Part shown: one piece after another, positions 1 to 64,000 of the stretch | How the letters are laid out: the number at the start of each line of letters is the position of its first letter | Numbering within the stretch: position 1 is the first letter of the stretch | Assembly: GCF_002563965.1 (NCBI RefSeq) | Contig: NZ_PDJF01000001.1 | Span: forward strand, 2,108,001 to 2,172,000 | Direction of reading: 5' to 3' | Source of the DNA: Corynebacterium renale | Lineage (GTDB): Bacteria; Actinomycetota; Actinomycetes; Mycobacteriales; Mycobacteriaceae | DNA length: 64,000 nt | Notes under the pieces: generated by a model | Seen by the model: the letters and a program-made list of their open reading frames with translations, nothing else | Database searches by the model: none | What the model was told of the DNA's origin: nothing | Translations under genes and position numbers: made by a program

Positions 1-12
1 ATGTGGCGAAGC

Positions 13-48
13 AAAAGCCAGATTCACGTGGCAGTGAATCTGGCTTTT
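13..48 (-). terminator. Intrinsic terminator downstream of gatA
   Basis: A perfect 15-bp inverted repeat (13-27 with 34-48) encloses a 6-nt loop. The arms end in AAAA/TTTT, so each strand gives a GC-containing stem closing on a short U run. It lies 20 nt beyond the gatA stop and could also serve a gene entering from the left edge on the plus strand. Confidence 0.85.
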
Positions 49-67
49 AGTACCGAGCAGGCTGAAA

Positions 68-1552
68 CTACTTGCGGCCTGCCTCGTAGGCAGCGCCCAC
101 GCGGTAGAGGCGATCATCGGCGAATGCTGGCGCCATGATCTGGAGGCCCGTTGGCAGACCCGTGTCCGGGGCAAAACCTGCAGGGACGGACATGCCACAC
201 AGACCTGCCAGGTTCAGTGGCAGGGTGCACAGGTCGAAGTTGTACATCTCCAGTGGGTCTTCATTCTTTTCTCCCAGCTTAAATGCCGTCGTAGGCGTGG
301 TTGGGGAAATCAGAACGTCAACCTTCTCATAAGCCTTGGCAAAGTCCTGGGCGATGAGTGTACGAACGCGCTGTGCCTGCAAGTAGTAGGCGTCGTAGTA
401 GCCCACAGACAGGGCGTACGTGCCCAGGATGATACGACGCTTCACCTCAGGGCCGAAGCCAGCTGCACGCGACAGTGCCATGACCTCATCCGCGGAGTGG
501 GAGCCGTCGTCACCGACGCGCAAGCCGTAACGCATGCCGTCGAAACGCGCAAGGTTGGAGGAAACTTCGCACGGCATAATCAGGTAGTACGCGCCGAGCG
601 CATCTTCAAAGTGCGGGCAGTCTACCTCAACGATTTCTGCGCCCTGAGATTCCAGCTGCGCAACTGCAGCGCGGAACTGCTCAAGGACACCAGGCTGGAA
701 TCCTTCACGATCAAACTGCTTCACGACGCCCACGCGCACGCCTTTGAGATCGCCGCGGCTGCCCTCACGCGCAGCGTCGACGACTGGTGCGACCGGCTTG
801 TTCACGCTCGTTGCATCGAGCGGATCGTGCCCGGCAATGACCTCGTGCAGCAGCGCCGTATCGAGAACGGTGCGTGCCGAAGGACCACCCTGGTCCAGGG
901 AAGAAGCACAGGCAATCAAGCCGTAGCGGGATACCGTGCCATACGTTGGCTTGACACCCACGGTGTTGGTCAGCGCGGCCGGCTGACGGATGGAACCACC
1001 GGTGTCCGTACCGATACCCAGCGGCGCCTGGCCAGCGGCGATAGCGGCCGAAGTGCCGCCACCGGAACCGCCTGGGGTGCGTTCAATGTCATACGGATTC
1101 TTCGACGGACCGTATGCGGAGTTCTCTGTGGAAGACCCCATGGCGAACTCATCCATGTTGGTCTTACCCAGAATCGGGATGCCGGCTGCACGCAACTTCT
1201 TGGTCAGGGTTGCGTCGTAAGGGCTCATGTAGCCCTCAAGCATCTTCGACGCCGCAGTCGTTGGGGCGTCAGTAGTAGTAAAGACGTCCTTCAGCGCGAT
1301 TGGCACGCCTGCAAGGGCCGAGCTCGGCGCCTGCCCTGCGTCCAAAGCCTTATCGACGGCGTCAGCTGCAGCCAATGCCTCTTCAGCACCCACGTGGAGG
1401 AAAGCGTTGAGCTCGCTGTTGGTCTCCGCAATGCGGTCGAGGTGTGCTTGGGTAACTTCGCGCGAGGACACTTCGCGGGCGTGAATCTTGCCTGCAAGTT
1501 CTGCGGCGGTCAGGCTAGTAAGCCCGGATTCGGGAACGGTGTAATCAGTCAT
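68..1552 (-). CDS. gatA: Asp-tRNA(Asn)/Glu-tRNA(Gln) amidotransferase subunit A
   Basis: Catalytic subunit of the cytoplasmic GatCAB amidotransferase. It hydrolyses glutamine and passes the ammonia on to amidate misacylated Glu-tRNA(Gln) and Asp-tRNA(Asn). The 494-aa protein is a full-length amidase-signature enzyme. The expected Ser-cisSer-Lys triad is visible: Lys88 (ALKDV), Ser163 in the GGSGGG loop and Ser187 in GGSIRQ, offset by a constant 9 from the textbook GatA numbering. The start follows a strong GGGGGAA ribosome site placed inside the end of gatC, three nt after the gatC stop, so gatC-gatA are co-translated. gatB is not in the window. Confidence 0.97.
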
Positions 1553-1555
1553 TGC

Positions 1556-1849
1556 TTATTCCCCCAAAATCTGTGGAACGACAAAACGCTGGTCTTCTGC
1601 ATCCGGAGCCTGGTCCAATGCTTGCTCAGGGGTCAGCACATCGCGGGCGGAGTCTGCGCGCATGGTGGTGGCAATAGAGTGCGGATGGCTCATGGGTTCG
1701 ACGCCTTCGGTGTCGACCTGGCGTACCTGCGCCACCGTCGCCACGATTCCGTCAATCTGCTGCGCATATTGGTCAAGCTCTTCCTCAGGCAAGCTCAAGC
1801 GAGCGAGCTTGGCCAGGTGAGCGACTTCTTCACGCGAAATATCGGACAT
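1556..1849 (-). CDS. gatC: Asp-tRNA(Asn)/Glu-tRNA(Gln) amidotransferase subunit C
   Basis: Small GatC subunit (97 aa) that wraps around GatA and GatB and stabilises the amidotransferase. The N-terminal pattern MSDISREEVAHLAKLARL and the C-terminal FVVPQIL are typical of the family. The frame stays open 17 codons upstream to 1900, but the ATG at 1849 is preceded by a GAAGGAAG ribosome site at normal distance and gives the family-standard N-terminus, so I use it. First gene of the gatC-gatA unit. The 152 nt between it and the divergent ACT gene must hold both promoters. Confidence 0.95.
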   Translation of the reverse strand: MSDISREEVAHLAKLARLSLPEEELDQYAQQIDGIVATVAQVRQVDTEGVEPMSHPHSIATTMRADSARDVLTPEQALDQAPDAEDQRFVVPQILGE

Positions 1850-2001
1850 GAATACTTCCTTCTTCGCAGTTCGTTGGTCCTGTAATAGATTCGATTTCAC
1901 ATCCTAGTCCACGCAGAGTTTCCCGGTTCACGCGCCCACCTGCCCGAAATCTGTGTCGGCCTTCACATATTTTAGAGACGCTAACCGCTATCATGTAGGT
2001 C

Positions 2002-4802
<2,801 letters not shown>

Positions 4803-4872
4803 TTACGCCACATCATGCGTGGCCAGGCGGATGTTCGAATGAGTCTCTGCCCCATTTACTAGGGTGGTAGCC

Positions 4873-5544
4873 ATGTTGCCTTTCAACCCCAAGAAGATGT
4901 TGGCATTCGATCTTGAGACCACGTCAGCAAAACCCACCGAAGCGCGGATTGTTATCTCTGCGTTGGTACGGATCGACCCCGACGGTGCCCACCCCGAAGA
5001 ACTCCTTGCAGACCCCGGGGTAGAAATCCCCGAGGCCGCCCAGAAAGTTCACGGCATCTCTACCGAATACGCACGTGAACACGGCGCACCGCACGAGGAG
5101 GTCTTGGCACAGACCATCCAGACGCTCTACAAGGCGTGGGAAGAGGACTACGCGGTAGTCGCATACAATGCGAACTACGACCTCACCGTCCTGCATAGCC
5201 TGGACCCCACGTTTACTGTCAATGGTGCGGTTTTTGACCCATACGTCGTCGATAAAGTGCTTGACCGGTACCGGACGGGAAAGCGCACACTCACCGACGT
5301 CTGCGCGCACTACAACGTCCGCTTGGATAACGCCCACGAAGCCACCGCCGACGCACTTGCCGCCGCCCGCATCGCATGGATGCAGGCGCGCAAGTACCCA
5401 GACCTGCTTGAACAATCCGGCGAAGAGCTCATGGAGTTCCAAGCTGTGGGCTATTACGAAGTACAAGAAGACTTCAAGAAGTATCTGGAGTCCCGAGGCA
5501 AAGATGGATCGAACGTTTCGACCAGCTGGCCCATCCAGTCCTAA
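4873..5544 (+). CDS. DnaQ-like 3'-5' exonuclease
   Basis: A DEDDh-family exonuclease of 223 aa resembling the DNA polymerase III epsilon proofreading subunit. Exo I is FDLETT near residue 12, Exo II is AYNANYDLTVL near residue 100, and Exo III is NAHEATADALAA near residue 157, giving the DEDD metal ligands plus the histidine. It lacks the polymerase-binding tail and GIY-YIG domain seen in some relatives, so it is probably a free-standing exonuclease in repair or RNA turnover. The ATG at 4873 has an AGGGTGG ribosome site. A GTG three codons upstream is less likely. Confidence 0.85.
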   Translation: MLPFNPKKMLAFDLETTSAKPTEARIVISALVRIDPDGAHPEELLADPGVEIPEAAQKVHGISTEYAREHGAPHEEVLAQTIQTLYKAWEEDYAVVAYNANYDLTVLHSLDPTFTVNGAVFDPYVVDKVLDRYRTGKRTLTDVCAHYNVRLDNAHEATADALAAARIAWMQARKYPDLLEQSGEELMEFQAVGYYEVQEDFKKYLESRGKDGSNVSTSWPIQS

Positions 5545-5554
5545 CCCTTGAAAC

Positions 5555-5571
5555 ATACCCCCAGGGGGTAT
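5555..5571. promoter_or_regulatory. CsoR-type copper operator upstream of copZ
   Basis: A perfect 8-bp inverted repeat, ATACCCCC-A-GGGGGTAT, matches the known CsoR operator shape (TACCCC/GGGGTA arms). It overlaps a plausible -10 (TATGGT, 5571-5576) and sits 43 bp before the copZ start, so copper would relieve repression of copZ. No csoR gene is present in the window. Confidence 0.8.
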
Positions 5572-5613
5572 ATGGTGGTGGCGTAAAACAGCGCACACAG
5601 AAAGGCACACTCA

Positions 5614-5826
5614 ATGGTTACCCAAACGTATGATGTCACCGGCATGACCTGTGGCCACTGCGAGGCAGCAGTCCGTGAAGAAGTAGGCGATATCGCAGGC
5701 GTTACCGCCGTGACCGCTGACCACAACACCGGCAAGGTAGAAGTGACCGCCGAAGGCACCGTCGATGACGCAGCTGTGATCGACGCCATCAAGGAGGCCG
5801 GATACGAGGCCACCCCTTCCGCCTAA
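5614..5826 (+). CDS. copZ: Copper chaperone, heavy-metal-associated domain
   Basis: A single 70-aa HMA (ferredoxin-like beta-alpha-beta-beta-alpha-beta) domain with the metal-binding MTCGHC motif at residues 11-16. Such proteins carry Cu(I) in the cytoplasm to CopA-type ATPases or to CsoR. An AGAAAGG ribosome site precedes the ATG. The CsoR-type palindrome upstream indicates copper induction. No copper ATPase or csoR is adjacent. The next gene is an MFS exporter starting 27 nt downstream from what looks like its own promoter. The partner pump must be elsewhere. Confidence 0.92.
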   Translation: MVTQTYDVTGMTCGHCEAAVREEVGDIAGVTAVTADHNTGKVEVTAEGTVDDAAVIDAIKEAGYEATPSA

Positions 5827-5839
5827 CCCGCAAGCTGTG

Positions 5840-5852
5840 CATAATGGGTGCA
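5840..5852 (+). promoter_or_regulatory. Leaderless promoter of the MFS gene
   Basis: CATAAT (5840-5845) is followed by exactly 7 nt and then ATG (5853), placing the transcription start at the A of the start codon. There is no Shine-Dalgarno sequence before either candidate ATG, which supports leaderless initiation at 5853. Confidence 0.55.
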
Positions 5853-7244
5853 ATGAGCACCCCTTCACCGACGCTCCCCCTGCCCGCGCGCCAAGCCTGG
5901 CCCGCACTGGCAGTGTTGTGCGTCGGTTTTTTCATGATGCTGCTGGACCAATCCATCGTGGCCGTAGCAACCCCGCACCTTCAAGCAGATTTAGGTGCCA
6001 GTTATAACGCCATAGTCTGGATTACCGCCGCATACCTGTTTACGTACGCTGTCCCGCTCCTAGTCACGGGGCGGCTCGGCGATAAATTTGGGCCCAAGAA
6101 GGTGTACATCACCGGCATGGCTGTATTCACACTTGCCTCCGTGGCCTGCGCATTCGCCCCAAGTTCAGGGTGGCTCATCGCAGCGCGTGCGCTTCAAGGG
6201 TTAGGTGCAGCACTGCTCAGCCCACAAACAATGAGCATCATCAACCGCATCTTCCCAAAAGACAAACTCGGCTCCGCGCTCGGAATCTGGGGTGCCACGG
6301 CCGGCATCGCGGGCATGACCGGTCCCATCGCCGGCGGATTCATTACCGAATACTGGGGCTGGCAGTGGATCTTTCTGATCAACGTACCCATCGGCATCTG
6401 CGTGGTCCTTGCCGCCGCACGGTGGCTTCCCGAATTTCCCCCACTACCACGCCGTCTGGATCCTGGCTCCATCATCTTGAGCATCATTGCCGTTTTCCTC
6501 GTTGTCTTTAGTATTCAGCAAGGCGAGGTCTTTAACTGGGCGTGGTGGATCTGGGTGCTTCTTGTCGCTGGTCTAGCTGTGTTTGCGATTTTCATCCGTA
6601 GGCAAGCCACCACCCACGACGAGCCCTTGGTACCACTGCGGATTTTCTCCAACATCCATTTCTCCACCGGCAATGTGGGAATTTTCGCCATGGGCATGAC
6701 CGTGGCCTCCATCCCCCTGCCACTCATGCTGTACTTCCAGAAAGTCCACGGCCTCAACGCGTCTGCAGCAGGCGCGATGATGATCTGCCAGGCAGGCATT
6801 TCCTTCCTGCTCTCCCCGCTCGTAGGAAAGCTTGTAGACAAGTCCAGCCCCACCCTCCTTGCCGTTTTTGGCTTTTCGACGATGACCTTATCCATCACCG
6901 GCCTCTCGCTGGCAATGGTCACGCACGCTCCACTCTGGGCAATCGGCATCGCGCTAGCCGGGTTGGGAATTGGCAACGCATTCATTTGGGCGCCTAACTC
7001 GCGCTCAACCCTCGGCGACCTCCCTGGCGACCTCGCCGGCGCGGGATCCGGAGTGTACAACACCACCCGTCAAGTCGGCGCGGTCGTGGGAACGGCAGCT
7101 GTCGGCGCTTTACTCCAACTCGGGGTTGGCGCGGACCAGGGTGCGAAAGCCTATGGATTCTCTATCAGTGTGCTCATCGTCGCGATGCTCGCGGCGGTAG
7201 GCGTGACAGTATGGACCGCTATCCAAGACCGCCGGCGCGGATAA
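5853..7244 (+). CDS. MFS drug exporter, DHA2 (EmrB/QacA) type
   Basis: A 463-aa polytopic inner-membrane proton antiporter. The order of features fits the 14-helix DHA2 group: a DQSIVAVATPHLQADL stretch in helix 1, the loop 2-3 signature GRLGDKFGPKKVY, the RALQGLGAALLSPQT region, and motif C in helix 5 (GPIAGGFITEYWGWQWIFLIN). Probable substrates are toxic hydrophobic compounds, but specificity cannot be read from sequence. An ATG three codons upstream (5844) is possible, and I prefer 5853 because of the leaderless promoter. Its 3' end overlaps the convergent methionine-synthase-like gene by 26 bp. Confidence 0.9.
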   Translation: MSTPSPTLPLPARQAWPALAVLCVGFFMMLLDQSIVAVATPHLQADLGASYNAIVWITAAYLFTYAVPLLVTGRLGDKFGPKKVYITGMAVFTLASVACAFAPSSGWLIAARALQGLGAALLSPQTMSIINRIFPKDKLGSALGIWGATAGIAGMTGPIAGGFITEYWGWQWIFLINVPIGICVVLAAARWLPEFPPLPRRLDPGSIILSIIAVFLVVFSIQQGEVFNWAWWIWVLLVAGLAVFAIFIRRQATTHDEPLVPLRIFSNIHFSTGNVGIFAMGMTVASIPLPLMLYFQKVHGLNASAAGAMMICQAGISFLLSPLVGKLVDKSSPTLLAVFGFSTMTLSITGLSLAMVTHAPLWAIGIALAGLGIGNAFIWAPNSRSTLGDLPGDLAGAGSGVYNTTRQVGAVVGTAAVGALLQLGVGADQGAKAYGFSISVLIVAMLAAVGVTVWTAIQDRRRG

Positions 7245-8085
7245 CTTCCGCGCACTTTCGCATCTGGGCAATATCGGCGGCAGCGGTCAGCGAATCCGGC
7301 CACGCCGACGAAACCCCCAACGGCACTGTGGCTAGTAATTCAGGATCAAAGCCTACGTCCTCCCACAGGTGCACCAGTTCTTTCGGCCCCGGCGGGTTCT
7401 CCACAGCAGTCGGCGCGCCCTGAGCAAGCCGGGCGGCCAGCAGGTCACGCCCCACAGTATCCTGCAGCCTGCCCCACGGCACCACCAGCGGTCCCCCAAC
7501 GAACCGTGCAGCAGGAGTACGTACCCACATGTCGGTGTAGTCGGAGTGGAGCCACTCTTCATCAATGGGAGCCACGTGGTCAAAATCGTGCGTATCTGCC
7601 CACCCGCCCGCAGAGAGAAATTCCAGGTCGGGCTCGTCGATAAGCACTGTGAGCCCCGCGCCTAACCGGGTACTGGCTGTCGCCCGTAATTCGTCGACGG
7701 CGCCGTGCCATTCATCGTGGAGATCACGGGTTGCGCTGCGGTCGCTGACAACCCTATGTCCATTAGAGAGTTCCACGCGGGCAGCCAGAGTCCACGGGCC
7801 GCACACGAGGATCGCTACGTCCTCGTAGCGTCCTGACCACTGTTCCTCCAGGAGATCCCAGTAATACGCCCACCCGTCGCGCCAGTGCCGGGAGACCGTG
7901 CGTCCGTGCGGGGAAAGTTCATAACGCCGCGGGCCACGGTCAAAATTCAAACCAGTCAGGGCTAGTGTTTCGGCCACGTGATCTGGGCCGGTCGGGATAG
8001 TCGGCGTGGCAAGTTCACCCGCCATCACCTCCATGGCATCGGCGTGCGGACCGGGCAAGGCCCCGCACACGAAAACATCAACCAT
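7219..8085 (-). CDS. Cobalamin-independent methionine synthase-like protein
   Basis: A 288-aa conserved actinobacterial protein of the MetE/UROD-like barrel superfamily, corresponding to Rv3015c-type proteins that lie by ligA and mnmA in mycobacteria. It keeps the fold features (the LVCGPWTLA strand, the VLIDEPDLEFL strand and a substrate-type Asp/Glu) but is far shorter than MetE (about 750 aa) and shows no clear zinc-cysteine pair. Methyl transfer to homocysteine is therefore unproven. It starts 2 nt after the mnmA stop, so the two are translationally coupled. Confidence 0.75.
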   Translation of the reverse strand: MVDVFVCGALPGPHADAMEVMAGELATPTIPTGPDHVAETLALTGLNFDRGPRRYELSPHGRTVSRHWRDGWAYYWDLLEEQWSGRYEDVAILVCGPWTLAARVELSNGHRVVSDRSATRDLHDEWHGAVDELRATASTRLGAGLTVLIDEPDLEFLSAGGWADTHDFDHVAPIDEEWLHSDYTDMWVRTPAARFVGGPLVVPWGRLQDTVGRDLLAARLAQGAPTAVENPPGPKELVHLWEDVGFDPELLATVPLGVSSAWPDSLTAAADIAQMRKCAEVIRAGGLG

Positions 8086-8087
8086 GG

Positions 8088-9167
8088 CTAGCTGGTCTTA
8101 AAAATCGTGCCCGAGCCCAACACAATATCGCCATCAGCGTCCGGCAAGTACAAGACAGCAGCCTGCCCCGGTGCCACACCAGAAAGCTCCTGGTGCAGAT
8201 GCAAGACCATGGAATCATTCTCCCGGTCGATCTCCGCGATACAATCCACCAGCCCTCCGTGGGCACGCACCTGGACCTGTCCTTCCACGCGGCCATCCAT
8301 TGCCGGGTGCAGGTACTTCAGGCGGTCAGCGTGGATCACCCCCACCTTCAGGTCCTCGCGGCTGCCCACGGTCACAGTCCCCGTCGCAGCGTCGATACCG
8401 GTGACGTAGCGGGGGCTACCGTCAGCGGTCGGGGTCTTGATGTCCAAGCCCTTACGCTGGCCGATTGTGTAGCCGTAGACTCCGTCGTGTTCCTTCAGTT
8501 CCTTACCGGACTGATCCACGATCATGCCCGGGCGCATCCCGATGTGCGACCCCAGGAACGCCTGGGTGTTCCCGTCAGGGATAAAGCAGATGTCGTAACT
8601 ATCCGGCTTCTTCGCTACCGAAAACCCGTGGCGGGCGGCCTCCTCGCGAATCTGCGGCTTCTCCGTATCCCCAACCGGGAACATGCAATGTGCAACCTCA
8701 TGTGCCCCCAGCACGCCCAAAACGTAGGACTGGTCCTTGCGCGGGTCAATAGCGCGACGCAGGTAGCCATTGTCATCGATGCGGGCATAGTGGCCGGTGA
8801 CGACGGCGTCGAAACCCAGCGCAATGCCGCGCTCTAAAAGTGCCGCAAACTTGATTTTCTCATTACACCGCAGACACGGGTTCGGTGTTTCACCGCGGGC
8901 ATAGGAATCCACGAAATCGTCGATGACGTCTTCTTTGAAGCGGTCAGAGAAATCCCACACATAAAACGGGATGCCCAGCTTGTCACACACCCGGCGCGCA
9001 TCGGCAGAGTCCTCTAGGGAACAGCAGCCTCGGGAAGATTCGCGCACCGATTGGGGGTCCCTGGATAATGCCAGGTGAACCCCTATAACCTCATGGCCGG
9101 CCTCGACTGCGCGGGCTGCGGCGACTGCCGAATCAACCCCTCCGCTCATAGCTGCTAAAACACGCAT
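8088..9167 (-). CDS. mnmA: tRNA-specific 2-thiouridylase MnmA
   Basis: Thiolates U34 of tRNA(Lys), tRNA(Glu) and tRNA(Gln) using ATP and sulfur relayed from a cysteine desulfurase. The 359-aa protein begins [15 protein letters not shown], the PP-loop that binds ATP. The two catalytic cysteines lie in NPCLRCN and SYDICFIPD, and TGHYAR is also conserved. I start at the ATG at 9167. Twenty extra upstream codons have no homology-like character. The cysteine desulfurase that could feed it lies 1.4 kb upstream on the same strand, separated by the GNAT gene and the plus-strand gene. Confidence 0.96.
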
Positions 9168-9213
9168 GCCAGATACCGTACACTTGGTTTTTAGGCGTGT
9201 AAAAACGAGATGT

Positions 9214-9717
9214 TTATAAGTCAACAATCATGCGTTGCATGAGCGTACCCTCATAGACGTCGTCGCGCGGCGGGCCGTCCTTACGCCACCCCTTTGCTTC
9301 GTAGAATCCTTCCGCACGCTGGTTGAGTGGATGCATCCACAGGAAAGCGCGCGTGGCGCCGCGGGCACGCATATTTTCTATCGCATTAGCCATGAGTAAG
9401 GAACCGACGGACTTCCCCCAGGAGTCCGGGTGCAGGTAGATGGTCTCCAATTCCAGCTCCCCGGGTTGGGCGTGGCCGCGACCCGTCCCGATAACGCGGT
9501 ATCCAATCACCACACCGTTTTCTTCGGCCACCACGATTTCGCCAGGTTTCGCTGCTGCGATGTCTATACGCCATTGATCCGCATACCCCTCTGGGCCAGG
9601 AGCAATGAGGTGCTCAGCAATTCCGATGGACGAAAAAGCGGCGATCCAGGATTCGTATTTCACGATTCCGAGCCGGGAGGCGTCGAGAAGCGTGGCATCA
9701 CGCAGCGTAACAGTCAT
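9214..9717 (-). CDS. GNAT-family N-acetyltransferase
   Basis: A 167-aa acetyl-CoA-dependent acetyltransferase. The core is recognisable: [18 protein letters not shown] (beta4), [22 protein letters not shown] (motif A, where Q/R-x-x-G-x-G/A is represented by SWGKSVG) and [11 protein letters not shown] (motif B). Substrate unknown. The ATG at 9717 has no Shine-Dalgarno, but a TAAGAT hexamer ends 7 nt upstream, indicating a leaderless transcript. An ATG three codons upstream (9726) overlaps that hexamer and is unlikely. Transcribed divergently from the spermidine-synthase-like gene. Confidence 0.85.
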
Positions 9718-9755
9718 GGCAGGCATCTTAATAGGCGCCCGGTATGGTTTTGAGA
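9718..9755. promoter_or_regulatory. Back-to-back leaderless promoters in 38 bp
   Basis: Only 38 bp separate the start codons of two divergent genes. On the minus strand TAAGAT (rc of 9725-9730) ends 7 nt before the GNAT ATG. On the plus strand TATGGT (9743-9748) ends 7 nt before the ATG at 9756. Each -35 must lie inside the other promoter or gene, so the two transcription units probably compete. Confidence 0.6.
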
Positions 9756-10592
9756 ATGGACCGAAGCGCACACGACACATACGAGATTGACCAGGGCATC
9801 GCGCAACTTGTCCCCGACCCGGACATGGCCGACGCGTGGGTACTGACCATCAACGGGGTGCCCAGCTCCCACGTTGCGGTCGGGCAGCCCCTCTACCTGG
9901 ATTTTGAGTACATGCGCTGGATGTCCACCATCATCCAGCATCACGTGGACAACCACCTCGACTCCGCCAAGCTGCGGGTCACGCACCTTGGCGGGGCCGG
10001 ATGCACGATGGCCCGCTTCCTCGCGGCGGTGTACCCGCGCTCGCGCAACACGGTTGTGGAACTCGACGCTGCGTTGGCACACTTGGCGCGTGAGCTCTTC
10101 GACATCCCGCGCAGCCCCAGCGTGAAGATTCGAGTCGGTGAGGCCCGCGCGGTCACCGAAACATTCGTGCCACAGTCGCGCGATGTCATCATCCGGGATG
10201 TATTCACCGACGCAAAAACCCCACAGAATTTGGCCACAGTCGAATTCTTCCGCCTCTGCGCCACTTCCCTATCCGAACGCGGCCTCTACGTATCCAACTG
10301 TGGCGACCACTCCGACCTGCGCGTCGCGAAAGCCGAAATCGCGGGCATGCGTGAAGTCTTCGCCAACGTGGCCGTCATCGCAGATCCGGCCATGCTCAAG
10401 GGGCGCCGCTACGGGAACATCGTGCTGGTTGGTTCGAATGCGCCACTTCCCCAAGACAATGCGCCCGAGTTCGCCCGCGAACTGCTTGGTGGGGCTGTAC
10501 CCGCGCAGTACCACACGGGCGGATGGCTAGATAGGTTTGCCTCGGGTGGAAGCCCGCTTCACGACGAGCCTCCGGCCGAAGCATCCTCCTAA
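9756..10592 (+). CDS. Spermidine synthase-like methyltransferase-fold protein
   Basis: A 278-aa protein of the polyamine-synthase/SAM-methyltransferase fold. The nucleotide-binding strand is VTHLGGAGCTMARFL (about residues 75-89), followed by the acidic strand end NTVVELDAAL and VIIRDVFTD, where spermidine synthases have the catalytic Asp. Key aminopropyltransferase substrate motifs are not complete, so I call it spermidine-synthase-like, without asserting polyamine synthesis. The ATG at 9756 fits the leaderless promoter better than the ATG at 9744. It ends 18 nt before the convergent cysteine desulfurase gene. Confidence 0.75.
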   Translation: MDRSAHDTYEIDQGIAQLVPDPDMADAWVLTINGVPSSHVAVGQPLYLDFEYMRWMSTIIQHHVDNHLDSAKLRVTHLGGAGCTMARFLAAVYPRSRNTVVELDAALAHLARELFDIPRSPSVKIRVGEARAVTETFVPQSRDVIIRDVFTDAKTPQNLATVEFFRLCATSLSERGLYVSNCGDHSDLRVAKAEIAGMREVFANVAVIADPAMLKGRRYGNIVLVGSNAPLPQDNAPEFARELLGGAVPAQYHTGGWLDRFASGGSPLHDEPPAEASS

Positions 10593-10610
10593 TCGGAAGT
10601 GCCCCGGGAG

Positions 10611-11747
10611 TTACGCCATGCCCGCGGCGCGTGCTTTCTGCACGATTTCCGGCAGAACCGCGACAAGTGCGTCCACGTCCTCTTGGGTGGTGGTGCGCCC
10701 CAGGGAAAAGCGTAGGGTTCCGCGGGCATCGTGCTCCGGCACGCCCATCGCTAAGAGGACGCGGCTCGCCCGGTTCACACCCGACGAACACGCAGACCCC
10801 GTCGATGCGGCGAAACTAGCGTTGTCCAAGAGCATGAGAAGGCTATCGCCCTCCGCTCCCGGGAAACACAGGTTGAGGTGCCCAGGCAGTGCGGGCTCGA
10901 AAGTGTTCACGCGAACATCGGGGACCGAATCCACGATGCGGTCACGCAGCTGGTCGCGCAATTCACGGAGCCGCCTATTTTCCTCGTGTGCTTCCCCGAG
11001 CGCTGCTTCCAGAGCTGCGGCCATTGCTGCTGCGGACGCCACATCTGCGGTGCCAGGCCGTATGCCGCGTTCCTGACCACCGCCAAAAAGAATGGGAGCT
11101 GGGGCTGGGCTGCGGCGAGCGAGCAGAAATCCAATGCCACGCGGGCCACCATATTTGTGGGCGCTCGATGCCAGGGTGGTTGCACCCAGTGCGTGGAAAT
11201 GAATGGGCACGCGGCCGATGGCCTGGACTGCGTCGATATGCACCGGGGTTTCGGTTGCGTGTGCCCGCGCAATGATCTCTTCGACTGGTTGGATTGCGCC
11301 AGTTTCATTATTGGCCAGCATCACGGCTGCCACAGCTGCGGGTTCGTCGAGGGCGGAAAGGTCTTCGACGTGCCCGTTTCCACTAACCGGCAGTTCAGCG
11401 ACCTCTGCCCCATGCTTGTCACGCAGGTACCCTACTGTGTCGCGCACTGCGGAGTGCTCAACCGACGAAGTCACGACCCGGTTGGACGCACTAGCTGCAA
11501 AGAGCCCTTGCACTGCAATGTTGTCAGCCTCTGTGCCGGACGCAGTGAAGATAACCTCCACTGGGTCCGCGCCCATGAGCTCCGCAATTTTCTCGCGCGC
11601 CTGGTCAAGCACGCTAGCCGAAGCCCGCCCCGATGCGTAGTTACCACCGGGGTTAAGCGCGCCTGCGTGTTCCACCCAGGTATCGATAGCAACCTGGCGC
11701 ATCGGCGCGGTTGCGGCATGGTCGAAGTAGTACGTGGACTGACCCAT
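10611..11747 (-). CDS. iscS: Cysteine desulfurase (IscS/NifS family)
   Basis: PLP enzyme that releases sulfur from cysteine as an enzyme-bound persulfide, here probably for tRNA thiolation by MnmA and for Fe-S or other sulfur transfer. The 378-aa product shows the PLP-binding lysine in SSAHKYGGPRG, the phosphate-binding HSAVRDT region and the persulfide cysteine in GSACSSG. The ATG at 11747 gives the typical YYFDHAATAP start; 16 upstream codons belong to the etfA end. Seven nt separate it from the etfA stop. The etfB-etfA-iscS-mnmA order matches Rv3029c to Rv3024c. Confidence 0.93.
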   Translation of the reverse strand: MGQSTYYFDHAATAPMRQVAIDTWVEHAGALNPGGNYASGRASASVLDQAREKIAELMGADPVEVIFTASGTEADNIAVQGLFAASASNRVVTSSVEHSAVRDTVGYLRDKHGAEVAELPVSGNGHVEDLSALDEPAAVAAVMLANNETGAIQPVEEIIARAHATETPVHIDAVQAIGRVPIHFHALGATTLASSAHKYGGPRGIGFLLARRSPAPAPILFGGGQERGIRPGTADVASAAAMAAALEAALGEAHEENRRLRELRDQLRDRIVDSVPDVRVNTFEPALPGHLNLCFPGAEGDSLLMLLDNASFAASTGSACSSGVNRASRVLLAMGVPEHDARGTLRFSLGRTTTQEDVDALVAVLPEIVQKARAAGMA

Positions 11748-11754
11748 TGAGTGC

Positions 11755-12708
11755 TTAGTTCTCCTGTGGAAGACGGTCGATGAGCTGCGGAACAATGTCG
11801 AAGAGATCGCCTACGATGCCGAGGTCGGCAATCTTGAAGATGTCAGCGTCTTCGTCCTCGTTGATAGCAATGATCTTGGTGGACGTCTGCATCCCAGAGG
11901 TGTGCTGAATCGCACCCGAAATACCCACGCCGATGTACACGTCAGGCGAGATAGTCACACCCGTCTGGCCTACCTGGTACTGGCCGTCGATGTACCCCAG
12001 TTCCACGGCGTCGCGGGTACCGCCAACAGCGGCACCCAGGGCGTCCGCAAGGCCACCGACCAGGCGTTCAAATTCTTCCTTCGACCCCAAGCCACGACCG
12101 CCGCACACGACAATCTTGGCCTGCGTCAATTCTGGGCGCGAACCACGCACGGCCGGGGCAAAGTCTGTAACCTTCACATCCTTAACGGACGCTCCAGGTA
12201 ACGGCAGCACATCGAGGGCACCAGCAGCCTGCTGGGGGTTTGCCGCTACGGCGCCTGGCCGCACGGTGTAAATCGGGCTGTTGCCACCAACCGCGGACGA
12301 TACTTCAACGGTGTCCCCGAAGATGGACTGGCGCGCTGTACGATCCGGGTTCAGCGCAACAACGTCGCAGAGGACACCGGAAGCAACGCGCGCAGCCAGA
12401 CGTCCGGCGATTTCATTACCGGCCGGGGTTGCAGGCAGCACAATGGGCGCCGGGTTTTGTGCAGCGAGGATGGACACCGCGTCCACCTCGGGCAGCAGAA
12501 GACGTTGTGCGTAGTCAGGAGCTTCTGCACTGACAACGCGCGCCGCACCGGCTTCGGCAAGCGCCGGCTGGACCGCAGAGCCAACGCCCGGTTCACCTAC
12601 GACAACCGCAGTGACGTCACCAAAGACGCGGGCTGCCGTGATGAGCTCGGCGGCAACGGGATCCACCTGGCCACCAGATTGAGGGGCGAGAACATATACC
12701 TGAGACAT
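11755..12708 (-). CDS. etfA: Electron transfer flavoprotein alpha subunit
   Basis: FAD-binding subunit (317 aa) of the heterodimeric ETF, which takes electrons from acyl-CoA dehydrogenases and similar flavoenzymes to the respiratory chain. The C-terminal FAD domain is recognisable by VCGGRGLGSKEEFE, AVGGTRDAVELG, YQVGQTGVTISPDVYIGVGISGA and the final NEDEDADIFKIADLGIVGD. A GGAGG ribosome site inside the end of etfB precedes the ATG. The etfB stop and etfA start are directly adjacent (TAAATG), indicating coupled 1:1 synthesis. Confidence 0.95.
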   Translation of the reverse strand: MSQVYVLAPQSGGQVDPVAAELITAARVFGDVTAVVVGEPGVGSAVQPALAEAGAARVVSAEAPDYAQRLLLPEVDAVSILAAQNPAPIVLPATPAGNEIAGRLAARVASGVLCDVVALNPDRTARQSIFGDTVEVSSAVGGNSPIYTVRPGAVAANPQQAAGALDVLPLPGASVKDVKVTDFAPAVRGSRPELTQAKIVVCGGRGLGSKEEFERLVGGLADALGAAVGGTRDAVELGYIDGQYQVGQTGVTISPDVYIGVGISGAIQHTSGMQTSTKIIAINEDEDADIFKIADLGIVGDLFDIVPQLIDRLPQEN

Positions 12709-13488
12709 TTAAACCTCCGCAATCAATTCAATGGCACGGTCAACTGCAACATCACCGCGCAGCATTTCACCAGCAGCGCGTTCTGCACGCGGTTGGGCTG
12801 CAACAACAGCCGTCGCAGCGTGGCTGCCGCCGACCTGCTCTGGTGCCACTCCCAAATCTGCTAGCGAGTACACCGTCACCTGGTGTTTCTTGGCGGCCAT
12901 GAGGCCCTTAAAGTTCGGGAAGCGAGGTTTTCCGGCCTGGTCCGTAACGGACACAATCGCAGGCACGGATGCGCTGACGGTGTAGCGGCCATGATTGTCG
13001 TCGCGGTGTGCGGTAACGGTCGTGCCGTCGGCACTGAGCTCTACCCCGGTAACCTGCGTCAGGGCAGGAACCTGACGGTACTCGGCAATCACTCCAGGCA
13101 GCGCACCCATCTGGCCGTCGGACGACGAATTACCTGCGACGATCAACTGGAGATCCGCAATCGTATTCAGTGCGTTAGTCAGCGCCCAGGCAGTGCCCAG
13201 CAAGTCCGAGCCAGCGAGCGCATCGTCTTGGACGTGAATGGCATCGTCGGCGCCCATAGCGAGGGCTTTGCGCAACGCCTCGTCGGCGCCTGCTGGGCCC
13301 ATGGTTACTGCTACGACCCGGTAGCCTTCGTGGTTGTCCTTCAGCTGCAAGGCCGCTTCTACTGCGAACTCATTGACCTCGTCGAGGATGGAATCCACAT
13401 TGTCGCGGTCCAGCGTGTAATCAGCTTCAAGAGACTTTGTCGACCACGTGTCTGGAACATTTTTTACCAACACTGCAATAGTGGGCAT
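12709..13488 (-). CDS. etfB: Electron transfer flavoprotein beta subunit
   Basis: AMP-binding partner (259 aa) of EtfA. The N-terminus MPTIAVLVKNVPDTW and the central VVAVTMGPAGADEALRKALA with AGNSSSDGQMGALPG are standard family features. It opens the etfB-etfA-iscS unit and has an AGGAAAGG ribosome site upstream of the ATG. The 50 nt between it and the stop of the methyltransferase gene show no terminator. Confidence 0.95.
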   Translation of the reverse strand: MPTIAVLVKNVPDTWSTKSLEADYTLDRDNVDSILDEVNEFAVEAALQLKDNHEGYRVVAVTMGPAGADEALRKALAMGADDAIHVQDDALAGSDLLGTAWALTNALNTIADLQLIVAGNSSSDGQMGALPGVIAEYRQVPALTQVTGVELSADGTTVTAHRDDNHGRYTVSASVPAIVSVTDQAGKPRFPNFKGLMAAKKHQVTVYSLADLGVAPEQVGGSHAATAVVAAQPRAERAAGEMLRGDVAVDRAIELIAEV

Positions 13489-13538
13489 GCACGCTCGCCT
13501 TTCCTAATACTTATGATTCAATCGCCCGCCAAGTCTAC

Positions 13539-14678
13539 TCACCCAAAAGTTCGTGGGCCACACACGAGCGCCACTCCCGCGCGCCCGATGCGCGTGATAA
13601 CGACCGCCATACTGTTACTTCCGCGCAATTTCAATTTCTTGCGCAGCTGGTCAGGGTTAATATCCACTCCTCGAATCAGGATTTCCAGCGCGCCCACGTC
13701 CTTGCCTTTCAGCGCTGCGGAAAGCTTCTTTAATGGAACCTGCTCGATGAATTCAAAACCGCTCACACCAGGTGGCAACGAGTCGCCAGTGACGTAAGCA
13801 ATACGCGGGTCCAACATCCACAGGCCATGGCGGGCGGCCCAGTGCTGCACCAGACCCGCTCGTACGATTGCCCCATCCGGGTCAATGATGAACTTCCCGG
13901 GTGCGGCCGCAGCGACCTCAGCGGGGTGCTCGTTGGTCACCGTCTCCCGGTTCTCACCCCGAAGCACCCACGCTTCTCGACGACCTTCCGGCCCAAAACC
14001 ACGGCTGTACAGGCACGCCTCTTTGACTCCACCATCCACGCTCGTGACAACAACCGGTCCCTCCCAAGACGAAAAGTCCAGTCCCGGTGCGCATTTAATA
14101 GCAAGTTGACACCCTGCATAAGCCGTGACGAGATCCGGCAACGGTGGGATCAGATTCTCCGGCTTAGTAATGCGCTTCCCACCGGATCTGCGCGCCGGAT
14201 CAGCGACAATCACGTCCGCGTTACTGACCGGGACTAGCGCATCGGCGTGCGCAAATAAACCGTGCGGGACGTTGTAGCTCGCCATGAGCAAGCGTGAAAA
14301 GTCAAGATCAGAGCCCACGTAACCCATCCCGGCCTCAGTAAGAGCGTACCCTTCGCTGCCGACCGAACACGTCACATCATGAACAACCGCGCTAGGCATA
14401 CTCTCCGCGATGAATGCCGCGCGGGCTGCAGCAACCTCATGCGGGGTGGCCTGCTGGGTGGACTCGTTATCAGCCAACCATCCAGACACCGGAAACTTAT
14501 CTTTTCTATTCACTTCCGCCCACTCTGCAGCAGCGCGCCCCCACTGCCCGAACTCTTTGCGAAATACCTCCGCGTTCGAGACCGCGTGGGCCGGCGAAAA
14601 CTCCAGGGCCTGTGCACAACGCTCAATCTCGGCGCGGTGTTCCGCTAGGAAATGTACTTCGGGAGGACTAAAACTCAC
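13539..14678 (-). CDS. THUMP-like class I SAM-dependent methyltransferase
   Basis: A 379-aa protein with an N-terminal helical region, a Rossmann SAM-binding core (VHDVTCSVGSEGYAL, then VGSDLDFSRL and ADVIVADPARRSGG) and a C-terminal THUMP-like extension ending RIGRAGVALVCGP. The DPARR motif and layout match Rv3037c-type actinobacterial proteins annotated as THUMP-like methyltransferases, implying an RNA substrate. Neither target nor activity is established from the sequence. It starts at GTG 14678. Its segment near 13972-13994 shares 22 of 23 bases with the lysA-argS intergenic region. Confidence 0.75.
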   Translation of the reverse strand: MSFSPPEVHFLAEHRAEIERCAQALEFSPAHAVSNAEVFRKEFGQWGRAAAEWAEVNRKDKFPVSGWLADNESTQQATPHEVAAARAAFIAESMPSAVVHDVTCSVGSEGYALTEAGMGYVGSDLDFSRLLMASYNVPHGLFAHADALVPVSNADVIVADPARRSGGKRITKPENLIPPLPDLVTAYAGCQLAIKCAPGLDFSSWEGPVVVTSVDGGVKEACLYSRGFGPEGRREAWVLRGENRETVTNEHPAEVAAAAPGKFIIDPDGAIVRAGLVQHWAARHGLWMLDPRIAYVTGDSLPPGVSGFEFIEQVPLKKLSAALKGKDVGALEILIRGVDINPDQLRKKLKLRGSNSMAVVITRIGRAGVALVCGPRTFG

Positions 14679-14708
14679 GGGTATCCGATCTGTGGTCGTC
14701 GAAAAGCA

Positions 14709-15512
14709 TTAAATGCGGACGTGTGGCTTCACTGTGAAAAACTCTCGGTACTGCGGATCGTCGATGGGATCACCAACCACCGGGGTCATGTCCGACTTCG
14801 CAGCCTCTGCCAGTGCCTCCTCCACCGACGCGCACCGCGAAAGCCGCAGCAGTTGAGCCCATGTGGGAATCACAAAACGCACAAGCCCTGCGCGCCACCC
14901 CTCAAGCAGCAACTGTGGCGGGAACCAACCGCCCGAGTCCGCCTCAGAGGTATCGTCATCAGGCTCTTGACCAGTGGGATGAGCAGCGAGGAACGTGAAA
15001 TTATCAAATTCATTACCCGACTCACTAGCCCCCACCCACCGCGCCCAGGGATGGAGCAAATCGCTGTTAATACGCAAATTATTGTCCCAGAGCACATGGG
15101 TCAACGACAAGCGGTGCGATTCCAGCGCCAACCGCTCAGGGTGGAACGGGGAAGCATCCGCCACCACCGTCCCGTTAGAGTGCGTGGCTAGCAGAGTGCC
15201 CGTTTCTTCAAAAAGTTCACGTACGGCAGCAAAAGCAAGGGCCTGCGCCTGCGATGTGGTTGTCCCCAACTGCGCTGCTAGGTCTTCCACCGGAAGACCG
15301 GACCACAGCGATGCATCCGTCTTTCCTTCTTCCATCGGAAAATCACGCACGTCAACGCCGCCACCCGGGAAAACGGTCACGCCGGGATAATTAGGCATGG
15401 AAGTCACTCGTTCTTGGACCCACACCTCAAGGCCCAGACGACCGTCGCGCACCAGCATGACGGTGGCCGCGAGCCGCGAACCACCGTGGCCGGTATACAC
15501 CCTTTGCGTCAT
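14709..15512 (-). CDS. Nudix hydrolase
   Basis: A 267-aa Nudix-fold pyrophosphohydrolase resembling Rv3040c and coenzyme-A/acyl-CoA diphosphatase-like members. The Nudix box is split: the glycine part (VTVFPGGGVDVRD) and the catalytic helix (AAVRELFEETG, with the metal-binding REx2EE) are separated by an insertion of roughly 40 residues. That is common in this long subfamily, so I do not read it as damage. The substrate is unknown. It begins at ATG 15512 without an obvious Shine-Dalgarno. Thirty nt separate it from the methyltransferase start. Confidence 0.85.
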   Translation of the reverse strand: MTQRVYTGHGGSRLAATVMLVRDGRLGLEVWVQERVTSMPNYPGVTVFPGGGVDVRDFPMEEGKTDASLWSGLPVEDLAAQLGTTTSQAQALAFAAVRELFEETGTLLATHSNGTVVADASPFHPERLALESHRLSLTHVLWDNNLRINSDLLHPWARWVGASESGNEFDNFTFLAAHPTGQEPDDDTSEADSGGWFPPQLLLEGWRAGLVRFVIPTWAQLLRLSRCASVEEALAEAAKSDMTPVVGDPIDDPQYREFFTVKPHVRI

Positions 15513-15624
15513 GGTGCAAACAACACTCCCGCCTGACCGCTACTGCCTACGACGTGTGCAACAGCCCACAGTCTACTCTGCACCTGCGCACGGTATCGGA
15601 GCAGCACAGCCTAACCCGAACACG

Positions 15625-16443
15625 CTACGCGCGATGCGCCCCACCACGACGTGCACGACGCGCGAAGAACCGCCCATCGATAGTGTCCAAAGTCACCGGC
15701 TGGTGGAACGTCTTTGACAAATTCTCGCTGGTCATAACCTCTGCGATTGGGCCTTGTGCCACGATCTCACCTTCGTCGAGAAGCATCACGTGGGTGAAAC
15801 CTTGGGGGATTTCCTCAACGTGGTGGGTAATCATGATGATCGCCGGGGCATCCTCATCGGCAGCGAGTTCCGTCAAGTACGCGACCAAATCCTCACGCCC
15901 ACCCAGATCCATACCTGCGGTGGGTTCGTCAAGGATGAGCAATTCAGGATTAATCATGAGTGCGCGGGCAACCATCACGCGTTTGCGCTCACCCTCAGAA
16001 AGAGTGCCCCACTCTCGGTCACGCAGATGCAACGCACCAAGCTGCTCCAAAATATCGTGAGCACGGTCAAAGTCGGTCTCATCGTATTCTTCACGCCACC
16101 GCCCCAAAATGGCGTAACCAGCCGAGATGACCAGATCCCCCACATTTTCATGATCAGGAATGCGGTGCGCCAATGCTGACGAGGACATCCCGATTGCAGC
16201 CCGCAAATCACGCAAGTCCGTCTTGCCCAAGGTTTCACCCAGAAGCGCAGCGGTACCTTCCGACGGGAATTCCTCAGCCGAAGCTATGCGGATCAGCGAA
16301 GTCTTACCAGCACCATTTGGACCGATGATGACCCACCGCTGACCAGGCTCCACCTGCCAGGACACCGGCCCAACCAGCGTGTTACCGCCGCGGCGCAGGG
16401 ATACGTCGTGGAAATCAATTAATAAATCATCGCGTTCAGTCAC
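15625..16443 (-). CDS. ABC transporter ATP-binding protein
   Basis: A cytoplasmic ABC ATPase of 272 aa with Walker A GPNGAGKTS, signature LSEGERKRV, Walker B LLILDEP and the switch histidine in ITHH. No membrane or binding-protein partner is adjacent. It resembles the stand-alone Rv3041c-type ATPases, whose substrate is unknown. The start is ambiguous. GTG 16443 (product MTERDDLL) lies exactly 7 nt after a CACAAT hexamer, suggesting leaderless initiation. ATG 16452 would add three residues. There are 112 nt between its stop and the Nudix start, with no clear element. Confidence 0.85.
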   Translation of the reverse strand: MTERDDLLIDFHDVSLRRGGNTLVGPVSWQVEPGQRWVIIGPNGAGKTSLIRIASAEEFPSEGTAALLGETLGKTDLRDLRAAIGMSSSALAHRIPDHENVGDLVISAGYAILGRWREEYDETDFDRAHDILEQLGALHLRDREWGTLSEGERKRVMVARALMINPELLILDEPTAGMDLGGREDLVAYLTELAADEDAPAIIMITHHVEEIPQGFTHVMLLDEGEIVAQGPIAEVMTSENLSKTFHQPVTLDTIDGRFFARRARRGGAHRA

Positions 16444-16496
16444 ACTGCCCATTGTGCCCCAGATTCCGCTCGGGGGTGGGTTTAGCAAGGCCGCGT

Positions 16497-17426
16497 TTAG
16501 AACAAAGCGCTCGCTAGCCGCCGGCGAGCGTCCAAGACGCGGGAATCGTCAGATTCGAAAAGCGTAAACAGTTCAAAGAGGCGTTCCTTAGCGGCAGTCT
16601 TTTCGTCGGCATCAGTGGCCGTGGTAGCCCAGCCGATAAGACGTTCAAATGCCCGTTCTGGGGCACCGGAAATCACTTCAGCATCCGCTGCTGCAAGTGC
16701 CGCATTCAGATCGGATGGATTCTGCTCCGCTGCTGTAACCGGATCGGCGTCATCTGCTCCGATACCCGCCTTGTACTCAGCTAGGCGCTGCAACAACCCG
16801 ACGTTTCCCCGAGCCTGCTTCAAGTACGTCTCGTGGGGATTTTCCTTAATGAGCTGATCATAGATTGCGATCGCCTCATCCCACTTCCCCGCATTCAGTG
16901 CCGCTTCGGCAGACTGTAGACGCGGATCATCCTGGGGTGAAGCCTCTCCGCCACGTTCGCTGGCAGGAATACCGGGCAATTGGCTACCCAACTGAGCAAC
17001 CAGAGCGTGAGTCCACTGCTGCAACGCGTCCTTGGGCTGCGCACCGCTGAAGCTCGTTACCGGCTGGCCTTGGACCAAAACGATGACAGTAGGCACCGCC
17101 GTGACGCCGAAAACCTGCGCGATTTCAGGTGTGGTGTCGGCATCAACGTAGGCCACAACGAAGGCCAAATCTGATGCTTCGGCAAGCCCGGTGAGGTCGT
17201 CGCAAAGCGTCTTAGACTCCGGCGCCTGCGCTGAGCCTACAACCACGATGACGGGCACCTGGGTCGAACGGCGCGCCACTGCGGTCTCGAAATTGTCCCG
17301 AGTGACCGTGGTACACGCAGACACGCCACTGCCGTTAGCTGGTGCCGCACCAGTTCCGGCCTGGGGCTTCTTCTGGAACTGCCCCAAATCAATCGCTCCA
17401 CCAATAAACTGATCGCCAACTGCCAT
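16497..17426 (-). CDS. cnoX: CnoX-like co-chaperone: thioredoxin fold plus TPR
   Basis: A 309-aa cytoplasmic protein with an N-terminal thioredoxin-like domain (about residues 35-145) followed by TPR-like helices. In E. coli, CnoX (YbbN) holds oxidised clients and hands them to GroEL or DnaK. The usual WCxxC site is replaced by a sequence around SAQAPESKTLC, so classical thioredoxin redox activity is not expected, as is typical for the family. The cis-proline loop (VTAVPTVIVL) is intact. It lies 5 nt downstream of the thiamine-binding-like gene. Confidence 0.82.
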   Translation of the reverse strand: MAVGDQFIGGAIDLGQFQKKPQAGTGAAPANGSGVSACTTVTRDNFETAVARRSTQVPVIVVVGSAQAPESKTLCDDLTGLAEASDLAFVVAYVDADTTPEIAQVFGVTAVPTVIVLVQGQPVTSFSGAQPKDALQQWTHALVAQLGSQLPGIPASERGGEASPQDDPRLQSAEAALNAGKWDEAIAIYDQLIKENPHETYLKQARGNVGLLQRLAEYKAGIGADDADPVTAAEQNPSDLNAALAAADAEVISGAPERAFERLIGWATTATDADEKTAAKERLFELFTLFESDDSRVLDARRRLASALF

Positions 17427-17431
17427 AGCGT

Positions 17432-17752
17432 CTACTCCTTCACCGAGTTCACATCACCAATACGTTCACGGGCTGCTTCCACCTTGCGCGACAGCGTCCC
17501 AGTGTAGCCACGCCGAATATCTGCTTTCAGGACCAGCGACACCCGCGGCGAGTGCTGAGCCACGACCTCCGTAGCCTCTTTGACTACAGCCATAACCTCA
17601 TCCCATTCACCCTCAACCAGAGTAAACATTGCGTTCGTCTCATAATCCAGACCTGAATCGCGGACCACCCGAATCGCCTCGGACACAACATCCGCCATTT
17701 CTGCATCTGGTGTGTCTGTCGTGGCTGGGGCAACCGAAAAAGCAATCAACAT
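17432..17752 (-). CDS. MTH1187-family thiamine-binding-like protein
   Basis: A 106-aa MTH1187/YkoF-like (former DUF77) ferredoxin-fold protein. The family markers are LIAFSVAPATT at the start, the central YETNAMFTLVEGEWDEVMAVVKEA and the terminal SLVLKADIRRG. Some members bind thiamine or its precursors, and the role here is inferred from the family only. Encoded immediately upstream of the cnoX-like gene. Confidence 0.8.
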   Translation of the reverse strand: MLIAFSVAPATTDTPDAEMADVVSEAIRVVRDSGLDYETNAMFTLVEGEWDEVMAVVKEATEVVAQHSPRVSLVLKADIRRGYTGTLSRKVEAARERIGDVNSVKE

Positions 17753-17813
17753 GCCTTAAAGCTTAGCCACGTTTTACCGGCCGCTGCCGAAATGTAAGCC
17801 GCACCTCTGCTGC

Positions 17814-18101
17814 TTATCGACGCTGCCAGCAATGGTTGTGCCAATGCCTACGATCTTCACCTTGACGCCCCGTATACTTCGGCCACGCAACAACGTGTGC
17901 CACCCCGGGAACGATCTGTTGGTTACACCCAGGGCACACGTAGTACTTCACTGCCCGCGCTGACCCGATGCGTCGTACCAAGTAAATATCCCCGTGCGTC
18001 CACGAGGGCCCTTCAGTCTCTTCCAACCCGTACAGCGTAGCCCCGTCACGCGGGAGCGGGCGAGTATCGCGTCCTCGGATACGCCTATTCTTCCGACCCA
18101 C
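17814..18101 (-). CDS. Small conserved actinobacterial protein, zinc-ribbon-like
   Basis: A 95-aa basic protein often annotated only as ATP/GTP-binding or hypothetical in actinobacteria. It has a very basic N-terminus (MGRKNRRIRGRD) and a potential metal site made of CPGC (residues 56-59) and the C-terminal HWHNHCW. No P-loop is present, so I do not support nucleotide binding. It lies between nucS and the thiamine-binding-like gene on the same strand. Function unknown, with nucleic-acid binding plausible from charge and the Cys/His cluster. Confidence 0.7.
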   Translation of the reverse strand: MGRKNRRIRGRDTRPLPRDGATLYGLEETEGPSWTHGDIYLVRRIGSARAVKYYVCPGCNQQIVPGVAHVVAWPKYTGRQGEDRRHWHNHCWQRR

Positions 18102-18135
18102 GTATCCTCCTTCCTGTCTTCACCCCTGCTATCAC

Positions 18136-18828
18136 TTAGAAAAGACGGAGTTCATCAGACTCGATTCCGCGGAGCTCTTGGTAGTCCAGTGTCACGCACT
18201 GAATATCACGGTCTTCAGCGAGCACACGTGCCTGAGGTTTGATTTCTTGGGCTGCGAAAATACCCCGCACAGGAGCAAGCAGCGGATCACGATTCAGCAA
18301 TTCGAGGTACCGCGTCAATTGTTCTACGCCATCGATATTTCCGCGGCGTTTAATTTCAACAGCAACAGTGCCATGGGCATGGTCTTTGCACAGAATATCT
18401 ACGGGCCCAATTGCTGTGGGGTATTCGCGACGAATCAACGAATAGCCCTCACCCAGGGTCTCGATGTTATCCGCCAAGAGTTCCTGCAGGTGTGCCTCAA
18501 CCCCATCTTTTACAAGCCCCGGATCCTGCCCCAACTCAAAGGTCTCATCTTGCAGGACCTCCTCCACAGTGATGCGCAGCTGTTCCCCTTTCGGATTCTC
18601 CACAATCCACAGCTGCTCGCCGGTATCTTCTCCGTCTTCATCAACAACCGACGTCTCCGCGACGGTACACGGTGGAGTCATCCAGTTCAGCGGTTTATAC
18701 GCACGGTCGTCTGCGTGAATGGACACCGAGCCGTCCGCCTTCATCAAAATAAGTCGAAGAGCAGACGGAAGATGGGCATCCAATCGGCCCACATAATCGA
18801 CAGAACACCGAGCAATAACTAAACGCAT
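18136..18828 (-). CDS. nucS: Mismatch-specific endonuclease NucS
   Basis: Actinobacterial non-canonical mismatch-repair endonuclease (230 aa), which cuts both strands at mismatches and works with the replication clamp; these bacteria lack MutS/MutL. The N-terminal DNA-binding half begins [16 protein letters not shown]. The C-terminal RecB-like nuclease half has GPVDILCKD, the VAVEIKRRG core (Asp, Glu, Lys) and a following Q-x3-Y. The C-terminal tail ELRLF resembles a beta-clamp-binding peptide. ATG 18828 is chosen from the leaderless promoter and agrees with mycobacterial starts. Confidence 0.95.
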
Positions 18829-18841
18829 GCGCACCACCCTA
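18829..18841 (-). promoter_or_regulatory. Leaderless promoter of nucS
   Basis: On the minus strand TAGGGT (rc of 18836-18841) is followed by exactly 7 nt and ATG. No ribosome-binding site is present. Good match to an actinobacterial -10 with the transcript beginning at the start codon. Confidence 0.65.
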
Positions 18842-18874
18842 TCGCACCCGCATGGCGGCTAACGTTTCGCGTGC

Positions 18875-19336
18875 TTATCGACGACGCGACCGCGAAACCC
18901 TATCGCGCAGCCGGTGAAAATCAGGCCTCTGCTGCCTGACATCGGGCGCAGCTTCTACCCAGGCGGTGAAAGCCATCTCAGTGCGCAAATCAGCTGACAG
19001 CTCCCACTCCACGTCCCCCACAGTGAAGGTGACGATTCCGTTCACAGGCTCTAAAACTGAAGCCTCACGGTCTGTCGCATGACGACGGCCCGTGAGGCTA
19101 ATGTTTTGGCGGTTAAAAGCTGCGTCGGCGAGTGGCCCCAGCGAACGCAGCTTAAAAAAATGCAGTACATCCCCCTTGTACACGATGGTTCCGTGGCGCC
19201 AATGGCGACCATCGTCGGCGGGGAGCATACGCATAACCACGGAGGTACCAGCCGAACGCACGAAGAAGAAACGCCACGCGGCGAGGGCAGCGACAATCAC
19301 GATGATGGCTACCAGAATCCATTGCACAAACGACAT
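18875..19336 (-). CDS. DUF2550 membrane-anchored protein
   Basis: A 153-aa protein with one N-terminal transmembrane helix (about residues 5-26, VQWILVAIIVIVAALAAW) and a beta-rich domain that follows. DUF2550 proteins occur immediately downstream of atpC in mycobacteria and corynebacteria (Rv1312 type), and the position is conserved here, though a terminator separates them. Function unknown. The ATG at 19336 places the membrane helix at the N-terminus. The frame is open to 19420 but the extension is polar and lacks support. Confidence 0.78.
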   Translation of the reverse strand: MSFVQWILVAIIVIVAALAAWRFFFVRSAGTSVVMRMLPADDGRHWRHGTIVYKGDVLHFFKLRSLGPLADAAFNRQNISLTGRRHATDREASVLEPVNGIVTFTVGDVEWELSADLRTEMAFTAWVEAAPDVRQQRPDFHRLRDRVSRSRRR

Positions 19337-19543
19337 ACCGTACGGCCCTCGCTCCATAGAGCACTTCTTCAGTGCGTCCGCTTTGAGTACTTTCACCCCG
19401 TCACTGGACGGATTAACCAATGTTAACAGAAGACTAAGTGAAAAATACCTTTGTCTTTATGCAGTCCTAGTTTAACCAATAGTCATGGGTCACGCTAACT
19501 GTTTAGCGGGAGCAGGTTATGTCCCCGTGCACCCGAACCGGAT

Positions 19544-19588
19544 AAAAAAACTGCCTGGCCCGTACTCATTCGAGTATGGACCAGGCAG
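19544..19588 (-). terminator. Intrinsic terminator of the ATP synthase operon
   Basis: On the minus strand CTGCCTGG (rc of 19581-19588) pairs with CCAGGCAG (rc of 19551-19558) and an inner GTACTC/GAGTAT stem extends it. Seven U residues follow immediately (A run 19544-19550). It lies 16 nt beyond the atpC stop. Confidence 0.92.
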
Positions 19589-19603
19589 CGGTGAGTTTAA
19601 GGC

Positions 19604-19975
19604 TTACGCAGACTGCAGACGGCGCAGCGCCTTCAACGAAGCAACGCCTCGTGATGCGGTGAGCTCGTCGTCAGAAGAGCTCTGCTCTTCCGCTTCGCCT
19701 TCGTTGACTTCATCAGCCCACACGGCCCAGTCAGCCAATACGGTGACTTTTTCCCGTGTGACGTAGAGGAAGCCACCCTGCACGGCAGCCACGACCCGGT
19801 CGCCTTCCAGCGGACGGATCGTCACTACGCCGTTTTCTGCCAGCTGAGCTAGCAACGGCTCGTGGCCGGGCAGCACGCCGATCTCACCTTCAGAGGTTTC
19901 CGCGGTAAGGATGGACGCTTGTCCTTCCCAGAGCAAACGCTCAACGGAAACCAGTTCCACGGTGATGTCAGCCAT
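19604..19975 (-). CDS. atpC: ATP synthase F1 epsilon subunit
   Basis: The 123-aa epsilon subunit of the rotor stalk, which couples and can inhibit ATP hydrolysis. [18 protein letters not shown] and the [16 protein letters not shown] loop are typical. The C-terminal helical part is short and acidic ([14 protein letters not shown]), as in other corynebacteria. An AGGGGAG ribosome site precedes the ATG at 19975. The open frame upstream to 20332 runs through atpD and is not used. Last gene of atpBEFHAGDC. Confidence 0.95.
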
Positions 19976-19988
19976 GATGGGTTCTCCC

Positions 19989-21443
<1,455 letters not shown>

Positions 21444-22424
21444 CTAGTCACTTTCTCCGCTATCGGCGAGGGCATCTACGCCGCCGACGATCTCTGTGAT
21501 TTCCTGAGTAATCTGCGCCTGACGGGCAGCGTTAGCTACTCGAGACAAGTCGTTGACCAGTTCATTCGCGTTGTCCGTTGCCGCCTTCATAGCGGTACGG
21601 CGGGCTGCGGATTCCGAAGCAGATGCTTCCAGGAAGTAAGAGAACAACATCCTGGATACATACTGCGGAAGCAGAGCCTCTAGCAACGTGTCTGGATCTG
21701 GTTCGAAGGCCACATCGGGTTCAGGCAGATCGCCCGTACCCAACATGTCTTCACCGGTATCGACCTGGTCGTATTCGACAACAGCTTCAATTGGAAGCAA
21801 CTGATGCGCCTCCGGCTGCTGGGTCAACATCGAGACAAACTCGGTGTAGACGACGTGGACCTGATCGAAACCGAGGATGTCGTCGCCATCGACGCGAAGA
21901 CCGGTGCGGTCCTTCACGGTTCCTTCCGAACCTGCGAGGAAGCCGTTAATCAGGTGGCGGCGCACATCGTGTGTGCCTTCCCAGGTCGGATCCTGAGAGA
22001 ATCCGTCCCAAGCGCCTTCAATGTCTTCGTCGCGGAATTCGTAGTAACCGATTCCCTTGGAACCGGTTACGAAGCGGACAACATCGTAGCCTTCGTCTTC
22101 AAGCAGCTTGGTCAGTTCAGCGGCCTTCTTGAGCACGTTGTGGTTGTAGCCACCACACATGCCGCGGTCGGACGTGACGACCAGCACTGCTGCTCGGCTG
22201 CCCTGACGATCACCGGAATGCCGGAGCATCGGGTGCTCGAGAGAGCTTGCTGAAGCGAGACGTTCCACGACATCCTGGATTTCACGGGCGTAAGGAGCTG
22301 CAGCTGCAACGCGGTTTTGCGCCTTAGTAATGCGCGAAGTTGCAATCAACTCCTGTGCCTTGGTGATCTGCTTGGTCGAGTTCACTGACCGGATACGGTC
22401 ACGTAGTTCACGAAGATTAGCCAT
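21444..22424 (-). CDS. atpG: ATP synthase F1 gamma subunit
   Basis: Central rotor shaft (326 aa). The two long coiled-coil helices lie at the N-terminus (MANLRELRDRIRSVNSTKQITKA) and C-terminus (RRTAMKAATDNANELVNDL), flanking a Rossmann-like domain with VVTSDRGMCGGYN. The protein is longer than the E. coli homologue because of an acidic insertion around residues 195-240, a pattern typical of actinobacteria. Confidence 0.97.
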   Translation of the reverse strand: MANLRELRDRIRSVNSTKQITKAQELIATSRITKAQNRVAAAAPYAREIQDVVERLASASSLEHPMLRHSGDRQGSRAAVLVVTSDRGMCGGYNHNVLKKAAELTKLLEDEGYDVVRFVTGSKGIGYYEFRDEDIEGAWDGFSQDPTWEGTHDVRRHLINGFLAGSEGTVKDRTGLRVDGDDILGFDQVHVVYTEFVSMLTQQPEAHQLLPIEAVVEYDQVDTGEDMLGTGDLPEPDVAFEPDPDTLLEALLPQYVSRMLFSYFLEASASESAARRTAMKAATDNANELVNDLSRVANAARQAQITQEITEIVGGVDALADSGESD

Positions 22425-22481
22425 GGTTCACGCTCCTCCCTTCTGCAAAATAGACGTTCATTGATTGTGCCTAAAGGCTAT

Positions 22482-24122
22482 CTAGTTCGTCTTCTTGCGG
22501 GAGACGGTGAGCTGGTTCTTCTGCACATCACCCTCGGACAGCGCATCGACGTTCTCATCCTGAATGAGCGGTGCGTTGTCAGAAGTGCGGAAGGTGCGGG
22601 AGAACGTAGCAGCAGCCTTGCGCAGAGTCTCCTGGGACTCGTCGCTCAGCGCTGCGCCACCGGCAATCTGCTCGTAAACTTCAGGGGTTTCAGCATGCAG
22701 GAATTCCTGCAGCTCAGCCTCGTAGCGACGAACATCTTCGACGGGAACAATGTCGAACGCGCCGTCGTTAGCCAACCAAATCGAAACGATCTGGTATTCG
22801 ACTGGCTGTGGAGAGTTCTCTGCCTGCTTGAGGATCTCGACGAGACGCTGGCCGCGCTCGAGCTGAGCCTTCGAAGCATCGTCAAGGTCGGAAGCGAAGG
22901 TAGCGAATGCTTCCAAATCGCGGTACGCAGCGAGGTCAAGACGCAGGGAACCTGCAACCTTCTTCATACCCTTGGTCTGAGCAGCACCACCAACACGAGA
23001 GACGGAGATACCGACGTTAATAGCTGGACGAACGCCCTGGTTAAACAGGTCGGACTCTAGGAACACCTGACCGTCAGTAATAGAAATAACGTTGGTCGGG
23101 ATGAACGCAGAAACGTCGTTAGCCTTGGTCTCAATGATCGGCAACGCGGTCATAGAACCGGCGCCCATGTCGTCGGAGAGCTTTGCAGCACGCTCCAGCA
23201 GACGGGAGTGCAGGTAGAACACGTCACCAGGGTAAGCCTCACGGCCCGGTGGACGACGCAGCAGCAGGGAGATAGCACGGTATGCCTCAGCCTGCTTGGT
23301 CAGGTCATCATAAATCACCAAGACGTGGTAGCCCTGGTACATCCAGTGCTGGCCAAGAGCTGCACCGGCAAACGGTGCTAGCCACTTGAAACCTGCGGAG
23401 TCAGAAGCTGGAGCAGCCACGATGGTGGTGTACTCCAGAGCACCCTGCTCTTCAAGAGTTGCGCGGACACCAGCGATGGTGGAACCCTTCTGGCCAATTG
23501 CAACATAGATGCAACGGACCTGCTGGTTCTTGTCGCCAGATTCCCATGCAGCCTTTTGGTTCAAAATGGTGTCAATGCAGACTGCGGTCTTACCAGTCTT
23601 GCGGTCACCAATAATAAGCTGACGCTGACCACGACCGATCGGGGTCATTGCGTCAATAGCCTTAATACCGGTCTGGAGTGGCTCTTCCACTGGCTGACGC
23701 TGCAGCACGGAAGGTGCCTGGAGTTCCAGCACACGGTTTTCTTCAGCCTCGATAGCGCCCAAGCCATCGATCGGCTGACCCAATGGGTTAATTACGCGGC
23801 CCAGGAACTTGTCCCCGACCGGGATAGACAGAACTTCGCCTGTCCGAGTTACTTCGTCGCCCTCTTTGAGAGTCTCGTAGCTACCCAAAATAACGACACC
23901 GATGGAATCGGTCTCGAGGTTCTGCGCCACACCAATGACGCCGTTGGGGAACTCGAGCAGCTCATTTGCCATCACGCTAGGCAAGCCCGAAACCTGGGCA
24001 ATGCCATCCGCGGTGGAAATGACCACGCCGACCTCCTCACGGGAGGCCTCCGCGGAGAAGCTCGAGGTGTAGTTCGCAATCGCGCTACGGATCTCATCGG
24101 AGGAGATCGTCAGCTCCGCCAT
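22482..24122 (-). CDS. atpA: ATP synthase F1 alpha subunit
   Basis: Non-catalytic nucleotide-binding alpha subunit (546 aa). Walker A is [10 protein letters not shown] and the family region [36 protein letters not shown] is intact. The extended C-terminus of about 35 residues (ending [10 protein letters not shown]) is a known actinobacterial feature; in mycobacteria such tails limit ATP hydrolysis. I use ATG 24122 ([10 protein letters not shown]). The longer frame to 24161 overlaps the atpH end. Confidence 0.97.
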
Positions 24123-24172
24123 GTTCTTCCTGCTCTCGGTTGTTTCGTTCAATGTGTTCAAATCGTTGGCCC

Positions 24173-24988
24173 TTAAACCAGCTGCGCCCTCAGGCGTTCG
24201 AGGCGACCAATGGTGGAACCATCGATCTTCTCGTCGCCGACCCGGATAATCATTCCGCCGAGGATGGACTCGTCAACCACAGTGTGGATGGAGAAGTCAC
24301 GCCCATACAGTTGACCCAACTTCTCGGCAAGCACCTGTCGTTGCGCGTCGGTCAACTCTGCAGCGCTGACGACCTGGGCCACGGTGCGGCCACGGAGGTC
24401 TGCTGCTTGATCGACCAGTGCTGCGATGTCATCAACCGGGTTGTGCTCAGGACGGCCAATAACCTGAAGCGCAAGCGCCTCGGTGTACTTAAGGGCCTTT
24501 CCGTAGAGCACGGATGCCAACAGGCTACGCTTCTGCGCTGCATCTGCACGAGGGTCAGACAGCAGCATCGACAGCTCAGGTTCGCGGTCCAGGATACGAC
24601 TCAAGTCGTAAAGCTGGTCCTCTACATCCTGGAGCTGCCCCTCAGACTCAGCGCCACGCAGCAGTGCGCGACGCCCCAGCACGACCAGTCCGGTACGGAA
24701 CTCACGGGGAGTTGACCAAGACTGTGCGGCAGCTTCGCCCAAAATGTCGAGCGTGGGTTGCGCAACCCGTCCGTTGAATACTTCGCGAATCAGTCCTGCG
24801 CGCTGTTCTGCGGTACGCGTAGTATCCGCGACTGCAATACGCAGTGCCCGATCCTTGTCCAGTGCTTCAACGACATCAAAAAGTTCGGCACCTAGCTGGG
24901 CAGCAGTTGGTGCCTGAGCGGCACCTGCCGTCAGATTATCCAGCTTCGGAGTGAGCTGGTTCAGTGCGTCGCGACTAGCTGCGTGCAT
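24173..24988 (-). CDS. atpH: ATP synthase delta subunit
   Basis: Peripheral-stalk delta subunit (271 aa) joining the b-stalk to the top of F1. It is about 90 residues longer than E. coli delta, as usual in this lineage, and ends with the conserved [21 protein letters not shown] region. ATG 24988 has an AGGAAAG site 8 nt upstream. A GTG at 24997 overlaps the atpF stop but is less well placed. Confidence 0.94.
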
Positions 24989-24993
24989 ACCAC

Positions 24994-25557
24994 TCACTTT
25001 CCTGCCGTTTTAGCAGAGTCCAGCTCAGCCAGGAACGAATCGATGGTGGTGGAACGCTTCGAAGCGTCGGAGAGTTCACCGCCAAGAATACGTTCTGCGA
25101 GGTTGATTGAGCTCTGGCCCAATTCCTGACGCAGTTCTTCAACTACCTGCTGGCGGGATGCCTCGAGCTGCTTGTTGCCAGACTCGATGATGCGAGCACT
25201 TTCAGCATTAGCCGCTTCACGTGCTTCGGCTTCGATCTGCTTGCCACGCTCACGGGCCTGGTCGCGGATTTCCGCGGCCTCGCCTCGGGCGTCGGAAAGC
25301 TGTGCGTTGTACTTTTCCAACGCTGCCTTAGCTTCAGCCTGAGCAGCCTCAGCACGCTGAATACCACCCTGAATCCGGTCCTCACGCTCGGCTAGGATCT
25401 CCCGGTACTTCGGAAGGACAAACTTCCAGAAAAGAATCAGGACGATGACGAGCGAAATGATGGACCAGACGATGTCGTATGCCTTGGGCAGGAGGATAGA
25501 GTTGCCAGATTCAAGTGGCAAGGAACCCTCCGCAAGGTAATAAATGACGTTCGTCAT
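24994..25557 (-). CDS. atpF: ATP synthase Fo b subunit
   Basis: Peripheral-stalk b subunit (187 aa). One transmembrane helix at about residues 28-48 ([23 protein letters not shown]) is followed by a long charged coiled coil rich in Ala, Glu, Arg and Gln. The N-terminal part ([21 protein letters not shown]) faces outside. The stop codon overlaps a possible GTG start of atpH, consistent with coupled translation. Confidence 0.96.
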
Positions 25558-25596
25558 AGTTCTCCAGTCTTAAAAGTTTTTTGTTCGCTCGTCTGA

Positions 25597-25887
<291 letters not shown>

Positions 25888-25972
25888 TCAGTAGATCTCT
25901 GGGGTATTCAGTTGACCATGCAGTCCGCTTCTCCCCAACTCCTATTCACATAGGAGCCGTATTCCCTATTCA

Positions 25973-26800
25973 CTAATGTTCATCGGCGTGCAAAGACAGT
26001 TCGATGTACACAGCGACGAGCAGCGCAAAGATGTACGCCTGCAGGATGATGATGATGCATTCGTACAGGGTGAAGGCGATGCCCGCAATAAGAGTGATGC
26101 CAGACACTGCGGTCCAGCCGTTGAGCTGCCAGAAGAAGAAGTTCGTGGCAGAGTACAGCAGGACCAAAATGATGTGACCGGCGAGGAAGTTCGCCATCAA
26201 ACGCAAAGCCAAGGTGACTGGGCGGATGATGAACGTGGAGAGGATTTCGATCGGCACCACGAGGAGGTGCAGAATCGGAGGAAGGTTGGGGATGACAACC
26301 GACGACTTGACGTATTTGAAGAAGCCATAGCGCTTGGAACCTGCGTACACAAACGCGATGAAACCAAACACAGCCAAGACAGCCGGCATACCCATACGTG
26401 CGTTGGGTGAGATGTTCAACCCCGGGATGATCGTGGTGACGTTCATAAAGAGCACCAGGAAGAAGATGGTCGCGATAACCGGGAGGAACCGACGACCTTC
26501 CTTCTTGCCCAGAATGTCTTCTGCGATATGAATTCGTACGAAGTCAATTGCCCACTCGACTACGTTTTGCAGTCCAGAAGGAACGAGCTTCGGGTTACGC
26601 ATGCCGAAGGCGAATAGCGCAACCAAAATCACGGTCATCAGGATGCGGATAAGCATCAGACGGTCAAGTGCAAACCAGCCGTTTGCAAAGTCTGTGAACC
26701 ACATGTCCACGACTTCGCCAGTTTGGCTGTCGATATGCCCCGGGAAAAATTCGTCGTCCAGATTCGGGGGATGGAACTCCCCCTTCATGGACAAAGTCAT
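25973..26800 (-). CDS. atpB: ATP synthase Fo a subunit
   Basis: Stator a subunit (275 aa) forming the proton half-channels. The essential arginine is in the conserved helix TLALRLMANFLAGH, and the final helices carry the LYECIIIILQAYIFALLVAVYI motif. ATG 26800 gives a product starting MTLSMKGEFHPP. The in-frame ATG at 26788 is also possible. The frame remains open to 26968 through the leader but that part is not protein-like. First gene of atpBEFHAGDC. Confidence 0.95.
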   Translation of the reverse strand: MTLSMKGEFHPPNLDDEFFPGHIDSQTGEVVDMWFTDFANGWFALDRLMLIRILMTVILVALFAFGMRNPKLVPSGLQNVVEWAIDFVRIHIAEDILGKKEGRRFLPVIATIFFLVLFMNVTTIIPGLNISPNARMGMPAVLAVFGFIAFVYAGSKRYGFFKYVKSSVVIPNLPPILHLLVVPIEILSTFIIRPVTLALRLMANFLAGHIILVLLYSATNFFFWQLNGWTAVSGITLIAGIAFTLYECIIIILQAYIFALLVAVYIELSLHADEH

Positions 26801-27237
26801 AACGCTCAGCGTTCTCTCCCGTGTTCGGGCCGCGCTCGTGCAAGCGCGGTGCGATGGACGTCTGAAAAACACTCTGCCTGGAGCACGGATTCCGTCGCAC
26901 ATCTGCGTGCTGAAGGCAGGGATTGAAGCCAACAACCCAGGAAAAACCCAGGCGTGGCTAACCCGCAAGTTAGATTAGCAGGCTAAATCGTTTTTGTCCC
27001 ACCCGGTGTGAGCCCACCTCACCGGTGTGACGTAATTCCCGCTTATGGTGGGGTTATTGTTCCAGCGCAACGTTATTTTTGGGATCTAAAGGGCCAACCT
27101 ATCCGCTAAATCCATTCCCCAATTCGGGGGTGGGCTATCACGGAGTTTTCCGTAGGTAAGAATCCGGCACGTTCCCAGCCTTCCCCCATTTCCCCCGCTT
27201 CTGGTTACCCCCGTCGCCTAGACCCGCCAAGAACGTA
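26801..27237 (-). promoter_or_regulatory. Promoter and long leader of the ATP synthase operon
   Basis: These 437 nt between atpI and atpB contain no gene I can support. On the minus strand GGGACA (rc of 26995-27000), a 17-nt spacer and TAATCT (rc of 26972-26977) form a good sigma-A promoter. It would give a 5' leader of about 165 nt. Just upstream is a GC-rich block with the 8-bp palindrome CACCGGTG (27020-27027) and a second GGTGTGA repeat, candidates for regulator binding. Confidence 0.55.
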
Positions 27238-27723
27238 TTAGTCCCCCAAAGTCATGGTGCGGGTTGTGATTACGCCCCAAATTTCAGCACCTATGACGAC
27301 GACAAGTGTTGCGAGCGTCGTCGTGAAGAAAGCCCAGGTGTTGTAGAACTCCAAGTCCCTGATAACAAACAAGATGGCAATCAGAATGACAATTTTGACC
27401 AACCAACCACCAAGAACAATGGCCCCCGTAGTTGCCGGGGAGGTGTTCGACGAAGCCAAAACTAACCCAGCCGTGGTCAAGATGAAGGCGCCCGAGATGG
27501 CTGCAGACATGATGACACCAATCAGCCCTTCAGTATTAGCGATCCAACCCCAGATAATCAGGAGGAGAATGATTACCACCACGAGGGCCTTGCCACCGTA
27601 GTTGAGAGCTCGGAGAAGTGGACGACGATGATCGGTGTAGTCGGTCTCATCAATCGGCGGAAGATCTACGGTTGGCTCATCGGGGCTGTTTTGATTTTTC
27701 TGTGCTTCACTCACGGGGGTCAT
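27238..27723 (-). CDS. atpI: AtpI-like membrane protein
   Basis: A 161-aa membrane protein with a polar N-terminus (about 40 residues, acidic and proline-rich) and four predicted transmembrane helices (roughly residues 47-63, 66-89, 97-122 and 127-151). Position upstream of atpB matches the ATP synthase I gene, whose product helps assemble the c-ring or acts in Mg2+ handling. Sequence conservation is low and the assignment rests largely on position and topology. A separate promoter for atpB lies downstream. Confidence 0.75.
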   Translation of the reverse strand: MTPVSEAQKNQNSPDEPTVDLPPIDETDYTDHRRPLLRALNYGGKALVVVIILLLIIWGWIANTEGLIGVIMSAAISGAFILTTAGLVLASSNTSPATTGAIVLGGWLVKIVILIAILFVIRDLEFYNTWAFFTTTLATLVVVIGAEIWGVITTRTMTLGD

Positions 27724-27747
27724 CCTACCGATGGGTATCAGCTCGGA

Positions 27748-28902
27748 CTAACTAACGCACCTGCGTGAGCCAATTCTGCCGTCCAAGACAGGCACCAGCG
27801 TGAGTAGGAACGCCACCAATAAAGCAATTCCGGTACCGGTTAACGCGGCCGCCGGCGGAACGATGGAGAAGGCCACCGCACCGAAAGCCACGACAGAGAC
27901 CCACAAGTAAAGAATGAGCACCGTTCTACGATGAGTGTGCCCAAGCTTCAGAAGCCTGTGGTGTAAATGCATCTTGTCGGCGGTAAAAGGCGAGGTCCCT
28001 TTAGACAACCTGCGCACCACTGCCAGAACCAAGTCTAAAACCGGCACGAAGACCGCGGCTGCAACAACGATAAACGGGCTCATGAGTGCGACCATGTCGG
28101 CGGAGCCATAAAGCGACATAGTGATTTTGCCCGACGCAGATGTAGACGCAGCTGCCAACAGCAAACCAATGAGCATGGAGCCTGAATCGCCCATAAATAT
28201 GCGTGACGGTTCAAAATTATGTGGAAGAAAGCCCGCGCACAGTCCCATGAGACCGGCGGCAATGATTGCTGGCGGATACGCGGACACAGCCCCGCCCTGA
28301 TCGTGGAGAACCGTGAGGGAGAAGACGAGGATCGCTCCCCCTGCGATCATTCCAAGGCCTGCGGCCAGGCCGTCGAGACCGTCGACGAAGTTCATCGCAT
28401 TCACCAACAGCACCGTAATGACGACTGTCAATGCAGTGGACTGGACTTGGTCGAGAACTACGGTAGTTCCATCGCCGATGGGGACATACAAGGCAGTCCA
28501 ATTTAAGCCCAGCAAAGACATGGTCAGTGCTGCAGCAATCTGGCCTATCAACTTCGCCAGTGCCCCAAGTTCCACGAGGTCGTCGATAATACCTATGACC
28601 ACGATGATAAATGCCGCCCACAACAACGCATTCATCTCTGGGGTAACGGGCATGAATCCCCTGTTGAGCGCCGGAAGCTGTGACGCCAAGAATACCGCTC
28701 CCGCGAAACCCGAGAACATGGCCACGCCACCCAACCTCGGCGTGGGTTGGGTGTGAACATCGCGCTTACGAATTTCCGCAACTTTTCCAGCGCGTACGGC
28801 TAAGTACCGGACGGCTCCCGTCGATAAGTACGTCAAGGCAGCGGCAACAAGAATGACCACGCCGAGTTCTCGCAGCGGTACGCCCGCCCCACCTAAGCCC
28901 AT
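27748..28902 (-). CDS. wecA: Undecaprenyl-phosphate GlcNAc-1-phosphate transferase
   Basis: A 384-aa polytopic membrane enzyme of the MraY/WecA family that starts lipid-linked polysaccharide assembly; in mycolic-acid bacteria WecA starts the linker unit joining arabinogalactan to peptidoglycan. Diagnostic motifs are DVHTQPTPRLGG, the Asp-rich NFVDGLDGLAAG, FMGDSGSMLIG and a basic cytoplasmic loop with DKMHLHHRLLKLG. About eleven transmembrane segments. The ATG lies 2 nt after the tsaC stop, implying coupling. Confidence 0.92.
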   Translation of the reverse strand: MGLGGAGVPLRELGVVILVAAALTYLSTGAVRYLAVRAGKVAEIRKRDVHTQPTPRLGGVAMFSGFAGAVFLASQLPALNRGFMPVTPEMNALLWAAFIIVVIGIIDDLVELGALAKLIGQIAAALTMSLLGLNWTALYVPIGDGTTVVLDQVQSTALTVVITVLLVNAMNFVDGLDGLAAGLGMIAGGAILVFSLTVLHDQGGAVSAYPPAIIAAGLMGLCAGFLPHNFEPSRIFMGDSGSMLIGLLLAAASTSASGKITMSLYGSADMVALMSPFIVVAAAVFVPVLDLVLAVVRRLSKGTSPFTADKMHLHHRLLKLGHTHRRTVLILYLWVSVVAFGAVAFSIVPPAAALTGTGIALLVAFLLTLVPVLDGRIGSRRCVS

Positions 28903-28904
28903 AG

Positions 28905-29567
28905 TTACTGGTTCTTAGGCTCCGGAAGCTCTACTTCAACGCCGAGGACTTCGCTGATTCGGTCAGCAGAAATGGCTCCCTCACGGAGAATCTTTGGAGT
29001 CGTTCGAGTTAAATCAACAATCGTCGAGGGTTCACCGATCGCTGCGGTACCACCGTCCAGATATACGGCGACGCTATCGCCTAGCTGTTGGCGCGCCTCT
29101 GTCACGTTGACAGGCGGCTGGTGACCATGGATGTTGGCGGATGATACGGCCATGGGCCCGACGTCGCGAAGCAGTTGCAGCGCCACAGGGTGATTCGGCA
29201 TGCGCACCATGACAGTGCCGTTTGTATCACCCAAGTTCCACGGCAGCGAGGGCGCTTGCTGCACCACGATAGACAAGCCACCTGGCCAGAATGCCTCCAC
29301 CAGTAAGCGCATCTGGGAGGAGAACCCTGCGACGAGCCCCTGGATTGTGTCCCAGGAACCAACCAGAACTGGAACCGGGTAATCAGGCCCGCGATGCTTC
29401 GCGGCAAGCAGGTTGGCTACTGCTTGGTTATTGAAAGCGTCAGCACCAATGCCGTACAACGTATCCGTCGGCAGAACGACGAGTTGACCGTCACGTGCGG
29501 CTTCGGCAGCCTGTACGAGGGACCGGGCGCGGTCTTTTTCATCAAGACAATTCAGTACTGAGCTCAT
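28905..29567 (-). CDS. tsaC: L-threonylcarbamoyladenylate synthase (YrdC/Sua5)
   Basis: Makes threonylcarbamoyl-AMP from threonine, bicarbonate and ATP for the t6A37 modification of ANN-decoding tRNAs. The 220-aa protein has the YrdC-domain signature VVLPTDTLYGIGADAF and the KHRGPDYPVPVLVGSW and SSANIHG motifs. It lacks the Sua5 C-terminal domain, so it is of the TsaC type. ATG 29567 has an AGGAG site 7 nt upstream. Upstream codons to 29600 overlap the prmC end and are not used. Confidence 0.93.
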   Translation of the reverse strand: MSSVLNCLDEKDRARSLVQAAEAARDGQLVVLPTDTLYGIGADAFNNQAVANLLAAKHRGPDYPVPVLVGSWDTIQGLVAGFSSQMRLLVEAFWPGGLSIVVQQAPSLPWNLGDTNGTVMVRMPNHPVALQLLRDVGPMAVSSANIHGHQPPVNVTEARQQLGDSVAVYLDGGTAAIGEPSTIVDLTRTTPKILREGAISADRISEVLGVEVELPEPKNQ

Positions 29568-29596
29568 AGTGCTCCTAAGTGTACTCTGCCCGTGGC

Positions 29597-30529
29597 TCAC
29601 GTTATTGAAGCTGGTTTAACGCCAAGCGCAAAACGCTTCCGGCCGGTCAAATCTGCCAGCGGACGCACATCGGCGAAGCAGGCGGAGCGCAGGGTTTCTA
29701 GCGTTTCCTCCGAAGTTGTGTCGTCATGTTCAACAGCCACAACACCGCCTGGTCGTACCAGTGTAAAAAGTACTGGGGCTAACTGCGTGATCATGTCCAT
29801 TCCACTGTCGCCGGAAAAGACGGCCATGTGGGGGTCGTGATACACCTCAGGAGAAAGGTCGTCGGATTCAGGAACATATGGCGGATTTGTCACCACGAGG
29901 TCCACTCGTCCGGCAAGCTCACCCAAGAGGTTGGGGTCCGTTGCATCACCAGCGATAAGTTCTACGTTCGGGTACCGCAAATTCTTCGCGGCATACTTGA
30001 GGGCGTCATCGCTGAGCTCGACCGCAACAACCTGCGCAGCCGGCAAATGACTCGCCAGGTACGCAGCCAGGGCACCGCTACCGGTGCAAAGATCCACGAT
30101 GCACAAACCGCTACCCTGTTGGTCTCCTGCTTTTCGACGAGCCCACTGTACCGCCCAATCGGCCAGTACCTCAGTCTCGAAACGGGGCACGAACACCCCG
30201 GGCCCTACAAACAAGTCAAGTGGGCCGAAAGGTGCCGTTCCGACGATGTGTTGCAACGGAATTCGGCGCGCACGCCGTTCGACGAGCCCGGCATACCCCT
30301 CAGCCATAACATCGCGGCCCCGGAGTTTTACCTCCATGTGTGAACAACCAAGAAGGTGGGCCGCGAGTTCTGTCGCGTCATATTCCGGCGACTCCACGCC
30401 GGCGCCACTCAAGGCGGCTGCTGCAGCCGCAACGGCCGTACGCACCGTCGGAGCGCTTTCCACTGAACTTACGTCAAAGCGCGGAGCTGCAGCATCTGCA
30501 GTCCCGCGCTCCGTGTATGAGTTTTTCAT
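29597..30529 (-). CDS. prmC: Release-factor glutamine methyltransferase PrmC
   Basis: Methylates the GGQ glutamine of RF1 and RF2 with SAM. The 310-aa frame includes an N-terminal helical domain, the SAM-binding CIVDLCTGSGALAAYLA and the catalytic NPPYVP motif. It lies directly downstream of prfA, its substrate's gene, separated by 11 nt. The start is uncertain: ATG 30529 lacks a well-spaced ribosome site and the first 25 residues are not conserved in character, so a later GTG is possible. Confidence 0.93.
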   Translation of the reverse strand: MKNSYTERGTADAAAPRFDVSSVESAPTVRTAVAAAAAALSGAGVESPEYDATELAAHLLGCSHMEVKLRGRDVMAEGYAGLVERRARRIPLQHIVGTAPFGPLDLFVGPGVFVPRFETEVLADWAVQWARRKAGDQQGSGLCIVDLCTGSGALAAYLASHLPAAQVVAVELSDDALKYAAKNLRYPNVELIAGDATDPNLLGELAGRVDLVVTNPPYVPESDDLSPEVYHDPHMAVFSGDSGMDMITQLAPVLFTLVRPGGVVAVEHDDTTSEETLETLRSACFADVRPLADLTGRKRFALGVKPASIT

Positions 30530-30540
30530 ACCTTTGGTGC

Positions 30541-31614
30541 TTATTCTGCCTCGAGACGTTCTGCGCGCTCAGCCGCTTGCAGCGCGCTGAACAGTTCATC
30601 TAGGCCACCATCGAGGACAGTATCCAAGTTGTTTGCCTTGTAGTTGATGCGGTGATCCGAGATGCGGTTCTCCGGCCAGTTATAGGTGCGGATACGCTCG
30701 GAGCGGTCCATGTTGCGGACCTGGCTGCCGCGCTGCTCTGCAGCTTCCGCCTCAGCTTGCTCGCGCTGCATCTGGTCCAGACGGGCTTGGAGGACCTGCA
30801 TGGCACGGGCACGGTTTTGAATCTGTGAGCGTTCCTTCTGGCAGGTCACGATGATTCCGGTGGGCAAGTGCGTGATGCGGACCGCGGAGTCCGTGGTGTT
30901 CACGCCCTGTCCACCTTTACCGGAGGATCGGTAGACATCGACGCGAATGTCTTTGTCGTCAATGTCCACGCCGGTGAGCTCATCGGGCTCCGGGTACACC
31001 AGGACACCTGCAGCGGAAGTCTGGATGCGTCCCTGAGATTCGGTAACGGGCACGCGCTGGACGCGGTGGACTCCACCTTCGAATTTGAAGACAGACCATG
31101 CACCATCACGGGATGGGTTCTTGGAACGGATGGAAAGCGTCATGTCCTTCACCCCGCCGAGGTCGGATTCTGCCAAGTCCAGGACCTCGTAGGCGAAACC
31201 GTGCTTGTCGGCGTACTTTTCGTACATGCGCACAAGGTCACCGGCGAAGAGTGCAGCCTCTTCACCGCCGGCGCCAGCTTTGATCTCCATGATGATGTCG
31301 TCACCATCGTGGGGGTCGCGCGGAGCCATGAGGTCAGCGAGTTTCTCCTCGAGCTCAACTTCGCGTTCTGCAAGGCGCTGTGCTTCAGCCTGGAATTCGT
31401 GGTCCTCGTGGGCCATTTCCTTGGCAACTTCCAGGTCTTCCTGGGTTTGGGTTAGCTCGTTGTAGACGTTGACGATCGGCTGCAATTCGGAGTATCGCTT
31501 GGAAACTTTGCGTGCGGCAGCTTGGTCGTCGTGAAGCGACGGGTCAGCCAGCTGCATTTCCAGGCCCTGGTATTCCGATAGGACGTCGTCAACAGCAGAT
31601 ACCTGCTTAGACAT
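30541..31614 (-). CDS. prfA: Peptide chain release factor 1
   Basis: RF1 (357 aa) terminates translation at UAA and UAG. The hydrolysis motif GGQ occurs in [17 protein letters not shown]. The stop-recognition PxT tripeptide is PVT in RVPVTESQG. The ATG overlaps the rho stop by one base (TAATG), with a GGAGG-type site in the last rho codons, so rho and prfA are translationally linked. Confidence 0.97.
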
Positions 31615-33470
31615 TAGGAGTAATCCTCCTCTTCTAGAGCGGCCGCCATCGGCGCACTAGATGCAACCTGCATCAAGAATTCACCGTTGGACTTAGTCTT
31701 CTTCAGCTGGCGAATGAGCAGGTCGATAGCCTGCTGGCTGTCCAGCTGAGCCAGGATGTTACGCAGTTTTTGCATAATCTTGGCTTCTTCTGGCACGAGC
31801 ATAAGTTCGTCCTTGCGCGTGCCCGAAGGGTGAACGTCGACGGCTGGGAATACGCGGCGTTCTGCAATTTTGCGGTCGAGCTTGAGCTCAGCGTTGCCGG
31901 TGCCCTTGAACTCTTCGAAGATCACAGCGTCACCGGCGGAACCGGTTTCCACGAGCGCGGTCGCGATGATGGTCAGCGAACCGCCGTTTTCGATGTTGCG
32001 GGCCGCACCCAGGAAACGCTTCGGTGGGTACAGCGCGTTGGAGTCAACACCACCGGAGAGGATACGACCGGACGCTGGCGAGGAATTGTTATATGCGCGG
32101 CCGAGGCGTGTGATGGAATCCAGCAGGACCACCACATCCTTGCCTTCTTCGACGAGGCGCTTTGCGCGCTCAATGGCCAGCTCAGCAACGGCGGTGTGTT
32201 CACTTGGTGGTCGATCAAAGGTGGAAGCGATAACCTCACCGTTGACGCTGCGTTGCATATCGGTGACTTCTTCAGGGCGTTCGTCGACCAGGACCACCAT
32301 GAGGTGGCATTCCGGATTGTTGTGTGCAATCGCGTTGGCGATGTTCTGCAAGATCGTGGTCTTACCTGCTTTAGGAGGCGACACGATCAGTGCGCGCTGT
32401 CCCTTACCGATCGGCATGATGAGGTCAATCACGCGGGTGGTCAGGATGTTGTGCTCTGTTTCCAGGCGCAGACGCTGGTTCGGGTACAGCGGGGTCAGCT
32501 TGTTGAAGTGTGGACGCTGTGGCATCTGATCCGGGGCAACGCCGTTGATGCTTTCAATGCGGGCCAAGTTGGCGTACTTCTGACGGTTACGGCCGCGCCC
32601 GCCGCCCTGGTGGTTGTTACCGGGCTTGGAGTAACCGATGACGGCGTCACCGGAACGCAAACCGTTGCGGCGAACAATCTGGTTGTTGACGTACACGTCA
32701 TTCGGGGACGGGTGGTAACCGGTGGTGCGGATAAACGCCGTGTTGTTATCAACGATGTCGACGATGCCCGCAACCGGCTGGAGGTTGTCCTCGTGGTTGT
32801 CGTTCTCAGAGTTGTCGCGGTTGTCACGGTTATCGCGGCCATCGCGATCACGCCCGCGACGGTTGCGCCGGTTGTTGCGGCGATTATTGCGGTGATTGCC
32901 ACGGTCCCCGTTGTCGTGCCCTTCGTGGGAATCGTCGCCGTCATGCTGCTCTTGCGCGGACGCAGAGTCGTGCTCTTCAGAGTTTTCACGGCGTTCCTGG
33001 CGTGCTTTTCGACGTCCCTCCGGACGGTCGTCGTGTGCTTGCGCTGACTTGTCCTCATGGCTGGCATCGCCGTTGCGGGAATCAGCTTCACGTGATTCTT
33101 CCTGGTTTTCTTCCCGGCCTTCCGCACGCGCTTCTTGCGCGGCGCGCTGACGTTCACGCTGTTGCTGGCGTGCACGGTTACGGCGAGCTCGACGTGCTGC
33201 AGACCGTGATTCTGGCTGCGAGTTTTCCGAACGTTCGCTGTTTTTGCCCTCGGCGGAACCAGCAGATTCGGCGGATTCTTCAGCGGAGGAATCCTGTGCC
33301 GGCTTATCCGCGTGGGCGGGTGCGGCGACTGGGGTGCCGGCGCCTTGAATGCGGGCAATCAGTTCACTCTTACGCAAACCGGACAGACCTTTAAGGCCCA
33401 ATTGCCCTGCCAGAGCGCGGAGCTCAGGAATTCGCAGAGAATTGAGGTCTTGCTTGTGTGATTCGGTCAC
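31614..33470 (-). CDS. rho: Transcription termination factor Rho with long N-terminal insert
   Basis: Hexameric RNA-dependent ATPase that ends transcription. The 618-aa protein is about 200 residues longer than E. coli Rho. After the N-terminal helical Rho_N domain (about residues 8-42) comes a low-complexity region (about 45-225) first rich in Ala/Glu/Ser, then in Arg, Asn, Asp and Gly (RNNRRN and RDNRDN repeats). The RNA-binding cold-shock-like domain ([20 protein letters not shown]) and motor domain with P-loop PPKAGKTT follow. Such inserts are common in actinobacteria and help Rho act on structured GC-rich RNA. GTG start with an AAAGGA site. Confidence 0.96.
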
Positions 33471-33860
33471 AGATGTCCTTTCATCGCTTGACCAAGGTAT
33501 TTCCGCGGTGAAGTTGGAACGCGAATACGTTCATAGTGCCCAAGCTTCAGACCGCGGGCATATATCGATTTATGGAGGCCATCACGAACAGCCTCCTACC
33601 TCATTGCTGGTCACGGTGTGCGCCGTGTGCGCATTCGGTGTATCCAGCAGAAACAGGCACGGTGTGCACTTCGGTAGCTGCATGTAAGACTCGGCTGCAA
33701 TGGTGGAATAGTGCGCGTTGATACCAGCACTATTTTCTCCCCTAGGCCGCTGTCTCATAACAGTCGCGAATCGACCTGCCCATTAGTGTAGCGCACGCGA
33801 CGCAAAGACACGATATTTACCCTCACCTAGACCACGCGCAAAACTGCCTCACAGGTTCAG
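33471..33860 (-). promoter_or_regulatory. Long leader and promoter region of rho
   Basis: No gene is supported in these roughly 390 nt. A minus-strand TACACT hexamer (rc of 33785-33790) could be the rho -10, giving a leader of about 300 nt. Within it are two hairpins: an 8-bp repeat AATAGTGC/GCACTATT (33707-33714 with 33727-33734) and GGAGGC/GCCTCC (33574-33579 with 33591-33596). Rho genes are commonly autoregulated by attenuation in such leaders; that is inference here. Confidence 0.4.
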
Positions 33861-33873
33861 TAGAGTGTGGGGT
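33861..33873 (+). promoter_or_regulatory. Leaderless promoter of the acyl-CoA ligase
   Basis: TAGAGT (33861-33866), a 7-nt spacer and ATG (33874). There is no Shine-Dalgarno upstream, so the transcript probably begins at the start codon. Confidence 0.6.
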
Positions 33874-35610
33874 ATGCAATCGACGATGCACAACGTTCCA
33901 CTGTCTATGACCCGCATTCTGAATTATGGTGGGACGGTTCATGGCGCTACAAAAGTGACAACGTGGTGCCACGATTCTGCACGCACGACCACGTTTGCTG
34001 CGGTGAAAGCACGTGCAGGCGCACTAGCGTGGGCTTTGCAGCAGCGGTGCAAGATTAATGTCGGCGATACGGTTGCCACGCTCATGTTCAATACGGCCGA
34101 GCATTTCGAAGCCATGCTGGCGGTGCCATGCATGGGAGCCGTCTTCACGCCCCTGAACCACCAGCTCTTGGCAGACCAAGTGATTCACAGTATCAACCAT
34201 GCGCAAGCAGAAGTTGTGCTCGTCGATAAGCAATTAGTCCCGCACCTCGCCCGCATCGTCGGGCAGTGCCCAAAGGTGCGCTCAGTCATTATTTCTGGGG
34301 TAGCGGTATCGGCGGAAGACCGCGCGCTCTTCCCGCGCGATATCGACGTCGCAGCGTACGAACAAATCCTCGACGGTCGCCCCACCGAGTACCCGTGGCC
34401 CGTGCTACCCGAAGACTCACCGGCAGCACTGTGCTATTCCACGGGAACCACCGGCCAACCGAAGGGTGTGGTCTATTCGCACCGCTCGCTATACCTGCAG
34501 AGCATGACACTCGTGGCCACTGATTCGCTGGCCGTAGAAAGCGGCGAAACATTCCTGTGCGGAGTACCCATTTTCCACGTCCTGAGCTGGGGTGTCCCCT
34601 ACGCAGCATTCATGGTCGGTGCGCCCCTGATATTCATGGGCCGCGATACTTCCCCCGAGGCTCTGTCCGCAGCCATCACCACATTGCACCCACGCATGGC
34701 CCATGGCGTCCCAACCCTGTGGATGCAACTGTTGGTCCACTACCTCCACACACCTCCACCACGCATGTCGTTGCAGGAAATTTTCGTGGGCGGTTCGCCA
34801 GCGCCACCGGCATTGATTCACATGTGGGAAGAACGCTACGGCGTGGACGTTATCCAAGTGTGGGGTATGACGGAGACCCAAACTGTCGGCACCGTGGCGC
34901 GCCCACCAGCAGGAGTATCCGGCGAGGCACGTCAGGCCTATCGGGAAAGCCAAGGGCGCTTCCCCGCACACCTGGAATACCGCGTGGTCGCTGACGGTCG
35001 CATTGTAGGAAGTACCGACCGCAACGCTGGCGAAATCCAAGTCCGCGGCAATCTAGTAACCAATGGCTACTACGACTCCCCCGCAGGCCACGACGACGGC
35101 TTGGCCTCTACATTCCGCGGCAAACGAGTCGACGACGCCGCAGTCACTGCCAAATACATGACCGACGACGGCTGGTTACGCACCGGCGACATGGGGTCAG
35201 TCACGAACGACGGCTTCCTTACCGTCCATGATCGCTCGCGTGATGCAATCCGCTCCGGCGGTGAATGGATTTATTCTGCGCAGCTGGAAAACCTCATCAT
35301 GAACTCCGACCGGGTTATCGAATGCGCCGTCATCGGATACCCCAGCAAGAAATGGGGCCAGCGCCCCCTAGCAGTCACCGTACTTCACGAAGGGATTCCC
35401 CACACCGCAGAAACCGCAAGAAAGCTTCGCGACGAAATGCGCGCCGTCTTCCCAGCGTGGATGTTGCCCGAATACTGGACCTTTGTCGACTCCATCGACA
35501 AAACCAGCGTGGGAAAATTCGACAAAAAAGATCTCCGCACCTACTTGGCCGAGGGACAATTCTCCATTATTGAGCTCGACGGCCCCGGGACTTCTACGGA
35601 CGAAGATTAA
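33874..35610 (+). CDS. Fatty acid-CoA ligase (AMP-forming)
   Basis: A 578-aa acyl-adenylate-forming enzyme that activates a carboxylic acid with ATP and transfers it to CoA. The P-loop-like motif is YSTGTTGQPKGVVYSH (near residue 190), the adenine-binding segment WGMTETQTVG, the hinge region DGWLRTGDMG, and the catalytic C-terminal lysine is in KTSVGKFDKKDL. The absence of a membrane helix suggests a soluble medium- or long-chain enzyme. Chain-length preference cannot be read. It stands alone between the divergent rho block and the convergent thrB, with a shared terminator downstream. Confidence 0.9.
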   Translation: MQSTMHNVPLSMTRILNYGGTVHGATKVTTWCHDSARTTTFAAVKARAGALAWALQQRCKINVGDTVATLMFNTAEHFEAMLAVPCMGAVFTPLNHQLLADQVIHSINHAQAEVVLVDKQLVPHLARIVGQCPKVRSVIISGVAVSAEDRALFPRDIDVAAYEQILDGRPTEYPWPVLPEDSPAALCYSTGTTGQPKGVVYSHRSLYLQSMTLVATDSLAVESGETFLCGVPIFHVLSWGVPYAAFMVGAPLIFMGRDTSPEALSAAITTLHPRMAHGVPTLWMQLLVHYLHTPPPRMSLQEIFVGGSPAPPALIHMWEERYGVDVIQVWGMTETQTVGTVARPPAGVSGEARQAYRESQGRFPAHLEYRVVADGRIVGSTDRNAGEIQVRGNLVTNGYYDSPAGHDDGLASTFRGKRVDDAAVTAKYMTDDGWLRTGDMGSVTNDGFLTVHDRSRDAIRSGGEWIYSAQLENLIMNSDRVIECAVIGYPSKKWGQRPLAVTVLHEGIPHTAETARKLRDEMRAVFPAWMLPEYWTFVDSIDKTSVGKFDKKDLRTYLAEGQFSIIELDGPGTSTDED

Positions 35611-35617
35611 CCACACC

Positions 35618-35647
35618 AGAAAGCCCACGGCTGGGCGTGGGCTTTCT
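35618..35647. terminator. Bidirectional terminator between acyl-CoA ligase and thrB
   Basis: A perfect 12-bp stem (35618-35629 with 35636-35647) with loop GCTGGG separates two convergent genes. Each 3' arm ends in TTTCT, and it begins 7 nt after the ligase stop and lies 14 nt beyond the thrB stop. Confidence 0.85.
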
Positions 35648-35661
35648 AAAAACGCGTTTGC

Positions 35662-36585
35662 TTAATTCACGGTGACCGTTGCCGGTCCTGCTACTGCCAG
35701 CTCATGAACGACCAACCCGGCGGCGCGGGCTTCGTCGAGAAGCTCTGGGGCTACAGGCTCAGTAGAAAGTACTAAGCAGGTGGGCCCGGCACCCGAAAGG
35801 AATGCTGCGTAACCGCGGTTACGCAGACGATTTACCCACTCGGCGGTGATTGGCAGAACGTCAGCACGGTACGGCTGGTGGAGACGGTCACGGGTACCTT
35901 CCCACAGCAGTTCGGGGTGGTTGCTCAGCGCGGCCGTCATCACTGCGGTACGGGATACATTAAAACGCGCATCCGTGTGGGTGACGTGGCTAGGAAGGAC
36001 GCGGCGAACGGCATCCGTGGAGGCGTGGAAATTCGGGACCAGCGCCGTGGCACGAATGGATGAATCGACGGGGATATTAACCGCGCGGTATACCGGTTGA
36101 GAACGGCCGTCGACGGGAATCTCTGTCCATGACACAACCGCCCCACCCAGAACCGAGGCTCCTGCGTTATCGGGGTGGCCTTCGAAAGCGGACGCCAGCT
36201 GTACCAGGCGCTCGTTATCTAGCGGTCCACCTGCAAGCGCATTACCCGCAAGCACACCTGACACTGCCGCCGCTGCCGACGAACCCAAGCCGCGCGACTG
36301 CGGAATGGTGTTATGGCACACAACGCGCAGGCCGGGGGCTACGGCGTCTGCAGCCGATAACGCTGCGTGGATTGCCTTGACTACCAAGTGGGAAGCATCG
36401 CGCGGGAGGTCGTCTTCGCCTTCACCATGGATTTCAATGTCCAAGCCACCACTGGTGACGGTGACCTCGATGGTGTCGTAAATCTCCAAGGCCAGACCTA
36501 AGGTGTCAAAACCTGGCCCCAGGTTTGCCGACGAACCGGGGACAGTAACCGTGCAGCTGCGCCCTACCTCTAACTCGATAGCCAT
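35662..36585 (-). CDS. thrB: Homoserine kinase
   Basis: GHMP-family kinase (307 aa) that phosphorylates homoserine on the way to threonine. The ATP-binding signature is [16 protein letters not shown] (near residue 92), with the GHMP N-terminal [18 protein letters not shown] and the C-terminal GAGPTCLVL motif. A strong AGAAGGAG site precedes the ATG. It follows hom by 46 nt without a terminator, giving the standard corynebacterial hom-thrB operon. Confidence 0.97.
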
Positions 36586-36631
36586 GACTGTGCTCCTTCT
36601 AGGCTCCGCGTCGTGAAAGAATCCGTGGCTA

Positions 36632-37969
36632 CTAGTCTGCCAGACGCAACACGGAGTTAATACCCAGGACTGCAGGCGATGCGCTCAATTCCTGGACTGT
36701 GCGCTCGAGGTCTTCCTCGCGTGCAGTGTGCGTTACCAAGATCAAGCGGGCACCATCGTGGCCTTCCTCCTGGCGGACGGTACGCAACGAAATCTTGTTC
36801 CGCGCGCAGATCGCGGTGAGGTCGGCAAGCACTCCTGCCCGGTCCTGTACACGCATGTCGATGTGGAAGCGAGTTGGAACCTCACCAAACGTGGCGATAG
36901 GAAGGTTTGCGTACGTATTTTCTCCCGGTGCACGTCCACCGTGGACCTTGTTGCGGGAAGCGCCTACAATGTCGCCCAGCACAGCGGATGCGGTGGGCGC
37001 GCCGCCGGCCCCGTTACCGTAGAACATCAAATTACCTGCAGCTTCTGCTTCTACAAAGATTGCGTTATAGGATTGCGAAACCGATGCCAAGGGGTGGGCC
37101 CGGTCAACCAGGGTTGGATGTACACGGGCAGCAACGCTTTCAGTTCCGTCTGGCTCAACGATGCGTTCGCAAATAGCTAGGAGCTTGATCACCTGTCCAG
37201 CTTCCTGAGCGGCAGCAATATCGTCAGCGGTGATGCGGCTGATGCCTTCGCAGTAGACGTCATCAAATTTCACGCGGGTGTGGAAGCCCAACGAAGCCAA
37301 GATGGCAGCCTTCGAGGCGGCATCATGCCCTTCGACGTCAGCGGTAGGATCTGCTTCGGCATATCCCAACCGGGTTGCTTCTGCAAGCATGTCTTCGTAC
37401 GACGCCCCCGTGGAATCCATGCCGTCCAGGATGAAGTTGGTCGTGCCGTTGACGATGCCAGAGATACGGTTGATTTGGTCGCCTGCTAAGGAGCGGCGGA
37501 GCACTCCGACAACCGGAATCGCTGCAGCGACGGCTGCCTCGAAGTACAGGTCAACCTGCGCTTCATCCGCGGCTTCAGCCAGTTCATCAGCGTGTGCGGC
37601 AACGAGTGCCTTGTTCGCGGTAACAACAGACTTTCCAGAGCGCAGTGCCTTGAGTACAAGTTCACGTGGATAGTCGATCCCGCCGATTACTTCGACGACA
37701 ACATCAACATCGTCGCGGTCAATCAAGCTGCGGGCGTCGTCGGTAAGCAATCCCTCCGGCACGCCCTTGCGTGGCTTGGACACGTCAGAGACGGCTACGC
37801 CGCGCAGTTCAAGAGGGCCACCGATGCGGTGTTCCAGTTCGTCAGCGTACTTCCGCATGAGTCGCAGAACTTCCGAACCCACTGTGCCGTAACCGAGCAG
37901 AGCAATACCAACAGGCTCACCGGCGCCTTTACCGGGGTTGAAGGTAGTTGCGGCTGTCGAATCAGTCAT
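36632..37969 (-). CDS. hom: Homoserine dehydrogenase
   Basis: Reduces aspartate semialdehyde to homoserine, the branch to threonine and methionine. The 445-aa enzyme has the Rossmann motif [14 protein letters not shown], the catalytic region [14 protein letters not shown] and a C-terminal ACT domain (about residues 360-445, [20 protein letters not shown]) through which threonine inhibits the enzyme in C. glutamicum. First gene of hom-thrB. An own promoter is expected because a terminator ends the lysA transcript upstream. Confidence 0.97.
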
Positions 37970-38101
37970 GTTCTTCCAGTTCCTTCTAGTACGTTGCGAA
38001 TACTTTCACCACATCGCGGGCAATACGCCATGTCTGGGGGCTCAGCGCCCCCGCGCAGGTTACTGAACCGTAATAGAGCTCCAGTAAGTGGATACTGTAA
38101 G

Positions 38102-38121
38102 ACTATAGACTAAGCGGTTCA
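38102..38121 (-). promoter_or_regulatory. Candidate hom promoter with McbR-like box
   Basis: On the minus strand TATAGT (rc of 38102-38107) could be the hom -10. Overlapping it, on the plus strand, is TAGAC-N6-GTTCA (38106-38121), which resembles the methionine repressor McbR site TAGAC-N6-GTCTA in the first half but matches only part of the second. The leader of about 125 nt contains a GGGGGC/GCCCCC hairpin near 38038-38055. Confidence 0.3.
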
Positions 38122-38229
38122 TATCGGGGAGTTTCTTGGTCAATAACATAGCCCTTCACCGAATGACTCACACCGAGAACCCAGGGAAGTCCCTGCACAT
38201 ACTCAATCCCCCGCCCCGATGAGCGTGAA

Positions 38230-38264
38230 TAAAAATAGGTGTGGTGGGGTTAGCCCACTACACC
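38230..38264 (-). terminator. Intrinsic terminator of argS-lysA
   Basis: On the minus strand an 11-bp stem with one wobble pair (GGTGTAGTGGG and CCCACCACACC; 38254-38264 with 38238-38248) is followed by ATTTTTATT. It begins 18 nt beyond the lysA stop, ending that operon before hom. Confidence 0.88.
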
Positions 38265-38282
38265 CACGCTCGTTGCAGAAGG

Positions 38283-39668
38283 TTAGTTCCCCTCTTCAAG
38301 CGCCAAAATGTCTTCCACGGTTTCCCTGCGCACCATGAGTTCGGCGTGCCCATTATTTACAACGACAACCGCCGGGCGTCCAAACGCGTTGTACCGGCTC
38401 GACATAGTAAAGCCGTATGCACCCGTGGCCGGAATGCCTACGATGTCGCCGGACTTCAACCCCTCGGGAACCTCAATATCATGGATGAGGATATCGCCTG
38501 ATTCACAATGAGAACCCACGATGCGGGCCTCCACCGGTTCTCCCTCAACGAATCCGGAGGCGACTCGGAAATCGTATTCCGCACCATAAAGAGCAGGACG
38601 AATGTTGTCACTCATTCCGCCATCGACGGAAATGTAGCGGCGACGCTGCCCATCCCCTACGGGGACATCCTTGATAGTTCCCACGGTGTAGACGGTAGCT
38701 GTGGATGGGCCTGCAATCGCACGACCTGGCTCGACCATGACGTGTGGCATCGCGATCCCGTAATCGGAAGCTGCTTGTGCAACGCGGCCAAGCAGGTCAT
38801 CCGCGACGGCCGCGACATCAAGAGGCTGTTGCTGCGCGGTGTACGCAATCCCGTACCCGCCGCCCAAGTCCAGGATGGAAAGCTGCGTGGCCAACGCTTC
38901 CCGCCCGCCAGGGAAATTGGGGCCGCAGGTATCCAAAATCTCGCCCAGGAAGCCAAGGATGCGCTCGGCAGCCAGGCCAAAGCCTTCCGCGTCAAATACC
39001 TGCGATCCCACGTGGCAGTGTAGGCCTTCCAAACGCAGAGAGTCGTGGGCGAGAACAGCTTTAACAGCGTCTAGAGCGTCACCAGCAGCCAGAGAGATGC
39101 CAAACTTCTGGTCCTCATGTGAGGTCGCGATGAACTCGTGCGTGTGTGCCTCAATACCCGGGGTAACGCGGATAAGGACAGGTTGCACGTGTCCGGCTTC
39201 GGCAGCAATCGCTGCGAGATCCTCGATCTCCTGCGGCGAGTCCAGAACCACGTGACCTACCTTGCGGGAGACACATTCACGCAGGAAAACGGGTGTTTTG
39301 TTATTGCCATGCACAGTGATGCGCGCAGCAGGGAAATCTGCAGCGGCCGCGATGAGTAATTCATTAACACTCGCGACATCAAGGCTCAAGCCCTCTTCTT
39401 CCACCCAACCTGCGATGGTACGGGTGAGAAAAGCCTTTGCAGCGTAATGCACGTGGTCCGCGCCGCCGAAGGCTTGCGCCATGGACCGGCAGCGAAAGCG
39501 AAAATCAGCTTCGTCGACGACGTAGGTGGGCGTGCCGAATTTCTCTGCAATTTCCGGTAACGGGACATCCGCAATGGTGATCACGCCGTCTTCCTGACGA
39601 CACGTGTGCTTGGGCCAAACGTGGGCAGGAAGATCATTAAAGGATTCATAGTCCACGGTGGAGTCCAT
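38283..39668 (-). CDS. lysA: Diaminopimelate decarboxylase
   Basis: PLP enzyme making L-lysine from meso-diaminopimelate. The 461-aa fold-III protein shows the Schiff-base lysine in [10 protein letters not shown] (near residue 78), the phosphate-binding LHCHVGSQ and LGGGYGI, EPGR, and the active-site CESGD. An AGAAAG site precedes the ATG. It follows argS, as in the C. glutamicum argS-lysA operon, but with an unusually long 202-nt spacer. Confidence 0.97.
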
Positions 39669-39870
39669 TGTCGCGTGCTTTCTGTAGTCAGACGCGAATC
39701 CAGCCGTAGGTAATCGCGCGTGGTCAACAAGTTATCAAGGTAGCTGTACGTTATCGCCCAGCTAATTTTTACCCGATTCATTAAAGCCCCAGGAGGCCGG
39801 ACCGTCAAAATATAGCCTGCATTAAACCATGCTTCTCGACGACCATCCGGCCCCAACGGGCCGCCGCACA
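39669..39870 (-). other. lysA-argS intergenic spacer
   Basis: These 202 nt hold no supported gene or terminator. Bases 39831-39853 match a coding segment of the THUMP-like methyltransferase gene (13972-13994) at 22 of 23 positions. Translated on the minus strand both give GP-(E/D)-GRREAW. The rest of the spacer shows no further similarity that I could see. Confidence 0.5.
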
Positions 39871-41523
39871 TTACATTCTTTCGGGCGCGGTGACGCCGAC
39901 GAGACGCAGTGCGTTAGCGAGTGTCTGGCGGGTTGCCATGGCCAAAGCCAGACGTGCGCCGTGCAGTGGCTGCACCTCTTCCCCGGCCTTCGGAAGAATG
40001 TGGCAGTTGTCGTAGAAGCGGTGGAAGACACCAGCAAGTTCTTCAGCGTAACGGGCCACACGGTGCGGTTCGCGCAGCTCCGCGGCGGCCTTAACCACGG
40101 CTGGGAATTCACCCAGAGTGCGGATGAGATCACCTTCACGGTCGTGGACCAGCAGGGCCAAGTCGGCGTTATAAGCGTTCACACCAGCCTCGTGTGCCCG
40201 GCGCGCGATAGAGCACAGGCGAGCGTGCGCGTACTGCACGTAGTAGACGGGGTTATCGGAGGATTGGGCCTGCCAGATGTCCAGGTCGATGTCGAGGGAG
40301 GAATCAACGGACGAGCGGATCATGGAGTAGCGGGCTGCGTCGACGCCGATGGCCTCGACGAGGTCGTCGAGCGTGATAACGGTGCCTGCACGCTTTGACA
40401 TGCGTACGGCTTGGCCGTTTTTCAGGAGGTTGACCATCTGGCCGATGAGAACCTCGATGCGTTCTGGCGCGTAGCCGAGTGCTGCTGCTGCCGCTTTGAG
40501 GCGCGCAATGTATCCATGGTGATCGGCGCCCAGCATGTAGATGGCAAGGTCGAAGCCGCGGTCGAACTTGTCTGCGGCGTAGGCGATGTCACCGGCGATG
40601 TATGCGGCGTTGCCATCAGATTTGATAACTACGCGGTCTTTGTCGTCGCCAAAGTCGGTGGAGCGCAGCCACCAAGCCCCATCGGCTTCGTAGAGGTTGC
40701 CGTTATCTTTGAGTCGTGCGATTGCGGATTCGACGGCGCCGGATTCGAAAAGGGAATTTTCGTGGAAGTAGACGTCGAAGTCCGTGCCAAATTCGTGTAG
40801 CGACTGTTTGATGTGGGCGAACATCATCTCTACGCCCTCTGCACGGAAGCGTTCTTGGCGCTGCGCTGGGTCGAGGTTAATGATGCCTGGGTCCTTGTCC
40901 GTAATTGCGGTGGCAATGTCGTGGATGTACGCCCCTCCGTATCCGTCTTCCGGGGTGGGCTCACCGAGGGCTGCGGCCACGAGGGAGCGGGCGAATCGGT
41001 CGATCTGTTCGCCGTGGTCGTTGAAGTAGTATTCGCGGGTTACATCGGCGCCACTTGCTTGCAGTACGCGCCCTAATGCATCACCGACAGCTGCCCACCG
41101 GGTGCCACCCAGGTGGATGGGACCGGTTGGGTTCGCGGACACGAATTCCAAGTTGATGGACGTGCCTGCGTACAGGTCAGAATTGCCAAAGGCCTCTCCT
41201 GCCTCGAGGATCTTGGCCACGATTGTGCCCTGCGCTGCCGCTGCAAGACGCAGGTTCAAAAACCCGGGGCCAGCAATGGTGGCCTCGTCGATTGCCTCGG
41301 ATGCGGAAAGTTTCTCTGCCAACCAGCTGGCAAGGTCACGTGGAGCAACACCTGCCTTCTTCGCGACCTGGAGAGCGAGGTTTGTGGCGTAATCACCATG
41401 CTCTGGGTTGCGGGGACGCTCGACGGTAACTACGTCGGGTAGGACGGAGGCGTCGAGGTCACGTTCGGTGAGGACCGCTTCCGCGGTGTCACGGATCAAG
41501 GTGGAGAGTTCAGCTGGTGTCAT
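39871..41523 (-). CDS. argS: Arginyl-tRNA synthetase
   Basis: Class I synthetase (550 aa) charging tRNA(Arg). It has the N-terminal Add1 tRNA-binding domain and a HIGH motif in the actinobacterial form HLGG ([18 protein letters not shown]). The KMSK-equivalent is [15 protein letters not shown] and the DALR anticodon-binding domain is C-terminal. ATG 41523 (MTPAELSTL) is used. The extension to 41577 is not family-like. First gene of argS-lysA, divergent from the molybdo-cytochrome operon. Confidence 0.96.
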
Positions 41524-41674
41524 GGTGTGAAATCCTAGTCCACGCTGTACACACGAGCATAAGAGGGGATATGCCATGGCTTTTGCGCGGTGTGGCTAAA
41601 AAAAATTCGCAACGTCGATAAGCAGCCAAAAAGTACGGGCATCTTTTATACCGGCGAGGCGGAGACGAGCTGTA

Positions 41675-41688
41675 GATACGTTCGTACA
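41675..41688. promoter_or_regulatory. Imperfect copy of the TGTAC-N4-GTACA palindrome
   Basis: GATAC-GTTC-GTACA matches the palindrome TGTAC-N4-GTACA at 8 of 10 fixed positions. It lies 134 bp upstream of a perfect copy in the same argS/molybdo-cytochrome intergenic region, so it could be an auxiliary site. Confidence 0.35.
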
Positions 41689-41808
41689 CCGCACTTCAGG
41701 CCAAGTTTTTTCGCCGCGCTCCGCGTGAGGACACAAATCCCGCGCCCGGAATCCACGCTTTTTCTATCACCCTATCGAAAGGTAAATATCTACCGTGACC
41801 TGCGCTCT

Positions 41809-41822
41809 TGTACGGGCGTACA
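41809..41822. promoter_or_regulatory. Perfect TGTAC-N4-GTACA palindrome at operon promoter
   Basis: TGTAC-GGGC-GTACA is a perfect 5+5 inverted repeat; the two inner pairs extend it to TGTACG/CGTACA. It overlaps the expected -35 (41819-41824) of a promoter with -10 TACTGT (41842-41847). The same palindrome occurs at the modA promoter (54916-54929). The regulator is unknown. Confidence 0.6.
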
Positions 41823-41841
41823 TTAAATGATTAACCCCTCA

Positions 41842-42001
41842 TACTGTTAGCGTTCACAGCAGAGTCGGAAACGAACCGCCAGACGCTGCTCACTGACAGT
41901 GGATAGCTGGTGGACTCCAGCTTCACGCCGCGTACCGGTGCGTCCACCCGATCTCATCCCAACCGTTGTTGGGGTGCCTCCCACCTACAGAAGGGTTCTG
42001 T
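41842..42001 (+). promoter_or_regulatory. Predicted -10 and structured 5' leader of the molybdo-cytochrome operon
   Basis: If TACTGT (41842-41847) is the -10, the leader is about 150 nt. It contains several hairpins: CACTG-A-CAGTG (41891-41901), AGCTGG/CCAGCT (41905-41910 with 41917-41922) and, directly against the start codon, ACAGAA-GGG-TTCTGT (41987-42001). The last one holds the ribosome-binding AGAAGGG in its 5' arm and loop, so translation could be regulated. Confidence 0.4.
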
Positions 42002-42535
42002 ATGAACATCATTGAGGAGTCGTCGCACGGTGCGTCAGCGGCACCCAATGCCGTGGGCACGCCAAACGCGACGCAAGACGTTTTGCGGCATGTGAAGCCC
42101 GGCAAGACCCGAGCACCATTCCTGCGCTACATCCGTATCAACCTGCCGCGGCTGACTAAAGCCGTGCTCATCATGGTTATTGCCGTCATCGGCGCGACTG
42201 CCGCGGGTGTGGCGCTCAGCGACCACCTCCCCTTCCCCGGCGCTGACATCGCCCTGTGGATCGTTGTCGCATTCGCTGCTATTTACGTCCTGTTCGGACT
42301 GTTCACCACGCTGCGCATCTGGGACTACGGTTCGCTCGTCGGAGCCGCTGCACTCATCGTCTACATCGGTGGCCTGCTTGGCGACGCCCCATACGTGTGG
42401 AACGGCGCGTCTATCTATCTGGCCGCGACCTGGAACGTCATGGCTATCGCATCTCTGGCCTACTTCTTCCTGAACTGGGCCGTCAACTACGGCATGCTCG
42501 TCGCTTACCCCGACGATCAAGGCTTTACAGACTAG
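42002..42535 (+). CDS. Small membrane protein of the molybdo-cytochrome operon
   Basis: A 177-aa protein of no family I recognise. A polar N-terminus of about 55 residues is followed by four predicted transmembrane helices (about residues 57-77, 88-107, 113-132 and 142-165). There are no Cys pairs or heme-type His pairs within the helices, so it is more likely an assembly or structural subunit than a redox carrier. It is the first gene of the operon, starting at the ATG after the sequestered AGAAGGG site. The next gene begins 11 nt downstream. Confidence 0.8.
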   Translation: MNIIEESSHGASAAPNAVGTPNATQDVLRHVKPGKTRAPFLRYIRINLPRLTKAVLIMVIAVIGATAAGVALSDHLPFPGADIALWIVVAFAAIYVLFGLFTTLRIWDYGSLVGAAALIVYIGGLLGDAPYVWNGASIYLAATWNVMAIASLAYFFLNWAVNYGMLVAYPDDQGFTD

Positions 42536-42546
42536 GAGAACCACAC

Positions 42547-44049
42547 ATGGATATGGTTTATGATTTCCCCTGGTGGCTGCGTGTCGAGCACTTTGTCAAC
42601 ATCATCTTCATTACCTTCTTCATCCGAAGCGGTATTGAAATCCTTGGCACCTTCCCCCGCCTCCACCGCTCCGTCCACATGCCGGCAGGCAAACAGTGGG
42701 CCGAGTTCACCATCAAATCGAAGCCGAAGCACAAGTATTACTCTGTGGGCTCCGAGTATGAGGACTACTCCCCGATTGTCTCGCTGCCCGGCAAAGGCCT
42801 GCTTGGCATCGGACGCTACTGGCACTTCATGGCAGTCATCGGGTTTACCGTCTGCTTCATCATCTACTACGCACTCCTGATCTTCACCGGCCAGGGCATG
42901 CGCTACATTCCGCAGAGCTGGGACGTGTTCCCGCAAGCGGTCAATGACATGATCACGTACTTGGCATTCCAGACCCCGGAGGCGCTGCCAGGTATGCCGT
43001 TCAACGCTGTCCAGCAGCTTAGCTACGGCTTCATCATCCTGATCATGCCAGCGTTCATGATCTTCACCGGCTTCTTCCAGGCACCAGCAGTAAACCAACA
43101 CTGGCCGAAGATCACCCGCGCTCTTGGTGGCCGCCAGGTCATCCGTTCGCTGCACTTTTTCGGGCTGGTCATCTACATGGTGTTCATCGTCATTCACGTG
43201 GCGATGGTCATTGCCCACGGTTATGGACATGAAGTCTCCAAGATGGTCTTCGGCCACACGGAATCCCCCATTGCCGGCGGCATCATCTTCACCATCGGGC
43301 TGGCTTTCGTCGTCTGGCTGCACGTGATTGCAACGCGCACCTCTTTGGAGAAGCCACGCCTGATCGAGAAGCTGCACAACGTTGTAGTTCGCCCATTGAC
43401 GCGCCAGCTCATCAAACTGCCGTCTCGCGCAAACTCCGCATGGTCCAAGGACCGTGGCAAGGAGACCGAGCACTTCCGTGCCTCCGGTCACTCCCCAGAA
43501 ACCGATGAGTACGCAGCGATGGTCTCGCACAACTATGACGATGTCTACTACCTCGAAATCGGCGGTTTCGTAGAGAAGCCGATGCGCTTCTCCCTACCGG
43601 AGTTGCGTGAAATTGCCAAGGGCTACGAACAGACCACAATGCACAACTGCGTGCAAGGCTTCTCCTCCATCGGTACCTGGGGTGGCGTCCCCCTTCATGT
43701 CCTACTCGACATGGTTAAGCCACTACCTGGCTCATCCGACGTGGTCTTCAAGAGTTTCCAAATGATGGGCCGCGACGACCCCCTCTACCCGGAGGGCTGG
43801 TACTACGAGTCCGCGCCAATGTCCGAAGCGACGCAGCCCGAAACCCTGGTGGCCATCTCCCTCAACGGCGAGGACGTACCAGTGAAAAACGGTGCACCGC
43901 TGCGTATGCGCTTGGAGACCTCCACCGGTTTCCGTTCCATCAAATGGGTCGAGCGCATCGAGGTCGTCAACCGCTACGACATCATCGGCAAGGGCCGCGG
44001 TGGCTGGTTCGAAGACTTTGACAACTACGACCGTCTGCAAATGATCTAA
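42547..44049 (+). CDS. Membrane cytochrome b fused to a YedY/sulfite-oxidase-type molybdopterin domain
   Basis: A 500-aa fusion. Residues 1-265 form a cytochrome b561-like membrane domain with five predicted helices (about 13-33, 92-114, 157-178, 202-224 and 242-264). His15, His93, His203 and His217 are candidate b-heme ligands. Residues 325-480 form a molybdopterin oxidoreductase domain. The molybdenum-ligating cysteine is Cys368 in MHNCVQGFSSIGTWGGVPL, and LETSTGFRSIKWVERIEVV is typical of the fold. There is no Tat signal, and the positive charge after helices 1, 3 and 5 places the catalytic domain in the cytoplasm, unlike secreted MsrP. Substrate unknown. AGGAG site before the ATG. Confidence 0.9.
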   Translation: MDMVYDFPWWLRVEHFVNIIFITFFIRSGIEILGTFPRLHRSVHMPAGKQWAEFTIKSKPKHKYYSVGSEYEDYSPIVSLPGKGLLGIGRYWHFMAVIGFTVCFIIYYALLIFTGQGMRYIPQSWDVFPQAVNDMITYLAFQTPEALPGMPFNAVQQLSYGFIILIMPAFMIFTGFFQAPAVNQHWPKITRALGGRQVIRSLHFFGLVIYMVFIVIHVAMVIAHGYGHEVSKMVFGHTESPIAGGIIFTIGLAFVVWLHVIATRTSLEKPRLIEKLHNVVVRPLTRQLIKLPSRANSAWSKDRGKETEHFRASGHSPETDEYAAMVSHNYDDVYYLEIGGFVEKPMRFSLPELREIAKGYEQTTMHNCVQGFSSIGTWGGVPLHVLLDMVKPLPGSSDVVFKSFQMMGRDDPLYPEGWYYESAPMSEATQPETLVAISLNGEDVPVKNGAPLRMRLETSTGFRSIKWVERIEVVNRYDIIGKGRGGWFEDFDNYDRLQMI

Positions 44050-44059
44050 GGAGAAACTG

Positions 44060-44779
44060 ATGTATCCCCTCCACAAAGACATGACGCTCAACGAAGAGCA
44101 GCTGCAGATCGTCAGCGATTACGTCAAGGAAGTTGGCTTCTGCCTCCCGGGCACCGCTCCAGAGGACTTCCAGCCGCGCGCATTCGCCCGCTACCTGGGC
44201 TGGGAATTCATGAGTGAAGACCTCGAGGCCTACGGCGTGGGCCTGTACTGCACGAAGCCTGGCTTTGAAAAGTACTACACGTTCATCCGCATGAGCTATG
44301 GCCAACTCATGGGCGATCCCAACGCCCCACGACTGCCCGTAAACAATCCGGTGCTGGCCACCGACACGCTGCGCATGCACCGCTGGTGGTCACGCCGCGA
44401 GGGCCCAGCACGCAGTGGCGTAGACACCTACGACAAGGACGACGGTTCCGTCCCCGGCGTCGACCAGGACCTACGCGAACTCGGCGACATTCTGGGAGAC
44501 ATCCTGCACTTCGCGCAGCAAGGCAAGGGCCCAGATGACAAGGGCAAGTTCGACCTCGCCGTGGACTGGGGCACCCTTCTTGCCGGCCGCTACCCGCGCC
44601 TGCAGTACTTCCAGAACAAGGGAATGCTCACCCGCGAGCAAGAAGAAGCGCTCACCGATTTCGAAACGGTAGCCACGGACCTCCAGCCCACTCTCGAATA
44701 CCTGTCGCTCCCCACACTTGCGACGATCGCCCGCCCCGAGGCACGTACCCACGAGGCACACCACGATAAGACCACCTAA
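44060..44779 (+). CDS. Uncharacterised soluble protein of the molybdo-cytochrome operon
   Basis: A 239-aa protein with no transmembrane helix or signal peptide and no family that I recognise. It is acidic, rich in aromatic residues in its first half (FARYLGWEF, EKYYTFIRMSYG) and has two cysteines only (Cys28 and Cys64). The C-terminal tail is rich in His/Glu/Thr. An AAGGAG site lies 10 nt after the preceding stop, so synthesis should be coupled to the fusion enzyme. By position it could be a molybdenum-cofactor-inserting chaperone or a soluble electron-transfer or substrate subunit. This is inference. Confidence 0.75.
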   Translation: MYPLHKDMTLNEEQLQIVSDYVKEVGFCLPGTAPEDFQPRAFARYLGWEFMSEDLEAYGVGLYCTKPGFEKYYTFIRMSYGQLMGDPNAPRLPVNNPVLATDTLRMHRWWSRREGPARSGVDTYDKDDGSVPGVDQDLRELGDILGDILHFAQQGKGPDDKGKFDLAVDWGTLLAGRYPRLQYFQNKGMLTREQEEALTDFETVATDLQPTLEYLSLPTLATIARPEARTHEAHHDKTT

Positions 44780-44835
44780 AACACACCACTTTTCACCACA
44801 GTGCGTACACAAGTAAAAGAAAGGACTTCACAACG

Positions 44836-45180
44836 ATGAACCCACACGTTGTGCTCTTGGCCCAAGAAGCCGAAGAAGCAGTAGAAACGCTTCCCTTCCA
44901 GACCGAGATTTCCCTGGCAGCGTCCGTTGTACTTCTCCTCGCCTTTGCCCTGCTCAACCTGGGCAAACTCACCCCGGAGCACTACACCTACCAGTGGGCA
45001 AACGCTATCGGCGCCGCATTCTTGACGTACACCTGCATCAAACCGTTCAACGTTGGCGTCTTCATTACCGAAGCGCTCTGGACCTTGATCGGCCTGTACG
45101 GCGTGTACAAGATCTACCGCACCCGCAAGAAGCGCCAGGCCCAAGGCCTCGACCCTATGCCACAAGCCCCGAACGCGTAA
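44836..45180 (+). CDS. CBU_0592-like three-helix membrane protein (copy 1)
   Basis: A 114-aa membrane protein with three predicted helices (about residues 26-46, 54-73 and 78-97), resembling the CBU_0592-like family of small membrane proteins of unknown function. It has a basic cytoplasmic tail (TRKKRQAQG). Over 44 aligned residues it shares 30 with the next protein, including the core IKPFN and FITEA, so the two arose by duplication. It has an AAAGGA site and is the fourth gene of the operon. Confidence 0.75.
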   Translation: MNPHVVLLAQEAEEAVETLPFQTEISLAASVVLLLAFALLNLGKLTPEHYTYQWANAIGAAFLTYTCIKPFNVGVFITEALWTLIGLYGVYKIYRTRKKRQAQGLDPMPQAPNA

Positions 45181-45208
45181 CCGATATTTCTAGAAAAGGA
45201 GAAACACC

Positions 45209-45478
45209 ATGCCATTAGCAGATCCCATTTCGCTCATCGGCGGCGCACTGTTCATCATCGCCTACGGCGGACTGAACTTCGGGCTCTTCAAGGAAGGCGC
45301 CTCTTCCACCGTTTACCAGCTGCTCAATACCATTGGCGCAGCATGCTTCACCTACACCGCGATCAAACCGTTCAACCCCGGACTCTTCATCACTGAGGCG
45401 GTATGGGCACTCTTCGGTATCTACGGTGTCATCAAGATTTACACCGGCGTCTCCAAGAAGAAGGCTGCGGCTAACTAA
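45209..45478 (+). CDS. CBU_0592-like three-helix membrane protein (copy 2)
   Basis: An 89-aa paralogue of the preceding protein, with three predicted helices filling nearly its whole length and a basic tail (SKKKAAAN). Shared motifs are YQ-x2-N, TIGAA, IKPFN and FITEA-x-WAL. It lacks the acidic N-terminal extension of copy 1. AGGAG site before the ATG. Last gene before a strong terminator. The two copies could form a heteromeric membrane subunit that anchors the molybdoenzyme, but no function is known. Confidence 0.75.
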   Translation: MPLADPISLIGGALFIIAYGGLNFGLFKEGASSTVYQLLNTIGAACFTYTAIKPFNPGLFITEAVWALFGIYGVIKIYTGVSKKKAAAN

Positions 45479-45502
45479 GCACACCTGAACTCTTATTCAC
45501 AC

Positions 45503-45543
45503 AAGAAAGGGCGGAGCGGGAAATATCCCCTCTGCCCTTTCTT
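45503..45543 (+). terminator. Intrinsic terminator of the molybdo-cytochrome operon
   Basis: A 10-bp stem AAGAAAGGGC/GCCCTTTCTT (45503-45512 with 45534-45543) with an inner GGAG/CTCT extension, 25 nt after the last gene. The 3' arm is U-rich. Confidence 0.85.
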
Positions 45544-45633
45544 CGCGCTTACAGGCCTATGGAACGGAGCTGGACCAACCGGCCGTGTCATACACACACC
45601 CGCGTGGCGGGGATGAAGGTGGCGTCGATAAGC

Positions 45634-45671
45634 AATAAAAAGACCGCCGGCCCCATGTCGGGAACCGGCGG
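45634..45671 (-). terminator. Intrinsic terminator of lctP
   Basis: On the minus strand CCGCCGG (rc of 45665-45671) pairs with CCGGCGG (rc of 45644-45650), followed by TCTTTTTATT. It lies 14 nt past the lctP stop. Confidence 0.85.
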
Positions 45672-45684
45672 GATGGGCGATGTT

Positions 45685-47367
45685 TTAAGGAACCATCCAG
45701 CCCAGTACAGAAGTGGACTGGAGGAAGACCACCACGCAGAGGAATACGATAAGGCCAACCGAGTACTTCGCAGCACCGGCGAGGATCTTGCCCTCAATGC
45801 CCTCGGAACGCACTGCGGCAGCCGCGACAGCCGCGGTCTGCGGGGAGACCATCTTGCCCAGAGTTGCACCTGCGGTGTTTGCGGAGACCAACAAGGTTGG
45901 ATCAGCGCCAATCTGGTCCGCGGCCTGCGCCTGCATCTGCGCGAACAGCGCATTCGACGACGTGGCCGAACCCGTCACCGCGGTACCCAGCCAACCCAGC
46001 AGCGGCGACAGGAGCGGGAAGATCGAACCCGTCGCCGCGAGCGCTGCACCAATCGCAGCAGTCTGGCCAGAGAAGTTCATCACGTACGCCAACGCCATAA
46101 CCGACGCGATAGTCAGGTAAGACCACTTCATACGGTTTACGCCGCGACCAAGCTCTGCGAAACCGTCACCAATACCCAGCTGCATGCTCGTGCCCTTGCC
46201 CGTGACGTGGTACACCAAGACAGTGACAATGCCGCACACCAACAGAATTGTGCCCGGGGTAGACAACCAGTTGAAATTGAAAATCGGCAGGTTAGACACT
46301 TCACCGCTTTCGGTAAAGAGATTCTCGTGCAGACCTGGCCACTCAAACTTAATATCCGTGGACGCCAGGGCCTTCGGAATGTTCACGCCGATAGTCCACA
46401 GCTTGGTGATCGCGAAGACCACAACGATAAGCACGTACGGGAAAAGAGCAAGCGTGATACGCGACCCAGTGAGCTCCACCCCATCCTCGGAGACCTGGGA
46501 GGCTTGATCCTCCGGCGTGGTTGGACCCCAGAAACGCAGGAATAGCAAACCACCGGCCAAGGAGAGCAAGCATGCGACGACGTCGGTGAGCTCGTAAGTG
46601 AAGAAGTTCGACGCCAAGTACTGCCCACCGCCAAAGAGCACGCCCAGCACGATTGCCATCGGCCAGCACTGACGCAGGCCACGCATGCCATCCATAATGA
46701 GGCAAAGAAGGAATGGAGTAATCAACGCCAGAAGTGGAACTTGGCGGCCAGCCATCTGAGCCACGACGGCGGGATCCAACTGGGCGATACTTCCTGCGGT
46801 TGTCACCGGAATCGCCATCGCACCGAAGGCCACGGGAGCACAGTTTGCAACCAGCGTCACCAACGCGGCCTTCAACGGTGGCATGCCGATTGCCAACAGC
46901 ATTGCCGCAACGATTGCGACCGGGGCACCGAAACCGGCTAGCGCTTCCAGCAAACCGCCGAACGCGAAACCAATAAGCATGGCCTGGATACGCATATCGC
47001 CCCGACCGATACGGGAGAAAATGCGGCGCATGTCCTCAAACCTGCCGGAGCGAACCGTGAGGTCATAAATCCAGACCGCCATGATAATGATGTACACGAT
47101 GGGAAACAGGCCAAAGGCAATACCTTGCGTCAGCGAAAGGCCAGCCATAGAAACCGGCATCTTAAAGCCCAACACAGTGACAACCAGCGCGACGACAACC
47201 GCCCCGATTGCGGACCAGTGGGCTTTCCACTTCAAGCCCATGAGTAAGACGAAGAATGCAACGAGTGGGAGAAGGCCAGCGAGAGCAGACCATGCGACAC
47301 TGCCGGCTACGGCGTCTGTGCGCATGGTGTGCGTCTCGGCGGCCAGAAAGATCAGAGATGTCTGCAT
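45685..47367 (-). CDS. lctP: L-lactate permease, LctP family
   Basis: A 560-aa polytopic membrane protein, about 12-14 helices, of the lactate permease family, importing lactate (or glycolate) with protons. Conserved LctP features are the LLPLVAFFVLLMGLKWKAHWSA start, the GFGAPVAIVAAMLLAIGMPPLKAA segment, GWLGTAVTGSATSSNALFA and the terminal LVSANTAGATLGKMVSPQT. An AGGAAGGA site precedes the ATG. No lactate dehydrogenase adjoins it. The divergent TetR gene is the obvious local candidate regulator. Confidence 0.92.
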   Translation of the reverse strand: MQTSLIFLAAETHTMRTDAVAGSVAWSALAGLLPLVAFFVLLMGLKWKAHWSAIGAVVVALVVTVLGFKMPVSMAGLSLTQGIAFGLFPIVYIIIMAVWIYDLTVRSGRFEDMRRIFSRIGRGDMRIQAMLIGFAFGGLLEALAGFGAPVAIVAAMLLAIGMPPLKAALVTLVANCAPVAFGAMAIPVTTAGSIAQLDPAVVAQMAGRQVPLLALITPFLLCLIMDGMRGLRQCWPMAIVLGVLFGGGQYLASNFFTYELTDVVACLLSLAGGLLFLRFWGPTTPEDQASQVSEDGVELTGSRITLALFPYVLIVVVFAITKLWTIGVNIPKALASTDIKFEWPGLHENLFTESGEVSNLPIFNFNWLSTPGTILLVCGIVTVLVYHVTGKGTSMQLGIGDGFAELGRGVNRMKWSYLTIASVMALAYVMNFSGQTAAIGAALAATGSIFPLLSPLLGWLGTAVTGSATSSNALFAQMQAQAADQIGADPTLLVSANTAGATLGKMVSPQTAAVAAAAVRSEGIEGKILAGAAKYSVGLIVFLCVVVFLQSTSVLGWMVP

Positions 47368-47540
47368 AAAGACGTCCTTCCTGATTCGGGTGCGTATGAA
47401 GCACGATATATCGCTCCAATTGTCGCATAACTTCGTGGCTAAAAATAATTAAAACCTGGACTATGCCTAAAAATGCATTTAAGCAGATAGAGCAGCGAAT
47501 TTGAAGGGATTAGTGACCCTGGTTTTCCAGGTAGACGCCC

Positions 47541-47557
47541 GTACTATTTGGGAGTAC
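47541..47557. promoter_or_regulatory. Inverted repeat in the lctP/tetR intergenic region
   Basis: GTACT-N7-AGTAC sits 64 bp before the tetR start and overlaps a possible -10 (TACACT, 47555-47560). It could be a TetR operator. The 11-mer GAGTACACTTG here recurs at the modA promoter. The remainder of the 253-nt intergenic region is AT-rich with no other clear element. Confidence 0.35.
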
Positions 47558-47620
47558 ACTTGATGAGTTGGATACCTCAAAAGGTTCCGGTCCCGTTTCC
47601 CTTTTTCTCTGGAAGTGTTC

Positions 47621-48238
47621 ATGACAAGACCCCACAGCGACGCGAAGGTATCGCCGATCAGCTACCCGACCAAGAAGCGCAACTCGCGCCACGATCCTGG
47701 TCGCCGTGATCGCATTATCGACGCCGCCGTGCGCGTTCTTTCCCGAGTAGGCGTCGATGGTGCCTCCCACCGCACGATCGCCCAAGAAGCTGGCGTTCCG
47801 CTGGGATCCATGACCTATCACTTCAGTGGCCTCGACGAAATCTTGGCTGAAGCCTTCTCGCGTTTTACAGAAGGGGCCACACAGGGCTTCGAAGAACCAT
47901 TTGAGGGTGTTACCTCCTTGGAAGGGGCCCGCGCCGCCATCGTGAGCATCTTGGTCGACGCCTCCGACCCCGAGGGAGACCTGATCGTTTTAAGCTCCGA
48001 GCTGTACGCAGCAGGTATCCGCCACCCACGGTTTGGCGCAATCCTTGAAGCGTGGATTAGGCGGTGCCGCGCAGTGATGGCCCGTTACTTTGACCAATCC
48101 ACGGTCTACATTTTGGACGCGTTTTACCAGGGCATTATTTTGCACCGTGCGCTCAATTCGGTACAGCATCCGGTAGAGCTCATTGAGCTTGCCGTAGAGC
48201 GCATGACGCCACCTCACACCTTCATTTACCACGGCTAA
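47621..48238 (+). CDS. TetR-family transcriptional regulator
   Basis: A 205-aa repressor with a typical TetR helix-turn-helix (about residues 32-75: IIDAAVRVLSRVGVDGASHRTIAQEAGVPLGSMTYHFSG) preceded by a basic arm. The ligand-binding C-terminal domain is diverged and the ligand unknown. ATG 47621 has a GGAAG site. A GTG two codons upstream is possible. Transcribed divergently from lctP and upstream of moaA, so lctP, itself or the molybdenum genes are possible targets. Confidence 0.88.
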   Translation: MTRPHSDAKVSPISYPTKKRNSRHDPGRRDRIIDAAVRVLSRVGVDGASHRTIAQEAGVPLGSMTYHFSGLDEILAEAFSRFTEGATQGFEEPFEGVTSLEGARAAIVSILVDASDPEGDLIVLSSELYAAGIRHPRFGAILEAWIRRCRAVMARYFDQSTVYILDAFYQGIILHRALNSVQHPVELIELAVERMTPPHTFIYHG

Positions 48239-48266
48239 CCGCAGACAGAATAGCCATTATTTTTAA

Positions 48267-48337
48267 TTGACGCGTCACCTAGATTCAATGCTAGGCTGGC
48301 GCACATTGCGTTACCTGAGAAAGGCCCAGATCAGGTA
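48267..48337 (+). promoter_or_regulatory. Candidate moaA promoter and leader hairpin
   Basis: TTGACG (48267-48272) with TGCTAG at 16 nt or TAGGCT at 19 nt makes a plausible sigma-A promoter. Downstream, TACCTGA-N12-TCAGGTA (48312-48318 with 48331-48337) can form a hairpin 23 nt before the moaA start. It does not resemble the known Moco riboswitch. Confidence 0.4.
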
Positions 48338-48360
48338 TTCAACCTATGATGGGAGCTCGT

Positions 48361-49389
48361 ATGACTTCGCACAACCTCTTGGAAGATTCTTTCGGGCGCG
48401 TCGCCCGCGACCTGCGCGTGTCGCTGACTGACCGCTGCAATCTGCGCTGCACATACTGCATGCCCGCAGAGGGCTTAGAGTGGATTCCCACTCCCCTGAC
48501 GCTGACCGACGATGAAACGATTCGCCTCATCCGCATCGCGGTCGAACAGCTTGGCATCCGCCAGGTGCGCTTCACCGGTGGCGAGCCTCTGTTGCGCAAG
48601 TCCTTAGAGAAAATTGTCGCCGCCACCAAGCAGATGACTACCGACGAAGGCATCGCCCCGCATACTGCAATAACCACCAATGCGTTAGGTTTGCAACGGC
48701 GTGCAGCCAAACTCAAGGAAGCCGGACTTGACCGCGTCAACATTTCCTTGGATACGCTTGACCCCGCGCATTACGCTTTGTTAACGCGTCGCGACCGCCA
48801 CGCCGACGTCCTTAAAGGGATTGACGCTGCACTCAAAGCAGGGCTGAATCCGGTAAAGATCAATTCGGTCGTCATGCCCGGCATCAACGACAATGACATC
48901 GTCGAGTTAGCGCATTTCGCGCTCACCCGGGGCCTCGAGCTGCGGTTCATCGAACAGATGCCTCTCGGGCCACCGTCGGAATGGGACCGAAAGCTCATGA
49001 TCAGCGCCGAAGACATTTTGGACGAACTGCGCACTCGCTTTGACCTCACACCAGCAGCAGAGCCACGCGGTTCTGCGCCTGCCGCTGTGTGGGACGCCGT
49101 CGACCTCCACGACAGTGCTATCTCTGGCCGCATCGGCGTGATTGCTTCAGTAAGCCATCCTTTCTGCGGAGATTGCGACCGCACTCGCCTCACGACGGAC
49201 GGAGCCATCCGCAATTGCCTGTTCACCCGTGAAGAAACCTCCCTGCGGGACATCATGCGCGACGGTGCAACCGACGAGGAGCTAGGCAACCTGTGGCGCG
49301 CTAACACTATGGCAAAGAAGCCTGGCCACGGCATCGATAACCCAAGCTTTGTGCAGCCGTCTCGCCCGATGTCTGCCATCGGTGGCTAG
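48361..49389 (+). CDS. moaA: GTP 3',8-cyclase MoaA
   Basis: Radical-SAM enzyme (342 aa) that starts molybdopterin synthesis from GTP. The N-terminal cluster site is CNLRCTYC and the C-terminal second [4Fe-4S] site comprises the cysteines in FCGDCDRTR and the later NCLF. The C-terminal double glycine tail (SAIGG) required for activity is present. ATG 48361 has a GGGAG site. Two earlier in-frame ATGs (48346, 48349) are less well placed. First gene of the plus-strand moaA-moeA-moaC group. Confidence 0.96.
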   Translation: MTSHNLLEDSFGRVARDLRVSLTDRCNLRCTYCMPAEGLEWIPTPLTLTDDETIRLIRIAVEQLGIRQVRFTGGEPLLRKSLEKIVAATKQMTTDEGIAPHTAITTNALGLQRRAAKLKEAGLDRVNISLDTLDPAHYALLTRRDRHADVLKGIDAALKAGLNPVKINSVVMPGINDNDIVELAHFALTRGLELRFIEQMPLGPPSEWDRKLMISAEDILDELRTRFDLTPAAEPRGSAPAAVWDAVDLHDSAISGRIGVIASVSHPFCGDCDRTRLTTDGAIRNCLFTREETSLRDIMRDGATDEELGNLWRANTMAKKPGHGIDNPSFVQPSRPMSAIGG

Positions 49390-49407
49390 GGTTTAGACTG
49401 ATTCACT

Positions 49408-50691
49408 GTGAAACACGGGTTTAATTCATCAATTCCTGCGCAGACACCACCGCAAACTATTGAAGAGCACCTTCGTCAGGTGCTCGATTACGTTTCTCCG
49501 CTGCCGCCCGTCCGTCTCCCCATTGGAGACGTGCAGACCAGCGCAATGCGCCGACTCGCAGACGACGTGATGACCAAAATCCCTGTTCCCGCCTTCACTA
49601 ATTCGGCAGTGGACGGGTTCTTAGTACACGACGAAGATCTCCACGGCCCAGGCCCGTGGACCCTGCCCGTAGTAGGCGATATTCCTGCAGGTAGCGAACC
49701 ACGTTCCGTCCCCAAAGGCGCGGCCGTCCGTGTGATGACAGGAGCGCCAGTCGGAGAACACGTCGAAGGTCTCCGCGCGGTCCCCGTGGAAAATACGGAT
49801 TCTCCGGTATTCCCGTCGGCGCACGCGGTACCAAAGACGGTAACTATCACTTCCTTTACCCCAGATCGGCGCCACCTTCGCGCGCGTGGCGAGCACCTGG
49901 CTGAAGGAAGCGTCGCTTTGCGTGCCGGTACCCCCATCGATTCCGCAGCGATTGCCACAATGTTGTCGGTCGGTGCACCCGTTTTTTCGGTCTACCCGCT
50001 GCCGCGGGTCGTGGTCGTCACTACTGGCGACGAACTCACCCGCGATGCCACCAGAGCGTGGACGATCCCCAATTCGAATGGGCCGATGGTGATTCGCATG
50101 TTGCACGACCTCGGGGTCAAGGACGTTAGCCACAGGCACTTAAGCGACGCAGTGGATGCGTTTACCGGGGAGATGGACCAACTTGCCAGCACCGTCGACC
50201 TCATCGTGACTATGGGCGGCATTTCCGCAGGAGCCTACGACGTCGTCCGTATGGCGGGTACCCGCCGCGGTACCGTCGAATTCGGGCCAGTTGCGATGAG
50301 CCCGGGCAAGCCGCAAGGCGTGGGCCATTGGCGCGGCACCCCGATGATTTGTCTGCCTGGCAATCCGGTGGCCTCGTGGGTATCGGTTCCGCTCTTCGTA
50401 GCTCCCGCGATTCGCCGGATGGCAGGAGGGCCCTCACCAACGTCCTACGTAGAGGTTCCCCATCTGCGGATGCCAGCGTCGGAACCTTTGCTGGCGCAGA
50501 CCGGGAAAACTCAGGTCGTGCCAGTGCGCATTGATTGGACAACGGGAACGGTGTCCGCCGCGAAGATTCGCCGCTCCCACATGATTGGTTCTGCGGTCGG
50601 CTGTGACGGGCTAGCGATCATCCGCCCCGCCGAAGAGCTCACTGACGACGACAACCTGGTATTCGTTTTACCTGTCTTCCCCGTGCTTTAG
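49408..50691 (+). CDS. moeA: Molybdopterin molybdotransferase MoeA, copy 1
   Basis: Inserts molybdate into adenylylated molybdopterin. The 427-aa protein shows the MoeA N-terminal SAVDGFLV, the molybdopterin-binding core TTGDEL...IPNSNGPM, the TMGGISAGAYD motif and LPGNPVASWV. It starts at GTG 49408. TAGACT ends 8 nt upstream, so it may have its own leaderless promoter as well as moaA read-through. A second, divergent MoeA is encoded at 53279-54544. Confidence 0.93.
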   Translation: MKHGFNSSIPAQTPPQTIEEHLRQVLDYVSPLPPVRLPIGDVQTSAMRRLADDVMTKIPVPAFTNSAVDGFLVHDEDLHGPGPWTLPVVGDIPAGSEPRSVPKGAAVRVMTGAPVGEHVEGLRAVPVENTDSPVFPSAHAVPKTVTITSFTPDRRHLRARGEHLAEGSVALRAGTPIDSAAIATMLSVGAPVFSVYPLPRVVVVTTGDELTRDATRAWTIPNSNGPMVIRMLHDLGVKDVSHRHLSDAVDAFTGEMDQLASTVDLIVTMGGISAGAYDVVRMAGTRRGTVEFGPVAMSPGKPQGVGHWRGTPMICLPGNPVASWVSVPLFVAPAIRRMAGGPSPTSYVEVPHLRMPASEPLLAQTGKTQVVPVRIDWTTGTVSAAKIRRSHMIGSAVGCDGLAIIRPAEELTDDDNLVFVLPVFPVL

Positions 50692-50724
50692 CACTATTTT
50701 TCTGCCGCTTTGATTGGAGAATTC

Positions 50725-51201
50725 ATGGAATTTACACACCTTAATGCCGCCGGTGACGCCTACATGGTTGATGTCACCGCAAAGACACCAACGGTGCGCG
50801 AGGCAACAGCTATCGGAGAGGTCGCCTGCTCACCCGAAGTCATGCAGGCACTTCGCGACGGCACCGTCCCTAAAGGCGATGTCCTCGCAGTAGCCCGCGT
50901 CGCCGGCATTGCAGCTGCAAAGAAGGTTCCCGAACTTCTCCCCCTGGCCCACACCATCGGAGTGCATGGTTGTGCGGTGGACCTAGAGCTTCACGACGAC
51001 CACGTGGCAATCTCGGCAACCGTGCGCACTGCAGAACGCACCGGTGTGGAAATGGAAGCGCTGACGAGCGTTTCCGTTGCTGCCCTGGCAATTATCGACA
51101 TGGTCAAAGGCGTTGACCGCTCCGCATACATACGCCGGTGCGGAATCGTCGCAAAGTCGGGTGGCCGCTCCGGCGACTGGTCTCGCGAGTTACCGCGCTA
51201 A
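50725..51201 (+). CDS. moaC: Cyclic pyranopterin monophosphate synthase MoaC
   Basis: Second step of cofactor synthesis, forming cyclic pyranopterin monophosphate after MoaA. The 158-aa protein carries MVDVTAKTPTVREA, the active-site KKVPELLPLAHTI and the TGVEMEALTSVSVAAL helix with the MVKGVDR catalytic lysine/Asp region. ATG 50725 has a GGAGA site. It ends 21 nt before the convergent moeB gene. Confidence 0.96.
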   Translation: MEFTHLNAAGDAYMVDVTAKTPTVREATAIGEVACSPEVMQALRDGTVPKGDVLAVARVAGIAAAKKVPELLPLAHTIGVHGCAVDLELHDDHVAISATVRTAERTGVEMEALTSVSVAALAIIDMVKGVDRSAYIRRCGIVAKSGGRSGDWSRELPR

Positions 51202-51222
51202 CAGCCCGGCGCGACTGCTTCC

Positions 51223-52269
51223 CTAGTGCTGGGAGATCCAGCGCTGGTATCCCCCACGGTAGGATTTCATTCCGCGAAGTCCCTGCTGCTCCCATATATC
51301 CATGGCGGCTAGAGAGCGAACCCCGCCGGCGCAATACACCACCACGGGTTGATCGTCGGGGAGCTCTGGGATTGCTCCGCGCTGCACCGCGGAAAGCGGG
51401 AAGTTGAGGGCGCCGGGTATGGCCCCTGTGGCGAATTCGAAGGGCTCGCGGACGTCGATAAGCACAGCACCTTCAGGGATAGTATCCACTTCGCGCAGGC
51501 TCGCCGGATCCATCACTGGCCCATGCTCGCGGATGTGCTCAGCGACTGCTGGCTCAGCCGACAGTGGGATGTATTCCCAGCTACCAGTCATGGCGTCAAA
51601 ATATCCAAGCTTTCCCACCAGTGGCGTGCCCACTCCAGAGAGCAGCTTCAGCGCTTCGAGCGCCATCGCGGAGCCGGTAATACCCACAAGCGGACCTAAT
51701 ACGCCAGCCTGCGCGCACGAAGGAACGGAACCCGGTGCCGGCGGGTTGGGGAAAATATCCTCGTAAACTGGTCCATGGCCTGCCCAGAACACAGACAGTT
51801 GTGATTCAAACCCTAAAATCGAGGCCCACACATGCGGGATTCCAAGCCGCGTGCATGCCCACGACGCGATATGCCGGGTAGCAAAGTTATCCGCGCCATC
51901 GAGAACAACATCGGCGTCTTCAAGAACGTGTAGTGCGTTGGCCTCCGTCAGGCGGCCCGCATAAGTACGCACGTGAATGGTCGGGTTTAAAGCGAGCATC
52001 TGCTCGCGTGCGGAATCTACTTTGAGCGTTCCCACCGCGGCATCGGTGTGGATTACTTGGCGGTGCAGGTTGGTCACGTCCACGGTGTCGTCGTCGATGA
52101 CCGTAATCGTCCCGACGCCTGCTCCCGCTAGGTATAGCAGCGCGGGTGAGCCTAAGCCGCCGGCGCCGATGACGGCCACGTGGGCGTCGAGAAGCTTCTC
52201 TTGGGCCTGTGTGCCGAAGCCGGCGAGTGTGGTTTGGCGGAGGTAACGGTGTGCTTGTTCGTTGTTCAC
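51223..52269 (-). CDS. moeB: MoeB/ThiF-type adenylyltransferase fused to rhodanese
   Basis: Activates the C-terminal Gly-Gly of MoaD (and possibly other sulfur-carrier proteins) by adenylation. A C-terminal rhodanese domain could then deliver sulfur. Of 348 aa, residues 1-235 are the E1-like part (VIGAGGLGSPALLYLAGAGVG, then DVTNLHRQVI and VLDGADNFATR). Residues 255-348 are the rhodanese part, with active-site loop YCAGGVRS (Cys in VVVYCAGG). The usual zinc CxxC pairs are absent. GTG 52269 overlaps the moaE stop by 4 nt (GTGA), so it is coupled to moaE. Confidence 0.92.
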   Translation of the reverse strand: MNNEQAHRYLRQTTLAGFGTQAQEKLLDAHVAVIGAGGLGSPALLYLAGAGVGTITVIDDDTVDVTNLHRQVIHTDAAVGTLKVDSAREQMLALNPTIHVRTYAGRLTEANALHVLEDADVVLDGADNFATRHIASWACTRLGIPHVWASILGFESQLSVFWAGHGPVYEDIFPNPPAPGSVPSCAQAGVLGPLVGITGSAMALEALKLLSGVGTPLVGKLGYFDAMTGSWEYIPLSAEPAVAEHIREHGPVMDPASLREVDTIPEGAVLIDVREPFEFATGAIPGALNFPLSAVQRGAIPELPDDQPVVVYCAGGVRSLAAMDIWEQQGLRGMKSYRGGYQRWISQH

Positions 52270-52733
52270 TCCAGGCCCACCCACTGCGCGGAGCCGTCGA
52301 GGAGTTCCTGTTCTTTCCAGATTGGGACCTCTGCTTTAACTGCGTCGGCGACCGCGGAGCACGCTGCAAACGCGTCACCGCGATGGGCACTTGCTACGAG
52401 CACCAGAAACGCGATCTCTCCGATGGTGAGCGGACCGGTGCGATGTGCCACCCACATGCGGGTATTCGGATGCTCCGCAGAAATCCGGGCCACCACGGCC
52501 TCAATCTCTTGTTGGGCACTCGGATGGGCTGTGTACGTCAGATTTTTCACACGCTGACCGCCATCATGGTCGCGCACAATCCCCTCGAACGTCACCAAAG
52601 CGCCCATGGCTTCTGTGACCGTAGCGGAACGAGCCTCTCCCTGGAGCTCCTCCAGCGGCTGCGTGGTCATCCGGGCAGAAATGACCTTGCCCGTCTGTTC
52701 CGCTACATAAGCGGGATCATTATTAATGCTCAT
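52266..52733 (-). CDS. moaE: Molybdopterin synthase catalytic subunit MoaE
   Basis: Large subunit of molybdopterin synthase (155 aa), which transfers sulfur from MoaD thiocarboxylate to precursor Z. Family landmarks are GALVTFEGIVRDHDGGQRVKNLTY, HRTGPLTIGEIAFLVLVASAHRG and the catalytic VKAEVPIWKEQ. ATG 52733 lies inside the moaB end (11-bp overlap), and the stop overlaps the moeB start, so moeA2-moaB-moaE-moeB form one tightly coupled unit. moaD lies on the opposite strand. Confidence 0.95.
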   Translation of the reverse strand: MSINNDPAYVAEQTGKVISARMTTQPLEELQGEARSATVTEAMGALVTFEGIVRDHDGGQRVKNLTYTAHPSAQQEIEAVVARISAEHPNTRMWVAHRTGPLTIGEIAFLVLVASAHRGDAFAACSAVADAVKAEVPIWKEQELLDGSAQWVGLE

Positions 52734-53277
52734 GCGATCCTTCCAACATGTCGCATAGGTGTCCAATAATCGGTTCCAAAATAGCGCACCCATCTTTTAC
52801 AGCTCCTTTGGAGCCAGGGAGCGCCATAACAAATGAGTTGCCCACTGTACCTGCCACGGCGCGCGAAACAACTGCCATCGGGGTCGATTCCACACCCTTA
52901 GCAAAGAAAGCGTGTGCGATCCCGGGCAGTTCGCGATCAAGGTGTGGAGTGATGGCCTCTACGGAACGGTCGTCGGGGGTCACACCAGTGCCGCCGGTCG
53001 TGATAATCACGCGGGGCAAGTCCTTACGTGTAGGGCTTGCCAGTAGGTCTTCCATGTAGGTTTCCATGTCCGCATCGGCCACCAGGGTGGCATCGGGACA
53101 CTCGAAGCCTAGCCTGCGGAAGAACTCCACGAGCACCGGGCCGGTCTGGTCCTGGTATTCACCTGCTGCCGCTCGCGTAGAGGCAACGATGACCAGGGCG
53201 CGACGCTGCGGCCGCGTGTCATGGGAATGTATGTGTTCGCGGTGGTGACTATGGGTGTGTTCAGACATAGTGCCCAT
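52723..53277 (-). CDS. moaB: Molybdopterin adenylyltransferase (MoaB/Mog family) with His-rich N-terminus
   Basis: Adenylylates molybdopterin before molybdate insertion by MoeA. The 184-aa protein has the family core TTGGTGVTPDDRSVEAI and VMALPGSKGAVKDG. Unusually, it begins with a histidine-rich tail (seven His between residues 7 and 19, HTHSHHREHIHSHD) that is not part of the fold and may bind a metal. An alternative ATG at 53268 keeps this tail. The start lies 1 nt after the moeA2 stop. Confidence 0.92.
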   Translation of the reverse strand: MGTMSEHTHSHHREHIHSHDTRPQRRALVIVASTRAAAGEYQDQTGPVLVEFFRRLGFECPDATLVADADMETYMEDLLASPTRKDLPRVIITTGGTGVTPDDRSVEAITPHLDRELPGIAHAFFAKGVESTPMAVVSRAVAGTVGNSFVMALPGSKGAVKDGCAILEPIIGHLCDMLEGSHEH

Positions 53278-53278
53278 G

Positions 53279-54544
53279 CTAGCGCGGAAGTTTCAGCACC
53301 TTCACGGTCTCGCCGGCAGCGAGATCAGCGTGCGACGGAACAACAAGCAGGCACGTGGCTTCGATAGCCTGCAGCAGTAAGTGGGAACCTGGGCCACCGA
53401 GCGGGCGGACCATGACATGCCCGTGGTCATCAACCCAGTGCACGCCTCTGCGGAGCTGCTCGCGATGATCGCTCAAACCGGTGACGGGCTCCGCCAAAAT
53501 AGCAGTCTGCTCCTCGACGTCCACGGCTGCCGTTTCCTCGGCCGCACCGACGGAAACCCGGATGTACTGCTGCACACTTGGACCAACGAAACGCCGGAAA
53601 CTGACCAGCGTGGATATAGGATTTCCGGGCAAGCATATGACCGGGACACCGCTGTAGGTCCCCAGCCCCTGTGGCCCACCTGGCTGCTGGGTAACGTGCC
53701 CAAACCAGCCACCTGCAGGTTCCAGCAACTGCCGGATGACTTCAAAACGGCCGTGGCTAATTCCACCCGAGGTGACGATGAAATCCGGGCGATGTTCGGC
53801 GATGGCAGCGTCGACATCACGTCGTAGCTCCTCGAGGTCGTCGTTCGTGCGCAGGCGTCGCACGGTCTCTATACCCCAGGCGCGTGCCAGGGCTTGGAGC
53901 ATCGGGCCGTTAGAATCCGGGATGGATGCGGGGCCAGGGGCATCGGTGATTTCTTTACCACCAGTGGTGAGCAGAACCCGCGGGGTAGACGCCACGGAGA
54001 CAGTGCGCACACTTTGTCCGAGCAAGGCTGCCAGCAGCACAGGGCCAACAACGGTCCCAGCCGCCGCAATCACGGAACCAGCCGCCACATCTGAACCTTG
54101 TGCACGCACGAACTGCCCTGTAGGGGTCTGCGGAACGTGTACCCGTGCTGGCTCCAAAGCCTCTGCCTCATCAAAAGAAGGCGGTGTGCATTGTTCCACC
54201 GGTACGATAGCCACAATCTCTTCTGGGACACGCGCACCTGTCATGATCGGCAGGACAGCGTGCGGGTCGGCGTCCGTAATCACTTCGCTGGGATCGACAC
54301 CAGCGGCGATCGTGGCACCTACGGGGAACTCGCCACCACCAAGGTGCTCCTCGCGGAGCCCGTAACCATCCATCTGTGAATTTGGAAAAGGTGGCGAATC
54401 GACATTCGCGACGACGTCGTGAGCCAAAATTCTGCCCACAGAATCAAGGACTGCAACGTCTTCTGTGCGTACTGTCATCGCGTCCTGTAAGACGGCCGCG
54501 ATTTCTGCAAGATGCTCCTGGGCACGTCGCGCGCTCTCTGCCAT
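53279..54544 (-). CDS. moeA: Molybdopterin molybdotransferase MoeA, copy 2
   Basis: A second MoeA (421 aa). Visible motifs are FPNSQMDGYGL, LLTTGGKEI...IPDSNGPM, VTSGGISHGRFEV and LPGNPISTLVSF. It is clearly diverged from copy 1, for example TSGGISHG instead of TMGGISAG. The two may have different roles or partners, as with gephyrin-like paralogues. ATG 54544 has a GGAAGG site; the frame is open to 54817 but the extension is not conserved. First gene of the minus-strand moeA2-moaB-moaE-moeB unit, divergent from moaD. Confidence 0.93.
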   Translation of the reverse strand: MAESARRAQEHLAEIAAVLQDAMTVRTEDVAVLDSVGRILAHDVVANVDSPPFPNSQMDGYGLREEHLGGGEFPVGATIAAGVDPSEVITDADPHAVLPIMTGARVPEEIVAIVPVEQCTPPSFDEAEALEPARVHVPQTPTGQFVRAQGSDVAAGSVIAAAGTVVGPVLLAALLGQSVRTVSVASTPRVLLTTGGKEITDAPGPASIPDSNGPMLQALARAWGIETVRRLRTNDDLEELRRDVDAAIAEHRPDFIVTSGGISHGRFEVIRQLLEPAGGWFGHVTQQPGGPQGLGTYSGVPVICLPGNPISTLVSFRRFVGPSVQQYIRVSVGAAEETAAVDVEEQTAILAEPVTGLSDHREQLRRGVHWVDDHGHVMVRPLGGPGSHLLLQAIEATCLLVVPSHADLAAGETVKVLKLPR

Positions 54545-54592
54545 TACTGCCTTCCTTTCATAACACCTATATATCAGGGTACCGTGGGGCCC

Positions 54593-54853
54593 ATGATTGA
54601 CGTGCATTATTTCGCAGCAGCTCGCGCGGCTCGGGGCGTAGCTCACGAGTCCGTGGACGGCACTTTTTCTACCCTTCACGACTTGCTCGAGCACCTCGCT
54701 GCCCACAACGACGGCACCACCGACGCTGGGATGAACCTCAAGGACATCTTTGCGCGCTGCAGCTTTCTTATCGACGGCACACGTCAACCCCCAGAAGCCT
54801 CCCTTGATGAAGCTCACCGCGTAGATATCTTGCCACCGTTCGCTGGAGGATAA
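54593..54853 (+). CDS. moaD: Molybdopterin synthase sulfur carrier subunit MoaD
   Basis: Ubiquitin-like sulfur carrier of 86 aa ending in FAGG. The C-terminal glycine is adenylated by MoeB and thiocarboxylated for MoaE. The beta-grasp pattern (VHYFAAARAARG, then HDLLEHL and RVDILPPFAGG) is clear. A TACCGT hexamer (54580-54585) ends 7 nt before ATG 54593, suggesting a leaderless transcript in the 48-bp gap to the divergent moeA copy 2. A GTG at 54584 is an alternative. Confidence 0.92.
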   Translation: MIDVHYFAAARAARGVAHESVDGTFSTLHDLLEHLAAHNDGTTDAGMNLKDIFARCSFLIDGTRQPPEASLDEAHRVDILPPFAGG

Positions 54854-54915
54854 ATTTTCTACGGTAATTCACACGCAATTATGTGACTTTGCCAATGGGC
54901 ACATGCAATCCCACA

Positions 54916-54929
54916 TGTACCCGAGTACA
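54916..54929. promoter_or_regulatory. TGTAC-N4-GTACA palindrome at the modA promoter
   Basis: TGTAC-CCGA-GTACA, a perfect 5+5 inverted repeat, overlaps a probable modA -10 (TACACT, 54926-54931). It is the same palindrome as at 41809-41822. Overlap with the -10 suggests repression. Confidence 0.6.
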
Positions 54930-54968
54930 CTTGTGAGATATCAGTGATCCAACTTTGAAAGGTTACGT

Positions 54969-55832
54969 ATGTCTCTGAAGCGCGTACTCACCGCTACCGT
55001 TGCTGCTTCCGCAGCGTTCGCACTTGCAGCATGCTCCCCTTCTAATGAGAAGGACTCCACCGCATCGTCTACTGCAACTACCTCCGCAGCAGACAGCACC
55101 GCGGCTGAGCAGGCTACCGAAGCAGTGGACCTGAACGTCCTGGCCGCCTCATCCACGCGTGTCCTAGAAGACGACTTCACCGAGGACGCACTCACTCTCG
55201 AACTACCTGCAAACTTGACCTTCGACTTCGATGGTTCTTCCGGCCTGGTTTCCAAGATGGAAGAGGGCGCTCCAGCTGACTTGTTCATCTCCGCTGACAA
55301 GCGCAACATGGACAAGGCAGTAGAAAAGGGCCTAGTTCTGGACCCCGTAAACGTTGCAACTAACTCCATGGTCATGGTCGTGCCAAAGGGCAACCCGGCC
55401 GGCATCACCGGTGTAGATGAGTCCCTGAACGGCGCAAAGCTCGTTCTGTGCGCACCACAGGTCCCCTGCGGTGGCGTATCCCAGAAAATCCAGGAAGATC
55501 TGGGCGTTTCCCTGCAGCCCGTTTCTGAAGAGCAGAAAGTCGGCGACGTTCTGACCAAGGTTGTCTCCGGCGAAGCTGACGCAGGATGGGTCTACCGCAC
55601 CGACGCAGCAGCTGCTGGCGATGATGTCGAAATCATCGAAATCCCTAACGCTGACCAGCACCCGAACGAGCTGTGGGCAGCAGTTGCCGCTAACTCCGAG
55701 AACAAGGAAGCCGCAGACGGCGTTCTGCGCCTGATTGCTTCCAACGCTTTCAGCCCAGTGTGGGAGAAGTACGGCTTCTCGGCTGTCTCCACCAACGAAG
55801 TTGCTCCCACCACGACGGCCGCTAAGAACTAA
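54969..55832 (+). CDS. modA: Molybdate-binding lipoprotein ModA
   Basis: Extracytoplasmic solute-binding component of a molybdate ABC importer. The 287-aa precursor has a lipoprotein signal with lipobox LAAC (acylated Cys21), a Ser/Thr/Ala-rich linker (to about residue 52) and a ModA domain: NVLAASSTRVLEDDF, GSSGLVSKMEEGAPADLFISADKRNM, VPCGGVSQK and GEADAGWVYRTDA. GAAAGG site before the ATG. Predicted regulation through the palindrome overlapping the -10. Confidence 0.95.
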   Translation: MSLKRVLTATVAASAAFALAACSPSNEKDSTASSTATTSAADSTAAEQATEAVDLNVLAASSTRVLEDDFTEDALTLELPANLTFDFDGSSGLVSKMEEGAPADLFISADKRNMDKAVEKGLVLDPVNVATNSMVMVVPKGNPAGITGVDESLNGAKLVLCAPQVPCGGVSQKIQEDLGVSLQPVSEEQKVGDVLTKVVSGEADAGWVYRTDAAAAGDDVEIIEIPNADQHPNELWAAVAANSENKEAADGVLRLIASNAFSPVWEKYGFSAVSTNEVAPTTTAAKN

Positions 55833-55866
55833 GTAGCGCCCCCAGATCTAACTTCACGTAACGCGT

Positions 55867-55900
55867 GTGGCTGTAGCTCCCTCCCAGGGGCTGCAGCCAC
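55867..55900 (+). other. Hairpin between modA and modBC
   Basis: A 14-bp stem with two wobble pairs (55867-55880 with 55887-55900) has no U tract after it. It may protect the modA mRNA 3' end or attenuate transcription into modBC. Such hairpins often set a higher level of the binding protein than of the permease. Confidence 0.55.
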
Positions 55901-55974
55901 AGTTGTGTGTACACCTCACCTCCACCCACTTTTTCGTGTACTTCCTTCAATCCACTACGACGAATCGTGCGCGC

Positions 55975-57948
55975 ATGAAAACTGAAGAAAACACTGCAGA
56001 AATAAAAGCCATTCCGCCCCGCCCGGCGCCATCCCGCATCCCGTCAGCGTGTGTGGTTCTCGGCATTATTGGCGTCATCATCATCGTGGGCCCACTCATT
56101 GCGCTTGGCTTCCGCGTACCGTGGGATCGCCTCGGAGAGATTCTCACCGAGGAAGACACCATCACCATGCTCAAGGTCACCTTGTATGCGGCCTTCCAGT
56201 CAACAGTGATCACCACGCTCATTGGCGTGCCGCTTGCGGTGTGGACAAACCACACGCGACGCGGCGGTCGTGTCATCCGCCTCCTTGTCATGCTTCCGCT
56301 CGCCATGCCCCCGGTCGTCGGTGGTCTAGCACTGACGGCTGCGGTAGGACGCCGTGGTTATACCGCTCCCATCTTGGATGCCTTGGGCATCGAGTTCGCA
56401 TTCGCATTTCCGGGTGTGGTCTTGGCGCACATCTTCGTCTCATTACCTTTCGTCGTGGTTTCGGTAGACTCCGCGCTGCGCCAGATTGACCGTGAGATTC
56501 TTGCGTCCGCGGCGAGCGTGGGGATGAAGCCCGCCGCAATCTTGTTCAAAATCACGCTGCCAGCGATTGCCCCTGCGATCGCTACCGGCGCCGGCCTTGC
56601 ATTTGCTCGCTCTCTGGGCGAGTTCGGCACGACCATCACCTTCGCGGGTTCCATGCCGGGAATCACGCGCACCATGCCGCTGGGCATCTACCTAGAGCGC
56701 GAGATCGATTACGACCGTTCGTATGTGCTTGCCGCCATCCTGATCGCCCTGGCAGTGACCATCATTGCACTGTCTATGCTGCCGGCCGCATTAAAGAAAA
56801 AGCACACGCCACGTCCAGCAGTGATTGGTGAGTTAGACACCCAGCGCATGCGCGACCTGACCCGACCTGAAACTGGCGGGAAGGAAGTATCCATCACCAC
56901 GTTGGGCGCAACGACCGTGTTCCCCGCGAATCATGTCACAGCTGTTGTGGGCCCGAATGGGTCAGGCAAAACCACCATGAGCGGTCTGATTGCTGGGCGC
57001 CTCCGAGGAGCCGAAGTCCGCGTTGGCGATACACCTGTCGACGGACCATCTGTGCCCTACGTCTCCGCACACGACCGTGGCATCGTCTTGCTTACCCAAC
57101 GTCCCGGCCTGCCGCACACCGCAACTGTTTCAGAAGCCGTGACCATGGCTTCTGGTTCACAGGAACTGACTGCGGAGCTTCTCGACGCCTCCGGCCTGAA
57201 TGCCCTAGCAAACACACCTGTGCCCGCTCTTTCCGGCGGCCAGGCTGCGCAGGTCGCACTGGTACGAGCTCTTGCCGCACGGCCGTCGGTTCTCATTTTG
57301 GATGAGCCCCTGGCTGCCGTCGACGTGGCTTCGACCGCACGCTGGCGTCGCGTTTTACGCGCTACGAGCGCGGACCGCACCACCATTGTGGTCACCCACG
57401 ACTCTGTGGATATTGCCGGCTTGGCCGATTCTGTCGTAGTCCTCGAAGAAGGTCGCAGCGTGGCACACGTGGGTACGCAAGAATTCTTCGTGCTGCCTCC
57501 GACGACCTTCGCATCCAGGCTGGCCGGCATTAACCGGCTGTGGGGTTACGTTTCGGAGGTCTCCGGTGACGGTGCAGTGACCGTCGTGAGTGAACATTCC
57601 TTGACCGCAGTGGGCTTTGCTGAAGAACCACTTACTGCGGGTGCCGAGGCCGTGGTCACCTGCCCCCCTTCCGACATCACGCTTCGCCTACCGGTCGCCG
57701 ACTCGCCTGTGGAATCCGCGCGCAACGTGTGGACCGGCACGGTGCTTTCTGTAGACACGATGCCTGCCGAATTTGGCGCTGGCGCGCACGCGGTCGTGAC
57801 GGTGGATGTCGGAATGACGTCTATTACTGTTCCGGTGACCTCGCAAGCTTTGGTTGATCTGGACCTGGAACCAGGCGATAACGTCGAATGCCTGGTCAAA
57901 GCCATGAATGTGAAAATTCATCCACGAACCATCACCGCGAATACCTAA
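55975..57948 (+). CDS. modBC: Molybdate ABC transporter, fused permease and ATPase (ModB-ModC)
   Basis: A 657-aa single-chain importer subunit. The N-terminal part (about residues 20-270) is a ModB permease with six predicted helices and the EAA loop (ASAASVGMKPAAILFKITLP). A linker of about 30 residues leads to a ModC ATPase with Walker A GPNGSGKTT, signature LSGGQ, Walker B LILDEP and the switch His in VVTHDS. The C-terminal 140 residues look like a TOBE-type molybdate-binding domain. ATG 55975 is chosen. The frame is open to 55867 but crosses the hairpin. Confidence 0.92.
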   Translation: MKTEENTAEIKAIPPRPAPSRIPSACVVLGIIGVIIIVGPLIALGFRVPWDRLGEILTEEDTITMLKVTLYAAFQSTVITTLIGVPLAVWTNHTRRGGRVIRLLVMLPLAMPPVVGGLALTAAVGRRGYTAPILDALGIEFAFAFPGVVLAHIFVSLPFVVVSVDSALRQIDREILASAASVGMKPAAILFKITLPAIAPAIATGAGLAFARSLGEFGTTITFAGSMPGITRTMPLGIYLEREIDYDRSYVLAAILIALAVTIIALSMLPAALKKKHTPRPAVIGELDTQRMRDLTRPETGGKEVSITTLGATTVFPANHVTAVVGPNGSGKTTMSGLIAGRLRGAEVRVGDTPVDGPSVPYVSAHDRGIVLLTQRPGLPHTATVSEAVTMASGSQELTAELLDASGLNALANTPVPALSGGQAAQVALVRALAARPSVLILDEPLAAVDVASTARWRRVLRATSADRTTIVVTHDSVDIAGLADSVVVLEEGRSVAHVGTQEFFVLPPTTFASRLAGINRLWGYVSEVSGDGAVTVVSEHSLTAVGFAEEPLTAGAEAVVTCPPSDITLRLPVADSPVESARNVWTGTVLSVDTMPAEFGAGAHAVVTVDVGMTSITVPVTSQALVDLDLEPGDNVECLVKAMNVKIHPRTITANT

Positions 57949-58053
57949 CCCACACAGCGACCCTATAGGAGCGTCGGGCCACGATGAACCATGGCCGTGC
58001 TCGGCCGAGCTCCTCTGGCCCAACGACGTTTCTAAAGAGCCCTTCCAAGCAAG

Positions 58054-58063
58054 CCCCCCCCCC
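58054..58063. repeat. Homopolymeric tract of ten C
   Basis: A run of ten C residues lies in the 261-nt spacer between modBC and the tRNA gene. No supported gene contains it. The spacer also holds the tRNA promoter, but I find no clear modBC terminator. Confidence 0.7.
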
Positions 58064-58209
58064 GTTTTCCAGTGGTGCAACCGGCCCCGCCCAAGTAGGC
58101 GTAGTTAATAGAGCACGTGACGACGTCATCGTGGACTACCTACGCCCAGCACTCAGGGTGATTCGTGGTTGCCCCAACGCGGGTGCTATAGTATTCCGCG
58201 TTGCCTTAA

Positions 58210-58283
58210 GTCTCCGTAGCTCAGTGGATTAGAGCATTGGTTTCCGGTACCAAAGGTCGCAGGTTCGAATCCTGTCGGGGACA
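58210..58283 (+). tRNA. tRNA-Arg (anticodon CCG)
   Basis: A complete cloverleaf of 74 nt: acceptor GTCTCCG/CGGGGAC with discriminator A (one T-G pair), a D arm with TAGCTCAGTGGATTAGAGC, an anticodon arm TTGGT/ACCAA with loop TTCCGGT, and a T arm AGGTTCGAATCCT. The anticodon CCG reads CGG arginine codons. A TATAGT hexamer (58187-58192) lies 18 nt upstream as the -10. CCA is not encoded. Confidence 0.96.
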
Positions 58284-58291
58284 CTTTTGTG

Positions 58292-58332
58292 AAGCACCCT
58301 CCCACCACAATGATTGTGGTGGGAGGGTGCTT
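58292..58332. terminator. Terminator between tRNA-Arg and the PspC gene
   Basis: A perfect 20-bp inverted repeat (58292-58311 with 58313-58332) begins 8 nt after the tRNA. Its tightly closed loop serves the tRNA on the plus strand and the PspC gene on the minus strand. Confidence 0.85.
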
Positions 58333-58348
58333 CTCCGCTAGCTGAACT

Positions 58349-58546
58349 TTAAAACTTTGGCATAACGAGCCACAAGATCGCATAAAGCAGAATTTGTGGC
58401 CCGGGAAGGAAGAACGAGAGCACGAACAACACCCGAATGAGGGTGGAGTTCCAACCGTAGGTCTCGGCGATGCCACCACAAATGCCAGCTATCATTTTAT
58501 CTGTGCTGGAGCGGTGCAATTTACGGGAAAGTGCGGTCTGAGCCAT
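58349..58546 (-). CDS. PspC-domain membrane protein
   Basis: A 65-aa protein consisting only of a PspC domain: the RSSTDKMIAGICGGIAETYGW segment, then one transmembrane helix (about residues 36-62, with FFLPGPQILLYAILWLVMP). PspC proteins sense or respond to envelope stress, but no pspA or sensor kinase is adjacent. A strong AAGGAGG site precedes the ATG. It is transcribed toward the tRNA, with a shared terminator in between. Confidence 0.88.
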   Translation of the reverse strand: MAQTALSRKLHRSSTDKMIAGICGGIAETYGWNSTLIRVLFVLSFFLPGPQILLYAILWLVMPKF

Positions 58547-58695
58547 GATGGCCTCCTTAGGTGTTGCGGTTTGTTTCTACATCCCATTATTCGAGGCCAC
58601 CGCTTGAAAAACATCCGGGTTTCACCCTGAGTTTTCCCTGATTCTCCCCCTTAGAGAGGCAAGGAATCTATTTTCCTTTTTCCTGCTTTACTCGT

Positions 58696-59190
58696 TCACA
58701 CAAAGTCCCCCCCTGCGTAACCAGCGGCGCCCGGAACATTATCGACGGCCATAATTTGCTTCATGACCGTACGCATTCCGTCCAGTTGCTCAGCCGAAAG
58801 GTGATCAAAAATGAGGCGCCGCACATTTTCCACGTGCTCGGGAGCGGCATGGCGCAGGCGGCTGCGACCTTCGTCGGTAAGCGAAACCATAACCCCACGA
58901 GCGTCGCCCTCGCTCTTACACTTTGCGACGAGCCCACGACGTTCCATGCGCGTCACCTGGTGAGAGGTGCGAGAACGATCCCAATCGAGGTCAGTGCACA
59001 AATCGCGGAGCCGCAACTCTTCGTTGGGTGCTTCAGATAGTGATACGAGTACGGAAAACTCGGAAGAAGAGAGGTTCTGCCCCATCTGGAGTGTTTCATC
59101 CAGACTGCGGTCAATTTTTCGGCTGGCGGCCAGCATGAGACGCCATAATCCTTGTTCTTCTTCATTGAGCCATCGCGGAGTTGTTGACAT
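58696..59190 (-). CDS. MarR-family transcriptional regulator
   Basis: A 164-aa winged-helix regulator. The DNA-binding region is LSSSEFSVLVSLSEAPNEELRLRDLCTDLDWDRSRTSHQVTRMERRGLV (about residues 40-90), followed by the wing (KCKSEGDARGVMVSLTDEG) and a dimerisation helix. No ligand can be assigned. It is divergent from the YceI gene, and a hyphenated palindrome lies 26 bp before its start, so it probably regulates itself and yceI. Confidence 0.9.
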   Translation of the reverse strand: MSTTPRWLNEEEQGLWRLMLAASRKIDRSLDETLQMGQNLSSSEFSVLVSLSEAPNEELRLRDLCTDLDWDRSRTSHQVTRMERRGLVAKCKSEGDARGVMVSLTDEGRSRLRHAAPEHVENVRRLIFDHLSAEQLDGMRTVMKQIMAVDNVPGAAGYAGGDFV

Positions 59191-59215
59191 GCTTGCAAGT
59201 TTATACGTAGGTTAA

Positions 59216-59241
59216 TTTAAACCCCGCATTAGGGCTTTAAA
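59216..59241. promoter_or_regulatory. Candidate MarR operator
   Basis: TTTAAA-CCC ... GGG-C-TTTAAA (59216-59224 with 59232-59241) is a 26-bp hyphenated inverted repeat between the MarR and YceI genes. Further AGTTTA/TTTAAA half sites lie nearby (59198-59203 and 59254-59261), suggesting cooperative binding. Confidence 0.5.
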
Positions 59242-59283
59242 CTGCACGTTTCCAAGTTTAAGAAAGATACTTTCCCGCATTTG

Positions 59284-59311
59284 TTGACACGTAAACATAT
59301 CGGTGTATAGT
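59284..59311 (+). promoter_or_regulatory. Near-consensus promoter of yceI
   Basis: TTGACA (59284-59289), a 16-nt spacer and TATAGT (59306-59311). This is the best sigma-A match in the window and predicts a leader of about 55 nt before the yceI start at 59374. Confidence 0.8.
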
Positions 59312-59373
59312 GGTTAGCGTACACATCAACAAAAGGGAATGTCCCGGACGTTCCCACATTGAAAGGAAATATT

Positions 59374-59904
59374 ATGGCTAACTTGACTGGTACCTGGAAC
59401 TTGGACCCTGCACACACCAATATTGGTTTTACTGCTCGTCACGCGATGGTGACCAAGGTGCGCGGCAATTTCGCAGAATTCTCCGACAAGATTGTTATCG
59501 GCGAGGACATCAAGGACTCCACCATCGAGGTTGCTATCAAGACTGCTTCCGTTGACACCGGCAACGCTGATCGCGATGCTCACGTCCACGGAGAAGACTT
59601 CTTCGACGTCGAGAAGTACCCGGAGATGACCTTCAAGGCAACGTCCATCGACATCGATGGCAATGAAGGCACCATCACTGGCGACCTGACGATTAAGGAA
59701 ACCACCAAGCCTGTCACCCTGGACGTGGAAATCTTCGGTGTCGAGGAAGACCCATTCGGTAACACCCGCGCAGGTTTCGAGGCAACCACCCAGATCAACC
59801 GCACTGACTTCGGTGTTGACTTCCAGGCTCCACTGAAGTCTGGTGGCATGCTCGTCTCTGAGAAGATCACCATCGAAATCGAAGGCTCTGCTATCAAGGC
59901 TTAA
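59374..59904 (+). CDS. yceI: YceI-family protein
   Basis: A 176-aa lipocalin-like YceI-fold protein that binds amphiphilic or polyisoprenoid molecules. The family pattern is clear: GTWNLDPAHTNIGFTARHAMVTKVRGNF at the start, DAHVHGEDFFDVEKYPEMTFK and the terminal FGVDF. It has no signal peptide, so it is predicted to be cytoplasmic, as in other actinobacteria. A GAAAGGA site precedes ATG 59374. A near-consensus promoter suggests strong expression, and divergence from a MarR gene suggests repression by it. Confidence 0.93.
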   Translation: MANLTGTWNLDPAHTNIGFTARHAMVTKVRGNFAEFSDKIVIGEDIKDSTIEVAIKTASVDTGNADRDAHVHGEDFFDVEKYPEMTFKATSIDIDGNEGTITGDLTIKETTKPVTLDVEIFGVEEDPFGNTRAGFEATTQINRTDFGVDFQAPLKSGGMLVSEKITIEIEGSAIKA

Positions 59905-59957
59905 GCCAGGAAACGTGAGGCAACTCGCGTGAGGAGCGTGTAGCCTCCTCTCTTTCC

Positions 59958-60000
59958 CAATGCCGTGGGCGCACTACCATGCGTCCACGGCATTGTTTTT
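59958..60000 (+). terminator. Intrinsic terminator of yceI
   Basis: A 16-bp stem with one G-T pair (59958-59973 with 59980-59995) is followed by TTTTT on the plus strand, 53 nt beyond the yceI stop and directly against the convergent SbcC-like gene. Confidence 0.9.
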
Positions 60001-62623
60001 ACTTGGAACGCAATAGTGACATCGGGTAATCGTGTTTATTGGCCACAGCATCGAAGCGCTCTGGCACGCACGTCAGAACAAAGACTTGCCGTTTCTTACC
60101 CAGGCGGTTCACCATCATGGCCATATCGTTGAGCCTGCCGGTATCGGTGTTTCCTAGAGCATCATCGATGAACACCGGAACTGGGCTGTCACTGCTGCCG
60201 TCTGCAAGCTTGGCCACAGCAAACCGTGACAACAACATGAGCTGTTCTTTCGCACCTCCAGACAAATCACCCACTGGCACCGTGCGGTCTCCTTGCGTGC
60301 GTTCCACGATCCGCAAAGTGTCATCGAGGTTGAAGCGAACGTCCGCACCGAAAATCGGTTGCGCCATTTCTTGGAGAGCATCCGCGAAAGGCTGTGCGTA
60401 TCGCTGACGTGCTGCATCTTGATGCGCCCGTAACGTCGTTCGGAGTACCTTGGCAGCGTTCGCTTGGCGGCGGATTGAGTTCAGCTTCGCTTCCGCTGCC
60501 GCGTAACGGTCTTCTGCTTGGGCTTGGCGCTCCTCTGCACCCTCCGCTTGTTCAATGCGTCCTTGATACTGGTTAACCGTGTCGCGGGCATCCTGGATGC
60601 GTTGTCGAGCGGCCTTCAATTTAGCCTCGGCAGCCTCATAGCGATCCTCCGCTTCTTGTGGCTGCATTTCTTTATAAGCCACCTCAATTTCCTGCAGAGC
60701 TGCACGGGAAGCTTCCAGATTGCGCTCGGCTACCGCAACCCGCTGAGCAAGAGATTCCTCATCAGATTCTTTTTCCATGGCCTGGAGCTGTGCAGACACA
60801 CGTTCACATTCCTGTACCGCAAGTTCATGGCGTGCGTTGGCTTGAGTCAGCGCTGATGCAGCCTTTTTCTCAAGCCAGGGTTCCCGTTCTTTCTCTGCTG
60901 TACGCAGAGTTAACGTGGCCGCCCGGTGTACTTCCTCGAGCTCGCTGACTCTTTTTTCCACAGCATCCGCGGTCTCTTTGGGTTCGGGCCTTCCGTTCCA
61001 GTGCTGTTCCAACTCAGCGCATCGTTGACGGGCTTGGGGCACATCTATGTCCCCGACAGCGTCGGAATAGGCTTTCTGCGCTTGGTTGAGCGTTTCTTCC
61101 GCGGTTTCCGTTGCAGAACGCCGTTCGTAGGCTTCATCGAGAGAAAGGAGGTGTGCTTTTTCTAATGCTCGCTTCCATTGGGTACGGGCATCGTCAAGCT
61201 CGTCGCGCACCGTGGTAGAACTGTTTTTACCTGGAGAAAATATCGCCGTAACGTCACCTATGTGAATTGTGCTTCCGGCATTCAGGTGCACGTTGGGCTT
61301 GTCTGCAGCCTCGTAGGTTTCCCCGTCAACGGTAATGCGCCCCTCACCTGTGAATTCCAGGGTTGCCTGTGCCGCCTGCAGAACTGCACGCGCCACCTCG
61401 ACTGTGGCGTGTAGTTTCTCCAGGTTCGCTAAGTCTTTCTTCGATAAAGGATGCTCGGGCATTGCGCTTCTCGCGGCAGTAATTGCTTTTTCAGCCTCAT
61501 CGATCTGCGCAATCCGTTGCCGTAGATTTTGGAATTCTGCGAATTCTACAACGCTCTTGAGTGTCTTCTTCTCCACGTCAAGTTCCTGGTAGGCGCGATC
61601 TTCTGCCTCACGTGCCTCCGCCACACGCTGTGCCAGTTCTGTGATCTTGACTGCTTCTTTATCTGCAGCTTCTTGTGCCTCAACGAGTGCGTCATGTGCT
61701 CGCTGTACAGCTTCGCTCCGAGCTTTCTCTTCCGCCTTTAGCGCATCAAGGCGATCTTGCTCAGAGCGAACGTACTTTACTTTCTCCTGAGCTTGATCAA
61801 CGCCACGTCGGGCTTTTTCGAGCTCTTCAATTATTGCCTTTGCTTTCTCTACAGCGTGAAGTGCATTGTCGCGCGCTGCTACGAGGCTAGGCTCGTTTTT
61901 CAGATTGAGTTCGATGGTCTCATGTGCACGTTCAACCTCTTGGACAAAAGTGCGTAAATCTTTCACTTCCGCCACGGCAGCGTCTTGAGCAGCTAGCGCT
62001 GCAGCGTGCTCGGATTCAGCGCGATCTAACTCCGAAGATTTTTTCACCTGCCCCTTTGCTGTGTAGTACTTGCCATATTCTTCTTCGACAGCGCGCATGA
62101 GGTCGTCGTCAGAGCTAGCAAAGTAATCCGCGTCGCCACCAGTCTGACTATTCAACGCCTTTTCCAGCGAAGGGATACCGACAGCCGCTAACTCTGGGTC
62201 TAATTCATCCTGGCTAATAAAGAGCTTGTCCAACAGGTTCCGGTCAACGTTGTTTTCTAGAATCTGCTGCAGCTCATTGTCTGCTTCACGGTCAACATAC
62301 TGTGCTGGTCGCGGAGCTGTAAGGTGCAGCCGCGAAGCAGCTGCTTTTAACCAGCGCTTCTCTATGGTGAAGGTATACTCCCCTACCGTCGCACGCAGTT
62401 TCACTGTCGGAGCCACGGACTGCCCTACCGGTTGTATGGCTTTGATTTCTTTTTTCTTTGTGTGGTGCGGTTCAGTAAGCGCGCGCGAAATAGCTTCGAG
62501 CACCGTGGATTTACCCTGCTCATTATCACCACTAATCACAAAGACGCCTGTCTCCGGCAATTCTTCGAGGGTGAGGTGGGTGATTCCGCGGAAATTTTCA
62601 ATCTCCACACTATGAATAATCAT
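59999..62623 (-). CDS. SbcC/Rad50-like ATPase without zinc hook
   Basis: A 874-aa SMC-like ATPase. Walker A is GDNEQGKST (residues 32-40), long coiled coils occupy about 195-390 and 470-770, and the C-terminal signature SGGAKEQ (788-794) and Walker B PVFIDDALGNTD complete the head. At the coil apex there is no CxxC zinc hook. Residues 421-468 instead look like a small beta domain (RITVDGETYEAADKPNVHL). This favours a YhaN/SbcC-like relative over canonical SbcC. It starts 14 nt after the nuclease gene stop, so the two form a complex-encoding pair. Confidence 0.88.
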   Translation of the reverse strand: MIIHSVEIENFRGITHLTLEELPETGVFVISGDNEQGKSTVLEAISRALTEPHHTKKKEIKAIQPVGQSVAPTVKLRATVGEYTFTIEKRWLKAAASRLHLTAPRPAQYVDREADNELQQILENNVDRNLLDKLFISQDELDPELAAVGIPSLEKALNSQTGGDADYFASSDDDLMRAVEEEYGKYYTAKGQVKKSSELDRAESEHAAALAAQDAAVAEVKDLRTFVQEVERAHETIELNLKNEPSLVAARDNALHAVEKAKAIIEELEKARRGVDQAQEKVKYVRSEQDRLDALKAEEKARSEAVQRAHDALVEAQEAADKEAVKITELAQRVAEAREAEDRAYQELDVEKKTLKSVVEFAEFQNLRQRIAQIDEAEKAITAARSAMPEHPLSKKDLANLEKLHATVEVARAVLQAAQATLEFTGEGRITVDGETYEAADKPNVHLNAGSTIHIGDVTAIFSPGKNSSTTVRDELDDARTQWKRALEKAHLLSLDEAYERRSATETAEETLNQAQKAYSDAVGDIDVPQARQRCAELEQHWNGRPEPKETADAVEKRVSELEEVHRAATLTLRTAEKEREPWLEKKAASALTQANARHELAVQECERVSAQLQAMEKESDEESLAQRVAVAERNLEASRAALQEIEVAYKEMQPQEAEDRYEAAEAKLKAARQRIQDARDTVNQYQGRIEQAEGAEERQAQAEDRYAAAEAKLNSIRRQANAAKVLRTTLRAHQDAARQRYAQPFADALQEMAQPIFGADVRFNLDDTLRIVERTQGDRTVPVGDLSGGAKEQLMLLSRFAVAKLADGSSDSPVPVFIDDALGNTDTGRLNDMAMMVNRLGKKRQVFVLTCVPERFDAVANKHDYPMSLLRSK

Positions 62624-62637
62624 CTTCTATTCCCCTT

Positions 62638-63777
62638 TTACGCCTTAACCGCCGAGCCGAGCCGGAAAAGCAAGTTCACTGCGTCTGTTTCTCCCGCTTC
62701 GATAAGTTCGTTCAAAGCGTCAGCAGCAAAGCCCTTCAAGCCCAGGTTCTCTAGATCTTCGTCACCCGGTTCCAAATGCAATTGCATAAGCCGTTGCCGC
62801 GGATACAAAGCGGCAAAAATTGGACTAAGGCTCTCCAATCCGGCCTCTAACTTGTGCATCTCTGCCACATTCACTGTGCCGTGCAACGCGTACTTAATTA
62901 CCGTGCGTTCCTTATTCTCGTAAGCGCGCAGTTCATCAAGGAAACTATCCACGTCTGATTCAGAGTTAATATCGCGCGTCAGGGCTTCGAAAATCCATAC
63001 ACCCACCGGCAGCTTTTCCACCGAAACAGCTGCTTGGCGAACGCCATCTTTTTCAACTTCCACCACGAGGACATTGCCGGAATCTATTTCCCCGCTGCGA
63101 GCGTCAGGGTCCATATAGTCCGTAGTTTCGGGTGCCCCTGAAAACCACACCGCTCCCGATTCCGACACATCAGCGGTACTGTGCGAGTCCCCGAGTGCTA
63201 CGTAATCAAAAGCCCCTGCCCTAAGCGGAGCTTCTAATGCTGCGACATCGATGTAATCAGCAGTTTGCTCCTCACCGAAACGGACTGCCTGACCATGGCC
63301 TAATACAATGCGTATATCCGAACTAGGCGCCAGGTCGGATACTGCGCGCGCAACAAGATCGTCGGCAGCATGCCGCGCTAATAGCGGTGCCCCCACGACA
63401 TACACACCTGGTTTTACTTCAACAGGATCGGAGTCTGCTACACAATGCAATGGTGCTCCAACTTCAGCAACGATGCCTGCAACAATAGAGCCGGCGACTA
63501 AAGGATCATGGTTTCCCGGAAGAATATATGTGGGCACGGGCAGCGAACGCAGAGCATCGACGGCACGTCCACGCGTGCGGGCGCTGACCGAGTTGTACTC
63601 AAAGGTATCGCCGGCCATCACAATGAATTCGCAGCCTTGCTCCGCGGCTATTTCTCCTATTCGGTGAATAGCGGTGATGCGGGCGTCGTCGAAACGCGCC
63701 TGAGCATCCGGATCAAGAAAGCTACGCGTCATCCCGATCTGGGCATCTGATGTGTGCAGGAATTTTGTTGTCGTCAT
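62638..63777 (-). CDS. SbcD/Mre11-like metallophosphoesterase
   Basis: A 379-aa calcineurin-like phosphoesterase, probably the nuclease partner of the downstream ATPase. Motifs in order are HTSDAQIG (residues 8-15), VMAGDTFEYN, LPGNHDPL, LGHGQ and LGDSHS. In motif I the usual D-x-H is D-A-Q, so a metal-ligand histidine is replaced by glutamine, as in some related exonuclease subfamilies. The C-terminal 130 residues are the capping domain. ATG 63777 (MTTTKFLHTSD) is chosen. Upstream codons to 63807 are not conserved. Confidence 0.88.
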   Translation of the reverse strand: MTTTKFLHTSDAQIGMTRSFLDPDAQARFDDARITAIHRIGEIAAEQGCEFIVMAGDTFEYNSVSARTRGRAVDALRSLPVPTYILPGNHDPLVAGSIVAGIVAEVGAPLHCVADSDPVEVKPGVYVVGAPLLARHAADDLVARAVSDLAPSSDIRIVLGHGQAVRFGEEQTADYIDVAALEAPLRAGAFDYVALGDSHSTADVSESGAVWFSGAPETTDYMDPDARSGEIDSGNVLVVEVEKDGVRQAAVSVEKLPVGVWIFEALTRDINSESDVDSFLDELRAYENKERTVIKYALHGTVNVAEMHKLEAGLESLSPIFAALYPRQRLMQLHLEPGDEDLENLGLKGFAADALNELIEAGETDAVNLLFRLGSAVKA

Positions 63778-63837
63778 AGTTCTATGTCTAGCAAAAGCCC
63801 CCGACATCAGCAGCTGCTGTGTTCGAACACCTGGAAA

Positions 63838-64000
63838 TTAGGAGTCTTGGCCCGTCAACACATCGTAGAGTTCTTCGATGTCGGCTACGGCACGCAACTG
63901 CTCCACAGAGGTGTAGGAAACTAGGCGCATCGCCTTATGCAGCAAGTCGATGTCTGACTCTTCAATTGCAGGGCTTACCTTGGGGTTAGGTAGGGAGGGA
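63838..64000 (-). CDS. Partial gene cut by the window edge, function unknown
   Basis: The last 54 codons of a minus-strand gene run off the right edge with no in-frame stop. The visible C-terminus (ending IEELYDVLTGQDS) is acidic and predicted to be helical. I do not recognise a family. It would be upstream of the SbcD-like gene with about 60 nt between them, and may be in the same operon. Confidence 0.55.
   Translation of the reverse strand, partial: PSLPNPKVSPAIEESDIDLLHKAMRLVSYTSVEQLRAVADIEELYDVLTGQDS

Follow-up and report, generated by a model that had tools for sequence, protein, structure and literature searches.

A molybdoenzyme fused to its own membrane cytochrome raises the question of which side of the membrane its active site faces and in which direction its electrons would run. 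Such a chain is encoded by gene B (42547-44049, + strand) in the window, which is the whole stretch of 64,000 nucleotides of Corynebacterium renale analysed here. The original prediction described five helices and four histidines fused to a YedY/sulfite-oxidase-type domain carrying the Mo ligand Cys368, and this description was borne out by the open reading frame, the Pfam matches, the AlphaFold2 model and the alignments. The chain of 500 aa consists of five membrane helices and a C-terminal YedY/sulfite-oxidase-type Mo domain; PF01292 matches residues 7-236 and PF00174 residues 332-476, both above the cut-off, and the PF00174 score (93.4 bits, cut-off 24) places the domain in the sulfite-oxidase fold. 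The AlphaFold2 model (pLDDT 88.5, pTM 0.85) contains the five long helices listed below and a separate alpha/beta domain starting at about residue 320. Read as a whole, the sequence evidence makes it reasonably probable that gene B belongs to the YedY-like branch and is a quinone-linked molybdoenzyme in one chain, with an inverted FdnI-type cytochrome.

42547..44049, + strand: gene B, putative fused di-heme cytochrome b / Mo-pterin oxidoreductase, 500 aa (ORF, Pfam, AlphaFold2)
42571..42651, + strand: helix 1, residues 9-35, heme ligand His15, N-terminus predicted outside (AlphaFold2, charge count, FdnI alignment)
42802..42888, + strand: helix 2, residues 86-114, heme ligand His93 (AlphaFold2, FdnI alignment)
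43006..43077, + strand: helix 3, residues 154-177, with the quinone-site residues Asn153 and Gln156 at its start (AlphaFold2, alignment)
43132..43215, + strand: helix 4, residues 196-223, heme ligands His203 and His217 (AlphaFold2, FdnI alignment)
43267..43350, + strand: helix 5, residues 241-268, without a twin-arginine ahead of it (AlphaFold2, family check)
43354..43410, + strand: Lys/Arg-rich helix, residues 270-288, directly after helix 5, a cytoplasmic mark (AlphaFold2, charge count)
43540..43974, + strand: Mo-pterin domain of the sulfite-oxidase fold, residues 332-476 (Pfam, structure comparison)
43648..43650, + strand: codon of the Mo ligand Cys368 (alignment with YedY)
43654..43656, + strand: codon of Gln370, a position with Gln in the fused and Glu in the exported YedY-like proteins checked (alignments)

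The histidines His15, His93, His203 and His217 align with the heme ligands His18, His57, His155 and His169 of FdnI, the cytochrome of formate dehydrogenase-N, as expected of a di-heme PF01292 protein, and the spacing of 14 residues between His203 and His217 in helix 4 is the same as in FdnI. A fifth histidine, His259 in helix 5, is frequent and not universal (97 of 118 fused rows). The quinone-site Gln also aligns with that of FdnI, and from the conserved site residues Asn/Asp153 and Gln156 we infer a quinone linkage. FdnI has four helices, its N-terminus inside, the catalytic side outside and the quinone site inside, and works with the separate subunits FdnGH. As the fold and all four heme ligands align, the cytochrome of gene B is of the PF01292/FdnI type, homologous to FdnI, and not MsrQ-like. 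The comparison with MsrP-MsrQ, on which the original prediction had relied, does not fit in this respect, and the fitting counterpart is a pair of an FdnI-type cytochrome and an exported YedY-like lipoprotein. MsrPQ of E. coli (YedYZ) shares with gene B the fold of the Mo domain, the type of Cys motif (Cys368 aligns with the Mo-ligand Cys of YedY) and electrons from the quinone pool; however, MsrP is exported by Tat, its cytochrome is of the MsrQ type, and gene B scored 73.1 bits against the MsrP model NF003767, below the curated cut-off of 207. MsrQ/YedZ is described in PMC4228395 as a cytochrome b with 6 putative helices.

The unfused relatives are composed of a 4-helix cytochrome and a twin-arginine lipoprotein Mo subunit, and this exported lipoprotein with Glu is not the form taken by the fused proteins. 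At four plasmid loci, the gene after that of the cytochrome encodes a Mo protein whose N-terminus carries a twin-arginine signal and then a lipobox-like Cys, and both RR in the first 30 residues and the lipobox-like motif are present in 124 of 124 unfused Mo proteins. The unfused pairs (L115-L118) resemble gene B in their homologous cytochrome, with the same four heme histidines and quinone Gln, and in their homologous Mo domain, and their genes are adjacent; they differ in being two proteins, in the RR and lipobox-like export signal, in an opposite charge bias and in having Glu for Gln. These pairs are presumably the group 1B named in PMC7759655, which also mentions single-subunit cytoplasmic enzymes of the sulfite-oxidase fold as an uncharacterised group. 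In a tree of 53 rows, with some long branches flagged and a root that is not known, 49 fused proteins are split from 4 unfused ones with a support of 100/100, and because the tree separates the two forms, one inversion would suffice.

The residue two positions after the Mo Cys also separates the two forms. Gln is found there in 115 of 115 fused homologues from the protein search. An alignment made without a required residue gave Gln in 79 of the 79 named loci reaching the position (L080 ends earlier), a set that, unlike the 115, is partly selected, since Gln is part of one of the two peptide patterns used to collect the 80 loci, and in 29 of 29 other loci (L003-L010, L112-L114, L124-L141; L135 and L140 are pieces of one gene). 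Glu occupies the position in 124 of 124 exported YedY-like proteins, in E. coli YedY and in L028, a protein like Sco3746, while Thr is found in L025 and L026, single-anchor relatives with RR. Among the proteins checked, Gln accompanies the fused non-Tat form without exception.

Insertion of the Mo cofactor takes place in the cytoplasm, and it is the Tat system that exports folded Mo domains. Since the fused proteins have no Tat motif and a strongly basic segment follows helix 5, the Mo domain should stay inside. The absence of a Tat signal, already claimed in the original prediction, extends to the family: RR before helix 1 was found in 0 of 116 fused proteins, and RR, KR or RK before helix 5 likewise in 0 of 116. 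The orientation was examined by a charge test, in which the loops were taken from one joint alignment and Lys and Arg were counted up to 15 residues from each helix. The side of loops 1, 3 and the C-tail is the more basic one in 116 of 116 fused proteins (mean 11.3 vs 4.0) and in 0 of 123 unfused cytochromes, the homologous control (mean 4.1 vs 12.2), a comparison that amounts to about five clades against one, because the fused sequences are related, not independent, and the control, by name mostly Rhizobiaceae, falls to 28 rows at 80% identity and is effectively one clade. The fused set comprises the 115 listed homologues of at least 480 residues (5 of 120 under 480 aa were dropped) and a Paraburkholderia caledonica protein; the control was taken from the best 120 of 8000 scored matches, of which one under 255 aa was dropped. 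With the C-tail excluded, the side of loops 1 and 3 is still more basic in 115 fused proteins and equal in one. The same charge sign was obtained in 77 of 77 cytochrome parts taken from the named set of 80 loci (L071, L081 and L087, which lack a complete cytochrome in a single frame, were dropped), in 21 of 21 additional proteins (from 22 extra loci, with L135 dropped), and in the Natrinema and Curtobacterium proteins, which were scored apart; the haloarchaeal member has a small charge excess (8 vs 3). Judged by charge only, the N-in orientation of PF01292 proteins appears reversed in 116 of 116 fused proteins.

Loop 1 of the gene B family is long, about 58 residues, and hence a weak carrier of the positive-inside rule; part of its charge may help the Mo domain to dock. 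Homologues with an extra N-terminal helix (n = 10, 6 fused and 4 cytochrome-only) have more basic residues before that helix than after it in 9 cases and a tie in 1, with narrow margins in several (e.g., 4 vs 3, sometimes a single residue), which backs a cytoplasmic Mo domain more weakly. In this clade, one homologue (L135/L140, G118) has a frame change between the cytochrome and the Mo domain, reflecting either an assembly error or decay. The cytoplasmic placement of the Mo domain in a single chain, as first predicted from the positive-inside rule, is therefore supported on sequence grounds by the charge test, by the missing twin-arginine and, to a lesser degree, by the extra-helix clade, and we consider it very likely.

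The opposite placement has a published precedent. According to PMC5449189 (eLife 2017), the Sco3746 family consists of dual Sec-Tat polytopic Mo-cofactor proteins with five helices and a C-terminal Mo domain, each homologue has a twin-arginine before helix 5, and Sco3746 itself is N-in by cysteine labelling, with Tat-dependent export of reporters and the Mo side outside. Like gene B, Sco3746 joins five helices with histidine heme ligands and a C-terminal Mo-cofactor domain in one chain; in contrast to gene B, it has the twin-arginine, the N-in orientation and the exported Mo domain, and its heme histidines are reported in helices 2-4, whereas those of gene B lie in helices 1, 2 and 4. L028, which stands in for Sco3746 by description, fits this account with SRRSF before the last helix and Glu after the Mo Cys, and four of its helices pass the hydropathy threshold; its alignment with P0001 is significant only in the Mo domain, the best match of the cytochrome part having an E value of 0.16. 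The five-helix Mo fusion is thus already published, Sco3746 being the nearest published architecture found, but with another cytochrome, by the histidines described, and on the opposite side. If gene B followed Sco3746, its N-terminus would be inside, helix 5 would span outwards, and Tat would carry the folded Mo domain across by means of an atypical signal or with the help of a partner protein. Parsimony could favour such an arrangement, as one added helix would keep the side seen in FdnI and the unfused pairs without any inversion, and positive charges after helix 5 occur in Sco3746 and its relatives too (PMC5449189). However, the dipeptides that would correspond to the twin-arginine of every Sco3746 homologue described there are missing before helix 5 in all 116 fused proteins, the charge is reversed on both faces (4.0 basic residues in fused vs 12.2 in unfused proteins on the side of the N-terminus, loop 2 and loop 4), and the extra-helix clade points the opposite way, so that an external Mo domain is improbable.

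With the Mo domain in the cytoplasm, the cytochrome would be inverted, its N-terminus outside and its five helices leading to the Mo domain inside. Menaquinol would be oxidised at the site beside heme His15/His217, which lies on the outer side through the inversion, electrons would cross the membrane by way of heme His93/His203 and reach the Mo-pterin at the inner face, and a cytoplasmic oxidised substrate would be reduced there, the leading candidate being an S- or N-oxide as in YedY/MsrP. NarGHI oxidises quinol near the outer side, has its Mo site in the cytoplasm and is electrogenic; its Mo fold is unrelated to the sulfite-oxidase fold, and it has an iron-sulfur chain and three subunits, all of which differ from gene B, so that NarGHI is comparable in layout only. 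Because quinol oxidation outside combined with reduction inside would be electrogenic as in NarGHI, a cytoplasmic oxide reductase is proposed; the direction from quinol to substrate is probable, and we give an oxide as the substrate an even chance. The exported relatives would share the layout of FdnGHI, in which the Mo site is outside and the quinone site inside.

The same cytoplasmic topology could also serve a dehydrogenase, in which the Mo site would oxidise a cytoplasmic donor, e.g., sulfite, and pass electrons outward to menaquinone. The nearest structure of the gene B Mo domain is a sulfite dehydrogenase, not YedY, and we count this against the oxide reductase. On the other hand, YedY is the best PDB match by sequence, the residues after the Mo Cys of gene B, V-Q-G, resemble the V-E-A of YedY and not the A-G-N-R-R of plant sulfite oxidase (1ogp), and the cut-offs of the curated SorA and SorT models were missed (48.4 of 600 and 20.5 of 570 bits, respectively). 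With the quinone site on the outer side, a dehydrogenase would moreover be expected to spend membrane potential, and we regard it as unlikely. A non-catalytic Mo domain, i.e., a pterin-binding or regulatory module like the PruR proteins of the same fold, is far less probable still: Cys368 is invariant in 87 of 87 alignment rows and in the 108 of 108 loci where the position is alignable, the Mo-cofactor genes lie about 4 kb away, and the MoaC, Mob_synth_C and SBP_bac_11 families each match 3 of the 135 flanking proteins scanned (of 147 selected).

The preferred reading, an inverted cytochrome feeding a cytoplasmic reductase, leads to an evolutionary proposal that we hold to be about evenly balanced: the whole redox complex would have been turned over, the same cytochrome face docking the Mo domain either outside (lipoprotein, Glu) or inside (fused, Gln), with the inside form as a minimal counterpart of NarGHI that consists of one chain, conserves energy and acts on a cytoplasmic oxide. 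Whether a membrane redox enzyme conserves energy or wastes it depends on the side of each half-reaction. If the proposal is true, nature runs one electron-transfer machine in both orientations, and the fused and unfused forms are a natural experiment on how bioenergetic direction depends on orientation, testable with otherwise similar parts, as the homologues of opposite orientation differ in having or lacking a Tat signal. The YedY-like enzymes, whose characterised member MsrP is periplasmic, would also gain a quinone-linked member that faces the cytoplasm. The membrane inversion is the interesting part; no account of an inverted fused family was recognised in the literature searched.

Gene B is the middle gene of a conserved three-gene operon, A-B-C, as judged from the spacing (11 bases from the end of gene A to gene B, and 10 bases from gene B to the start of gene C) and from its conservation.

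42002..42535, + strand: gene A, 177-aa membrane protein with about four helices and a basic N-terminal region (hydropathy, A profile)
44060..44779, + strand: gene C, 239-aa soluble protein (ORF, C profile)

The hydropathy segments of gene A cover residues 54-72, 83-101, 109-127 and 138-156. Gene A has no Pfam or NCBIfam match and gene C no Pfam match above the cut-off; no signal peptide was seen by eye in gene C, and fold searches with it gave no confident match. Profiles of A and C were searched against the open frames of the 80 named loci (Actinobacteria, Gammaproteobacteria). In 77 of the 80, an A match is located upstream of B and on its strand, with a gap of more than 1 kb in three of them (L072, L073, L075); of the loci without a match, L071 and L078 have almost no DNA before B, and L095 has DNA and no match. 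C matches in 79 of the 80 loci (50 on the strand of B and 29 on the opposite strand; weakest E value 1.3e-6), the exception being L080, which ends inside B. The A profile took in four distant members; for the C profile only members of the close clade were used, and its matches in mycobacteria, Streptomyces and Rubrobacter-like genomes are therefore an independent finding. Proteins A (membrane) and C (soluble, cytoplasm) would be constant partners of B, with candidate roles as subunit, stabiliser or cofactor-insertion helper, and the reading of gene B would point to a function for both families.

In the mycobacterial loci L083 and L086, C appears to be split, with an N-terminal piece adjoining B and a C-terminal piece on the other strand (L083:6481-6804, +; L086:6777-7058, -). 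A lipoprotein-like gene lies near A-B-C in 19 of the 80 loci (L072, L073, L075 and 16 others of the distant clade), between A and B in L072; the three members scanned have no Pfam match, and its product may be a partner on the outside. In the window, C is followed by a 114-aa membrane protein of the CBU_0592 family (44836-45180), a homologue of which is near the operon in 23 of 109 loci compared. No recurring substrate gene or common enzyme was found among the flanking proteins compared. In Vreelandella jeotgali, a flavin monooxygenase-like frame (L055:2956-4356) lies directly before A-B-C; we take it by eye to resemble trimethylamine monooxygenase, a possible hint at N- or S-oxides.

The cofactor cluster noted in the original prediction was confirmed as a set of Mo-cofactor and molybdate genes in the window.

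48346..57948, strand not specified: moaA, moeA, moaC, a ThiF/rhodanese gene (moeB-like) and moaE (confirmed)
48346..57948, strand not specified: MoCF (mog/moaB-like), a second moeA, a ThiS-family moaD-like gene (54602-54850), a modA-like solute-binding protein and a permease-ATPase fusion

Gene B had been called the sole molybdoenzyme in the window, beside this cluster. It is the only PF00174 match of the whole genome (2.35 Mb, single contig), but not the only likely molybdoenzyme encoded there: PF00384 matches twice outside the window, in an intact frame of 824 aa and in a second frame with two stops, whereas PF02738 has no match in the genome. Since PF00384 matches elsewhere in the genome, the cofactor genes need not serve gene B alone. 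The second frame (L120, G000:C1:2236555-2237889), a molybdopterin oxidoreductase match with one TGA and one TAG, is possibly a decayed gene.

A search of 5.8 billion proteins yielded 201 homologues; among the 120 listed, 115 have at least 480 residues and 118 carry both domains. Of the 201 Corynebacterium genomes sampled, 30 contain a match at E <= 1e-40; the identity is at least 57% for 17 of the matches and 30-34% for another 14. In the phylum sample, 13 of 396 genomes match at E <= 1e-20. Fused forms, which the original prediction had called uncommon, are on these samples patchy and not rare in nature. The close form is also present in Gammaproteobacteria (Halomonas, Marinomonas, Oceanimonas) at 59-61% identity, which suggests horizontal transfer, and distant fused forms were found in Natrinema, Curtobacterium and Paraburkholderia caledonica. 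The same C. renale genome also encodes a 366-aa paralogue (L121, G000:C1:961196-961675; minus strand frame 4619-5719) with a proline/alanine-rich N-terminus, an extra N-terminal helix and the same type of di-heme cytochrome, without a Mo domain, and matches to the cytochrome part only were found in 15 of 36 other genomes of the genus (three were read).
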